Assembly (NCBI GenBank): GCA_015228875.1
Contig: JADGCS010000020.1
Span: 1-49,145, forward strand
Direction: 5' to 3'
DNA: 49,145 nucleotides
Origin: Deltaproteobacteria bacterium
Lineage (GTDB): Bacteria; UBA10199; JADGCS01
Positions 1 through 49,145 of this stretch are shown here, piece after piece. The position numbers were made by a program, and so were the translations under genes. The notes below the pieces were generated by a model that was not told where the DNA came from, ran no database searches, and worked only from the letters and a program-made list of their open reading frames with translations. Position 1 is the first letter of the stretch; each line of letters opens with the position of its first letter.

Positions 1-492
1 ACATTTATCGAAAACGCGAGGATTAAGGCCGTCAGTCTTAAAAATTATCTTCTCAATAAACAGCCATCGGGTGTGGCAATGGATGAGACATACATTGTTG
101 CAGACGATTCGGGGCTTGAGTGCGAAGATCTTGACGGGCAGCCCGGTGTTCAATCGGCACGGTTTGCGGGTGAACACGCCACCGACGCAGAAAACAACGC
201 CAAACTTGTTTCGATGTTTGCTGTGACCACACACCTCACGCGTGCGGCACAGTATGTCTGTGCGCTGGTCCTGCTGTTTCCAGACGGCAGTTCAAAGGAA
301 ATCATTGAAACCTGTCAGGGCTTTATTACGTTATCTCCCCAAGGGGATGGGGGGTTTGGTTATGATCCCCATTTTTATCTCGATCGCTACAACAAGACCA
401 TGGCCGAACTCCCCCTTGACGAAAAAAACAAAATTTCCCACAGAGGCAAGGCGATCAGAAAACTTGTCAGAATCCTGCAGGATGAGGTATAA
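1..492 (+). CDS. rdgB: RdgB/HAM1 non-canonical purine NTP pyrophosphatase (5' partial)
   Basis: Hydrolyses dITP, XTP and other non-canonical purine NTPs to monophosphates in the cytosol, keeping them out of DNA and RNA. The reading frame is open from base 1 and begins TFIENARIKA, the family's N-terminal Glu/Asn/Lys motif, so the true start lies outside the window. An internal ATG at 79 is not the start. The hallmark ADDSGLE motif follows, then PGVQSARFAG and, near the end, GGFGYDPHF and ISHRGKA, all in the order expected for ITPase/RdgB. About 163 residues are visible; the family is about 195-205, so only about 30 residues are missing. The stop lies 6 nt before the next ORF on the same strand. 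Confidence 0.93.
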   Translation, partial: TFIENARIKAVSLKNYLLNKQPSGVAMDETYIVADDSGLECEDLDGQPGVQSARFAGEHATDAENNAKLVSMFAVTTHLTRAAQYVCALVLLFPDGSSKEIIETCQGFITLSPQGDGGFGYDPHFYLDRYNKTMAELPLDEKNKISHRGKAIRKLVRILQDEV

Positions 493-498
493 GGCGGT

Positions 499-1002
499 AT
501 GAAAATAAAATTTATGGATAGAAATTTCAAAGTCGACAGAGCGCGGGTGCATTCCTCGCATGGCGGGGAAACTCAACCGCGTCCCCCAAGGGGATTTTCT
601 TCGGGGCATCAAAGTCAAGTTAGTAACTTGTTGATCACGGTATTTTTTTTAATCAGTTGCACATTTAGTTTGGGTGTCTCTGCCGCATCCTCAGAGCAGG
701 ACCTCGAAACCCGCCACCTCAAAAGCACATCATCAGACGCCGGCAAAAAATACGAAAAGCAGATTGCAGGGGTTTTTATGGGGAGTGCCCCCATCATGAA
801 AGACTGTCTGCCGCTGCAAAAAGACCTCTCCGCCACATTTGTTCTTTACTATGTTGTTTCAAGGGTTGGTAAGGTAGAAGAAGCCGTGTCTTTTCCCCAA
901 AACGAGACATCAAAATGCATGGAAGACTATCTGCTCAAACAAGACTTTCCCCTCCCCAATGAGGTCTTTGTGGGAAAGATTCGCATGTCTTTTCAAAAGT
1001 AG
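499..1002 (+). CDS. Small exported protein, AgmX/PglI C-terminal-like, with repeat-encoded insert
   Basis: ATG 499 follows an AAGGCGG ribosome-binding site. Four residues (MKIK) are followed by 39 codons read through dispersed element B (511-627), and then by a strongly hydrophobic stretch, LLITVFFLISCTFSLGVSA. Removing the insert gives an ordinary signal peptide, MKIK+LLITVFFL. The mature part (about 100 residues) has two Cys (KDCLPL and TSKCMED) about 45 residues apart and a closing block, FPLPNEVFVGKIRMSF. It resembles the AgmX/PglI-type C-terminal beta domain of deltaproteobacteria (weak family recognition). Translation could instead start at TTG 628 or 631 just after the repeat. Its TAG stop overlaps the first bases of element A. 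Confidence 0.6.
   Translation: MKIKFMDRNFKVDRARVHSSHGGETQPRPPRGFSSGHQSQVSNLLITVFFLISCTFSLGVSAASSEQDLETRHLKSTSSDAGKKYEKQIAGVFMGSAPIMKDCLPLQKDLSATFVLYYVVSRVGKVEEAVSFPQNETSKCMEDYLLKQDFPLPNEVFVGKIRMSFQK
511..630 (+). repeat. Dispersed element B, copy 1 (inside a CDS)
   Basis: Standalone B module. It carries the core GAAATTTCAAAGTCGAC, the GCGCGGGTGCATTCCTCGC block and the terminal palindrome CAAGTTAGTAACTTG. A variant insert near 580-608 (CCCCAAGGGGATTTTCTTCG) is shared with the copy at 20641. Bases 511-627 are a multiple of three and lie in frame within the gene starting at 499. Other copies end at 6437, 10942, 15079 and 20766, and one lies inverted at 45270-45360. Confidence 0.9.
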
Positions 1003-1165
1003 AACCTTGGAAGGTTTTTTCTACGCGCCGGGGTCTGGCGCGTAGCGCCGGACATGAAATCATTCATGTCCGATCGCAATGCACCCCGCGTAGTATCTGG
1101 CGCACAGCGCCAAACATGAAACCCTTCATGTTTGATCGCAATGCACTCCGCTTTATGCGGGTTAA
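1001..1165 (+). repeat. Dispersed element A, copy 1 (tandem-unit variant)
   Basis: Begins with a terminator-like hairpin, AACCTTGGAAGGTT, followed by Ts. It then has two tandem units of about 60 bp, each holding a TGGCGC/GCGCCA palindrome, an ACATGAAA/TTCATGT palindrome and GATCGCAATGCA. It closes with CCGCTTTATGCGGGTTA. It fills the whole gap between two convergent genes (stops at 1002 and 1175), so it could serve as a bidirectional terminator. Other copies: 6239, 10724, 31963 and 32983 (degenerate). Confidence 0.9.
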
Positions 1166-1174
1166 GGTTTGGGA

Positions 1175-2629
1175 TCAATTTTGATAACTGTGTTGACCTT
1201 CGTTGCCGCCGCCGTCGGGGTCTGCGAAGCTGCCGTCTCCCGGCCCGTCAATTTTAATGGCTCCAAATTGTTCTGACGTGTCAAGATCTGGCTCTCGTGT
1301 GGTGGTGAGCCACAACCCCCTTAACAAAGAGGCATCAAATGATTCTGCGGGCGGCGCGTCTGTTACAGAACCGCTGAGGCGGCGATTAATAACAGACTTG
1401 AAGACAAAGTCTGCCAGTTGTTTGAGGGATATGCTTTTATGCGGTGAGAAAACAAGGAGGTCCCTTGTGAAGATTTTAAATTCTGTTTGAAGCCCCAGAG
1501 TTTCAAATACAGGGGCCAGGGCCAGGACCTCTATCGCGTTAAGCCGTGCGGGAGCAGACTTTATAAAATCGGCGAGGTGATAAAGCGCGTTTTGCAGAGA
1601 GATGACATGCGCGTCAGGGTCAACGCGGGGATCCACACGGTTGTCAAGGGTTACCTGTTGATTCACACGGTTGTCAAGGGTGACCTGTTGATTCACACGG
1701 GTGTCAAGGGTGACCTGTTGAAACGGGGGTGAGTCTGTGACCGTTGTGTTGGTTGTGTCTAAACGGAGGGGCTGTGTGTTTGCAAGCAAAACCGCGTTAT
1801 GTGCAATGGCTGCCAGCAGGGACGGGAGCGAGCTGGCATTGATGGGCGGCGCCTGATGAACAGGAACTGGTTGCGCCATGGCTAATGGGGCCGCATCGGG
1901 CCGATCCGGACCTGCAGGGTTGATGAGGGTGAAGACCTGTGGTTCCCGTGATGACGCGGGAGGTGACGGCACATGCTCTGTTGGTGCTGGTTGCAGGCCC
2001 GTCTCTTTATTTAAGGGACGCGTGTGAGCTGTGGTATTTGGCCCTACCGTTGTGACAGGATGCGAGGCAGAAACCTTTGTGCCTGGTGTTGACAGGTTGA
2101 CCGCGCTTTTTGTTGCAAAGGGTAAACCGGGTGCTGGTAATTTGGGGTTGTGCGCACGGGTGAGTATTCGGGTGGACTTGAGAGCACTCACGGGGATGCC
2201 ACTTTGTCTGGTGTGGGATGAAACCCGCAACATGTGTTCGACGGTCCTGTCGAGCAGAGTCCTTGCTGTGGTGGACGGTGTCCTGCTGACTGCGGTTGCA
2301 GTTGTTGACACACCCAGGGCAAGTCTCAGTTTGTTGTTTAGTGTTGCGTGTGTGCTGCCCAGGGGTGTTTGTGGTAATGCGCGGGCCACACGGGCTACTG
2401 TTTGCGGTCCTGCCATGACAAAGTGCGCCCCGTGATCAATGAGGGGCACCGTGTGTTGAACAGGTACAGTGCGATAAGAACTGCCAGCAAACTCGGGGGT
2501 TGCGGGCAGGGCCATGCGGAGGGCGCCTAACTGGGCCACACCCTCAACGGGCGTTGTCCACCAAGGTGTTGCAAAGTTTGCAAGGTATGGGTGGGTCATT
2601 TGATGGGTTATCGTCGCGGTATACGGCAT
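1175..2629 (-). CDS. Unknown Thr/Pro/Ala-rich 484-residue protein
   Basis: No family recognised. ATG 2629 is preceded by AGGGG at a suitable distance. There is no signal peptide or obvious membrane helix. Residues 1-290 are low complexity (Thr, Ala, Pro, Val rich). Residues about 300-335 contain three 10-residue repeats of the type RVNQQVTLDN, encoded by 30-bp DNA repeats. The C-terminal 110 residues look like a compact alpha-helical region (ALYHLADFIKSAPARLNAI) ending in a Gly/Asp-rich tail. The gene runs convergently to the small exported protein and stops 10 nt from element A. The bias towards disordered residues suggests a linker or scaffold protein, but this is a guess. Confidence 0.6.
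   Translation of the reverse strand: MPYTATITHQMTHPYLANFATPWWTTPVEGVAQLGALRMALPATPEFAGSSYRTVPVQHTVPLIDHGAHFVMAGPQTVARVARALPQTPLGSTHATLNNKLRLALGVSTTATAVSRTPSTTARTLLDRTVEHMLRVSSHTRQSGIPVSALKSTRILTRAHNPKLPAPGLPFATKSAVNLSTPGTKVSASHPVTTVGPNTTAHTRPLNKETGLQPAPTEHVPSPPASSREPQVFTLINPAGPDRPDAAPLAMAQPVPVHQAPPINASSLPSLLAAIAHNAVLLANTQPLRLDTTNTTVTDSPPFQQVTLDTRVNQQVTLDNRVNQQVTLDNRVDPRVDPDAHVISLQNALYHLADFIKSAPARLNAIEVLALAPVFETLGLQTEFKIFTRDLLVFSPHKSISLKQLADFVFKSVINRRLSGSVTDAPPAESFDASLLRGLWLTTTREPDLDTSEQFGAIKIDGPGDGSFADPDGGGNEGQHSYQN
1632..1721. repeat. 30-bp tandem repeat, three units, within CDS
   Basis: Three nearly identical 30-bp units (around TTGTCAAGGGTGACCTGTTG on the plus strand) encode VTLDNRVNQQ-type repeats in the 484-residue protein. 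The length is a multiple of three, so copy-number change would keep the frame. Confidence 0.9.
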
Positions 2630-2893
2630 ACAAACCCCTTGTTCTTCAAGTTACAAACCGGGTCAAAAAGGCGCGGGCACAGGCACCACGCATACCACAG
2701 AGGATAATTGAGGAGCGCCTTAAAAGGCAATTTTTTTTTTCGCGTCCCTGGCAAAGGTAACTTACTTGTATTATTTGTTTTTTCGAGTTATCTCCCTAAA
2801 CCATCGCTCTGTTTATAAAAGATTGCAAAACCAGCATAAAAAAAACTCAGCGTTGTAACGCGCTATGTTATTGACCCCCGGGGCCTTCGAGCG

Positions 2894-2976
2894 TACTGGT
2901 CTTAGCCCATCTATGGCGTTGGCATCGGCCGTTTGGGCGTGAGAGTTGCTACAAAAGACCAGTATTTCTTTTTTTT
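2894..2976 (+). ncRNA. Candidate structured RNA / terminator in a 440-bp gene-free gap
   Basis: The gap 2630-3070 between divergent genes holds a 10-bp stem (TACTGGTCTT at 2894-2903, AAGACCAGTA at 2955-2964). It encloses a GCCCA/TGGGC-type inner stem and is followed directly by a U-rich tract (2965-2976), as in a Rho-independent terminator on the plus strand. A second terminator-like hairpin, GCCTTAAAAGGC plus ten Ts, lies at 2717-2741. No plus-strand protein gene ends upstream, so a small RNA ending at 2976 is possible. It matches no RNA family I can recognise (no SRP GGAAGCA motif, no clear 6S shape). The strand is uncertain because the structure is palindromic. Confidence 0.3.
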
Positions 2977-3070
2977 ATTGACGGACATGTTTAAAGGGGA
3001 CGACTGCATATCTCTGATTTGAAATTTAACCATGATTGTTGTTAATAAAAGGGGCATTACAAAAATTAAA

Positions 3071-3538
3071 ATGGCAACAAAAAATATGATAAAAACGTTA
3101 CGTTCAAGGGGGCAGGTATTCAAAGTTTATACGGCGCTGATGGCCGTGCTTCTTATCACATCGGGCTGTGCAGGTACGACACATCAAAAGGTGGTGAGTG
3201 TCAACAAACAGCGACCAGAAACCATTCAAAAATATGAGCGCCCAGAGCAGATCCAAGCAAGCGACGCATCTCCATCAGGATCTCTTGTTTCCGAAGGGAT
3301 CATAATGCTCAAAGAGAGCAGACACTCAGAGGCGGAGTGGCGGTTTGAAGAGGCTGTTAATCTCGATCCCGATTACGGGCCGGCCTATTACTGGCTTGCA
3401 AGGGCAAAATTTAGGCTCGAAGAGATTAAAAACGCCTTAAGTCTTCTGGAAAAGGCCGAGGCCTTGCTCAATAAATCCGAGGTCTGGATGGACAGGATTT
3501 ACAAGTTCAGGTCATTTCTGCTTGCAAAATTAGAATGA
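3071..3538 (+). CDS. TPR lipoprotein
   Basis: The N-terminus has a basic segment, a hydrophobic stretch (VYTALMAVLLITSGC) and a lipobox, ITSGC, so it should be lipidated and anchored to a membrane. The mature part carries about two TPR units (SEGIIMLKESRHSEAEWRFE and DYGPAYYWLARAKFRLEEI), a helical protein-interaction fold. The start is uncertain: in-frame ATGs at 3032, 3071 and 3086 all lack a clear ribosome-binding site, and 3071 or 3086 gives the most normal lipoprotein signal. It lies upstream of groES but is separated by a 384-bp region with its own promoter, so it is probably not co-transcribed. Confidence 0.75.
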   Translation: MATKNMIKTLRSRGQVFKVYTALMAVLLITSGCAGTTHQKVVSVNKQRPETIQKYERPEQIQASDASPSGSLVSEGIIMLKESRHSEAEWRFEEAVNLDPDYGPAYYWLARAKFRLEEIKNALSLLEKAEALLNKSEVWMDRIYKFRSFLLAKLE

Positions 3539-3643
3539 TATCTACCGCGGCACACCAAGCCAGTAGCGCCTTTGAGGGCTATCCACTTGTAATCCTGCGT
3601 AAATTCAGACTGATATTTCCACAAGAAAAAAAAAGGCCCCCTA

Positions 3644-3671
3644 TTGACAATGTTTGGTTCGGGTCTATATT
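3644..3671 (+). promoter_or_regulatory. Sigma70-type promoter upstream of groES
   Basis: TTGACA (3644-3649), a 16-bp spacer, then TATATT (3666-3671). This is the best promoter match in the gap 3539-3922 before groES. It leaves a leader of about 245 nt. No CIRCE inverted repeat (TTAGCACTC-N9-GAGTGCTAA) or clear sigma32 signature was seen. Confidence 0.6.
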
Positions 3672-3922
3672 GCAGTCCGATCTGTAAGGCCCGGTAAAAT
3701 ATGTTTTTATGGGGCCGGATAAGGTTTTTTATCCTTGTATCGCGTTGGGCCGTTGGGCCTGGGTATGAGGGTAACATTTTGAACCTGGGCAGGATTTTTC
3801 TACCGGAGGCATCAATCAAGTCTCCGGATAAGGTGTGCTGCTTTGTACGGATGACGGATGATTATCAACCTCGGAGATACACTTCGAGCCGTAAACAACT
3901 TAACAATTATCAGGAGGTTTTA

Positions 3923-4225
3923 ATGTCAAAGAAACTCAACATCAGACCTTTACATGACCGTATTATTGTAAAGAGGCTGGAAGAAGAAGAAAAAACAAAA
4001 GGCGGGATCATTATCCCTGATTCTGCAAAAGAAAAGCCGCAAGAGGCCAAGGTGCTGGCTGTCGGAAACGGCAAGGTTTTAGAAGATGGCAAGGTTATGC
4101 CATTGGATGTCAAGGTTGGCGATAAGGTTTTATTCTCAAAGTACTCAGGTACCGAAATAAAACTGGCAGGCGAAGAATATCTCATCTTAAAAGAGGACGA
4201 TGTTCAAGCTATTGTCGAGGCGTAA
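3923..4225 (+). CDS. groES: Co-chaperonin GroES
   Basis: Forms the heptameric lid on GroEL and helps ATP-driven protein folding in the cytosol. The product is 100 residues, close to the usual 95-100. It begins [18 protein letters not shown] and has the mobile-loop region [29 protein letters not shown], and [20 protein letters not shown] near the end. The start at 3923 follows a perfect AGGAGG (3912-3917); the open frame extends further upstream but without a start signal. groEL follows after 180 nt, longer than usual for this operon. Confidence 0.97.
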
Positions 4226-4402
4226 TTTAATTACAGGGAATTCAAAACCTGATTCTGATACAGGGCCTTGTTATGACGGCGGCAACGAGGTCGGCATCAC
4301 AAAGGGTCCGTAAAAAAAACAGAGTCAGTCTTTGGTCCCGAAAAATATTGATGGGTTGTGTCGATCGTCTCGACTAAAGTCATCGATAGTTAACGGAGAT
4401 AA

Positions 4403-6061
<1,659 letters not shown>

Positions 6062-6099
6062 TTCATCTGCCTTGTCTCCAAAATTAAGAATATTTACAT

Positions 6100-6138
6100 A
6101 AAACCCCGCGGGGACAAATTCCCCGCGGGGTTTTTTTT
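6100..6138 (+). terminator. Rho-independent terminator of groESL
   Basis: AAAACCCCGCGGGG, a 7-nt loop, then CCCCGCGGGG and eight Ts, starting 39 nt after the groEL stop. Confidence 0.93.
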
Positions 6139-6238
6139 GTTTCTCCTGGCACCGCCGTTTTTTTGGGTGATAAATGAGAGTTGAGAAAGTCTGCTCATCT
6201 TGCTAGTGTCATTGCGGCATCCCAAAACTTTAATGTAT

Positions 6239-6437
6239 AGAACCTAAGTAGGTTTTCTCGACGCGCCGGGGTCTGGCGCATAGCGCCGGACATGAAATCA
6301 TTCATGTCCGATCGCAATGTACCCCGCGTAGGATTTTCCGCTTTATGCGGGTTATGAATTTCAAAGTCGACAGAGCGCGGGTTCATTCCTCGCAAAATGA
6401 AGGAATTCAACCGCGTTAAAGTCAAGTTAGTAACTTG
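6239..6437 (+). repeat. Dispersed element A+B, copy 2
   Basis: The A module (start AGAACCTAAGTAGGTTTTC, single internal unit) is joined to the B module (GAATTTCAAAGTCGACAG to the palindrome CAAGTTAGTAACTTG). It fills most of the gap between the groEL terminator and the VKOR gene and ends 57 nt before the ATG at 6495. Confidence 0.9.
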
Positions 6438-6494
6438 CAGACGACGGCGGTTTTACGGAGCGTCTGTACAGGGTGCGGACGCAGGCAAAAAAAA

Positions 6495-7076
6495 ATGACA
6501 GGGTTGCAAAAAGAAAAAAAATGGTTCCTTGCGATAGTCGTAACTGCGGCATTGGGTATTGCAGTCTGTATTTACCTGACGCACATCCATTTTAAGGTGC
6601 ACACAGGCGATGATGCTTATTCGAGCATCTGTAACATCAATGCAGAGTACAACTGCGATGCGGTTGCGGCGAGTGAGTGGTCCATTTTTTTTGGCATACC
6701 GGTTTCACTCTGGGGACTGCTGTTTTATCTTGGTTGTCTTGGATTTAGCCTTGTTAAACTGCTTACAAAAAAGCTGCAAAACCTCTCTGTGTATCTCTGC
6801 TGGGGCGGGGGGTGCGCTGTTGGTTTTTCTGTTTGTCTGGCATACATTTCCAAGGTGATGCTTGACACATGGTGCCTGTTCTGCATGGCAAGCTGGCTCT
6901 TGACACTTCTTGTTTTTGTATTCAGCATCCTTGCCTGTACCTTACCGGTTATCAAACATTTTGCAGTTTTTAAACAGGGGGCCCTGTGGGTTCTTCAAAG
7001 GCCGCTGAGGATGATTGCCGAAGTGGTCCTTGTTGCACTGTTTGTGTCCCTGGTGGGGTTTGCCTGGAGTGAGTAA
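6495..7076 (+). CDS. Vitamin K epoxide reductase (VKOR) family membrane protein, first half of an interrupted fusion
   Basis: An integral-membrane enzyme that reoxidises DsbA-type partners with quinone as electron acceptor, driving disulfide formation outside the cytosol. After a short basic N-terminus there are about five hydrophobic helices. The periplasmic-loop Cys pair is in SSICNINAEYNC, followed by a conserved Ser region (SEWSIFFGIPVSLWG), and the active-site WCLFC is near residue 130. ATG 6495 was chosen over the TTG at 6435, which is the last codon of element B. The TAA at 7074 stops the frame, yet the same frame continues as a DsbA-like domain (7077-7694), so the original protein was very probably a VKOR-thioredoxin fusion. 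Confidence 0.85.
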   Translation: MTGLQKEKKWFLAIVVTAALGIAVCIYLTHIHFKVHTGDDAYSSICNINAEYNCDAVAASEWSIFFGIPVSLWGLLFYLGCLGFSLVKLLTKKLQNLSVYLCWGGGCAVGFSVCLAYISKVMLDTWCLFCMASWLLTLLVFVFSILACTLPVIKHFAVFKQGALWVLQRPLRMIAEVVLVALFVSLVGFAWSE

Positions 7077-7694
7077 TTAAAACGCATCAAGGTTGAGAGG
7101 GACAATGCCCCCAAATTCGAAAAATTAAAAAAACAAATAGAGACCGCGGGTCATTATTATGGGAGTGATGCCCCCATCCTCACGATCACTGAATTTTCAG
7201 ACTATCAGTGCCCGCATTGCAGTGTGCTTCACAGCCAGTTAAGAAAACTGGTCGGCGAGACCCACGGCCTCAAGGTGATGCACAAGGACTATCCCATGGA
7301 TCACCAGTGTAATCCTGCACTCAAGAAACCCTTTCACACAGAGGCCTGCAAGACAGCTTTGTTTGTGCGCTGCGCCGGAGAGCAGGGCCGCTACTGGGAG
7401 GCCGCCGACCTTGTGTTTGAAAATCAAAAACAGCTGAAAGACCCGGAGATTTACAACACGATGATCCTTGCCCTCACGCTGGAGAGCAAGGCTCTTCATC
7501 ACTGCATGAATGAGGACGCTGTGATCAAGGAGGCCCTGATGACCGACATCAAAGAGGCTCTGACACATCGGTTTAGAGGGACACCTGTGATCATCTTTGA
7601 GGGGACGGAGCAGCTTGTGTCAAACTGGGCGGGCGGGCGTTTGGGGCAGGTTGTCAGGGATTACATCAGAAAAAAACGATACCAGAGTAAGTAG
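7077..7694 (+). CDS. DsbA-like thioredoxin domain, second half of the interrupted VKOR fusion
   Basis: In the same frame as the VKOR gene, directly after its TAA. It reads a linker (LKRIKVERDNAPKFEKLKKQ), then DAPILTITEFSDYQCPHCSV with the CPHC redox motif, a helical insertion, and FRGTPVIIFEG with the cis-Pro. A GTG at 7224 would begin after the CPHC, so a protein started there would lack its active site. No ATG, GTG or TTG in frame lies between the TAA and the CPHC. The segment therefore only makes sense as the C-terminal domain of the fusion, expressed by stop readthrough, or as a broken or mis-sequenced gene. It has no signal peptide of its own, as expected for a fused domain. Confidence 0.8.
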   Translation, partial: LKRIKVERDNAPKFEKLKKQIETAGHYYGSDAPILTITEFSDYQCPHCSVLHSQLRKLVGETHGLKVMHKDYPMDHQCNPALKKPFHTEACKTALFVRCAGEQGRYWEAADLVFENQKQLKDPEIYNTMILALTLESKALHHCMNEDAVIKEALMTDIKEALTHRFRGTPVIIFEGTEQLVSNWAGGRLGQVVRDYIRKKRYQSK

Positions 7695-7738
7695 TGTCTG
7701 TCAGAAAAAAACGATATCAGAAAAAATAGCGACAGACG
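7666..7738 (+). repeat. 29-nt duplication spanning a stop codon, second copy inside a GTCTGTC inverted repeat
   Basis: The last codons and stop of the DsbA-like segment (7666-7694, starting TCAGAAAAAAACGATA) are repeated with four changes at 7701-7729. The second copy is bracketed by GTCTGTC and GACAGAC, the same ends seen on element C and on the element at 45011. Confidence 0.75.
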
Positions 7739-7786
7739 GCATATCACGATTTTAAAGACTTTCAGCACATAAAAAGGGGACAAGAC

Positions 7787-10408
7787 ATGCTTGGCTTGGC
7801 AAAAAAAATCTTTGGAACTGCAAACGACAGAACCATCAAAAGATACATGCAGAGGGTTGTGTTTATAAACGACCTTGAAAAAGGTCTGCAAAAACTCAGC
7901 GATGATCAACTCAAATCCAAAACGGCCGAATTTAAACAGCGGTTGGGTAACGGGGCCCCTTTGGAAGATATTCTTAACGAGGTGTTTGCCGTTTGCCGCG
8001 AAGTGAGCGTACGCACTCTTAAGATGCGGCATTTTGATGTGCAGCTTGTTGGCGGCATGGCCCTTCATGAGGGGCAGATTGCCGAGATGAAAACAGGCGA
8101 AGGCAAGACCCTTGTGGCAACACTGCCTGTTTATCTCAACGCACTGGAGGGAAAAGGTGTTCACATTGTGACAGTCAATGATTACCTTGCCCGCAGGGAT
8201 GCAGCCTGGATGGGGCGCATCTACAAATTTCTGGGGCTCTCAGTTGGTGTGGTGCACCACGGACTCGAAGATGCGGTTCACAGACAGGCGTATCAGGCTG
8301 ATGTGACCTACGGGACAAACAACGAGTTCGGTTTTGATTACCTGCGTGACAACATGAAATTCTCTATCGAGCGCATGGTGCAGAGGGAACTTCATTATGC
8401 CATTGTGGACGAGGTGGATTCCATTCTCATTGACGAGGCCAGGACCCCCCTTATTATTTCAGGCCCGGCAGATCCCTCTACTGACAAATACAAAATAGTA
8501 AACGGCATTATTCCGGGTTTAAGAAAAGAAGACCACTACACCGTGGACGAAAAGGCAAAGTCCGTCATACTGACACAGGAGGGTGTTGCCGAGGTCGAAC
8601 GAAGGCTTGGCATTGATAATCTCTACGATTCAAGAAACATAGAACTCAACCACCATGTGATACAGGCCCTCAAGGCCCATGTGATTTTTAAAAAGGATGT
8701 CGATTACGTTGTCAAGGATGGACAGGTACAGATTGTTGACGAGTTCACCGGACGCATCCTCCCTGGCAGACGATGGTCAGACGGGCTTCATCAGGCGATT
8801 GAGGCAAAAGAGCGCGTCAGGGTAGAATCAGAAAACCAGACGCTGGCCAGCATCACTTTTCAAAATTATTTCAGGATGTATAAAAAACTCGCCGGCATGA
8901 CGGGGACGGCAGATACCGAGGCGCAGGAATTTAGAAACATCTACAATCTTGGTGTGGTGGTGTGCCCGACAAACATGCCCAACCAGAGAAACGATTACAA
9001 CGATGTGATCTACAAAAATGAGGCGGCAAAATTTAAGGCTGTTGTCGAAGAGGTCAAGACGGAGTATAAAAAAGGGACGCCGATTTTGATTGGGACAATC
9101 GCCATCGAAAAATCAGAAAAACTTTCAAAGATGCTTACGAGAGCCGGGATTAAACACAACGTCCTTAACGCAAAACAACACGATAGAGAGGCAGATATTG
9201 TTGCACAGGCGGGGAGTCTGGGGGCCGTGACTGTTTCGACAAACATGGCGGGACGTGGGACGGACATTGTGCTTGGGGGTAATCCCGAATTTCTGGCAAA
9301 GGCCAGGATGAGCGACGAGGACAATCCCGAAGATTACAAAAAGCTCCTGGGGGAGATGCAGAAAAAATGCGCGTTGGAACAGAAAAAAGTTTTGGAAAAC
9401 GGCGGGCTCTATGTGATCGGCACCGAGAGACACGAATCGCGGCGTATCGACAACCAGCTGCGTGGCCGAACGGCAAGGCAGGGAGATCCCGGCAAGAGTC
9501 GTTTTTATGTATCGCTTGAGGACGACCTGATGCGCATCTTTGGTTCGGAGCGTATTTCATCCGTGATGGAGCGGCTCGGCATGGGAGAGGACGAGGTGAT
9601 CGAACACAAGTGGATCACCAAGGCAATCGAGAGTGCGCAGAAAAAAGTTGAGGGTCACAATTTTGAGATCCGCAAAAATGTTCTTGAATATGACGATGTG
9701 ATGAATCAGCAGAGGACCACCATTTACAGCAGGCGGCGTAAAATACTCTCCGGAGCAAGTCTTGACGATGAAGTGACAGATATGCTCGACACCCTGATAG
9801 CCCATCTTGTTGACAGTGATGGTGTTGACAACAAAGGCGCTCTGGACAAGGGTCTGCTTGATAAAAATTTTTATGACCAGTTTGGTTTTCATTTTGAATT
9901 CCCCCAGGGAGAGATCAAACAGGAAGCCATTGGTCAAAAGATGTATGATGATGTCACCACCTATCTTGACGCAAAGAAGAAAAAATACCCCGGTGGGATC
10001 ATGGATCAGGCGATCAGGTTTTTTCTTCTGCAAACCCTTGATGAACTCTGGAAGGATCATCTTTTAAGCATGGATCATCTGCGCGAAGGGATTGGCCTGA
10101 GGGGTTACAGTCAAAAGGACCCCAAAAATGAATACAAAAAAGAGGGCTTCGCCATGTTTCAAGAGGTGATCTTCAGGGCAGCCCAAAAATCCATCGAGAG
10201 AATATTTAAAGTGCAGATTAAAACAGAAGAAGAAGTTGCCCTTAAAGAAACAGACGAACCCAAAATGAACACAGGGCGCGGGATCAAACCCACGGCAAAG
10301 ACGGGGACAATCAAAAACGAAGAGCCCAGGGTGGGCCGTAACGACCTCTGTCCCTGTGGTTCGGGAAAAAAATACAAAAAATGCCATGGTCAGGATGCGG
10401 CGGCATAA
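7787..10408 (+). CDS. secA: Preprotein translocase ATPase SecA
   Basis: ATP-driven motor that pushes unfolded preproteins through SecYEG. The 873 residues are typical length. Visible: MKTGEGKTLVATLPVYL (Walker A, about 103-119), VDEVDSILIDEARTPLI (Walker B/DEAD, about 208-224), GMTGTADTEAQEF, NMAGRGTDIVLGGNPEF (helicase motif), and HNFEIRKNVLEYDDVMNQQR leading to the scaffold. It ends with the zinc-binding SEC-C tail RNDLCPCGSGKKYKKCHG, which contacts SecB or ribosomes. ATG 7787 is preceded by GGGGAC. The gene is intact, with no internal breaks. Confidence 0.98.
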   Translation: MLGLAKKIFGTANDRTIKRYMQRVVFINDLEKGLQKLSDDQLKSKTAEFKQRLGNGAPLEDILNEVFAVCREVSVRTLKMRHFDVQLVGGMALHEGQIAEMKTGEGKTLVATLPVYLNALEGKGVHIVTVNDYLARRDAAWMGRIYKFLGLSVGVVHHGLEDAVHRQAYQADVTYGTNNEFGFDYLRDNMKFSIERMVQRELHYAIVDEVDSILIDEARTPLIISGPADPSTDKYKIVNGIIPGLRKEDHYTVDEKAKSVILTQEGVAEVERRLGIDNLYDSRNIELNHHVIQALKAHVIFKKDVDYVVKDGQVQIVDEFTGRILPGRRWSDGLHQAIEAKERVRVESENQTLASITFQNYFRMYKKLAGMTGTADTEAQEFRNIYNLGVVVCPTNMPNQRNDYNDVIYKNEAAKFKAVVEEVKTEYKKGTPILIGTIAIEKSEKLSKMLTRAGIKHNVLNAKQHDREADIVAQAGSLGAVTVSTNMAGRGTDIVLGGNPEFLAKARMSDEDNPEDYKKLLGEMQKKCALEQKKVLENGGLYVIGTERHESRRIDNQLRGRTARQGDPGKSRFYVSLEDDLMRIFGSERISSVMERLGMGEDEVIEHKWITKAIESAQKKVEGHNFEIRKNVLEYDDVMNQQRTTIYSRRRKILSGASLDDEVTDMLDTLIAHLVDSDGVDNKGALDKGLLDKNFYDQFGFHFEFPQGEIKQEAIGQKMYDDVTTYLDAKKKKYPGGIMDQAIRFFLLQTLDELWKDHLLSMDHLREGIGLRGYSQKDPKNEYKKEGFAMFQEVIFRAAQKSIERIFKVQIKTEEEVALKETDEPKMNTGRGIKPTAKTGTIKNEEPRVGRNDLCPCGSGKKYKKCHGQDAAA

Positions 10409-10431
10409 CCACCCCCATCTGTAAAAAAAAA

Positions 10432-10468
10432 ATAACATAACATAACATAACATAACATAACATAACAA
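10432..10468. repeat. Pentanucleotide microsatellite (ATAAC), about 7 units
   Basis: Seven consecutive ATAAC/TAACA units follow a run of A, 25 nt after the secA stop and just before element C copy 1. Confidence 0.95.
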
Positions 10469-10477
10469 TATGTTGCA

Positions 10478-10635
10478 CTAGGAGCCTGTCGGACAACTCC
10501 TGTTTCGGAGGAGTCCTGAAAAATCATGTCCCGTGACAAAACGTAAAGACATGATTTTTCAGGGTTTGAAATATTTTGCAAGCGGCAAAATTTTCAAACT
10601 TCCGGAGAAACAGGAGTTGTCCGACAGGCTCCTAG
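10478..10635 (-). repeat. Element C, copy 1 (outer stem with two inner hairpins)
   Basis: A 158-bp near-perfect inverted repeat. The outer arms start CTAGGAGCCTGTCGGACAAC and end with their complement. Inside are one hairpin around TGAAAAATCATGTC/GACATGATTTTTCA and another around TTTGAAA...TTTCAAA. The flanks read CTA and TAG. It is inverted relative to copies at 18088 and 26246. It may also act as the secA terminator. Confidence 0.93.
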
Positions 10636-10723
10636 ATAAAAAATCCGTGTTTTGATGTGCAAAAAAAAACTAGCAACACATGGCCCCACCCTGCCGATGA
10701 CCTTGTCAACTAATTAAATGTTT

Positions 10724-10942
10724 AGAACCTTGGAAGGTTTTTTCTACGCGTTTCGGCATCAATTTTTGCATGGTGTCCATCCGCGTAGTGTCTGGCGCAT
10801 GGCGCCAAACATGAAACCCTTCATGTTTGATCGCAATGCACTCCGCTTTATGCGGGTTAAGAATTTCAAAGTCGACAGAGCGCGGGTGCATTCCTCGCAA
10901 AATAGAGGCATTCAACCGCGTCAAAGTCAAGTTAGTAACTTG
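10724..10942 (+). repeat. Dispersed element A+B, copy 3 (most complete, 219 bp)
   Basis: A reference copy of the full element: hairpin AGAACCTTGGAAGGTT with T-run, CTACGCG...CGCGTAG, TGGCGCATGGCGCCA, ACATGAAACCCTTCATGT, CCGCTTTATGCGG, then module B ending CAAGTTAGTAACTTG. Each block is itself palindromic, so the RNA would be a chain of hairpins. It ends 14 nt before the next ATG. Confidence 0.93.
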
Positions 10943-10956
10943 TTTTATTTTTTAAC

Positions 10957-13563
10957 ATGGCAGTCACAGCTCGACTCACAACTGTTGCCCTCACGACGAT
11001 CTCTCAGCACGCCCTTCCGGTGGTTGTGCAACACCTTGAAGCACAGCCCGTAGGGACTGTTATTCAAACAAAAGATATCCCCGGCTCGCTTGACGCCGAT
11101 GCCGTTCGTCGTTGCACAGTCCCTGAGCTTGAAGAAAACTTATTTCATTTAAGGTATTCAGCACAAAACCATCCCGCAACCCGCGCCTTGGTTCAAAGCC
11201 CTGCACCACGCTGGCACGGGCCATCGGTCTTTGCAAGCCGATGGGTAACGAGATTGTCTTCTGCCGTCACGGCCACAGGCATGGCCTTAGCCACCGGTGC
11301 AGGGTGGGAACTCGCCATCCCCGCCCTCCTCCTCGGCACCGCTGAATTAATACACCTTCGCGCAACAAAAAGGCTCACACAACCACAGCGCGCCCTTGGG
11401 ACCTTGATAGATGAGGTCAAGGCAAGACATGCCGCAGTGAGGGCAGACAGCAATGCCATGGCGGCCTACTACTGCAAAAATCCGCGTGAATTTCTCGATC
11501 TGATAAAACACAAACTCTACCCCTATTTTACTGTTGCCATCAAAGAAAAAGAAGAACGGATAGAAAAATTAAACTCAGAAATAGCAGAGCTTAAACAATC
11601 ACAATCAGCAATAAGCGCAAGGTCATATCCCGATGACATAACAAGGACGCAGGCCGCACAAATCATCAAAGATTGTGAGACACAAATTAAGGCACGCGAG
11701 ATATTAATCGCACGCATCAAAGAAGAGATTAAAACAATAAACAAGATCATCGAGGGACTCTCCATCCTTGCCGGCCGCACTGTGGCGGCTATCAAGGTAA
11801 TGGAGCAGGCACAAACAGCGGCAGAATTTCTTAAAGCACAGGCGGAACGCGTTGCACAAATGGGGGGTCGTGTCTTGGATGCTGATGATGCCAACGACCA
11901 ACAAAATATCCAACTCCAGCGCGTGATCGGGCAATTTGTATCCTTGCTTGACAGCTTTAGAGTACAGATGACGGTCGACGCAGAAATGGCACGCGTCACA
12001 GGTGAGGCCCCAGAAACAAGCCCCGCGCATTTAAGACAGGCCATTGAAACGGCCGAAGGCATTATTGACGAGGCCATTCCCAAAACAGGTCAAAACCCCC
12101 TTGTGGTCACAATAGACAATCTCCCAAGTGGCGGCACATTTGAACTTGCGGGGATCACAGAACACGATGACACGTATGACCCCGCGGTCTATTGCCTGTC
12201 CGGCGAAATGGATATCAAGCACCGTCATTACAATCTGCTGGAGCCTTATGACAAAAGATCGGTAATCAGCCACCTCCTGATGGCGGGGCCCGCGGGCATC
12301 CCGGCACTTAAACAGATCATCGCATCAGAGACAGACCCAGAGATGTCTGATTCTTTAACGATCCCAAAGATCATTACAGGGGATCTCCCCATTGAATCCC
12401 CTGAGACAAATGCATTACTCAAGTCCAATTCTATAGAATTGACTGAGCTCGCAAGGGTCTGCGGCAGACACCCTTGCTCTAGGCTTAATCACATCCTGCG
12501 CAGTATATTGACAAAGGTTAATGACAGAAACTTATGTCATTATGAGGCCGCAAAGTCTTTAAGTGTGACGGGAGACTCACAGGAGCGCAAAATTTTTGGA
12601 GACTATATCAGGACAAGTCATGGTTCTCAGCCGTGGAGGCTCCAACCTGTCGCGTGGATCCATACCCTTGGCAGATGGGGCTACACGGGTGCCATCAACA
12701 CACTCAAAGAATATTCAGTGGAACATATGACGCAAGGATACGACACGGGCGTGCATCACGCACTTATTGAGGCATGGTCTCAAAAGGGCAGGGAGGAATT
12801 GAAAAAACACCTTGCCCACCTCCTCAAAGGCGATAAGGACACACAATTGATAGCGACCCAAAACCTCTGGCGATTGCCCGGTGCAGAAACCCATGATAAG
12901 TTAGTCTCAATTGCCTTAAAAGAGACAGACGACGCCTTTAAAATTGCCGTCCTCTACTCTGCTATAAAACTCGAAGGGGAAATTTCTGATGTTGTAGGCA
13001 TCATGGATGTAGATAAGGATCCAAAGATAAGATCATTGGCAGTAATGCTCATACAATATCTTCAACATGTAGGCGAAAACAGCGACGAAGAGATGAGTCG
13101 CTTACGACAGACATTGTTGCATTTTAGAAACTTAAAATTTAACACTCCTGGCAAAATAAATGCATCAGACTGGTTATTGCTGATAGAATTAATCAAGAGA
13201 CTCCCGCCAAATGAGGCGGTGCGTGAATTGGCGAGCATGGTACAGTCTGGTAAAACAGACGTATGGCGACATATTCAGCAAATCACCGAGGCCCTGATAG
13301 ACCTAAGCAAACACGGTAGTGCGGACTGGGACTGGGCCTACACCACAGCCCTGGAAATAGTATACAGGGCAAGAGATTGCGGCATCAACAGATACTTTGG
13401 ATTGATTGCATTGGATCAAATGGATGAAATTGCAGAAGCCAAGTCTCAAGAAAAAATAATGAGCATTGATGATCCCAAGCAGAGGGAAATTGTTGCACAA
13501 CAAGAAGAGGAGCAGAAACAAAGAAGACTTGCCGTGAGACAAAAGAAAGAACAGAGATTTTAA
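10957..13563 (+). CDS. Large unknown protein, coiled coil plus HEAT-like repeats
   Basis: 868 residues, not recognised as a named family. Residues about 85-125 hold a weakly hydrophobic stretch (SAVTATGMALATGAGWELAI, IPALLLGTAELIHL), possibly one or two membrane helices. Residues about 185-300 are a charged coiled coil (KEKEERIEKLNSEIAELKQ and following). Residues about 420-780 are helical-pair repeats of the HEAT/PBS-lyase style (for example DKLVSIALKETDDAFKIAVL and DPKIRSLAVMLIQYL). The tail is Gln/Arg/Lys-rich. ATG 10957 comes 14 nt after element B; no strong ribosome-binding site is visible. HEAT arrays usually serve as protein-binding scaffolds; the actual role is unknown. Confidence 0.8.
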   Translation: MAVTARLTTVALTTISQHALPVVVQHLEAQPVGTVIQTKDIPGSLDADAVRRCTVPELEENLFHLRYSAQNHPATRALVQSPAPRWHGPSVFASRWVTRLSSAVTATGMALATGAGWELAIPALLLGTAELIHLRATKRLTQPQRALGTLIDEVKARHAAVRADSNAMAAYYCKNPREFLDLIKHKLYPYFTVAIKEKEERIEKLNSEIAELKQSQSAISARSYPDDITRTQAAQIIKDCETQIKAREILIARIKEEIKTINKIIEGLSILAGRTVAAIKVMEQAQTAAEFLKAQAERVAQMGGRVLDADDANDQQNIQLQRVIGQFVSLLDSFRVQMTVDAEMARVTGEAPETSPAHLRQAIETAEGIIDEAIPKTGQNPLVVTIDNLPSGGTFELAGITEHDDTYDPAVYCLSGEMDIKHRHYNLLEPYDKRSVISHLLMAGPAGIPALKQIIASETDPEMSDSLTIPKIITGDLPIESPETNALLKSNSIELTELARVCGRHPCSRLNHILRSILTKVNDRNLCHYEAAKSLSVTGDSQERKIFGDYIRTSHGSQPWRLQPVAWIHTLGRWGYTGAINTLKEYSVEHMTQGYDTGVHHALIEAWSQKGREELKKHLAHLLKGDKDTQLIATQNLWRLPGAETHDKLVSIALKETDDAFKIAVLYSAIKLEGEISDVVGIMDVDKDPKIRSLAVMLIQYLQHVGENSDEEMSRLRQTLLHFRNLKFNTPGKINASDWLLLIELIKRLPPNEAVRELASMVQSGKTDVWRHIQQITEALIDLSKHGSADWDWAYTTALEIVYRARDCGINRYFGLIALDQMDEIAEAKSQEKIMSIDDPKQREIVAQQEEEQKQRRLAVRQKKEQRF

Positions 13564-13696
13564 AAAAATCGAATACCACACCAGCAACTAAGGTACCAAG
13601 ACAGATCACACCCCTTTTTTTTCTTGATGTTATTTTTTCATCACACAACATCCCCATTCCAAAGCATTTTGAGAAATAATGCGAAAAAAATCTGGC

Positions 13697-14866
13697 TCAT
13701 GACACAATATCATTATTCCAAAGCATGGACAAAAATTCATGCCAAGGAATGATGTGTATTTTTTTGCCTTCGGGCGTTGAAACAAGACGCGGTCTTTTTT
13801 CAAGACACACCACATAAGCCTGTCTGGCTGGTGTTTGCATTAAGAGCTGTCTCAACCCTTTGAGATCGGACATTTTGATGTTGTCGGATATTTTTGCCTC
13901 TATATAAACCTCATCCTCGTTGAGAACAAAATCTACCTCGTGTCCCATTGTCGTGCGCCAATAGTTGATGTCGAATCTTTTTTCAGAATATTCCCTGTAA
14001 GTGGATATTTCGTGAAAGAGATAACTTTCAAAACTCAAACCGGCCTGTGCCCCTTTAAGTTGGAGTATCTTTGTTTTGGAGAGATAATTAGCAACACCTG
14101 TGTCAAAAAAATAAAATTTTGGGGTTGCAGAAATTGTTTTTCGATCTCTTTTTTTGCAAAGCGGCTCGATAGACGATGCGATATAAGTGTCTTTTAATAT
14201 TTCAAAGTATTCTTTTACAGTTTTGGCATCCACTCCGCAGTCGCTTGCGATGTTTTTATATTCCACAAGCTGGCCATGCGAAAATGCCGCAGCCTCCAAA
14301 AATTTTGCAAACGCGGCGAGATTTCTACTGAGACCCTCGGCTTTGATTTCTTCGGTAAGATAATCGTTGACATATGCCCTGATCGCTTTTTCGGGATGAC
14401 TGGAATCATAATGAGAAGGCACGAGCCCCTGCTGCAATGCGCGCAAAAGGTTAAATTCCGGGACTTCGGTGTAAGTGAGAGGGCGCATTTCATATCGCCA
14501 TGCCCTGCCGCCCAAAAGGTTGGCTTTTTCTCTCTTTAATTTTCGCGCACTGGAACCACATAACAAAAAACTGATTTTTTCATTTTCAATAAGCCAATGG
14601 ACCTCGTCAAGCAGCAGTGGAATTTTTTGTACCTCGTCAAGAATAACAGGTTGATTGCGCGCCGCAATGTTTTGTTCAATAAGCTCTTCCCGCAGTCTGT
14701 GGGGTTCTTTTAAATAATAAAGATAGATATCGGACAAGAGAAAATCGTACACAGGAGAATCCGGAAAGTGGTCTTTTAAATATGTAGATTTGCCCGTCTG
14801 GCGAGCCCCCCAAAGAAAGGCTGATTGCCCCTTTGGCAGGGAAATATTGATTTTTCTCTTATACAT
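13697..14866 (-). CDS. Solitary AAA ATPase with DUF4143 nuclease-like C-terminus
   Basis: 389 residues. Walker A FLWGARQTGKST at about 18-29, Walker B QPVILDEVQKIP near 105, a sensor-like FLLCGSSARKLKRE, and LGGRAWRYEMRPLTYTE, the usual order for AAA_14/DUF4143 proteins. The C-terminal domain has HEVDFVLNEDEVYIEAKI, resembling the D...E.K core of restriction-endonuclease folds. ATG 14866 was chosen because it has AAAGGAG 11 nt upstream; the open frame continues upstream only through element B. The function of these widespread ATPases is not established; they are often found alone. Its promoter overlaps palindromic operators (see 14867-14920), suggesting autoregulation. Confidence 0.9.
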   Translation of the reverse strand: MYKRKINISLPKGQSAFLWGARQTGKSTYLKDHFPDSPVYDFLLSDIYLYYLKEPHRLREELIEQNIAARNQPVILDEVQKIPLLLDEVHWLIENEKISFLLCGSSARKLKREKANLLGGRAWRYEMRPLTYTEVPEFNLLRALQQGLVPSHYDSSHPEKAIRAYVNDYLTEEIKAEGLSRNLAAFAKFLEAAAFSHGQLVEYKNIASDCGVDAKTVKEYFEILKDTYIASSIEPLCKKRDRKTISATPKFYFFDTGVANYLSKTKILQLKGAQAGLSFESYLFHEISTYREYSEKRFDINYWRTTMGHEVDFVLNEDEVYIEAKISDNIKMSDLKGLRQLLMQTPARQAYVVCLEKRPRLVSTPEGKKIHIIPWHEFLSMLWNNDIVS

Positions 14867-14920
14867 AACGGAACTAACTCCTTTTAAATCCAATATAAAA
14901 GGAACTTGCTCCTTTGTCAA
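14867..14920 (-). promoter_or_regulatory. ATPase promoter with two operator-like palindromes
   Basis: On the minus strand: TTGACA (14920-14915), a 17-bp spacer, TATATT (14897-14892). The spacer is occupied by the palindrome AAAGGAGCAAGTTCCTTT (14898-14915). A second imperfect copy, AAAAGGAGTTAGTTCCGTT, lies at 14867-14885, covering the ribosome-binding site. A protein binding both would block transcription and translation start. Confidence 0.7.
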
Positions 14921-14985
14921 TTTTTTATAGATGGCGATTTTTTGCGTAGATGTATTAAACAAATAAGGACCTCCGTCAGCAAAAA

Positions 14986-15079
14986 ACTTATGTATAGGAA
15001 TTTCAAAGTTGACAGAGCGCGGGTGCATTCCTCGCAAAATAGAGGCATTCAACCGCGTCAAAGTCAAGTTAGTAACTTG
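14986..15079 (+). repeat. Dispersed element B, copy 4
   Basis: Standalone B module, starting AAAACTTATGTATAGGAATT and ending CAAGTTAGTAACTTG. It lies about 65 nt upstream of the ATPase promoter and points away from the ATPase gene. Confidence 0.9.
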
Positions 15080-15290
15080 TTTTTTTCTCCAAAATCTTCA
15101 AATCTCATATGAATAGCCATAATAATATGACATTATTAACTTTTTTTCCCCACTAAATTAATGCATCCAAAAATCATTTGTGACGCAACATCTCAATCAG
15201 CGTTGCGATATCTCGTACACAAAGCAGCGGGCCTTGATAAAAGTTCTTTAATGAGCCTATGAACCCAGAAGCGGCAGTCGAAGAATACAA

Positions 15291-15403
15291 GGCGACAGGA
15301 GATACGGGATTTAATTGGGTTCTACGCGACTTCCCGTGCTTCACCCGTTGGGTGAGCAACTTTGACTCTCCGAACCCAATTAAATCCCGTATCTCCTGTC
15401 GCC
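15291..15403. repeat. Long inverted repeat, 32-bp perfect arms
   Basis: Arms begin GGCGACAGGAGATACGGGAT at 15291 and are mirrored up to 15403, enclosing an inner hairpin TCACCCGTTGGGTGA. It lies in the 609-bp gene-free region 14867-15475, upstream of the protease gene. Short open frames here are by-products of the palindrome. Confidence 0.9.
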
Positions 15404-15475
15404 TGGCGTGGTTCAATTGTCGTTTGTAGGATGAACCAACTGCGCACACGGTGTTTTGAGGTGCAAAAATTTCTG

Positions 15476-17056
15476 ATGAGAAAAAACTGTTACATCACGC
15501 TTTTCTTTTCCCTCGTCTGCCTACTCCTCTGTCAGCAGGCATTTGCCGGAAACCCCCTCTACATGAATCCCGACGGGACCCCCCTGGTCTGGGATACGAC
15601 CACGCCCATTAAATACAAGGTCGACGCGCAAGGCCTTGGCAAGCTCTCCTTTGAGCAGTCATTAAAACTTGTGCAGGAGTCCTTGGCTGTCTGGGAATCT
15701 GTTCCGGGGACCGGGATCAAATTTGAATATATTGGAACAACAGAAGAGGCCATCACGATCAACAACTGGGAAGAAATTGCCGCCAATCATGTGTATGCAG
15801 AGGGGTATGGTGTGATCCCTGCAAACACTACGGATTCACAGGTGGAGCATTATCTGATCATTGGTTTTGACAACACCGGGGAGATTATTACTGCAAAGGG
15901 GAGTGGTGGTGCCTCCGGAGTGGCATCAATGACGGGGGTTGCGGGGACCCTTGAAAATCCCGAGTATATTATCAGTGGCCATCTGTTTCTTAACGGACTT
16001 TTTTTTAACGGGCGCGAGGATGACGGGAAAGATCTTGAACTCATCGACTTCATGGCGGTCCTTGTGCACGAGCTGGGACATGCACTGGGTCTTGATCACA
16101 ACCTCTTTCATTATGAAATGTATTCAAGGATCATTAACGGGGAATACGACCCCTCCTATGCGCGGTATCTCCCCACGATGTTCCCGCGCTTTATTAAAAC
16201 AACTGGCCAACACGTGATCACGCTCAATCCGGACGACATTGCCACGCTCAAGTGGCTGTACGGCGCAGAAGATTTTTATACAATATCGGGGGATGTATTT
16301 GATACCGCTGGCAACCCCAAGGATACCCTGCTTGTGACGGCGAGAGACACATCTTCATCGCTCTGCAATGCTTATGCTCAGGCAACCAGCGTCACCTGCT
16401 CGCAGATGAACTCATTGTCATCGGGGGAGGGCTTTAATTTTTACAACGGAAAATACTGTGTTGATGACGACATGCTGGGTTCTTATGTGATTCCTGTCCT
16501 TGATAACGGGGCTTATTCCATTGATGTGGGAGAGATCCCCACCCCGTTTGCATCGTCCATTTCAAAGTTTGGTTCAAAGATTCAACAGATCACCGGCGGG
16601 GCAGAGTTTTACAATGTGGGTGACGGGATCACAGAGGATCCGTACATGTACGACGAGGTTTATATGGACGGCGCGGATCTCGAAGATATCAACATCATGC
16701 TGGCATCGTCTGTCCCGAGTAGTGGCGAGCTGGAGAGGATTGATTTTACATATTTTGAAGAGAGCGATTCCTTTGGACTCCTTGATGATGGCGATTGTCC
16801 CGAACAGAGTTTCTACGATGTCGATGAGGTTGTTTACGGTGTCTCGGCGCCTGTTGACAGTGCCAACACTTCTCAGCAGGCACTCACCTGGCCGGGTTGC
16901 TCCTTGCGCGGGGGCCACACCACGGCACTTATGACGTCATCATCCCCTGGTCTTAACCTCGCCTGCGCGCACTCCCTGATTCTGGCCCTTATGTTTGGGA
17001 TTTTGTTGGTTGCAAGAAGGGCAGCTGTGTCTCCTGTCGCTGAGCGCGGTTCATAA
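15476..17056 (+). CDS. Secreted matrixin-like zinc metalloprotease with C-terminal sorting-type tail
   Basis: Start 15476 gives a clean signal peptide (MRKNCYITLFFSLVC, then cleavage after QQAFA). The catalytic zinc site HELGHALGLDH is at about residues 198-208, followed by a Met-turn-like LPTMFPRF and DDIATLKWLYG, as in matrixins. A beta-rich region follows (YTISGDVFDTAGNPKDTLLV), like carboxypeptidase-regulatory domains. The C-terminus has GCSL, about 25 residues, a hydrophobic helix (LACAHSLILALMFGILLVA) and RRA, a tripartite tail shared with two other large exported proteins here. Expected at the cell surface or secreted, where it cleaves proteins. It ends 11 nt from the convergent gene. 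Confidence 0.88.
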   Translation: MRKNCYITLFFSLVCLLLCQQAFAGNPLYMNPDGTPLVWDTTTPIKYKVDAQGLGKLSFEQSLKLVQESLAVWESVPGTGIKFEYIGTTEEAITINNWEEIAANHVYAEGYGVIPANTTDSQVEHYLIIGFDNTGEIITAKGSGGASGVASMTGVAGTLENPEYIISGHLFLNGLFFNGREDDGKDLELIDFMAVLVHELGHALGLDHNLFHYEMYSRIINGEYDPSYARYLPTMFPRFIKTTGQHVITLNPDDIATLKWLYGAEDFYTISGDVFDTAGNPKDTLLVTARDTSSSLCNAYAQATSVTCSQMNSLSSGEGFNFYNGKYCVDDDMLGSYVIPVLDNGAYSIDVGEIPTPFASSISKFGSKIQQITGGAEFYNVGDGITEDPYMYDEVYMDGADLEDINIMLASSVPSSGELERIDFTYFEESDSFGLLDDGDCPEQSFYDVDEVVYGVSAPVDSANTSQQALTWPGCSLRGGHTTALMTSSSPGLNLACAHSLILALMFGILLVARRAAVSPVAERGS

Positions 17057-17067
17057 ATGAATTGAGT

Positions 17068-18078
17068 TTAAAAAATCACACCCCTTTTTGGAGTGATCTC
17101 TTCCCAGAAGGCCTTGCCCTTTGGTTTGTAATTGAGCACATAACCCTCGCTGTCCCTGTCGACTGTTACCGGCTGCACCTTGATCGCAACGGTCCCCATC
17201 CCTTTTTTGGTATTGAACTGACGGCGTGTTCTAAGCGCCGACTGCACAATCGCCGATCGGATCGCATCATCGCGGCTTCCACCGACACCGCTGATGGCCC
17301 TGCTCCCGTAATAGTACATATCATCATCGATGCGGTGGACCACATGTGAAAACATAATGCGATTCTGATACAGGCTGGTGTCGAGAAAGTCATCGAGGTA
17401 GTTTCCAAATTTTTCTTCGTTTCCGCTTGTGCCGGCAATTTCAATTACGGCATCATGATTTGTGACTTTTTTTGATTCGGCACGACAGTGAGTTTGATCC
17501 TGAGGCTCAAATGTGACCCTGTTAAGCGTGGGAAACACGAAGAGCCACTTTCCCACAAAGACATGAAAAAATTCGTTGGGGGACTGTGTGAGTATGGAGC
17601 GTGTCCATACGGGAAAGGCCATGTGCTGTGCATCATCGTGTGTTGCGATATCCTGGTGGAGCGTTACACAGTCAGCAGAGCCCTTGTGCATGAGAAGGCC
17701 GATAAAGTTGTCGGGTTTTTCAAGACCATCAAGCACTACAGCGCCGCCTGCAAGTAGAAAGAGGCCCTGATCATCAAGGACCGAAAACAGGGCATCCGCT
17801 TCGGCCATGGTATTAACCTCACCGTCCACTTTGTTTAACATGCCTTGAAAGGCCTGGTCGGCCGCGGAGTAAAGGCTGTGTTGTCTCTGTCCGTAGTTTT
17901 TAAAGACATGGCGAAAGGCATCTCTGAGTTCCTGCATGGTCAGACGGTTGTCTGCATCGGAGACGGCCTTCAACCCTACAATTCGCCGGGCAACAGGATG
18001 ACCGCCGTCAATAAGCCCCCGATCAAATCGATCGATAAACTGATCCAGAAAATTTGGTGAGATGACAATGTCGGACAT
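17068..18078 (-). CDS. Unknown 336-residue cytosolic protein
   Basis: No family recognised. The chosen ATG at 18078 (MSDIVISPNFLDQFIDRF) excludes 22 upstream residues that would be read from element C. No signal peptide or membrane helix. Notable blocks are NTMAEADALFSVLDDQGLFLL, a Cys/His patch (DCVTLHQDIATHDDAQHMAF), and a C-terminal region with KVQPVTVDRDSEGYVLNYK. It overlaps no neighbour and lies between the protease (convergent) and cpoB (same strand, after element C copy 2). Confidence 0.7.
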   Translation of the reverse strand: MSDIVISPNFLDQFIDRFDRGLIDGGHPVARRIVGLKAVSDADNRLTMQELRDAFRHVFKNYGQRQHSLYSAADQAFQGMLNKVDGEVNTMAEADALFSVLDDQGLFLLAGGAVVLDGLEKPDNFIGLLMHKGSADCVTLHQDIATHDDAQHMAFPVWTRSILTQSPNEFFHVFVGKWLFVFPTLNRVTFEPQDQTHCRAESKKVTNHDAVIEIAGTSGNEEKFGNYLDDFLDTSLYQNRIMFSHVVHRIDDDMYYYGSRAISGVGGSRDDAIRSAIVQSALRTRRQFNTKKGMGTVAIKVQPVTVDRDSEGYVLNYKPKGKAFWEEITPKRGVIF

Positions 18079-18087
18079 ATGTATGTG

Positions 18088-18239
18088 GTGTCTGTCGGGA
18101 AAGCCCCTGTTTCTCCGGAAGTTTGAAAATTTTGCCGCTTGCAAAATATTTCAAACCCTGAAAAATCATGTCTTTACATTTTGTCACGGGACATGATTTT
18201 TCAGGACTCCTACGAAACAGGGCATTTCCCGACAGACAC
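18088..18239 (+). repeat. Element C, copy 2
   Basis: 152 bp. Outer arms GTGTCTGTCGGGAAAGCCCC and complement (two mismatches), with the same two inner hairpins as copies at 10478 and 26246. The outer-arm bases differ from the other copies on both sides in step. Confidence 0.93.
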
Positions 18240-18275
18240 TCTGTATGCTTTATGGTGTTAAAAAAAACAGTGTTC

Positions 18276-19073
18276 TTACTGCACCATTTTCATTTCAAGT
18301 TCCTGTTGTTTTTTGAGTTCCAGGATCGTGTTTATGCGTGCAATCTGCGCACTTGCCTGAATGGACTCGATGCTCTGCGGGTAGGTGCGGATGACCTTGG
18401 TAAAAAAGGCCACGGCATCTTCGAAAGAATTGAGGTTATAAAACGACAGACCCTGTTTGTAGAGGGCGGTGGGGGCCTTGGCCGATTTTGGTTTTTGGGT
18501 CAGCATTTTTTGATACTGTTTGATGGCCATTGCGTAGTCTGATTGCATAAAATAGGACTCACCAATCCAGAATTGTGCGTAGCTTGTAAAAATGCTTTTG
18601 TTGTTTTCGTCCTGAAATCTTGAAAATTCCTTGATGGCCTTGTCGTAACTTTTTGCATTGATGTATTCGAGCCCCCTTGCGTAGTTTTTATATTCTTCGA
18701 AAAGTTTGGTTGACTCTTTTGAGAGAAGCCCTTCGGTGACAAGTTCCTGCAGTTGTCCGGTGAGAATGGAGATCTGGTCTTCGAGGACCTGCATGCGTGT
18801 CTCGGTATCTGCGATGACGCGGCTTTGCTCTTTTATTTTTTGAAAATTTCTGCCCGTCTCTCCGCTGACCTCCTGAAACTTGGTGATGACCTCGTTGAGT
18901 TGATTTGTCATGGTGGCGAGTGTTTTGCCATGGTTTTCTACGGCAATTTTAATCTCGGTAAGATCGTAGCCGGTGGTCCCTTCTTCTGGCTCTTCGGATT
19001 CTTGTTTTGCGACAACAGAAAGCGAGATGGCAAAAAACAATACAAGCGATGTGAAAAATATTTTTTTGTTCAT
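18276..19073 (-). CDS. cpoB: Tol-Pal system TPR protein CpoB (YbgF)
   Basis: Periplasmic protein that links outer-membrane constriction by Tol-Pal to peptidoglycan synthesis. 265 residues: signal peptide (MNKKIFFTSLVLFFAISLSV), a coiled-coil N-terminal half (about 40-125, with LNEVITKFQEVSGETGRNFQ), and C-terminal TPRs (YDKAIKEFSRFQDE, YAMAIKQYQKML, FEDAVAFFTKVIRTYP). ATG 19073 has AGGAGG at the right spacing. It lies downstream of two pal paralogues, the order usual for tol-pal operons, though with a terminator-like hairpin in between. No tolB is in the window. Confidence 0.92.
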   Translation of the reverse strand: MNKKIFFTSLVLFFAISLSVVAKQESEEPEEGTTGYDLTEIKIAVENHGKTLATMTNQLNEVITKFQEVSGETGRNFQKIKEQSRVIADTETRMQVLEDQISILTGQLQELVTEGLLSKESTKLFEEYKNYARGLEYINAKSYDKAIKEFSRFQDENNKSIFTSYAQFWIGESYFMQSDYAMAIKQYQKMLTQKPKSAKAPTALYKQGLSFYNLNSFEDAVAFFTKVIRTYPQSIESIQASAQIARINTILELKKQQELEMKMVQ

Positions 19074-19087
19074 TTGATCCTCCTGAT

Positions 19088-19129
19088 AAAAAATAAAAAA
19101 AAGGGTTTATCAGATGGCCCGATAAACCC
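19088..19129 (-). terminator. Intrinsic terminator between pal and cpoB
   Basis: On the minus strand, GGGTTTATC, an 8-nt loop, GATAAACCC, then TTTTTTTTATTTTTT. It would limit read-through from pal into cpoB or attenuate it; the run of U reaches almost to the cpoB ribosome-binding site. Confidence 0.8.
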
Positions 19130-19327
19130 CGTTAGAAACAAATGTATGCTTCACCGAACTCTTACACCCCAAGGGACACTCTTGAGACAGGCCCAAAGGG
19201 TACTCCCTTGGGAAGCGCGGTTGATCCCACACATTTATTACGAGGAGAACAACCGCACCCCGACAACCCTGAAGTTTCTCAACATTGAATTGCAGGGTCT
19301 TGTAAAGAGTCTATCGAAAAAGTCCGA

Positions 19328-19747
19328 TTAGCGTCTAAAATCGGCGCGTCGATTTCTCTGCCAGCAGGATTCGTTGCCTTCGCCACAGACGGGTTTTTCT
19401 TCGCCGTAGCTGACGGTATTCATCCTTGATGAGGCCACTCCCAGGTTAGTGAGGTAATCTCTTGCTGCCTCGGCCCTTCGTTGTCCCAATGCCAGGTTGT
19501 ACTCGTTGGTCCCCCTGTTGTCGCAGTTGCCTTCGACAGTGACACTAACACTTTGATTGTTTTTAAGATAGGCCGCATTGCTCTGCATTGAAACAGCGGC
19601 GTCATCTCTGATGTGGGCCTTGTCGTAGTCAAAGTAAACTGATTGAAGTGCGTTTGACGAAAACGAATCACCAATTTTTTTATTTTGACAATTAACAAAG
19701 GCAACGGCCACGATCACGATTACGAAAACGGATATCAGGTTTTTCAT
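19328..19747 (-). CDS. pal: Peptidoglycan-associated lipoprotein, Pal paralogue 1
   Basis: Outer-membrane lipoprotein with an OmpA-type peptidoglycan-binding domain. 139 residues: lipobox VAFVNC; VYFDYDKAHIRDDA; EGNCDNRGTNEYNLALGQRR, where the usual EGHCDERGT reads N for H and N for E while the ligand-binding Asp and Arg remain. It ends SYGEEKPVCGEGNESCWQRN with two conserved Cys. The altered motif separates it from the second copy 238 bp upstream. It should work with TolB/TolR at the division site. Confidence 0.92.
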   Translation of the reverse strand: MKNLISVFVIVIVAVAFVNCQNKKIGDSFSSNALQSVYFDYDKAHIRDDAAVSMQSNAAYLKNNQSVSVTVEGNCDNRGTNEYNLALGQRRAEAARDYLTNLGVASSRMNTVSYGEEKPVCGEGNESCWQRNRRADFRR

Positions 19748-19777
19748 ACACTTCCCCCTCTATATTATTGGTTTTAA

Positions 19778-19821
19778 CCCCTTCGGGACTGTCACCAAAA
19801 ACCGACAGACCCGAAAAGGGG
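19778..19821 (-). terminator. Possible terminator or processing hairpin between the pal genes
   Basis: On the minus strand, CCCCTTTTCGGGTCTGTC, a 10-nt loop, then GACAGTCCCGAAGGGG and TTAAAA. The stem is long, but the U tract is weak. Confidence 0.45.
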
Positions 19822-19985
19822 CTTTATGATAATCAAACAACAAACCACCACAAACTTGACTCTAACTCCCCGAAGGAAGTGCCTCTGTGGTGCGATTAAA
19901 GCCACCGCACTCCAACCAGTTTTGAAATTTTTAGACATCAAAACACGAGCAGCACCTTTTGTTAAAAAGTCAGGTCTTGCCATGA

Positions 19986-20441
19986 TTAATCTCCAAGGCG
20001 AAAATCTGTGCGCCTGTTTGTGTACCAGCAGGACTCGTCGTGCTTTGTGCAGACGGGTCTGTCTTCGCCAAAGCTGACGGTTTTAACTCTTGCCGGGTCG
20101 ACACCATGGGTGACCAGGTAGCTCTTGGAAGACTCGGACCTGCGTGCGCCCAAGGCATAATTGTACTCGGTTGTGCCCCTTTCGTCGCAATGCCCTTCGA
20201 TGGTGACGCTGTTTTTGAGGTGCCCGCCACGGATTGCCTTTGTGGCAAAGTGACGTTTTGAACGCTGCAGATAACGCACGTTTGTATCCATGATTGGAAT
20301 CATATCGCTTCTGATAAATGATTTATCAAAATCGAAATGAATTGTCCTGAGAGCCAGTTTTTTATTTTGGTTGGCACAGCTTGCCAGTGAAAAGGCAACA
20401 GCCAATATGAGCACAATGCCCAATAGATTCTTTGTCTTCAT
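19986..20441 (-). CDS. pal: Peptidoglycan-associated lipoprotein, Pal paralogue 2
   Basis: 151 residues with lipobox [20 protein letters not shown], a 14-residue insertion ([14 protein letters not shown]) before the core [20 protein letters not shown], and the C-terminal [20 protein letters not shown]. The peptidoglycan-binding motif is canonical, so this is the likelier functional Pal. It is first in the minus-strand order pal, pal, cpoB. AGGAGG lies upstream of the ATG. The two Pal copies are clearly diverged, so the duplication is not recent. Confidence 0.93.
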
Positions 20442-20640
20442 TTAAAATTCCTCCTTAGTGTGTGTTGGTCAACTTGCTTATTAAAACAAGCCGGTTGCTT
20501 TATTTAATCAAATTAACTGTATTTTTTTATACAAATAAAATAATGACAAAACAGCAACGATGCAAACAAACAAATTTACCAACAAAGTGTGCCGTAGACT
20601 ATAACGAGATTACACAGATCGTCAAGAAATCAGATGAAAA

Positions 20641-20766
20641 TTTATGCATGGGAATTTCAAAGTCGACTGAGCGCGGGTGCATTCCATGCAAAACAGAAGA
20701 AAACAAGAAAGGTGCCGCGTTCCCCAAGGCATTTCCTTCGGGCATAAAAGTCAAGTTAGGAACTTG
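20641..20766 (+). repeat. Dispersed element B, copy 5 (variant)
   Basis: GGAATTTCAAAGTCGACTG start, variant middle with CCCCAAGGCATTTCCTTCGG (as in copy 1), end CAAGTTAGGAACTTG. It sits in the 328-bp divergent gap 20442-20769 and ends 3 nt before the nitrilase ATG. The rest of that gap (20442-20640) is AT-rich and presumably holds the pal promoter; no clear -35/-10 pair was seen. Confidence 0.88.
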
Positions 20767-20769
20767 TTT

Positions 20770-21573
20770 ATGAAAACTAACATCTTAAGAGTCTTGTTTG
20801 TTCAGTCAAAAATAGAAGGCAATCAGCCCTTGGCTGCAAAAAAAAATATTCTCAGGCAGATCAAGGCCAACCTGCATCACAAACCGCATCTTGTTATGCT
20901 TCCAGAGGTCTGTCTTGGAAGTTCTGTGTCAAAAATATGGCACGATTTATATCTTCAAGAATATGATTCTCTCATCATGGAATTAACAGCAATGGCCCAA
21001 GCCGAGGGTGTTTGCTTTTATGGTTCGGCATACAAAGCCCGAGATAAAGGCCTGCCTTACAACACCGCTTTCTTCATTGGTCCTGATCGTGTCAAAAAAT
21101 CATACAACAAGATTCACCTCTTTAAATACCATCACGAACATAAAATTTATGCGTCGGGCGATAGGATAGAAATTTTTAAAACGCCCCTTGGGGTGATTGC
21201 GCCTCTGATATGTTACGACATCCGCTTTCCCGAGTTGATGAGGGAGCAGTGTTTCAGGGGGGCAAAAATGGCCCTCGTCTGTGCCCAATGGCCGCTCGCT
21301 CGCAGAGAACACTGGCTCTGTCTGCTCAGGGCAAGGGCTATTGAAAACCAGATGTTTGTGATCGCCTGCAACGCCACTGGTGTGGTCAACGAAAATATCA
21401 AACTGGGCGGGAGTTCTTGCATCTTTTCTCCGTGGGGTGAATTGATGTATCAAATGAGCGCGACACAAAAAACAGGGGTGATCGAGATAAACACAAACGC
21501 CATCGACGAGACCAGAAAGGCCTATCCATTTTTAAGGGACGCTCGCAGAAAAGATTTTCATTTTGGTCTTTAA
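20770..21573 (+). CDS. Carbon-nitrogen hydrolase (nitrilase superfamily)
   Basis: Cytosolic amidase or omega-amidase-type enzyme hydrolysing C-N bonds of small amides; the exact substrate is unknown. 267 residues with the catalytic triad Glu (LPEVCLGS, about 46), Lys (YNKIHLFKYH, about 114) and Cys (LICYDIRFPELM, about 148). Further conserved blocks are LLRARAIENQMFVIACNATG and GSSCIFSPWGE. ATG 20770 was chosen over the upstream ATG at 20677, whose codons are element B sequence. No ribosome-binding site other than what element B offers. Confidence 0.92.
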   Translation: MKTNILRVLFVQSKIEGNQPLAAKKNILRQIKANLHHKPHLVMLPEVCLGSSVSKIWHDLYLQEYDSLIMELTAMAQAEGVCFYGSAYKARDKGLPYNTAFFIGPDRVKKSYNKIHLFKYHHEHKIYASGDRIEIFKTPLGVIAPLICYDIRFPELMREQCFRGAKMALVCAQWPLARREHWLCLLRARAIENQMFVIACNATGVVNENIKLGGSSCIFSPWGELMYQMSATQKTGVIEINTNAIDETRKAYPFLRDARRKDFHFGL

Positions 21574-21669
21574 GCAGGCAAATGGCGGTCACACTTAAAA
21601 ACGGGTGTTGACCTGCTTACGGCTTTAACATAGCTGCTGTCTCCAGGCGGAAAATTCAACGGAAAAAAC

Positions 21670-22056
21670 ATGAAACGAATCATCTTTATTTCAAGGTCCA
21701 AGCTTTCGCAAAATTTGATGGAGATCATCATCAAGTCTATCAACAAAAAAATCGATTATAAACCGTTAAGCTCCTTAAAGGAACTCTCCAAGGCCCATTA
21801 TTCGCGGCCCGTGCAGATTGTTATTGTGGATAACAATGCTGTCAGAGGAGAAAAAACAAGCGATACCGAATTATTTGGTGCTTTTGAATCGCGGTATTTT
21901 GTAAAGTCAAAAAAAATTTTTCTGCACACAAGAAAAGATGCCATCGACAGAGACCTGCTCGAAAGACACGGCTTTGGTGTCTTTCTCGTCAAGCCCTTTT
22001 TAACAGAAGAACTGATCGACATCATTACAACGGGTTGCTCTGAGTCTGTGTCGTAA
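21670..22056 (+). CDS. Response-regulator receiver-like protein
   Basis: 128 residues with the CheY-like order: a first strand RIIFISRS in place of the usual acidic pair, a candidate phospho-acceptor Asp in VQIVIVDNNAV (about residue 56), a Thr in FLHTRKD, and the Lys-Pro pair in GVFLVKPFLTEEL. The missing acidic pair suggests reduced or no metal binding, so it may be a non-phosphorylated receiver. The next gene downstream encodes a PilZ protein, so the pair may act in one signalling pathway. Confidence 0.7.
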   Translation: MKRIIFISRSKLSQNLMEIIIKSINKKIDYKPLSSLKELSKAHYSRPVQIVIVDNNAVRGEKTSDTELFGAFESRYFVKSKKIFLHTRKDAIDRDLLERHGFGVFLVKPFLTEELIDIITTGCSESVS

Positions 22057-22096
22057 GGACGGTACAGTTTCACAACGTGTGATCAGAGGAAAAAAT

Positions 22097-22438
22097 ATGA
22101 ATCACCGCATTTCCCCCAGAAAGACCCTGCAGACAGGGGTTGTGTTCGAGGACGAGTTTGACGAGGACTTTCTTTACTTTATTTCGAGCGATATTTCTAT
22201 TTCGGGAATATTCATTCAATCCAGGCTTCCCCTTAAGGCAGGGACAAAGGTTTTTTTAAAATTTTGTCTCTTCGTTGATGACAAGCCCATCAGGGTGGCC
22301 GCAGAGGTCATGCGGCAGATCATTCAAAAACGCGGCCCCGGCCGCAAAAAACCGGTGACCCCCGGGATTGGCCTCAAATTTACCGGACTCTCCCAGGAAG
22401 ACTTTAAAAGGGTCGAAAAATTTATGGGCGGGGACTGA
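22097..22438 (+). CDS. PilZ domain protein
   Basis: 113 residues. The c-di-GMP-binding signature is present as HRISPRK (RxxxR-like) at the N-terminus and DISISGIFIQS (D/NxSxxG) about 30 residues on, followed by PGIGLKFTGLS. ATG 22097 follows AGAGGA; an in-frame ATG at 22079 has none. It is probably co-transcribed with the receiver-like gene 40 nt upstream and may act as a c-di-GMP effector for motility or surface behaviour. Confidence 0.87.
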   Translation: MNHRISPRKTLQTGVVFEDEFDEDFLYFISSDISISGIFIQSRLPLKAGTKVFLKFCLFVDDKPIRVAAEVMRQIIQKRGPGRKKPVTPGIGLKFTGLSQEDFKRVEKFMGGD

Positions 22439-22570
22439 CGGGGGCGGAAAAGAAGGAGCCACTTCAGGAGGTCATTTTGTTGTAGGCGAGCGTGCGTCTA
22501 CATTTGAGTATAAGATTTTACCCACGGGGCTCCGAAAAAATCCCTGTCTTAAGCGATCTTTAAGACACCC

Positions 22571-23011
22571 TTATTCAAAAGATTTTTCAAGAGGATTTTT
22601 CCACTTTAGTCTTGGAAATCGTGAAAAATCAGCATCACTTGAGTACAAGGTGCAACCGTGCTCGACAGCAAGGGCCGCCAAATGGGCATCTGAGACAAGA
22701 TTGGCGCTGGCCTGCCCCTTTTTCATCATTTCCTCAAAAAAAGACCAGTGATTATCGGTAGGCACAACGAGTTCTGTTACAGGCTGATCAAACCAGCTCT
22801 GAACACGCACTATTGCCTCTTTGAGCGAAAGAGGTTTTTCAAAAACCCTCTTGCTGGTGCCTATCCGAATAAAGGCGTTGATAACCTCCCAGCACAAACA
22901 AACGCGCTCCCCACCCGACAGACAGGCATCCCACCAGCCTCTGGCTGTTTTGTGAATGGGCGAGGTTTTATCCTCGGCATAAAGAAGAATATTGGCATCT
23001 ACAAGAATCAT
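22571..23011 (-). CDS. vapC: VapC-type PIN-domain toxin
   Basis: Mg-dependent RNase toxin of a type II system. 146 residues: first acidic residue in MILVDANILLYA, a Glu in LCWEVINAFIRIG, then NLVSDAHLAALAVEHG and LYSSDADFSRF completing the acidic pocket. It overlaps the antitoxin by 4 nt (ATGA), as expected for a coupled pair. The C-terminus after the PIN core is intact. Confidence 0.93.
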   Translation of the reverse strand: MILVDANILLYAEDKTSPIHKTARGWWDACLSGGERVCLCWEVINAFIRIGTSKRVFEKPLSLKEAIVRVQSWFDQPVTELVVPTDNHWSFFEEMMKKGQASANLVSDAHLAALAVEHGCTLYSSDADFSRFPRLKWKNPLEKSFE

Positions 23012-23253
23012 CTTTGGTCTTCGCCCTCAATCTCCGAAAGCAGATGCTGAATATTATCAAGATTAATACCCTTTTTAAGACAAAGGGGCCTTGCTTCGGT
23101 TACATAGGCCATGGTTGCGGGGGGACTTTTCACCTGTTTAAGCCCAAGCCGCAAAACATGATTAACAACTGTCTTGAAAGGTTTTTTTAAGGTATTTGAA
23201 AGGGTTTTTATTTTTTGCGAAATATCTTCGTCAATTGTCAGCGTTGTGCGCAT
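23008..23253 (-). CDS. vapB: VapB-type antitoxin
   Basis: 81 residues beginning MRTTLTIDEDISQKIKTLSN, the ribbon-helix-helix DNA-binding region, followed by a C-terminal toxin-binding tail. The start at 23253 (MRTTL) was chosen over an upstream in-frame ATG because it gives the standard beta-strand start. The promoter lies so close that the mRNA would have almost no leader. It should neutralise VapC and repress its own promoter. Confidence 0.88.
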   Translation of the reverse strand: MRTTLTIDEDISQKIKTLSNTLKKPFKTVVNHVLRLGLKQVKSPPATMAYVTEARPLCLKKGINLDNIQHLLSEIEGEDQR

Positions 23254-23261
23254 ACATATCA

Positions 23262-23290
23262 ATTGTACGCAGAATCCAGATTGATGTCGG
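23262..23290 (-). promoter_or_regulatory. vapBC promoter, near-leaderless
   Basis: On the minus strand: CCGACA (23290-23285), 17 bp, TACAAT (23267-23262), then 8 nt to the vapB ATG. A start point 6-8 nt after the -10 would fall at or just before the A of the ATG. An imperfect palindrome, GCGTACAATTGATATGTATG, overlaps the -10 and the start codon and may be the VapB operator. Confidence 0.55.
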
Positions 23291-23417
23291 AGCATAATTT
23301 GGTTTGATGCTAAAACATCAAGTTATGGACTCTCCATGACCACTGCCGTGGTTGCCCCGAATTTGCGGGGATGCTGTCAACTTCAAAAAATGGAGTTTTT
23401 CAACAGCCTGCCAGCAA

Positions 23418-23445
23418 CGGTTCATCCCCGCGTGTGCGGGGAACA
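23418..23445. CRISPR. Orphan type I-E-like CRISPR repeat, possibly a degenerate array
   Basis: CGGTTCATCCCCGCGTGTGC followed by GGGGAACA matches the type I-E consensus shape (GGTT-ATCCCCG...CGGGGAAC). A degenerate partner with the same CCCC-N8-GGGG geometry lies at 23355-23370, and another hairpin at 23497-23508; the three centres are 71 and 69 bp apart. No cas gene and no second intact repeat are present, so this is a relic or a coincidental hairpin. The rest of the 713-bp gap 23254-23966 shows no convincing gene. Confidence 0.35.
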
Positions 23446-23914
23446 TGGTATGGGTTTGACGGGAATACACATTTCCCAAATCTCCCCTGACTGGCACCCC
23501 ATCCGGGGTGCTGATTTCGTTATACCCTGTACCGGTGATGTCGGCATTCGCAAGCTCATGCCTCAATCACCGGCTAATTGCTGAAAACCCTCCGGGTTTT
23601 GCCAAGAACACCCCAACGATCTCATGACTGATCAAAAAACAAAAATTACTGCGCCCGTCTTCAGATATCTGGACACATCGGAGAAATTTGCCTACGAAGT
23701 CCTAGGGTCCCTTGTACGACCCTTCTTCAAGGCATATGACCTCAGGGTGATGCGGCACACATGGACTCCCTCGGTCGTTGTCCGTGCCCACCCTGTATTG
23801 TTCAAACCACTGTGAATCCTGATATGTTTCCGAGCGACGTGCACTTTAAAAAACTGCATAATATCATCGCGTTATTGCTTGATTTGATATAAAATATGTC
23901 AGTCTGTGTGTGTG

Positions 23915-23960
23915 TCAATTGAAACATGCCATTGACAAGATGTTTCAATTGATACATAAT
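23915..23960 (+). promoter_or_regulatory. Promoter and operator of the HTH-antitoxin/doc operon
   Basis: A perfect 13-bp inverted repeat (TCAATTGAAACAT at 23915-23927, ATGTTTCAATTGA at 23940-23952) brackets TTGACA (23932-23937), which is 17 bp from CATAAT (23955-23960). The right half-site lies within the promoter spacer, as in autorepressed toxin-antitoxin operons. Confidence 0.75.
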
Positions 23961-23966
23961 ACCACT

Positions 23967-24227
23967 ATGCGCGCCAAGGCAAAAGATATGTTGTCGGTGA
24001 GAGAAGCGGCTGGGATATTAGGTATCAGCAGGACGCATGTCCTTCGCAAAATCAATGCAGGTGAAATTTTTGCACAAAAAGTGGGACGATCATTTATTAT
24101 TAACACGTCGGATCTTCCCGGTATTCATAAGCCGCTCACAAGCAGGGATAAACAAGAGGTAGAAGCGGCGGTCGACAGAACATTTAAAGAATTTGAAACA
24201 GTCATTCGCAAACTGGGAAAAACCTGA
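23967..24227 (+). CDS. HTH (excisionase-type) antitoxin partner of Doc
   Basis: 86 residues from ATG 23967. A helix-turn-helix of the excisionase/MerR-like type (LSVREAAGILGISRTHVLRK) is followed by a beta wing (VGRSFIINTSDL) and a helical C-terminus that should bind the toxin. The start is ambiguous: 23967 would be leaderless (6 nt from the -10), while ATG 23988 has a weak AAGG. Its TGA overlaps the toxin ATG by one base, implying translational coupling. It probably represses the operon through the palindrome at 23915-23952. Confidence 0.85.
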   Translation: MRAKAKDMLSVREAAGILGISRTHVLRKINAGEIFAQKVGRSFIINTSDLPGIHKPLTSRDKQEVEAAVDRTFKEFETVIRKLGKT

Positions 24228-24643
24228 TGAGAGAACTGACTATCGACCACGTGGAATACATCGCGCATAACATGGCAAAGATAATGATGGAATGGGATGA
24301 GCCGATTCCCGATTTTCTCACACGTTTTCCGGGTAGACTGGAGAGTTGTTTAAAAACTCCGCTGCAGTCCTTTGGAAATAAAGATCTGTATCCAAAACTG
24401 GAAGACAAGGCGGCGATCCTGTTTTATCTCATGGTTAAAAATCATCCGTTTCAAAATGGCAACAAGCGCATTGCAGTGACCGCCCTTTTGACATTCCTTT
24501 ACATCAATAGCAGGTGGTTATCCATTCAAGAGGACGAGCTTTATGAGCTGGCGGTGGATGTGGCAAAAAGCAGACCCGTTATGAAAGCGGGGCTGTTGAT
24601 TATCATAAGGGATGTTTTAAAAAAATACATGATGAAGAGATAA
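24227..24643 (+). CDS. doc: Doc-family (Fic fold) toxin
   Basis: 138 residues with the Fic/Doc core HPFQNGNKRIAVTALLTF at about 73-90 (catalytic His, and the Asn-Lys-Arg that bind phosphate). Upstream are YIAHNMAKIMMEW and LEDKAAILFYLMVKN. Doc proteins phosphorylate EF-Tu and stop translation; Fic relatives AMPylate targets. The QNGNKR form, rather than DANKR, is between the two groups, so the modification type is uncertain. It is fully coupled to the upstream antitoxin. Confidence 0.92.
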   Translation: MRELTIDHVEYIAHNMAKIMMEWDEPIPDFLTRFPGRLESCLKTPLQSFGNKDLYPKLEDKAAILFYLMVKNHPFQNGNKRIAVTALLTFLYINSRWLSIQEDELYELAVDVAKSRPVMKAGLLIIIRDVLKKYMMKR

Positions 24644-24668
24644 CAAGAGATAAACAGACGAGGCCCCG

Positions 24669-25043
24669 TCACAGTGTCTCTTTGATGAGAATTCCCTTGG
24701 GCAGGTGGTCTTCGATGAACTCGATCCATTTGACACCGTAGGAAAAACCCTGCTGTGCGATACGCACCACTACGGCCCTGCAGAATGGAGGGGTGTCTTC
24801 CCTCATGCGGATTTCGATAATTTGATTTGCTTTTAAATCGAGGTGCACCTCTATCAGGGCGCCGCCCAGGGATATATTGAGCATGCGGCCCTCCTTGAGG
24901 GTCTTGTCGCTTAAACCGATAAAAATGGACTGATCGACAGGCAGCCTTTTAAGGATACGCTTTTCTACATCAACACGCGCGGTCCCCTTTGTGTCATCAT
25001 AACAGATGATAAATTTGTCTCTGAGTGTTTTTTTTTCTGTCAT
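24669..25043 (-). CDS. PilZ domain protein
   Basis: 124 residues. KRILKRLPV provides the Arg motif and GRMLNISLGGALIEV the NxSxxG motif, followed by IAQQGFSYGVKWIEF as the closing strands. It lies 60 nt after the prfB stop in the same direction, separated by repeat G. It probably senses c-di-GMP; no output domain is fused. Confidence 0.85.
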   Translation of the reverse strand: MTEKKTLRDKFIICYDDTKGTARVDVEKRILKRLPVDQSIFIGLSDKTLKEGRMLNISLGGALIEVHLDLKANQIIEIRMREDTPPFCRAVVVRIAQQGFSYGVKWIEFIEDHLPKGILIKETL

Positions 25044-25062
25044 AATCAGCCCTCAGTTCCCC

Positions 25063-25130
25063 ACCAACCACGAATTACGAACTACCAAATACCATCAGCC
25101 ATATCAGTCCGAAGGGCTGATATGGCTGAT
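25063..25130. repeat. Repeat G, copy 1: conserved 25-mer plus hairpin
   Basis: ACCAACCACGAATTACGAAC... (25063-25087) followed by a 14-bp perfect hairpin, ATCAGCCATATCAG/CTGATATGGCTGAT (25094-25130). The hairpin overlaps the prfB stop codon and may serve as its terminator. Copy 2 at 34018 has the same 25-mer but a different stem. Confidence 0.85.
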
Positions 25131-26208
25131 CAGAAATTCCTTGATAAAGTCCTTTAAGTCCCCGTCGAGTACCTTTTGTGTCTGGGTTGTCTCAAAGCCG
25201 GTGCGATGATCCTTGACCATCTGGTAGGGGTGTAACACATAAGAGCGGATCTGCGACCCCCACGCGATGTCCTTTTTATTGTCTTCTACTTTTTGTTTTT
25301 CGCCCTTTCGTTTTTCTGCCTCCATCTCAAAGAGGCGCGCCTTTCATATTTTTGTGGCTGTTTCCCTGTTTTGATGCTGCGATCGTTCTGTCTGGCAGCG
25401 CACCACGATCCCCGTGGGTTTATGTCCCAGTCTCACAGCTGATGATGTTTTGTTGACCTTTTGCCCTCCGGCCCCGCCCGCTCGCATCGCTGTAAATTCG
25501 ACGTCTTCGGGGTTGATGGTGATGTCGATGTCATCATCAATTTGAGCGTGCACAAAGACCGAACAGAAAGAAGTGTGCCTGCGGTTGTTGGAGTCAAATG
25601 GTGAAATGCGCACAAGACGATGCACGCCGCTCTCCGCCTTGAGGTAGCCGTAGGCATAAGGCCCGTCTATCTGGAGGGTGACCGACCTGTACCCGGCGCC
25701 GTCACCCTCTGTGTAATCGATGATATGGGACTTGAAACCGTTCGTCTCGGCATAGCGCAGATACATGCGGCAGAGCATGTCGGCCCAGTCACACGATTCT
25801 GTCCCGCCGGCACCGGCGTTGATAGATATGTAAACACCGTTGGGATCCAGTTCTCCCGCAAGCATTTTGTCGAGTTGCGTTTTTTCGATTTTGTTTTGTG
25901 CGTCTGCGATGGCTGTTTCGAGCTCTTTTGCTGTCTCGACCTCTGGTGATTCTTCGTAAAATCCGATCAGGACCTCGATGTCATCGATGGATTTTGTAAG
26001 ATTATAAAAAAGATCCAGCTGGTTTTTTATGGTCTCGAGTTTTTTGAGGGTGGCCTTTGCCTCTGCCGCATCCTGCCAGAAAGTTTCTTTTAAGGTATCC
26101 TGTTCGAGTGATTTTTTTTGATCTTCTTGTTTGTCGACGTCAAAGTGACCTCCGCAGTTTCTGGGTTTCGCTGACAAGATTTTTGTATTCGTTTTTAAAG
26201 TCTGCCAT
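25104..26208 (-). CDS. prfB: Peptide chain release factor 2 with programmed frameshift and a second in-frame UGA
   Basis: Recognises UGA and UAA and releases the finished chain. ATG 26208 starts 22 codons ([18 protein letters not shown], then RRSL), ending in CTT TGA C, the classical site for +1 frameshifting. The second frame continues [15 protein letters not shown] to the end. Domain landmarks: the tripeptide-type SPF motif in [10 protein letters not shown] (UGA recognition) and GGQ in [16 protein letters not shown]. After NRETATKI the frame has TGA (25346-25344) where other RF2 proteins have Met or Leu. It then continues in the same frame with [18 protein letters not shown] to [14 protein letters not shown] and the normal RF2 end. 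Total length would be 367 residues, against 365 in E. coli. The UGA would remove about 80 residues, so it is either a sequence error, a nonsense mutation or a readthrough site. Confidence 0.93.
26140..26154 (-). promoter_or_regulatory. RF2 programmed +1 frameshift site
   Basis: Minus strand reads CGG AGG TCA CTT TGA C. An SD-like CGGAGG sits just upstream of the slippery CTT and the UGA stop codon (26142-26140). When RF2 is scarce the ribosome slips +1 and makes full-length RF2. Confidence 0.95.
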
Positions 26209-26245
26209 TTGATTATTTCAGGGATGATCCCTGAGTCCTTTATCT

Positions 26246-26403
26246 TGGGAGTCTGTCGGGCAACCCCCTGTTTCTCCGGAAGTTTGAAAATTTTGCCGCT
26301 TACAAAATATTTCAAACCCTGAAAAATCATGTCTTTACGTTTTGTCACGGGACATGATTTTTCAGGACTCCTCCGAAACAGGGGATTGCCCGACAGACTC
26401 CCA
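26246..26403 (+). repeat. Element C, copy 3
   Basis: 158 bp between lnt and prfB. Outer arms TGGGAGTCTGTCGGGCAACC and complement (one mismatch), with the same two inner hairpins as the other copies and the same orientation as copy 2. Confidence 0.93.
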
Positions 26404-26413
26404 GGTTTATATG

Positions 26414-28018
26414 TTAAAATTCGATCTTCACCGGTCCAAGGGCGCATTTAACAAGGGTGTAAAGAAAGATCAACAGGCACAGGGAGACCACAGAGAGGGT
26501 CCAGCCGTCCCCCTTGCGGGTATAGTATGTATCGGCCGTTTCGATTTTGAGATTTTTGAGCAGATAGCTTGTTTTAAAAGGCTCAATGTGTGCCATCACG
26601 GCACCCCGCGGGTTGATAATCGCTGTGACCCCCGTGTTTGTTGATCTGGCCAGATACCTTCTGTTTTCCAGTGCCCTGAATTGTGAAAAGACCAGATGCT
26701 GATATTGGGCCGAGGTGTCTTCGTACCAGGCATCGTTTGTATAGTTGACAAGCACGTCCGCCTTTTGGAGCGCCCACTGCCGTGAGTATTCTGGAAAAAT
26801 ATCTTCAAAGCAGATTAAGGAACCAAAGTTTAAATTGTTGACCCTGAAAAGCGTGAATGCTTTCCCCGGATCAAACTCTCCCACACCCTGTGTCAGGCCC
26901 TCCATAAAGCCAAAAATGGATTTGTAGGGCAGGTATTCTCCAAAGGGAACGAGGTGGATTTTGTTATAGAAAGCCTTCATGTCCGCATTTTTGTCCGCAA
27001 AGACAACAGAGTTGTAGAGAGCGATTTTATTTTTGTTGTGTTCCGAAACAATGGCCCCGAAAAAAAAGGGTGTGGCGAGCTGTTCTTTGTCCAGAAATTT
27101 TTCTTTGGCAAAGGTTTCGAGCCTTAAACCAAAGGGGTACGATGTCTCCGGCCAGATCACGAGCTCTGCCTGATCTTTAACGGCAGTGCTTGCAAGTTTA
27201 AGATAGGCCCCGAGGTTGTCCTGCGCCATGAACGGGTCCCATTTTTGATCCTGTGGAATGTTGCCCTGAATCAGCGCAAGGGTGATGCTGTTTTTTGACT
27301 GTTTGCTTGTTTCATAATGTCGAACAGAGAGAAAACTGACATAAAGAGACAACACCACAAGAACAAAGACAACCAGAAAACGGGAGATCATTTTATCGAC
27401 CTGTCGGCGGTAAACAAAGTGCAGCAGGCCGTCGGCAAATAGCCCGTTGATGAGATAAATAAAAAAACCAAGGCCGAAGACGCCGGTTGTATCCACCCAC
27501 TGAAAAAAATGAATCCATTGTCCCTGTGAGTAGGGGGGAAGACCCCAGGGAAGGCCGTAAAAAGGGTAATGGGTGAGGATCACATCGTGGGTTGTCATGA
27601 AGAGGGGCAGAATAACAAAGAACGGTATTTTGACATGATTGTTGACCCAGCTTGCAAACCCGAGCAGCAGCGCAAAGACAAGACTCAAAATAATAAAAAG
27701 AAATGTCATGACCCCAAAGGCCTGAAAAAAATACAGGCCTCCGTATTTGATCATGGCTGTAAGCAGCCAGTAGAGCAGACCATAATGAAAAACCATGCTG
27801 CTGATAAAACAAAGAATGATCTTGTGCTTTAAACGGCTGCGGTGAATTCCGAGGACGAGAGGGATAAGGTGAAACCATGCCAGAAAGCCAAGGTCCGGGA
27901 AATAGTAGCCGAAAAAAACAAAGGGATGCATTAAAAAAGAGGCAACGCCCGTGAGAAAGACGGCGTTTAAGGACGACTGTGTGAATATTTTTTCTTTGTA
28001 GGTGTTTATATCTCTCAA
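26414..28018 (-). CDS. lnt: Apolipoprotein N-acyltransferase
   Basis: Inner-membrane enzyme adding the third acyl chain to lipoproteins, needed for export to the outer membrane by Lol. 534 residues, usual about 500-540. An N-terminal block of about six membrane helices is followed by the nitrilase domain with catalytic Glu ([11 protein letters not shown], about 289), Lys ([15 protein letters not shown], about 355) and Cys ([13 protein letters not shown], about 403), and a last membrane helix near the end. It fits the many lipoproteins in this window (two Pal, TPR lipoprotein). It follows ybeY on the same strand. Confidence 0.96.
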
Positions 28019-28019
28019 T

Positions 28020-28125
28020 CTAGTCCTTCGACAGTTTAATTTTTCCCTTCAATATCGCTCAGGACTAGTGCTGAGCATATAATTACTTTCATAAAGAGAA
28101 AGTAATTATATTGTCGAAGCACTAG
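28020..28125. repeat. Inverted-repeat element with two inner hairpins
   Basis: Outer arms CTAGTCCTTCGACAG (28020-28034) and TTGTCGAAGCACTAG (28111-28125) pair at 13 of 15 positions. Inside are GCTCAG...CTGAGC (28057-28076) and ATATAATTACTTTC...GAAAGTAATTATAT (28077-28111). It occupies the entire gap between ybeY and lnt. Confidence 0.85.
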
Positions 28126-28604
28126 TTTCTTGGAGCTGATTTGTAAAGCTTGCAGAAGACGGCCCTTTCGATGGCCTGCATTTTTTTTTCTTGTGCTTTA
28201 CCTGCGTGATCGTAACCCAGGAGATGCAGGAGGGAGTGGGTGATCAAAAACAGGACCTCTCTTGACAGGCTTGTTTTTGTGACCATTGCCTGTTTCTTTA
28301 CCGCGTCGAGATTAACAAGGACGTCTCCCAAAAACCTGTTGTTGAAAAAAGAAGGTCTGCCGGCTTTGCGCGGCGGTGTGTTGATTTGCGGAAAACTTAA
28401 CACATCGGTTGTTTTGTTTTTGTTCATGAACTTTTTATTCTGTTTTTTCATGAACGCGTCCGTAACCAGCGTGATTTCTATACCCGCATTTTTGAGACCC
28501 AGCAAAGCGACCACCTTTTTAACGTTTTTCTTTAAATAAGGGAGAGATATTACTATTACTGGGCGGCTGTAATGGCTGATGATGTGAATTTTTTCTTTCT
28601 GCAT
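28122..28604 (-). CDS. ybeY: Endoribonuclease YbeY
   Basis: Zinc-dependent RNase for 16S rRNA 3'-end maturation and ribosome quality control. 160 residues from ATG 28604. The zinc motif THSLLHLLGYDH is present, with TTDVLSFPQI and LGDVLVNLDAV before it. The upstream-most ATG (28709) would add 35 residues lying wholly inside the HD-domain gene, so 28604 is preferred; the 5' end still overlaps that gene by 86 nt. It has the first-position Ser in place of Gly in HSLLH (usual HGxLH). Confidence 0.93.
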   Translation of the reverse strand: MQKEKIHIISHYSRPVIVISLPYLKKNVKKVVALLGLKNAGIEITLVTDAFMKKQNKKFMNKNKTTDVLSFPQINTPPRKAGRPSFFNNRFLGDVLVNLDAVKKQAMVTKTSLSREVLFLITHSLLHLLGYDHAGKAQEKKMQAIERAVFCKLYKSAPRN

Positions 28605-30936
28605 TTTTATTGTTGTCTGTTGCTCCAAGATTAAGTTTTTGCCCGGTCTCCGGGTATTCGACCCGTTGATGATAGATACTGACAAGTATTTTGACAAAGG
28701 CATCCACAATGAGATGAAGGTCTCTTAATGTAAGATCGCATTCGTCCAACTGTCCATCGACAAAGTGAGCGTTGAGGAGTTTTTCGACCTGCACCCTGAT
28801 TTTTTGCGGGGATTTGTCGGACATGGATCTGACGGCGGCCTCGATGGTGTCTGCAAGCATCACCACACCTGCCTCACGGGTCTGCGGCTTTGGCCCCTTG
28901 TAGCGGTAGCTTCTTTCGTCTATTTTGTTTTTTTCCTGAGTCGAGTGACTGCTGGCCTTTTGAAAAAAGTAGCCGATGAGTTTGGTTCCCTGATGCTGGG
29001 GGATAAAATCAGCGATGACGGACGGCAGATTGTATTCTTTGGCCATTTCGAGCCCTTCCTTAACGTGGGACTCCACGATCAGTGCGCTCATTGAGGGGGC
29101 CAGGGTATCATGGGGGTTGTGGTTTTTTTGATTTTCGATGAAGTAGACAGGTTTCTTCATTTTTCCGATGTCGTGATAGTAGCTGGCAACCCTTGCGAGA
29201 AGAGAGTTGCCGCCGATGGCCCGTGTGCCTGTCTCGGCGAGTGTGCCGACAAGCTGGCTGTGCAGGTAGGTTCCCGGCGATCTGACGATCATTTCACGCA
29301 ACAGCGGGTGGTTCATATTGGCGAGTTCCAAAAGCTGGATGTTTGTTGTGTAATTAAAAACCGCTTCCATGATGGGAGAGACTGCCAGCAGCGTCAGCGA
29401 GGCAAAGACACCGGCGAGAAATGCAAAAAAACAGTTAACAAACACGGGTTGTGCGTTGATGGCCGACGAAGAGGACGCCGTATTGATGACAAACAGGCAA
29501 AGCACAATGATTGTATTGATAAGACCGAGGTACAGTCCCCTCCTGAGAACGGTGGAGCGTTTCTCTACCCCCCCGATCAGATAGGCTCCAAAGAGGGAGC
29601 TTAAGAAATAGTATGCAGTCAGCTGATAGTTTTGTTCGAGAAACAGTCCCGAAAAAAAACTTAAAACAATGCAGAAGACAAGCGTGATCACAGGATTAAG
29701 AATAAACCTGACGAGCATGACCCCGGCGGCGATGGGGATGGCATAATAGAGGGTGGTGATTTCAAGGTTGAAGGGGACTGAATCCTGTACACTGCTGCCG
29801 ATAAAGCTGCCCAGCCTTAAGATGGCGAGAAACAGGATAAGAACCAGCCCAAGAAAGTTGAGATCCTTTCGTGTGGGTTTAAATGTTTTTAAACCCTTGA
29901 ATGCAAACAAATACACAATGAGCAGGGTAGACAGGACGAGACAAAAGACCCCCAGAAACTTGACCATGATACTGGTCTGCAGCCTGGCCTTTCTGATGCC
30001 GTCCAGGATGGTGATGTGTCTTTGTTCGTAACGATCTCCGTTACGAATGATGATCTGCCCCTTTTGAAGTTTGTAGATGATGCTTTGCACGTTGTCTCGG
30101 GCCCTTGTTTTTCTTGAGTCGGTTTCTGTGGCATCGAACGTGACGTTGATCTTTAACATTTGAGGCACAACAACAAGGGCCTTCTTGATGGTCTCCGGCG
30201 AGATGAAATCGAGATTTGTTTGTTTTTGAATGGTGGGCAGCGCCGTTTTTTTATAGGTGCCCTGTGCTTCTTCGAGACTTAAAAAATTTGAGAAGTCATT
30301 GATAGGGTCTTCGCTGAGCCTGCCATCATTTTCATCGATGATTTTAAGCAGGATCCCGTTGTCTTTTCTTAAAAGGAGTTCGGCCTTGTCCAGGATAACG
30401 GGTCTTTTTTGGATGGGATCGGTGAGGGCTGTCAGTGTTTTTTCGAGTTCTTCTGAAAATTCGAGTTTTCGGACGGTGTTGTAGCCCTCATCGTTAAGGA
30501 CCTGTTCGAGATTTAACAGAAAGTTCTGGCGCAGGGTTGATTCCTGCTCTTCTGTAAGTTTTGACTCGGTTGATTCTTGTTCCTTGTTAAGATAGCTTGA
30601 GAGTTCTTCTCGTGCCTTTGCAAAACTTTCCAGGATTTTTTGTTTTCTTGTTTTGGCAAGATTGGTGTCGAATTTGTAGACGGAGAGCGATTTTTTTTCG
30701 GCATCCTGTTTTAAGGTTTCTGTGGCCTGTGTGTCTGTGATTTCGTAATTTTTGTCTGCACGGATATCCTGCGAGGCAATACTCCCCTCGTGGATGTTGG
30801 ACGGGAGACGATCGATGTAAAGGACCATCAGGGCGGTGACCGAGAGCGAGAGGAGCAGCACAAAAAGCAGGCTGACGGCCTTTTGTCCATTTTCTTTTAT
30901 TTTCTGCGCGGCCTTGTGTTTTTTTGTTTCGAGCAT
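28519..30936 (-). CDS. 7TMR-HDED membrane HD phosphodiesterase (PgpH-like)
   Basis: 805 residues. One N-terminal membrane helix, an extracytoplasmic region of about 260 residues (the 7TMR-HDED type), seven membrane helices around 335-530, then a cytosolic HD domain with the metal-binding YYHDIGKMKKP near 585 and a His near residue 655 (DFIPQHQGT). PgpH relatives hydrolyse c-di-AMP. It lies between phoH and ybeY, the standard neighbourhood of this family. The C-terminal tail (residues after about 755, QKLNLGATDNNKNAERKNS) is low complexity and overlaps ybeY. Confidence 0.92.
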   Translation of the reverse strand: MLETKKHKAAQKIKENGQKAVSLLFVLLLSLSVTALMVLYIDRLPSNIHEGSIASQDIRADKNYEITDTQATETLKQDAEKKSLSVYKFDTNLAKTRKQKILESFAKAREELSSYLNKEQESTESKLTEEQESTLRQNFLLNLEQVLNDEGYNTVRKLEFSEELEKTLTALTDPIQKRPVILDKAELLLRKDNGILLKIIDENDGRLSEDPINDFSNFLSLEEAQGTYKKTALPTIQKQTNLDFISPETIKKALVVVPQMLKINVTFDATETDSRKTRARDNVQSIIYKLQKGQIIIRNGDRYEQRHITILDGIRKARLQTSIMVKFLGVFCLVLSTLLIVYLFAFKGLKTFKPTRKDLNFLGLVLILFLAILRLGSFIGSSVQDSVPFNLEITTLYYAIPIAAGVMLVRFILNPVITLVFCIVLSFFSGLFLEQNYQLTAYYFLSSLFGAYLIGGVEKRSTVLRRGLYLGLINTIIVLCLFVINTASSSSAINAQPVFVNCFFAFLAGVFASLTLLAVSPIMEAVFNYTTNIQLLELANMNHPLLREMIVRSPGTYLHSQLVGTLAETGTRAIGGNSLLARVASYYHDIGKMKKPVYFIENQKNHNPHDTLAPSMSALIVESHVKEGLEMAKEYNLPSVIADFIPQHQGTKLIGYFFQKASSHSTQEKNKIDERSYRYKGPKPQTREAGVVMLADTIEAAVRSMSDKSPQKIRVQVEKLLNAHFVDGQLDECDLTLRDLHLIVDAFVKILVSIYHQRVEYPETGQKLNLGATDNNKNAERKNSHHQPLQPPSNSNISPLFKEKR

Positions 30937-30972
30937 TGTCTGTTGTTATCCCTTCGTGGTCTAAAAGATTTC

Positions 30973-31953
30973 TTACGGAATCCTTTGGGCCTTTTCGTAC
31001 GCAGTAATAATTTTGGCAACCAGCGGGTGTCTCACCACATCGGACACATCAAACTGGTGGGTGTAAATCCCGTCGATATTTGCCAGTATCTTTAATGCCT
31101 GGATCAGTCCGGATTTTGTGTCCTTGGGGAGGTCGATCTGGGTGATGTCTCCGGTGATGACGGCCGTGCAGTTATCACCAAGTCGTGTCAAAAACATTTT
31201 CATTTGTTCACGGGTGCAGTTTTGCGCCTCGTCGAGGATGACATAACTGTTGTTAAGGGTGCGGCCTCGCATGAACGCGATGGGGGCGATTTCGATTTGT
31301 CCGCTTGTCAGCATTTTTTCGACTCGTTCGTAATCGATCATCTCGTGCAGGGCATCCATAAGAGGTCTTAAATAGGGGTCCACTTTTTCTGCGAGATCGC
31401 CGGGTAAAAACCCCAGTTTTTCACCGGCCTCGACAGCCGGCCGTGTGAGAATGATGTGGTCCACGTCCCCTTTGAGCAGCTTGTTAACGCCTACGGCCAT
31501 GGCGAGGTAGGTTTTGCCTGTGCCGGCGGGACCCACACCAAAGACAAGGTCGTATTCTTTGATGGCATCGACGTATTTTTTTTGTCCGAGGGTCCTTGGA
31601 TAAATTTGTTTCTTTGAGGAAATGACGGGTTGCTGATGCAGGATTGACTTGAGATCGGCGGTGTTGTCCTGTTTGCATATCCTGATGCTGTCTTGCACAT
31701 CCTTTGTTGAAATATTGCCCCCTGCTGCAGCAAGATCCTTAAGATACTGCAGGCATTTCCCTGCCATTTCTATTTGTTCTTTTGTCCCCTCGATTGTAAC
31801 ATCGCTGCCGCGGCTTTTGATTGTTGCGGGTATGTTAAGTTCGAGTGTTTTAAGGTGCGCATCTGCGGGACCCAAAACTTGAAGGGCCCACTCGTTTTTT
31901 TCCAGACTGACAGTGTGGGATTGTATTGTTTTGAGAGGTTGTTTTTGCTGCAT
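30973..31953 (-). CDS. phoH: PhoH-like ATPase (YbeZ)
   Basis: Cytosolic P-loop ATPase of the PhoH/YbeZ group, working with YbeY in rRNA processing. 326 residues from ATG 31953: GPAGTGKTYLAMAVGV (Walker A, about 130-145), ILTRPAVEAGEKLGFLPGD, and YVILDEAQNCTREQMKMFLT (Walker B). An N-terminal KH-like region precedes. The frame stays open upstream to 32109, but those 52 codons are element A sequence with no start signal, so they are excluded. Confidence 0.95.
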   Translation of the reverse strand: MQQKQPLKTIQSHTVSLEKNEWALQVLGPADAHLKTLELNIPATIKSRGSDVTIEGTKEQIEMAGKCLQYLKDLAAAGGNISTKDVQDSIRICKQDNTADLKSILHQQPVISSKKQIYPRTLGQKKYVDAIKEYDLVFGVGPAGTGKTYLAMAVGVNKLLKGDVDHIILTRPAVEAGEKLGFLPGDLAEKVDPYLRPLMDALHEMIDYERVEKMLTSGQIEIAPIAFMRGRTLNNSYVILDEAQNCTREQMKMFLTRLGDNCTAVITGDITQIDLPKDTKSGLIQALKILANIDGIYTHQFDVSDVVRHPLVAKIITAYEKAQRIP

Positions 31954-31962
31954 GGTATTATT

Positions 31963-32097
31963 AGAACCTTGGAAGGTTTTTTCTACGCGTTTCGGCATCA
32001 ATTTTTGCATGGTGTCCGCCCGCGTAGTGTCTGGCGCATAGCGCCAAACATGAAACCCTTCATGTTTGATCGCAATGCACTCCGCTTTATGCGGGTT
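31963..32097 (+). repeat. Dispersed element A, copy 4
   Basis: Single-unit A module (AGAACCTTGGAAGGTT, CTACGCG, TGGCGCATAGCGCCA, ACATGAAACCCTTCATGT, CCGCTTTATGCGG). It fills the whole gap between yjbQ and phoH, antisense to both. On the minus strand it is open in the phoH frame. Confidence 0.92.
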
Positions 32098-32108
32098 GTG
32101 GGGAGCCA

Positions 32109-32555
32109 TTATCTTGCCCCCTGTCCTCCTTGTGCTGCCGGAGCATCTCCCATGACGGAGATCACAAATTCACGCCGACCGGGTGAGGGATCAAAATCCA
32201 GCGCAATGATATCATGAAAGGGCGATGTTAAGAGGCGCCCCTGGTCAAAGGCCAGCGTTAACGAAAGACCCACCGTTGCCGCCATGTGGTGAAAACAGTT
32301 TGCCCCGGTGTGCGAGCGTCGGCTGAGCTTTGTCTTGTCGGCAGATTCAAATTGTGCCTGAATGTGATGAAGGTATTCTTTCTGCAGTTCGGGGTCATTT
32401 TCCATGGTCATGACAGCCGTGGTCCCTTGAGTGGAGATGATGTGGACAAGACCGCTTTTGATTTTAGAATCGCCAAGGCAGCGCTTAACATCGTGGGTGA
32501 GGTTGAGAACCGCCGGAGAACCCTTTGCGTTTAAATAAGCCTTTTGTGAAAACAC
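32109..32555 (-). CDS. YjbQ/UPF0047 family protein
   Basis: 148 residues of the YjbQ family (annotated in some genomes as secondary thiamine-phosphate synthase). Conserved blocks: IISTQGTTAVMTMENDP, RRSHTGANCFHHMAATVG, GRREFVISVMGDAP; the usual C-terminal Arg/Gly end follows. Family length 130-150. It precedes phoH on the same strand, separated by element A copy 4. Confidence 0.9.
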   Translation of the reverse strand: MFSQKAYLNAKGSPAVLNLTHDVKRCLGDSKIKSGLVHIISTQGTTAVMTMENDPELQKEYLHHIQAQFESADKTKLSRRSHTGANCFHHMAATVGLSLTLAFDQGRLLTSPFHDIIALDFDPSPGRREFVISVMGDAPAAQGGQGAR

Positions 32556-32708
32556 CTCCTTATTTTAGTAGGATTTAGATCGGGGGGCAACTGATGTTTT
32601 GGGATACAAGGCCTTGATAACACAGGCGTATTTTTGGAGGCGCGCATCTTGTTGATATTATTGATGTTAATTAATGTTGTGGCTTGGGCTTGGTGCCATG
32701 GGTGCCAT

Positions 32709-32937
32709 GTACCTGGTACCTCACTGGTACCTCACCAAACAAGGGCAGAGCACGGGAAATCCTTGCGTTCCTGCGGATACGCCCGACGGAAACAGCTGCA
32801 AACATGGCAATGACAGCGGACAACATATACTTCCTGACTGATGTACATGTTGTCGGGCTTAGGTCCTCGTCACTACAGGATTTCCCGTGCTCTGCCCTTG
32901 TTTCCCTGTTTGAGCTGTACCATCAGGTACCACGTAC
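32709..32937. repeat. Element D, copy 1 (163-bp core, extended stem)
   Basis: Core 32739-32901 with arms CAAGGGCAGAGCACGGGAAA... and complement (24 bp perfect), inner pairing CGCCCGAC/GTCGGGC. The stem continues imperfectly outward through GTACCTGGTACC (32709) and GGTACCACGTAC (32926-32937). It lies in the 587-bp gap 32556-33142, whose first 150 bp hold no feature I can name apart from a TGGTACCTCAC direct repeat. Confidence 0.9.
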
Positions 32938-32982
32938 AAAAAAAAACAATCTATCCGCAATTCTCGCAAAAAAGCCACCGAT

Positions 32983-33072
32983 AAGAACCTTAGAAGGTTT
33001 TTTTATACGCGTTTCAGCAACAATGTTTTTTGAGCGGCCAATCCGCGTAGTATTGCCCGCTTTGTGCGCGTG
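32983..33072 (+). repeat. Dispersed element A, copy 5 (degenerate)
   Basis: AGAACCTTAGAAGGTTTTTTT, then TACGCGTTTCAGCAACAATG, a degraded middle and CGCGTAGTATTGCCCGCTTTGTGCG. It has lost the paired TGGCGC and ACATGAAA blocks. It lies 70 nt upstream of the transglycosylase ATG. Confidence 0.8.
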
Positions 33073-33142
33073 GTGTATAATGAGAGGGTCTTATGAGCGC
33101 CTCTTTGTAAGTGCCGGTAACCGAAAACAAGGGTTATGCAAG

Positions 33143-33841
33143 ATGAAAATAGTCTATAAGCCATTAGAATTAATAAAAAAAGAGCAGAAATCAACAGGGA
33201 CTCAAACCGGTAACTTTGATGACATGCTCAAACAGCACATCAGGTATTCCCGTGGCATAGAAAAACAACCTCTCCCAGACAAGCAATCGATTGACTCATC
33301 AGATGACGGGTGGTCTACCTTGAAAGATATTGACTCCGAATACTACGACAAGGGGATCAAAAAGAAGACCCTTGCCGAGTCCTTTTCGTCTCGTAATGGC
33401 GCAGATCTCGAAAAAAGGATTACCAAATACAAGCACCTTGTCGAGGCCAAGGCAAAAAAATACGGGCTTGATCCCAACCTGCTTGCGGGGCTTATCAGAC
33501 AAGAATCAAATTTTAACCCTTATGCCGTGAGTCATTGCGGTGCCATGGGTCTTGGCCAGATTATGCCGGAGACCGCAAGATATCTCGGCGTCAAAGACCC
33601 GTTTAATGCCGCCCAAAATCTGGATGCCAGCGCAAAATACCTTAAGGAACAGCTCGATAATTTTGGTGGAGACGTCAACAAGGCCCTTGCTGCTTATAAT
33701 GCGGGCCCCGGTGCCGTAAAAAAATACGGCGGCATCCCTCCCTTTACAGAGACACAAAACTATGTACGTGCGATTCGCAGCCACCGTTCACAAATCGCCG
33801 CACTCTCCATTTTTTCATCCGACAACAATAAAAAGGCGTGA
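33143..33841 (+). CDS. Lytic transglycosylase (SLT family)
   Basis: 232 residues. The C-terminal SLT domain has the catalytic Glu in LIRQESNFNPYAVS, then GAMGLGQIMPETARYLGV and ALAAYNAGPGAVKKYGG, ending in Tyr-Val-x-x-Ile. It would cleave the MurNAc-GlcNAc bond of peptidoglycan. ATG 33143 follows GGGTTATGCAAG with weak ribosome-binding sequence; the longer open frame upstream reads through elements D and A. There is no signal peptide, so export is unclear, as for some flagellar or secretion-system muramidases. Confidence 0.9.
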   Translation: MKIVYKPLELIKKEQKSTGTQTGNFDDMLKQHIRYSRGIEKQPLPDKQSIDSSDDGWSTLKDIDSEYYDKGIKKKTLAESFSSRNGADLEKRITKYKHLVEAKAKKYGLDPNLLAGLIRQESNFNPYAVSHCGAMGLGQIMPETARYLGVKDPFNAAQNLDASAKYLKEQLDNFGGDVNKALAAYNAGPGAVKKYGGIPPFTETQNYVRAIRSHRSQIAALSIFSSDNNKKA

Positions 33842-33858
33842 TCAACTGACATCAGCTT

Positions 33859-33980
33859 TAGTACTTCGATTCGCAAATACGGTAACGTAATTTGATTACC
33901 ATTGAATTAAATTTTTGCTCACTCAGTACTGAGTGCCGAGTGAATAAATATGTTGCCATATTTATGAATCGAGGTACTTA
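33859..33980. repeat. Inverted-repeat element with two inner hairpins
   Basis: Outer arms TTAGTACTTCGATTC (from 33859) and GAATCGAGGTACTTA (to 33980) enclose GGTAACGTAATTTGATTACC and the perfect palindrome CACTCAGTACTGAGTG. It is the same layout as element C with no shared sequence. Confidence 0.82.
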
Positions 33981-34017
33981 GCCCATCATCCTTTTTAACT
34001 GTCCACCATGATCCCCA

Positions 34018-34096
34018 ACCAACCACGAATTACGAACTACCAATGACCATCAGCCCCTTAATCAGCCCTTGGCTCAGGGCTGATTAAGGGGCTGAT
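34018..34096. repeat. Repeat G, copy 2
   Basis: Same 25-mer as at 25063 (ACCAACCACGAATTACGAAC...). It is then followed by a 20-bp perfect hairpin with a different stem, ATCAGCCCCTTAATCAGCCC (34049-34068) and complement (34077-34096), 37 nt before the PilZ gene. Confidence 0.87.
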
Positions 34097-34133
34097 TTGA
34101 CCTTTGGCACAAATTCGGGCATGATGGACGCGC

Positions 34134-34793
34134 ATGGACCTCAAACAAATTCTCGATCCCCAGGCGCGCTACGTTTTTTTATTGCGGGATGCTGCTTCGT
34201 TTGCCTTTCCCATTGTTCACGTTGAGCAAAACTTTCTTTATTTCAGTTCTCAGAAAGAATTTGCACGTCCCTTTGACGAGGGATACTTTGTGGCACAGGA
34301 TACCGAAGGCATTGTCCGGTTTACAAACCCACACATCGAATCTCTTAAAAACAACCCGCAGCAAGCACTGGGATTGTTGCTGCACCGTATCGATTTTGAA
34401 AAGACGGCTTATGCCATTTCCAACCGCAGACAAAATGTTCGTTACGTGTTTAAAGATTTTATCCCGATCTCTTTTAATGTCTTTGGCGAATCCATGATGG
34501 CCCAACTCGTCAACATCAGCGAGGGGGGCTTGAGGATGTGTATCGACACACCCATCAAGACAAACGTGCTCTGTCACCTTGAGGTGAGACTGCCGATAGA
34601 CGGGACAACTGTGACCCTTAACACCAACGGGCTTGTGGTGTACGCGGGCAGGGACGAAGACTCGAGCAAAAACATGGTGGGGATTTGTTTTATCACGCCC
34701 GAATTTGTGTCGGCCAAAGAGAAGAAAAGATATTTTGAGGCCAAAGAAGTTCTTAAAAAATTTATTGAGGGGAGAGAGAAAATTGCCTCATGA
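34134..34793 (+). CDS. PilZ domain protein with N-terminal domain (YcgR-like layout)
   Basis: 219 residues. An N-terminal beta-rich domain (about 1-100) precedes a PilZ domain with SNRRQNVRYVFKDF (RxxxR) and LVNISEGGLRM (NxSxxG), a two-domain order like YcgR flagellar brakes. A helical tail, KKRYFEAKEVLKKFIEG, ends the protein. No signal or membrane helix. It overlaps trmL convergently by 32 nt. Confidence 0.88.
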   Translation: MDLKQILDPQARYVFLLRDAASFAFPIVHVEQNFLYFSSQKEFARPFDEGYFVAQDTEGIVRFTNPHIESLKNNPQQALGLLLHRIDFEKTAYAISNRRQNVRYVFKDFIPISFNVFGESMMAQLVNISEGGLRMCIDTPIKTNVLCHLEVRLPIDGTTVTLNTNGLVVYAGRDEDSSKNMVGICFITPEFVSAKEKKRYFEAKEVLKKFIEGREKIAS

Positions 34794-35220
34794 CCTCGTA
34801 CGCCGCAACTGCGGCCGCGTTGGAGACATTGAGACTTCTCACCTTGCCCGGCATGGGGATGGTGACGGCATGCTCCCAGTTTTGATGCAGCAGATCTGTT
34901 GGCAGTCCTCTTGATTCGGAACCAAAGACAAGAAAATCCCCCTTTTGATAGGTGACGTTGGTGTAAAGCTGTTTTGCCTTGGTGGTGAAAAAAAACATGC
35001 GGCTTTGTTGATGACAAAGCAAAAACGCCGCCAGGCTGTCGTGTGTGACAAGTTTCAAATCTTTCCAGTAGTCAAGACCCGCCCTTTTTATTTTTTTATC
35101 ATCAAGGACAAATCGCATGGGGTAAACAAGGTGCAGCTCGATATCCAGCCCAACACAGAGCCGGCTGATGTTGCCTGTGTTCTGCGGGATATCGGGGTGT
35201 ATGAGGGCAATGTGAAACAT
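34762..35220 (-). CDS. trmL: tRNA (cytidine/uridine-34-2'-O)-methyltransferase TrmL
   Basis: SPOUT-fold enzyme that methylates the ribose of the wobble base in tRNA-Leu. 152 residues (family about 155): MFHIALIHPDIPQNTGNISR, DYWKDLKL, FLVFGSESRGLP and RSLNVSNAAAVAAYEVMRQ, the trefoil-knot motifs in order. ATG 35220 was chosen over the upstream frame, which is read from element D copy 2. Confidence 0.95.
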   Translation of the reverse strand: MFHIALIHPDIPQNTGNISRLCVGLDIELHLVYPMRFVLDDKKIKRAGLDYWKDLKLVTHDSLAAFLLCHQQSRMFFFTTKAKQLYTNVTYQKGDFLVFGSESRGLPTDLLHQNWEHAVTIPMPGKVRSLNVSNAAAVAAYEVMRQFSLSPQ

Positions 35221-35258
35221 GGGGGTCAGGGTATTTTTTAAAAAACAATTGGACAAAA

Positions 35259-35421
35259 ACAAGAACAAAGAGCGGGAAATCCTTACGTTCCTGCGGATAC
35301 GCCCGACGGAAATAAATTCAAACACGGCAAATAGAGCGGAAAACAGCGAAATCCTGACAGATGTATATGTTGTCGGGCTTAGGTCCTCGTCACTACAGGA
35401 TTTCCCGTGCTTTGTTCTTGT
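35259..35421. repeat. Element D, copy 2
   Basis: 163 bp, the same length as the core of copy 1. Arms ACAAGAACAAAGAGCGGGAA... and complement; arm bases differ from copy 1 on both sides together. Its right arm encodes the last nine residues and stop of the neighbouring 1,037-residue protein. Confidence 0.9.
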
Positions 35422-38400
35422 TGCTCCGTTTTATCCGGATCAGCAAGAAAGTCAAAAGCAAAATTGTAAAGACAGGCAATCCCCTGTTTGTGCACCTTTG
35501 CTGTGTGGCATGTAAACTGCAATTCATGGCCCCGCCAAAGGCGCCAAAGATGGTGCCTGGGGGCTGGTCCACGGTATCGACACCCACGTTGGGTGTTTGT
35601 GATTCTGTAAGGTTAAGCGTGCAGACCTCACAGTAGATGGCCTTTTCGACTGTGATATCCTTTGTGGCTGGTAGTGTAAACTCCGCCACTGCCATCTTGA
35701 TCGCGGGGGTGTTTGCAGATGTCGGGATATTGTTGACAGGCGTCGCTGTTGCAGTTCCCGACTGATCCCCATGAACAGGTCTGGCGTCATAAGTTTTGAT
35801 GTCAATCTCAAAACCGGCCACGTAGACACTGTTGTCTTTGGGCTTGTCAAGCGGCATGGAGGGTGTTGGTTCGTCGGGATTGCCTGTTTTTTGTAATACA
35901 ATCTCTGTCAGCAGGTCCTTTGTTTTAAGGTCGTACACGTTGACGTTATTGTTTTCGGTATCGTAAACAAAAAGGTCCACCTCTGATGCGGCGAGCCTTG
36001 CATTGTCTGCGGCGATGGCGTCGATGATGACATCGGCTTCAAGCGTTTCGGCCCCCACCTCGGCAATCATGGCATTCTCACCACCTGTAAGGATATACAG
36101 TTTATTGTAGGGATCAAAGACTGCATCGGTGATGCTATCGATGGTCAGCCCGGTATTGAGTGCCAGGGCGTCTTTAAGCAGGTACTCCTGCGTGTAATCG
36201 ATGTTGGTCTGATCATCAAAATTTGCCATGCTGTAAATATTACCATCGGTGGTGAGGGCAAAGAGTTTGTTCTGACCGTCCGTGAATACTTTTTTTACGG
36301 GCGTCTCTGTCTTGAATGTTCTTAAAATATCCCCCGCCTCGTTCCAGCAGTAAACCTTATTGCTTGCAACACCCACGCCGGGGGCGCAGGTTACAGCAAC
36401 AGGCGCTTTTTTGGATGCAGGGCAGATGGCGATTGCTGGGGGCTTTGCCGGACGACAGGCGTATTTTTCAATACAGGGGTCCACACAGTCTATGACCCCG
36501 TTGTTGTCATTATCGAGATCGGCCACACCACAGCCGCAGGCGCCGGGGGCCGTCTTTAAAGGATCTGCGGGACAGGCGTCCGGCTCGATACAGGTAAAGT
36601 CGTTGCTTGAGGCGCTGACTACCTTTTCAAATCCGGCCTTGCACTTTACGCGGCATCCAGGCTCACCGTTCTGAGAATTGGGTAGTGCACATGTTTTATT
36701 CGCCGCACCAAGATTGACGTCAAGACCGGGTTCACATTCTTCGCCCTTGACGCAGGTGTTTAAGGGATCGTTGTAACTCATATCAAGTATAGAAGAGATG
36801 GCCGTTTCCGCAGCCAAGGCATCAGCAGACCAGAAGGTAATGATTGAAGCAGGCCTGCCAAACTGCCAGCCTGTTTCGGGCACTGCAAGGGTGCTCAAAA
36901 GGGCGCTAATGTCGGGAGATGTATAGTTGGGGCCATTTGCCGGGATGAGTGTCCAACTGATGCAGTCGTCTTCGTTAAAGTTGGAGAGTCTCTGGGAGAT
37001 GTGGTTTGCTGAGGCCGCGTCAAAGACAAAATCGGGTGCGTCATTTGTTCTCTCAATGCAGAGAGCAAGTGTTGCCTCTGCGATTAACGGTGTTGACAGG
37101 GTAAATTTTAGGTGGATGTCTGTGTTTTCGGCGTCAGCAAGCGGGTTATTACCGGATTGAAGCACTTGTGTCGGGTAGATGGCGCCGTGATAAACAAGGC
37201 CCGCTGCCGCGTCTGTGTACAGTACCGGTGTGACGTTTCTGGGAGGCGCGTTGAAAGCAGTGAGTGCGTTGCAGGGATCCTGAATCACGCCGTCGCCGCA
37301 AGTGGCCAGTTTGCAGGTATTAGAGCACGCGTCGTTTGTGATAAAGTTGCCGTCGTCGCAGGGTTCACCCGCCTCGACAACACCGTTGCCGCAGGCAGGG
37401 GCTGTGATGCCCGAACAGGCAATGTTGCACTTGTTTGGCTCGCCATTATGGCCATCATCGTCGCAGGCCTCGTTTGGGGTATCGGTGATGCCATCGCCGC
37501 ACATCATGGTATCGCCATCTGCGTCTTGGCAGTGTGCATCGCAGACCGTACAGTTTGACCGACCGTAGGCACATGCCTCGGTGATGGTGTTGCCGTCGTC
37601 GCAGGCCTCACCTGCTTCTTCCACCGAATTACCGCACACAGAGGGCGTTATGCCGTTACATGTGCTGTTGCACTGGTTTGGCCGGCCGTTGAGGGCTGCT
37701 CCGTCATCGCAGGTTTCACCTGCTTCCTGTATTGTGTTACCGCACACTGCGGGCGTTATGCCGTTACACGTACTGTTACAGTGGTTTGGCTGGCCATTGA
37801 GGACTGGACCTTCGTCGCAGCTTTCACCTGCTTCCCGTATTGTATTACCGCACACTGCGGGCGTTATGCCGTTACACGTACTGTTACAGTGGTTTGGCTG
37901 GCCATTGAGGACTGGACCTTCGTCGCAGGTTTCACTGGCATTCACATATCCCTCAACAGTGCCGTTCCCGCAACAAACGCCGCCCTCGTCGGTGAGGGCG
38001 TTGACATCGGGGTTGTTGTTGATGCCGTCGCAGACCTCTGTGTTGGAAATTTGGACGATGAGACGCGGCACCTCGGACAGTTCCCCTAATTGACACAGTA
38101 CTTCTTCTGGTCCACTAGCGGTCATTTTAATGCATTGTTCGAGTGAGACGGGTCTGTCATTTACGGTGACATAAAACGGTTTTTCAGCTTGAGAACGAAG
38201 ATACTGGCACTGCAGTATAAACAGTTCGGCGGGCGGGCTGCCATCAACCTCTCTGTTGATGGGATTAACCGGATGAGGGTCATCGGGGTCCACAAGGCCG
38301 GGGTCTAAGCAACGCAATTCACGAACAGGATCGTCTGTTGATACCTTGATATCCGAAACATCAATCCCTTCCGTAATAACACCCATCTCAGAAAAATACA

Positions 38401-38503
38401 GACGGATAACCTCTGTCTCCATATCGGCGACCTGAGCGAAACCAAAGGAAGGTGTCAGCGCAATTATGATCAGGTAAAGGACTGATATGATGGTTCTCTT
38501 CAT
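35393..38503 (-). CDS. Exported Cys-rich DUF4215-repeat protein with propeller-like region and sorting-type tail
   Basis: 1,037 residues. Signal peptide (MKRTIISVLYLIIIALTPS, cleavage near GFAQ). An N-terminal domain (LYFSEMGVITEGIDVSDIKV) is shared with the next gene upstream. Cys-rich repeats of the myxobacterial DUF4215 type (CGNTIREAGESCDEG...) include near-identical 36-residue units. A calcium-type DLDNDNNGVIDC loop precedes a region of repeated strands (NKVYCWNEAGDILRTF, KLFALTTDGNIYSM, KLYILTGGENAMI) like a beta-propeller. It ends GGAMNCSL, a membrane helix (LPVFTILLLTFLLI) and RIKRS. The final NKNKAREIL comes from element D. Likely anchored on the cell surface. Third gene of a minus-strand operon, 17 nt after its neighbour. 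Confidence 0.88.
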   Translation of the reverse strand: MKRTIISVLYLIIIALTPSFGFAQVADMETEVIRLYFSEMGVITEGIDVSDIKVSTDDPVRELRCLDPGLVDPDDPHPVNPINREVDGSPPAELFILQCQYLRSQAEKPFYVTVNDRPVSLEQCIKMTASGPEEVLCQLGELSEVPRLIVQISNTEVCDGINNNPDVNALTDEGGVCCGNGTVEGYVNASETCDEGPVLNGQPNHCNSTCNGITPAVCGNTIREAGESCDEGPVLNGQPNHCNSTCNGITPAVCGNTIQEAGETCDDGAALNGRPNQCNSTCNGITPSVCGNSVEEAGEACDDGNTITEACAYGRSNCTVCDAHCQDADGDTMMCGDGITDTPNEACDDDGHNGEPNKCNIACSGITAPACGNGVVEAGEPCDDGNFITNDACSNTCKLATCGDGVIQDPCNALTAFNAPPRNVTPVLYTDAAAGLVYHGAIYPTQVLQSGNNPLADAENTDIHLKFTLSTPLIAEATLALCIERTNDAPDFVFDAASANHISQRLSNFNEDDCISWTLIPANGPNYTSPDISALLSTLAVPETGWQFGRPASIITFWSADALAAETAISSILDMSYNDPLNTCVKGEECEPGLDVNLGAANKTCALPNSQNGEPGCRVKCKAGFEKVVSASSNDFTCIEPDACPADPLKTAPGACGCGVADLDNDNNGVIDCVDPCIEKYACRPAKPPAIAICPASKKAPVAVTCAPGVGVASNKVYCWNEAGDILRTFKTETPVKKVFTDGQNKLFALTTDGNIYSMANFDDQTNIDYTQEYLLKDALALNTGLTIDSITDAVFDPYNKLYILTGGENAMIAEVGAETLEADVIIDAIAADNARLAASEVDLFVYDTENNNVNVYDLKTKDLLTEIVLQKTGNPDEPTPSMPLDKPKDNSVYVAGFEIDIKTYDARPVHGDQSGTATATPVNNIPTSANTPAIKMAVAEFTLPATKDITVEKAIYCEVCTLNLTESQTPNVGVDTVDQPPGTIFGAFGGAMNCSLHATQQRCTNRGLPVFTILLLTFLLIRIKRSNKNKAREIL
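37625..37950. repeat. 108-bp tandem repeats in the Cys-rich gene
   Basis: Three units encoding ITPAVCGNTIREAGESCDEG and 16 more residues. The last two are almost identical over 100 bp, pointing to recent expansion or gene conversion. Confidence 0.9.
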
Positions 38504-38520
38504 ATTGTGTCTCTTTCGCG

Positions 38521-40533
38521 TTATGGTGCAGGTACCGCAGATTCCTGCCATTCGATTTCTCCAGTCCCATTCATCCGCAGGATATATCCTTTGCCTGGTT
38601 TAATACTCCTGAGACTATCCTCTTCGTCAAGCGGCGGTTCGTACAGCATAATGTTTCCCGCAGAGTTCATGTGTTTGATATTATCCAGTCCAGTGAGTTG
38701 CTGTAACGTGACGCCAATATCCCCGGCCGCTGCGTCGGCGTTATGCAGGCCAAACCCCACCCAGTTTTCTCCGGGCGTGAGTGTAAACCGCTGATCAGCC
38801 CTGCGCACACCCTGAATTGTGAGCGTGCTGCCCAGACTGACATTGAGGATATAGTTTTTCATCGGTGTCATCTGGGTCAATGTCTTGGGGATGGGCAGCC
38901 TGTTGGTGTAACTGAGGATAAATCCGGAAGACGGGTCACGATGCTGGATATTAAACCCGACTGTGGCAGTGGAGCCAGTCGCTGTTAAACCCCGCATGAT
39001 AAACACCGGATCATTCGTAACCGCGCCAGTGTTGTTGTTCCACACATCGAGGGGCAGGGAGATCCAGTTGTTACCGGCGTTTAACGGGATGTTATAGGTG
39101 ATGAGGCAGATCTTGTCGCTAAAGTGCTCGGTGCCATTACATGAGGAAACATTACCGCAGTCAACACCTGGCTCTCCACAACGACGATGTTCGGGTCCTG
39201 TCTCAAAGCAGACAGTTTCCTCGGGTGTGGCGCGTGCGTCTGAGGATGAACAGACACCGCGTGTGACGCCATCTACCACGGTTGATGTACAAACCTTGAT
39301 CCCGTTACACGCATCCGACTCAGGCTCTTCGCATGGCAAGCCGTCATTAATAGGTGTGGGTCTTAACCCGTTCACTGCATCATAGTTGTACCTTTCACAT
39401 TCTCTGACTGTAAGTGTACAGTTGTTGTTGCAGCCATCGCCATCGGTTGCATTACCGTCGTCGCACTGCTCGGCGGGCAATCCTTCTGTGCTGTTATTTA
39501 CTATCCCGTCACCGCACGATTCGAGCTGACATGTGGCATTGCAACCATCGAGGGCATTGTTGTTACCGTCGTCGCACTCTTCATTGGTGCCATCGTTATC
39601 AATACCATCACCGCAGAACTCGTCGTGACATGTGGCATCGCAACCATCGAGACTCACGTTGTTGCCGTCGTCACATTGTTCATTAGTGCCATCGTTATCG
39701 ATACCATCACCGCAGAATTCGTCGTGACATGTGGCATCGCAGCCATCGATGGCATTGTTGTTGCCGTCATCACACTCTTCGTTGGTGCCGTCATTGTCGA
39801 TACCATCACCGCAGAATTCGTCGTGACATGTGGCATCGCAGCCGTCGCCAGCATCTGTGTTGTCGTCATCGCATTGTTCCAGCGGCTCCCCAAATTCTGC
39901 CCTGGCCCCCGGATAGTTTTCTTCTGTATTATTTCCACAACAGATATAGTCTTCGTCTGTCTTGCCGTCCCTGTCGTTATCAGCACCACCATAGGTGCCA
40001 TCACAAACCTCTACATCTGATATGGTGACCACCAAGGCTGGCATGCTGTTGAGCAGACACTCAACATCGTTTACCGCGATATCATCAGGGTCCTCTGTTG
40101 CAAGATCAAGTTCGATACTTCTGCATCGGTCACCTTCGATGTTAACCGGCACAAATTTAACCTCTGCATCGGCCGGATTGTCTATTTCGATTCTAAACTC
40201 ACGTCCAGAGATGGTCTCGGCATCGTATTGACACTGCAAGAGGATAATTTCGTTGGTGCCATCGGCGCTTGCATCATAATTGGCTATGGGAAAGTCAGCA
40301 GACCATGGGACCTGAAAACAAAAATAGCCATCATCGGGGTTGTCATCCATGACACGGTCGACACCAGCCGCGTCTGTGGCCACAACCCTGACATTTGACA
40401 CTGTAATGCCATCCTGCACCATCCCCTTGTCGGAAAAAAAGAGAAAGGCCGCCTCCGTAGTAAAACCCCAACCGACAGCAGGGGGCAGTGCCAGAACAAT
40501 TAAAGACACAATGGCAAAAATGATTTTTTTCAT
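38521..40533 (-). CDS. Exported Cys-rich DUF4215-repeat protein
   Basis: 670 residues. Signal peptide ([18 protein letters not shown], then VGWG). An N-terminal domain ([20 protein letters not shown] through [13 protein letters not shown]) is homologous to that of the downstream gene. Five or so Cys repeats follow ([20 protein letters not shown], 33-residue period) rich in Asp/Asn, possibly calcium-binding. The C-terminus has a [13 protein letters not shown] module, [11 protein letters not shown] and [12 protein letters not shown], nearly identical in DNA to the upstream gene. There is no membrane tail, so it is probably released or held by partners. Its ATG overlaps the stop of the upstream gene (ATGA). 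Confidence 0.88.
38793..39095 (-). repeat. About 300-bp near-identical duplicated module (second copy 40837-41140)
   Basis: The segment encoding NNWISLP...[13 protein letters not shown]...[10 protein letters not shown]...FTL is almost base-identical in both genes (a few substitutions only), while the flanking sequence is diverged. This indicates recent copying or ongoing gene conversion. Confidence 0.88.
39490..39860. repeat. 99-bp tandem repeats in the Cys-rich gene
   Basis: About four units, each encoding [20 protein letters not shown] and 13 more residues, in frame and highly similar. Confidence 0.88.
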
Positions 40534-43500
40534 GGTGTACCTCCACCTTCAAATTCTATTAATGACTCATCCCACTCCGCGCCGTTATCATCCATGTGCA
40601 TGATATAACCCTCGCCCGGGATGACCCCTGTCAATACAGCGCCTTCCAGGGGTGTGCCTAAAAGAGCGTCAATGCTGTCGTAGATAAAAATTGCCTTTGT
40701 AAGGGAGTCCAGATGCTGGATGTTAACGCTGTAGCCAGCAATAATTTGATCAAGCGTCTGCTCAATACCATAGGGCGGTATAAGCCCGGCGTTGTGCAGG
40801 CCAAAGCCCACCCAGTTTTCCCCGCTCTTTAATGTAAACTGCTGATCAGCCCTGCGCACACCCTGAATTGTGAGCATGCTGTCCAGACGGACGTTGAGGA
40901 TATAGTTTTTCATCGGTGTCATCTGGGTCAATGTCTTGGGGATGGGCAGCCTGTTGGTGTAACTGAGGATGAATCCGGAAGACGAGTCACGATGCTGGAT
41001 ATTAAACCCGACTGTGGCAGTGGAGCCAGTCGCTGTTAAACCCCGCATGATAAACACCGGATCATTCGTAACCGCGCCCGTGCTGTTGTTCCACACATCA
41101 AAGGGCAGCGAGATCCAGTTATTGCCTGTGATTAACGGGATCTCAAAACTAATGAGGCAGATCTTACGATCAAAATAGCTTGTGCCGTCGCATTCGATGA
41201 CATTGCCGCAATTGGTGCCGTCGCAGGGGTTTGCTGCTTCATCAAAACACACCGGTTCGAGCAGGGTGGCACCGTCTTCGATATCGGACGAACAGATAAC
41301 ATTGACGCCGTCATGAGTGGCGCATACCTTAATGCCGTTGCAGGCGTTTCCGTCTTCTTCACAGGGATTGCCGATGCTGTCCAGGCTTGGACAGGTATCA
41401 TGACAATCGGCAATACCGTCGCTGTCGGTGTCGGTATCGGGTGTGCCACAACCGCAAATGCCTGGCGCTGTTTTTAAAGGATCATCTTGACACTCGTCTG
41501 TGCTGACGGTTGTTGATGCGGTACAGCTAATGAGCGGGCCGTTTGTTCCGTCATCTAATTTGATCAAGGCCTTATAAACATTTATGGGCTGGTTTGCCCC
41601 TGCGTGGACGATGGGACATGTTGCTGTCGTGCCGGGATCACTGATGGCGTATGGGTCACTGGGAGGTCTTGAGCCATCCAATCTTGGGGGACACTGCAGG
41701 CTCACTTGACTGTAATTTCCACCGGCAATTGTGCATGTTGTGGTTGCTGTAGTTGTGCCCGCCGGAAAGGGCACAAGGCTGGGATCGCATGAGATTGAAG
41801 TGGGGCATATGGGGTCTTCACAATTATTTCCTATACCGTCATCATCATCGTCGCGTTGATTGGGATTTTCATTGGTTGGGCAGTTGTCGCAGGCATTGCC
41901 AAAGGCATCGCTATCGTTGTTGGCCTGATCGGCATTGATTGTCGTGTCACAGTTGTCAATACAATCGGCAACACCATCGGTGTCGGTGTCTGTGTCGGGT
42001 TGGCCACAACCGCAAATGCCGGGCGTGGTCTTTGCATCATCCAGTGGACACTCGTCTGTACTGATTGTGGTTGCTGTACCACAGACAAAACTCGACCATG
42101 TGACTGTTCCGTTATCCAGAGTTATCGACAATCTGCGAACACTCACCGGTTGATTTGCTCCCACCCGATCAACTGTACAGGTCGCACTGGTGGATGGATA
42201 ATTGACACTTGTGACTGTGCTATTGGGACACCTGATCATGGCCGACTGGTAGTTACCACCGACAACTGTGCAGGTTGTGGTTGCTGTAGTTGTTCCCGCC
42301 GGAAAGGGAACAAGGCTTGGATCGCACGAGATTGAAGTGGGGCAGGTGAGGTTTTCGCAATCATTGCCAATCCCATCACCGTCGTGGTCAAACTGATGGG
42401 GGTTAGAGACGTAGTCGCAGTTGTCGCAGGCGTCACCGAGTTCATCGGTGTCACTATTTAATTGATCGGGGTTGGCAACAAGATCACAATTATCGCAGGA
42501 GTCACCCAGAGAGTCTGTGTCGGTGTTTGCCTGATCGTTATTTGGGATTGTGGGACAGTTGTCGGCCCCATCGTGAACATTATCATCGTCGGTGTCTGTT
42601 TGGCATTCAGCGCAATGGTCACTGCCTTCACAATCCTCGGTACCATTGACCACGCCATCGCCGCAAGAGGCCGTGATTGTGATGGTGTCGCGTGATGTGG
42701 TGCAATCAGCGGAATCAAAATCATCATAACCAGTGAGATAGTGCACACGGCCGACAGAGACTGTGATTGTGCCCGTTGTGCTTACAATGCAAGATGCGGC
42801 GGTATTCGTAGTGAGTCCGTCATACCATGGAGGGGATGTATCGGCCGGGAAAACAGCATCAGAACTGCCTGCACAAGTGACAAAGGCTGTATCGTAACGC
42901 CCGTCTTTGATTGTGCAGGTAAGGTTTGTGTTTTGAACGACTGTTGCGGGACAATCCACAACAGGGCACACGGCATCACATGAATTTCCTTTTGATGCAG
43001 TAGCACCTTCGGCCGTGTCGTTGTTTGTTTGTGGTGTGTTTGGGGTGTTGGGGCAGTTGTCGCGGCAGTCGGGGAAACCGTCGAGGTCTGTGTCGGGGAA
43101 GTCTTCGTCTGTTAAGCCATCGCAGTCGTCGTCGAGATTGTTGCAGGTTTCGGGTGCATTAGGGTGGATTGAGTCAACAGTGTCATCGCAGTCAGTTGCC
43201 GGTTCAGACAAGGCCCCTTCGCCAGCATCCGCACAATCTGCATCAGCGGAGGTTACAGTGAGGGAGGTGTTCGTGTTGCGGTAATTATCACTATCCTGAT
43301 CCTTAAAGCAGATTTCGCCGCCATTGCAATTTTGATCAATGCCGTCACCCGTCACCTCTGTGGCGCCCGGGTGGATTGAGGCGACAATGTCATTACAGTC
43401 ACCAGGCCCATTTGGGCATTCGGGTGGATTGCCCTCATAGACGAGCGTTGCATCACAGTAATCATCCCCGTCATCATCACAGCCTTCATCAATCTCGCCG

Positions 43501-44699
43501 TTGCAGTTGTCGTCTTTACCGTCGCATTTTTCGATTCGAGTTGGATAAATTGTGGCGATATCGTCCTTGCAGTCGCAATTTTCGTCTGACACGGGACCCA
43601 ATGGATAACCGTCAGCATCACCATCTGTACTTGGCATATTCTCACAGCGGTTGTCCCAGCCCAGAACATTGGTGCAACGATATTCGTCATTGGTGCAAAG
43701 ATCCGCGTCTGATGATGACTCGCAGGCATCTCCTGCCGCAGGATCTCTTGAATCGACTGTGTCAGAGCCGTCTAAGGTAAAAGCGGTGCAGTCGTTGTCT
43801 ACCCCGTCGCAGTAGTCGGGGGCATTTGGATAGGTAGTGGAATTGCTGTTGTCACAGTCACCGGTGACTGGCGCGCGATACTCATCGGCACTGCAGTCAA
43901 GGCTTAGACCATCTACAACTGTTGCGATTCCATAGTTGTCGTTATCGGTATCTCTGTAGCACGAATCCACACCATCGCAGTCTTGATCGATGCCGTCGGC
44001 AGGGGTCTCTGTTGCCCCTGGGTGATAAATTGTGACATGATCATTGCAATCACCGCTCACAGCGGCAAGCCGGTAGTCCGCAACGCAGTTAAGACTGATG
44101 CCATCGACTATAGTAGAACTTCCGTACCCATCATTGTCGCTGTCGTAATAGCAGGAGTCAACACCATCGCAGTCCTGATCTATGCCATCGCCCGGGGTAT
44201 CTGTAGCATCTGGGTGAATATTCCCATTTCCTGTTGCATCGTTGCAGTCGTCTCCCACAGATTTGTAAGATGGGGTATCGGGACAGACAGCCGGGGTTCC
44301 AAAATGTCTGCGTCCATCGCTTCCATCCGGCCATTTGGCATCACAATAATCATCACTATCGTTGTCACAACCCTCATCTACAAACCCGTCACAGTCGTTG
44401 CTTATTCCATCACAGGCCTCATCAATAATGCACTGCCCAGAGACACAAATGGCGAATTGACAGGTGCATTGCGTGTGGCACTGACTATCGTTTTCACAAA
44501 AAGCGCTTTGAAAAGGGAGGGGTGTACATGCGGTGAGGGCCTGCGCATTTGGTGTGACAAAGCAAGCAAATACGACAAGTACAATGAAATAGGTTATTCT
44601 GCGAAAAAAGCTACGAGCATTTTTTGAGAATCCAAAACGTACTAAGGTGATGGTCGAAGCCAAAACAGGGACAAGGCATGGTGTTTTTTCTTTACCCAT
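40530..44699 (-). CDS. Giant exported protein with MopE-type metal-binding and thrombospondin type 3 repeats
   Basis: 1,389 residues from ATG 44699, chosen because AGGAG lies 4 nt before it (ATG 44702 is too close). Basic stretch and hydrophobic segment ([20 protein letters not shown]) form a long signal peptide. Residues about 60-480 carry MopE-type units ([34 protein letters not shown]). The middle holds thrombospondin type 3-like calcium repeats ([19 protein letters not shown]) and three copies of a [20 protein letters not shown] domain. The C-terminus repeats the [24 protein letters not shown] module. Dozens of Asp/Asn loops imply heavy calcium binding on the cell surface. First gene of the operon. 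Confidence 0.9.
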
Positions 44700-44702
44700 C
44701 AT

Positions 44703-45010
44703 ACTCCTAATAAGCAATTTCAGTGCCATCCCCAAAAAAATCGTCATTAAATAATATTGATTAAGTTCAATGCGTTACTTCAATAATACATGCTGTTTAG
44801 GTTTTTTGAGGCAGGTTGCTCCGTCAATCATTTTGATAATTTTATCATTTTGAGAGGCGTTTTGGGGTGTAGACACATCAGATGACAGCTGTTGATTGTG
44901 GTGTAAGATGCACCGCTTTTGTGATCAGGGGTTGACGGGGGGTGCGGCTTTGAGGGGGTGGGGTTATGTCAATAAAAAACTGGGAAAGGGCCACGGATAC
45001 GAGATAACTA
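44703..45010. other. Upstream region of the Cys-rich operon, no gene
   Basis: About 300 bp of non-coding sequence before the element at 45011. It should hold the promoter of the three-gene operon, but no confident -35/-10 pair was found. No repeat family member lies here. Confidence 0.5.
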
Positions 45011-45142
45011 GTGTCTGTCGGGAAATGCACTTTTTCTGTCATTCCCGCGAAGGCGGGAATCCAGAACTCATTAAAATGACTGGATTCCTGCTTTCGCAGG
45101 AATGACAACTTTCCCGATTTTTGGCACTTTTCCGACAGACAC
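45011..45142. repeat. Inverted-repeat element carrying a REP-like pair
   Basis: Outer ends GTGTCTGTCGGGAAA... and TCCGACAGACAC, the same ends as element C copy 2, flanked by TA on both sides. Inside are two REP-like hairpins in inverted orientation, ATTCCCGCGAAGGCGGGAAT and ATTCCTGCTTTCGCAGGAAT, each followed by CCAG or preceded by CTGG. This is the arrangement called a REPIN. Confidence 0.88.
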
Positions 45143-45269
45143 TAACTAGACAAAACCAGAGGCTTGTGATCGTTATGCCCACCTTTCCGGATTTGCTTGT
45201 AGGTACCGAGTCCGGAATTCATACTTCACAAGGTTCAAATAAGGAGGTTTGTGGTTGCCTCGTCGTTAA

Positions 45270-45360
45270 CAAGTTACTAACTTGACTTTGACGCGGTTGA
45301 ATTCCTTCATTTTGCGAGGAATGCACCCGCGCTCTGTCGACTTTGAAATTCCCAGACATT
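45270..45360 (-). repeat. Dispersed element B, copy 6
   Basis: Minus-strand B module from GGAATTTCAAAGTCGACAG to CAAGTTAGTAACTTG. It lies directly upstream of the ATPase operators and points away from the ATPase gene, as copy 4 does at the other ATPase. Confidence 0.92.
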
Positions 45361-45430
45361 AAAGTAGACTCAAGTCTACTTTACTCATGAGTAAAGTAGA
45401 CTTGACTCCACTTTATTAATGAGTCAAATA
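45360..45430 (+). promoter_or_regulatory. Iterated palindromes before the second ATPase
   Basis: TAAAGTAGACTCAAGTCTAC... (perfect 24-bp palindrome, 45360-45383), CTCATGAG, then an imperfect second copy TAAAGTAGACTTGACTCCAC... (45392-45415) and a half-site TAGAC ending next to the ATG. A TTGACT at 45402 with AAATAG 18 bp later may be the promoter, which would also make the mRNA almost leaderless. Confidence 0.7.
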
Positions 45431-45435
45431 GACCC

Positions 45436-46563
45436 ATGACCACTTTACAAAGATACCTCGAAGCACCCGTTAAACAGGATCTCGCCGAAAAAATGGTCTT
45501 TATCGGGGGCCCAAGGCAGGTTGGCAAAACAACCTTTGCCCAGAGTTTTATCGCCGGTTTTCGTGATGGCCACCCCGCCTGTCTTAATTGGGATGCAACA
45601 GGCGATAAAAAAAAGATCAGGGAGGCCCTTTGGCCGACGTCCGAAAAGCTCATCGTCCTTGACGAAATCCACAAATACAAACGCTGGCGGCAGATGATAA
45701 AAGGGCATTATGACAAATTAAAAAACACCCACCGTTTTCTGATCACGGGATCGGCACGCCTCGATTATTATCGCAAGAGCGGCGACTCACTTCTGGGCCG
45801 ATACTTTTATTACAGGCTGCATCCCTTAAGTTTTCCCGAACTCAACTATAAGGATCTTGAGGGGCTACTCAAATTTGGTGGTTTTCCCGAACCCTATCTT
45901 AAACAAAGCGAAACATCCCTAAGAAGATGGCACAAATTGCGAGGGGAAAGAATCATTTATTCTGATGTGCGCGATCTTGAAAGGGTTAAAGAGATTTCGT
46001 TGATACAGCTTTTTGCAGAGGCCCTGCCTGACAGGGTGGGGTCTCCGCTGTCACGAAAAAGCCTTGCGCACGATTTTGACATCGACTTTAAAACCGTGGA
46101 ACGCTGGATCAACATCCTCGAAAATGTCTATTACTGTTTTAGAATCCCACCCTATGGGTCCGCCAAAATCAGGGCGGTCAAAAAGGAACAAAAGCTGTAT
46201 TTGTGGGATTGGAGCGAGATTGAAAACGAGGGAGTCAGGTGGGAAAATTTTGTGGCCTCGCATCTTCTAAAATACTGCCATTATCTGGAAGACAAAGAGG
46301 GGCGTAAAATGGAACTGAGGTTTTTAAGGGATGCCGACAAACGCGAGATAGATTTTGTTGTTATGCAAAACAAAAAACCCCTGTTTGCGGTTGAATGCAA
46401 AAAGGGTGAAAAACAAACATCTCCCCATATCCATTATTTTAAAGAGCGGACAAATATCCCAAGATTCTATCAGGTTCATCAGGGACAGGAAAACCGCAAT
46501 ATCAGTGACGTGATTGCCATCCGGTCTTTTGAGCATTTTTGCCGCGAGACGGGACTTGTTTAA
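45436..46563 (+). CDS. Solitary AAA ATPase with DUF4143 nuclease-like C-terminus
   Basis: 375 residues. Walker A FIGGPRQVGKTTFAQ at about 22-36, Walker B LIVLDEIHKYKRW near 74, FLITGSARLDYYRKSGDSLLG, and RYFYYRLHPLSFPEL, then a winged-helix-like stretch and the C-terminal DKREIDFVVMQNKKPLFAVECKKGE with the D...ExK of restriction-endonuclease folds. Homologous in layout to the ATPase at 13697 but distant in sequence (different subgroup). It overlaps the large exported gene convergently by 62 nt. Function unestablished. Confidence 0.92.
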   Translation: MTTLQRYLEAPVKQDLAEKMVFIGGPRQVGKTTFAQSFIAGFRDGHPACLNWDATGDKKKIREALWPTSEKLIVLDEIHKYKRWRQMIKGHYDKLKNTHRFLITGSARLDYYRKSGDSLLGRYFYYRLHPLSFPELNYKDLEGLLKFGGFPEPYLKQSETSLRRWHKLRGERIIYSDVRDLERVKEISLIQLFAEALPDRVGSPLSRKSLAHDFDIDFKTVERWINILENVYYCFRIPPYGSAKIRAVKKEQKLYLWDWSEIENEGVRWENFVASHLLKYCHYLEDKEGRKMELRFLRDADKREIDFVVMQNKKPLFAVECKKGEKQTSPHIHYFKERTNIPRFYQVHQGQENRNISDVIAIRSFEHFCRETGLV

Positions 46564-49144
46564 AATCTTTTCGCCTTAACCACAACAGGACGCAGAGGGC
46601 AAACCCGGCCATGAGAGAGAGGGTTGCGCTGTGCCTTGCGGGATAGGCACCGCCGGGGCGTGAATAATCAAGACTGCATCGCGAACCACCAAAGACTTCA
46701 AAACGGAATCCTGATGGTTCGGGGGCGATCTCCTCCACATCCAGAGCGACGGTATCGACATCATCGGCATCAATACCAGTCGAAGGTGCGGCGGTGGCAT
46801 TTTTCATGGGGTTACAGACCTTGCAGTACACCCCGCCGTAAGTTGGCGCAGGCTCTCCCACATCGGTCAGCATGACGGCGTAGCTCTTGTCAGGTTTTGC
46901 AAGATTCTTTTTTGAAAACTTGGTGAGACCCTTGTTCTGTGTGGGTGGGGTGGCAACGCCAGAGATGCTCAAGAGATCATTGGTCAGGCTTGTCTTGTCA
47001 AAAGATGTGCCATTCTCAATTTTTTCAACCTTGACCATCACAAACTCTACGGTGTTGACAATCTCGGTGACCTTGTTGACCTGAAAGATGTCGATGTAGA
47101 TGTTGTCGTCGTCAACCTCAAAGAGATCGGGTTTTTCCGCGCTGTGCAGACACTTGTTAAGGTTTGTGGTGTGAGAGACTGTCCTTGCAGCGATCTCATA
47201 AGTGTCAACCTTGTCATAGTCCAGAATATAAATATTGCCCTTGCCGTCAAGCGTGATGGCCTTGACCGAGGCGGGGAGCCCCTCGATTACTGCATTGATC
47301 TCAAGGGTCTGATTGTTGAATTCGTAGACACCAAACTGATTAAAGCCAATCTCGGCCAATATGTACAAGGTACCGGTGTCATCGTAGGACGAATCCCTGA
47401 CACTTTGCGGGTCAACACCGTATTCCTCCAGATCATCGGCGCTTACAATCACTTTGGTTTCGGTTTGGTCTGTGTCCACAAAGTTGTTGAGTGCAAAAGT
47501 TTCGCCGGCCAGGGTCAGTACATTGAGCCTGCCCGCCGCGTCAACAAACACCTTTCTCAAGGGCATCCCTGTGGTAAATTTTCTGATGACCTGTCCGCTA
47601 GTGTTCCAGCACTTGACGATGGTGGGATCAAGTGTACTGACAGCGCAGACCGATGTGATTGCGGGTTGTTTGTAGTATGGACAATCGACTTCCTGATTTT
47701 CAATCCTTTGGGCCTCTTCATCGGTCATGACATTGGCCTTAAAGGGTTTGCTGATTAACGACTTTGTAGACTCAAAGACACACTCCTTCATCTCCTGCAA
47801 TGACTTTGGCAAAGGCGCCGGCGTGTTACAGTCTGTGCATGTGTCCGGGGGTGTTGTGGGCGGTGTTGTGTTGTAGTAGAGGGTGTATTGTTTATTATCG
47901 GAGCAGATACTGACCGTAGACTCCTTGAAGAAGGCTTCAATAAGTTCGGCGTCTGCTGTGTGGTTTTCTTCGGCGCTGCTCGTGTCTGCGGCATTATTGC
48001 TTGCCTGTTCATCTGTTTCATCTGCAGGGTCTTCATCCTGTTCTTCGTCCGCTCTGTCTTCGTCTGTATTGTTATCGTCCGCCTTGTCATCGGTTTCATC
48101 AGCGTTGTCCGTGGCGGAATCCGATCCCTTGTTTTTGTCTGTTGTTCCCTGTGCAAGGGGCGAGATCGTGTCGTTTGTATATGTATATTCAGTGCCCTCG
48201 CTGTCAAAGGCCTGCAGATCGCCGGTTTCTGTGAGAGAGATAGACTCAAACTGTGTCCCCTTGATCTCGTTAACTTCGCCACTGGCATTGACAACCGCTA
48301 GGCGCCCACCGCCAAACAGGATAAAGATTCTATCTTTGCCAGCAATGGTCAAGTCGGCAGCCTCGGTAAACAGGGGGCCCTCGACCAGCAGCTTGATGGT
48401 CTTATCCAAACCTGTAAGATCCGCTGTTTTTGCCAGTTCCCCGGTCTTAAAGACAAAATAAAGTTCGTTGGCGAAGCCCGCAACCAGTGAGACCTCGGGC
48501 AGGTTAACTAACTCAATATTGAGAGGTTTGTTTGTTTTGTCCCAGCAGCTGACAGTATTCTCATCGGGGCCATTGTTGACCAGGCAGTTAATTTCGACAA
48601 CGCCCGTGTCATCGGGACAGCGCATCACACACTGGTCTGTGTCGGGACTGTAAATCTCGTCTGATGCGCAGGGACTCACACAGAGTTCACCGCTGAGCTC
48701 TGTTCCCTTAAGACATTCGCAGTTGCCATCGTTGTCACTATCGACAAAGTTTATATTGCCGTCACAGTGGTCCTTGCAATTGGGGACACCGTCGTTGTCT
48801 GAGTCGCCTTTGTCCTTGCATTCGCTTTGGTCAATGTAGCATGCTGAGTCTGGGTCGTTGGGGTCATGGGCCTTGCACGAATCCTCAATTTTACCTGCCT
48901 TGCAGGATGTTGCGCCGGTTGCCTGGCATGCACCTTCACCACAGGCAGTCGGTGTTGACAGGTACTCTTCATCCGTACTGCCATCGCAGTCATCATCAAT
49001 GCCGTCGCAGGTAGTGTCGTTGTTAGCCAGCTTGGCATCACCGCACCCGCAGTCGCCAGGAGCAGTCCGTGCAGGGTTAAGTGGGCATTGATCCTGACAA
49101 TCTATTGTCCCGTCACCATCGGTATCGCCATCAGAAATGCCACA
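46502..49144 (-). CDS. Large exported Cys-rich/propeller-like protein with sorting-type tail (5' partial)
   Basis: The frame is open to the window edge, so the start lies outside; the ORF-initial GTG at 48679 is internal. At least 880 residues: N-terminal calcium-type loops (GISDGDTDGDGTIDCQDQCP, CDGIDDDCDGSTDEE), a Cys-rich stretch, and a propeller-like region (NTVSCWDKTNKPLNIELVNL). A very acidic low-complexity linker (Asp/Glu/Asn/Ala, about 60 residues) follows, then a second propeller-like region (TIVKCWNTSGQVIRKFTTGM) similar to the gene at 35393. It ends YCKVC, FGGSRCSL, a membrane helix (LSLMAGFALCVLLWL) and RRK. Probably anchored at the surface and paralogous to the 35393 gene. Confidence 0.88.
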   Translation of the reverse strand, partial: CGISDGDTDGDGTIDCQDQCPLNPARTAPGDCGCGDAKLANNDTTCDGIDDDCDGSTDEEYLSTPTACGEGACQATGATSCKAGKIEDSCKAHDPNDPDSACYIDQSECKDKGDSDNDGVPNCKDHCDGNINFVDSDNDGNCECLKGTELSGELCVSPCASDEIYSPDTDQCVMRCPDDTGVVEINCLVNNGPDENTVSCWDKTNKPLNIELVNLPEVSLVAGFANELYFVFKTGELAKTADLTGLDKTIKLLVEGPLFTEAADLTIAGKDRIFILFGGGRLAVVNASGEVNEIKGTQFESISLTETGDLQAFDSEGTEYTYTNDTISPLAQGTTDKNKGSDSATDNADETDDKADDNNTDEDRADEEQDEDPADETDEQASNNAADTSSAEENHTADAELIEAFFKESTVSICSDNKQYTLYYNTTPPTTPPDTCTDCNTPAPLPKSLQEMKECVFESTKSLISKPFKANVMTDEEAQRIENQEVDCPYYKQPAITSVCAVSTLDPTIVKCWNTSGQVIRKFTTGMPLRKVFVDAAGRLNVLTLAGETFALNNFVDTDQTETKVIVSADDLEEYGVDPQSVRDSSYDDTGTLYILAEIGFNQFGVYEFNNQTLEINAVIEGLPASVKAITLDGKGNIYILDYDKVDTYEIAARTVSHTTNLNKCLHSAEKPDLFEVDDDNIYIDIFQVNKVTEIVNTVEFVMVKVEKIENGTSFDKTSLTNDLLSISGVATPPTQNKGLTKFSKKNLAKPDKSYAVMLTDVGEPAPTYGGVYCKVCNPMKNATAAPSTGIDADDVDTVALDVEEIAPEPSGFRFEVFGGSRCSLDYSRPGGAYPARHSATLSLMAGFALCVLLWLRRKDFKQVPSRGKNAQKTGWQSRH

Positions 49145-49145
49145 G

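What the first reader, a model, noticed from the sequence alone, without database searches (positions are those of the whole stretch)
10724..10942. New modular A/B repeat family built as a chain of hairpins
The full 219-bp copy consists of at least seven palindromic blocks. The A and B halves occur alone or joined at nine places in 49 kb (511, 1001, 6239, 10724, 14986, 20641, 31963, 32983, 45270). Internal units are duplicated in one copy (1001) and swapped in others (511 and 20641 share a variant block). No transposase is nearby.
Basis: seen in the sequence. Interest (0 to 1): 0.72.

Follow-up and report, generated by a model that had tools for sequence, protein, structure and literature searches.

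The report
Nested hairpin mini-elements inserting at TAG|G
This stretch of an unnamed bacterium's genome is two different short hairpin repeats, each present in well over a hundred copies, one sitting inside the other at a TAG|G site with no duplicated bases; the inner one likely spreads as a tiny DNA parasite moved by an enzyme encoded elsewhere.

Summary
In detail: all nine places are real, and the 10724-10942 copy is a chain of eight palindromic blocks. But A and B are not halves of one family. A (AACC...GGTTAT, mostly 87-136 bp) is an insertion. Removing it from 16 of 133 A copies rebuilds an intact B 5' end, without gaps, at TAG|GAATTTC; it also sits once in another A and once in B's 3' hairpin. 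Shifting the right cut by two bases leaves 0 or 1 ungapped joins, against 20 of 133 for the true end. There is no target duplication. The number of A-in-B composites (10 of 81) equals what random use of intergenic TAGG sites predicts (about 10), so composites form independently. A 48-nt hairpin cassette (C) with compensatory changes occurs at three places in A and outside A. Whole-genome counts: 167 A left ends, 295 B right ends, at least 99 C. The searches run found none in 59 other genomes, plasmids, phages or viral contigs, nor in Rfam. No transposase-carrying parent appeared in the 60% of the genome read, and no A or B abuts the ten Y1 transposase genes, as far as contigs reach. Movement by an HUH single-strand transposase in trans is my best guess, not shown.

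The parts
10726..10860 (+). A element, long form (135 bp) carrying one C hairpin cassette; starts AACC, ends GGTTAA (consensus GGTTAT)
   Evidence: ends fixed by empty-site joins
10715..10725 (+). 5' end of the B copy (TAAATGTTTAG), left of the inserted A
   Evidence: B consensus TTNATGTMTAG|G; joined flanks match intact B copies
10861..10942 (+). Rest of the same B copy, GAATTTC...AACTTG (82 bp)
10726..10739 (+). A hairpin 1, AACCTT-GG-AAGGTT, followed by a T run
   Evidence: helix 1 97.6% of cells paired, T-A to A-T change at its last pair
10744..10788 (+). A hairpin 2, CTACGCG ... CGCGTAG, with inner stem 10755-10761/10771-10778
   Evidence: helices 2 and 3 96.9% and 88.1% of cells paired
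10794..10841 (+). C hairpin cassette (48 nt)
   Evidence: 9 of 16 pairs with changes on both sides
10843..10855 (+). A right-end hairpin CCGC-TTTAT-GCGG
   Evidence: helix 4 90.5% of cells paired; predicts a competing pairing instead
10881..10920 (+). B stem CGCGG ... CCGCG with inner CCTC/GAGG
   Evidence: read from sequence; (DNA, minus strand) pairs these arms
10928..10942 (+). B right-end hairpin CAAGTT-AGT-AACTTG
511..630 (+). B with extra ~27-bp cassette
1003..1165 (+). A with two C cassettes, one inside the CTACGCG stem, one after it
6230..6437 (+). B interrupted by A (6241-6355) at TATAG|GAATTTC
14987..15079 (+). B, uninterrupted
20641..20766 (+). B with extra cassette
31965..32099 (+). 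A, long form
32984..33051 (+). Diverged A, left part (79% identical)
45270..45362 (-). B, uninterrupted

Best explanation
The block at 10715-10942 is two different short repeats, with A sitting inside the 5' end of a B copy exactly after TAG and before G without any duplicated target bases, and A likely spreads as a non-autonomous element that an HUH-type (single-strand) transposase encoded elsewhere in the genome would cut at its hairpin-marked ends and paste after TAG. Shown: the ends of A, the target preference, the absence of target duplication at the sites with an empty counterpart, the empty sites, and changes that keep the hairpins paired. Strongly suggested by A types and by target statistics: that composites arose independently. 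Inferred: that A is or was recently mobile, that the moving form is single-stranded DNA, and that the enzyme is an HUH transposase. B is a second dispersed hairpin repeat whose own mobility is inferred from copy number and sharp ends only. C hairpins and the two B cassettes are smaller hairpin units that replace or fill loops in A, B and a third repeat; how they move is unknown.
For: Empty sites: with AACC...TTAT removed, 20 of 133 A copies give flanks that match another place across the join, all 20 without a gap. With two bases fewer or more removed, 12 and 14 still match but only 0 and 1 without a gap; with right flanks permuted (5 runs) 3-5 match without a gap. Of the 20, sixteen are B 5' ends, one another A (AAGTAG|GTTTTTT), one B's 3' hairpin (GTTAG|TAACTTG). 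Target: left TAG 67 of 133, right G 123 of 133; both together 59 of 133, in the first set and in two held-out sets (39/81, 7/21, 13/31), against 0.14% of sampled intergenic positions. Random targeting: in the 1.22-Mb set 53 empty B copies carry TAGG among 506 intergenic TAGG sites, predicting about 10 A-in-B; 10 are seen (one search lists 11, one of which, at C133, is not a B on reading). The 16 nested A fall into 11 combinations of left loop, inner loop, length and cassette. Folding: C has 9 pairs and 25 cells changed on both sides against 3.2 and 6.8 in shuffles, 0 of 500 as high; A has 17 such cells against 6.2. Recent spread: 28 long A copies are 94% alike on average, median nearest neighbour 99%. 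Recognition of hairpins near the ends is what IS200/IS605 transposases do (abstract start of PMC6006769); their lack of target duplication is recalled. B lies in the GC-skew-positive orientation 152 to 66, and 47 to 26 where gene direction cannot explain it.
Against: No enzyme was tied to A or B. None of the ten Y1_Tnp loci has A or B next to the gene, though five are cut by a contig end within 35-207 bp on one side. Two IS91-type traces at contig edges match no A/B place. No left end without a right end, other than chance, contig-edge or inverted cases, occurs in 2.76 Mb. As I recall, IS200/IS605 elements need no fixed base to the right, yet G follows A in 123 of 133; and A's first hairpin starts at base 1, closer to the end than in recalled IS608. 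The skew bias of A vanishes where gene direction is neutral (17 to 12). For A the number of pairs with two-sided change is not above shuffles (3 against 2.3, 184 of 500), nor are extra pair types for C (13 against 12.0, 129 of 500). B has no clean empty site (one ambiguous case).
Confidence: 0.55

Rival explanations
1. A is moved by a non-HUH enzyme that joins double-stranded DNA precisely at TAG|G, for example a serine or other recombinase, with the G a true part of the target.
For: The right-hand G in 123 of 133 copies is easier to explain by a two-sided double-strand target. The genome also holds reverse transcriptases.
Against: A two-base crossover core would leave the core on both sides; the counted bases in the nested cases exclude it (TAGG gives TAG...G). 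No A, B or C lies in the six reverse-transcriptase loci. Conserved terminal hairpins are not expected of such enzymes (recalled). Serine recombinases were not searched for.
Confidence: 0.2
2. A and B are one modular functional element (a BOX-like or RNA element) assembled from fixed modules.
For: Modules recur joined, hairpins keep their pairs through change, and elements lie between genes (A inside predicted genes in 22 of 133, B in 21 of 244, against 86% coding). B points with co-directional neighbours 93 to 52, which a role in transcripts could explain.
Against: The joined form is A splitting a B at one precise site, with intact B elsewhere, at the frequency of random TAGG use, and A also splits another A and B at another position.
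Confidence: 0.07
3. The repeats are dead relics: copied long ago by an enzyme since lost, now kept or spread only by recombination.
For: No enzyme found; 93 short B copies are 83% alike on average with no identical neighbours.
Against: Long A copies have near-identical neighbours (median 99%), and none of the families was found in 59 other genomes, which points to spread within this lineage.
Confidence: 0.18

Closest known systems
REP / REPIN elements moved by RAYT (TnpA-REP) Y1 transposases
   Same: Hairpin-forming, intergenic, hundreds of copies, no gene of their own, tyrosine (HUH) transposases present in the genome
   Different: REPs are 20-40 bp with a GTAG tag, and REPINs sit beside a RAYT gene (PMC3733652, PMC3116915, passages read); A is 87-189 bp, begins AACC, inserts after TAG, and abuts none of the ten Y1 genes as far as contigs reach
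CGTC-tagged REPs
   Same: Palindromic, without a dedicated transposase; the genome also carries a CGTC-like repeat that hosts C hairpins
   Different: 8-9 bp stems, 4-5 nt loops (PMC3733652, passages read); A, B and C have longer, composite folds
PATEs and other non-autonomous IS200/IS605 derivatives (PATEs named in a PMC4853749 passage; details recalled)
   Same: Hairpin ends, precise insertion with a fixed 5' target and no duplication
   Different: No parent IS with the same ends found; strong right-hand G
BOX elements of Streptococcus pneumoniae
   Same: Modular, with inner units present once, twice or not at all
   Different: BOX is boxA and boxC around boxB arrays (PMC3049150, passages read); here two independent repeats nest by insertion
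MITEs (including Correia-type elements)
   Same: Short, gene-free, high-copy, foldable
   Different: MITEs have terminal inverted repeats and target duplications (PMC3049150 passage); A has only a 4-bp AACC/GGTT match at its ends and no duplication

Membership tests
REP/REPIN with RAYT | 20-40 bp palindrome with GTAG at one end | tested here: not met
   A is 87-189 bp, starts AACC and ends TTAT; GTAG occurs inside A, not at its end
REP/REPIN with RAYT | copies flank a RAYT-type Y1 gene | tested here: not met
   0 of 10 Y1 loci have A or B next to the gene; one has an A piece about 1.3 kb away. Five loci are cut by contig ends on one side. One locus (L040) has a C hairpin 62 bp past the gene, outside that element's 28-bp inverted repeats
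CGTC REP | CGTC tag plus 8-9 bp stem with 4-5 nt loop | tested here: not met
   B holds CCGCGTC, but by reading its stems and loops differ from the PMC3733652 passages
MITE | terminal inverted repeats | tested here: not met
   A ends AACC/GGTT only
MITE | target site duplication | tested here: not met
   joined flanks rebuild the empty site with no extra base
non-autonomous IS200/IS605 element (PATE) | insertion after a short fixed 5' target, no duplication | tested here: met
   TAG to the left in 67 of 133, no duplication at sites with an empty counterpart
non-autonomous IS200/IS605 element (PATE) | hairpins at or near both ends | tested here: met
   left hairpin 97.6% and right hairpin 90.5% of cells paired in 44 short copies; structure drawn by me from the consensus
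non-autonomous IS200/IS605 element (PATE) | ends shared with an IS200/IS605 transposon | tested here: not met
   no such element among ten Y1 loci (five incomplete) or in 2.76 of 4.58 Mb; TnpB-type PF07282 0 matches in the whole genome
non-autonomous IS200/IS605 element (PATE) | strand bias with replication | tested here: inconclusive
   A 68:41 overall, 17:12 where gene direction is neutral; B 152:66 and 47:26
BOX element | boxA ... boxC end modules with boxB arrays | not tested
   no sequence comparison with BOX was run; architecture differs by reading
known Rfam RNA family | match at the gathering score | tested here: not met
   0 matches in the window; nothing better than E 3.1 over A or B at the permissive threshold

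The most novel reading that the evidence does not exclude
A self-contained ecosystem of mobile DNA hairpins: A, B and C are parasites at three scales, C growing into the loops of A and of a CGTC-like repeat, A landing in B, all moved as single-stranded hairpins by one unrecognised enzyme with the rule TAG|G, so that new elements are built by loop-by-loop capture of hairpins rather than by decay of a parent transposon.
Probability: 0.2. Interest if true: 0.75.

Novelty: new variant of a known kind. Interest (0 to 1): 0.5.

Why it matters
How short palindromic repeats spread in bacteria is still argued; for many families neither the exact unit nor the target is known. Here the unit (AACC...GGTTAT), the target (TAG|G), the lack of duplication and many empty sites can be read from one genome, because the repeats use each other as targets. 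That gives a concrete cleavage prediction that can be tested in a tube. Composite repeats that look designed can also be explained by random nesting alone.

Tried and rejected
Known RNA family: none. Horizontal carriers: no match in plasmids or phages, and no exact match of one B and one A pattern in viral contigs. Autonomous parent: among 139 A left ends in 2.76 Mb, 6 lack a right end; 2 lie at a contig edge (where assemblies break at repeats), 1 is an inverted left end, 3 are chance. Flanks of Y1, Y2 and reverse-transcriptase genes: no A/B ends. C hairpins there: one, in L040. B empty site: one candidate (C146) in a CGTC-like repeat, too diverged to fix B's left end. A C hairpin with extra bases interrupts an IS91-type gene relic at C133 that is uninterrupted in L104, but not as a clean insertion. 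RNAalifold consensus on A and B gave few pairs and no two-sided changes, and for A a competing right-end pairing; the structures counted for A and C were drawn by me, which favours them, and related copies inflate such counts. The B apical stem shifts register between subtypes, so B was not counted. GC-skew bias looked strong at first but is partly gene direction.

Rows dropped: the C133 copy (not a B); elements inside predicted genes or without a neighbour on both sides; palindromic reverse-strand readings of C (26 distinct of 55 kept from 109 hits); in the A and B alignments copies of other lengths (44 and 28 of 81 A; 93 of 119 B). In one search the 53 B sites were not themselves filtered for lying outside predicted genes.

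Sampling caution: the first 1.22 Mb and the 0.36-Mb lot were taken largely from contigs known to hold copies, so densities there are not the genome mean; the 1.19-Mb lot was taken by contig number.

Full report
What is there. Reading the window confirmed all nine places and showed the 10724 copy to be a chain of eight palindromic blocks; it folds better than all 200 dinucleotide shuffles as RNA and as DNA. The window is contig C122 of a 4.58-Mb genome in 228 contigs. Counted over the whole genome, A's left end occurs 167 times (84+83, up to one mismatch, reversed control 0), B's right-end hairpin 295 times (161+134, up to one mismatch, reversed control 0) and the C hairpin at least 99 times (101 of 1,935 candidates scored).

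Where A begins and ends. I read 2,764,768 bases of this genome, 60%, in three lots: 1.22 Mb including the window, then later lots of 0.36 and 1.19 Mb used as held-out sets. They hold 133 A copies with both ends and 244 B copies with both ends, of 139 and 269 left ends. A starts AACC and ends GGTTAT. Left of it stands TAG (67 of 133) and right of it G (123 of 133); both together in 59 of 133, with a like preference in the two held-out sets, against 0.14% of sampled intergenic positions.

Empty sites. Removing AACC...TTAT and joining the flanks gives, for 20 of 133 copies, a sequence that exists elsewhere across the join, all without a gap. With the right cut moved by two bases, 12 and 14 still match but only 0 and 1 without a gap; permuted flanks give 3 to 5 ungapped, some of which will be B half-sites meeting by chance. 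Of the 20, sixteen are B 5' ends (TAG|GAATTTC), one is a second A, one is B's right hairpin (TAG|TAACTTG), one is a tandem A that matches its own neighbour, and one is an unidentified repeat. No base is duplicated. The B-hairpin case lacks the G, so the G belongs to the target, not to A.

Why A and B appear joined. In the first set 53 empty B copies offer TAGG among 506 intergenic TAGG sites, so random use predicts about 10 A-in-B composites of 81 A; 10 are present (one search lists 11; the one at C133 is not a B on reading). The 16 composites over all sets carry 11 combinations of left loop, inner loop, length and cassette. The composites are therefore best read as independent hits, not a designed pair or one spreading unit.

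Hairpins within hairpins. In 26 distinct C sequences 9 of 16 pairs have changes on both sides (shuffles 3.2) and 25 cells against 6.8; the count of extra pair types is not above shuffles. C sits in A after the CGCGTAG stem, in place of that stem's loop, or just inside it, and outside A in several places, among them the loop of a CGTC-like repeat (39 of 55 C copies read in that sense lie in A as called). B carries one hairpin cassette between CCGCGTC and AAAGTC in 45 of 244 copies and another after GCGCGGG in 8 of 244. How these cassettes are exchanged I cannot say.

Place in the genome. By my own simple gene caller (86% coding) A lies inside a predicted gene in 22 of 133 and B in 21 of 244, far below chance. 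Between co-directional genes B points with them 93 to 52 (p 0.0008) and A 48 to 32 (p 0.09). B also follows GC skew where gene direction is neutral (47 to 26, p 0.019); A does not (17 to 12). So a replication-strand bias is suggested for B and open for A.

Distribution. None of the 59 other genomes searched (one of the same family, six of the same order, 38 of the same class, 14 more distant) matched in three searches: the whole 224-bp DNA (at most 13 candidates a genome scored), B's right hairpin, and the C model (101 candidates a genome, stricter filters). Plasmids and phages gave nothing for the 224 bp, viral contigs nothing for one exact pattern each of A and B. Only collections held here were searched.

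Mechanism. Precise insertion after a short fixed sequence, no duplication and conserved end hairpins point to an HUH single-strand transposase acting in trans. This is an inference from resemblance. The ten Y1 genes are candidates only: none has A or B next to it, with five loci cut by a contig end on one side, and no A-ended element with a gene was seen in 60% of the genome. One Y1 gene (L040, C21) has a C hairpin 62 bp downstream, 22 bp outside that element's perfect 28-bp inverted repeats; whether this is a link or a neighbour I cannot tell. The strong right-hand G is not explained by the model.

Literature. Read as passages: PMC3733652, PMC3049150, PMC4853749, PMC3116915; seen as search listing with the start of the abstract: PMC6006769 and PMC8266576. 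In the listings (one search returned nothing) no title or abstract start describes this arrangement; the library lacks most subscription journals, so this is weak evidence of absence.

Noticed in passing
window 10478-10635, 18088-18239, 26246-26403: A second dispersed repeat, about 157 bp with 42-45 nt inverted arms; 22 BLAST pieces in 449 kb, some of them the two readings of one copy. Looks like an ordinary MITE.
   Followed up: partly
C176:13660, C153:24054 and 37230, C195:52142, C150:32788, C99:20268 (G000): A CGTC-like palindromic repeat (GATCGCCACG...CGCTCGCGATGACGA) with a C hairpin in its loop; a copy without the hairpin exists at C11.
   Followed up: partly
L040:143-1280 (C21): A Y1 transposase gene between perfect 28-bp inverted repeats, with a C hairpin in a CGTC-like repeat 22 bp outside the right one.
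   Followed up: partly
C133:11381-11611 against L104:88-248: An IS91-type gene relic that carries a C hairpin with extra bases where another copy has none; not a clean insertion.
   Followed up: partly
C111:97847, C143:39423, C160:1461 (minus strand, G000): B variant whose right hairpin is CAAGCGCTAGCTTG instead of CAAGTTAGTAACTTG.
   Followed up: no
C146 about 6979-7100 and C195 about 5720-5802 (G000): A variants with a different left hairpin (AAGCACTAAGCAGTGCTT or similar) ahead of CTACGCG.
   Followed up: no
L137 (C202:14230-14829) and L136, L138, L141: A diversity-generating-retroelement-like reverse transcriptase beside an FGE-like protein, and group II-type reverse transcriptases, two of which end in the same APRAQRRIA tail; type assigned by eye.
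   Followed up: no
window 35393-44747: Large ORFs with internal 99- and 108-bp tandem repeats, possibly repeat-rich surface proteins.
   Followed up: no
PMC4853749 against the A target: Thiomargarita nelsonii has intergenic hairpin repeats that end in a TATAG direct repeat; some A copies have TATAG on the left only and no direct repeat, so likely coincidence (passage).
   Followed up: no
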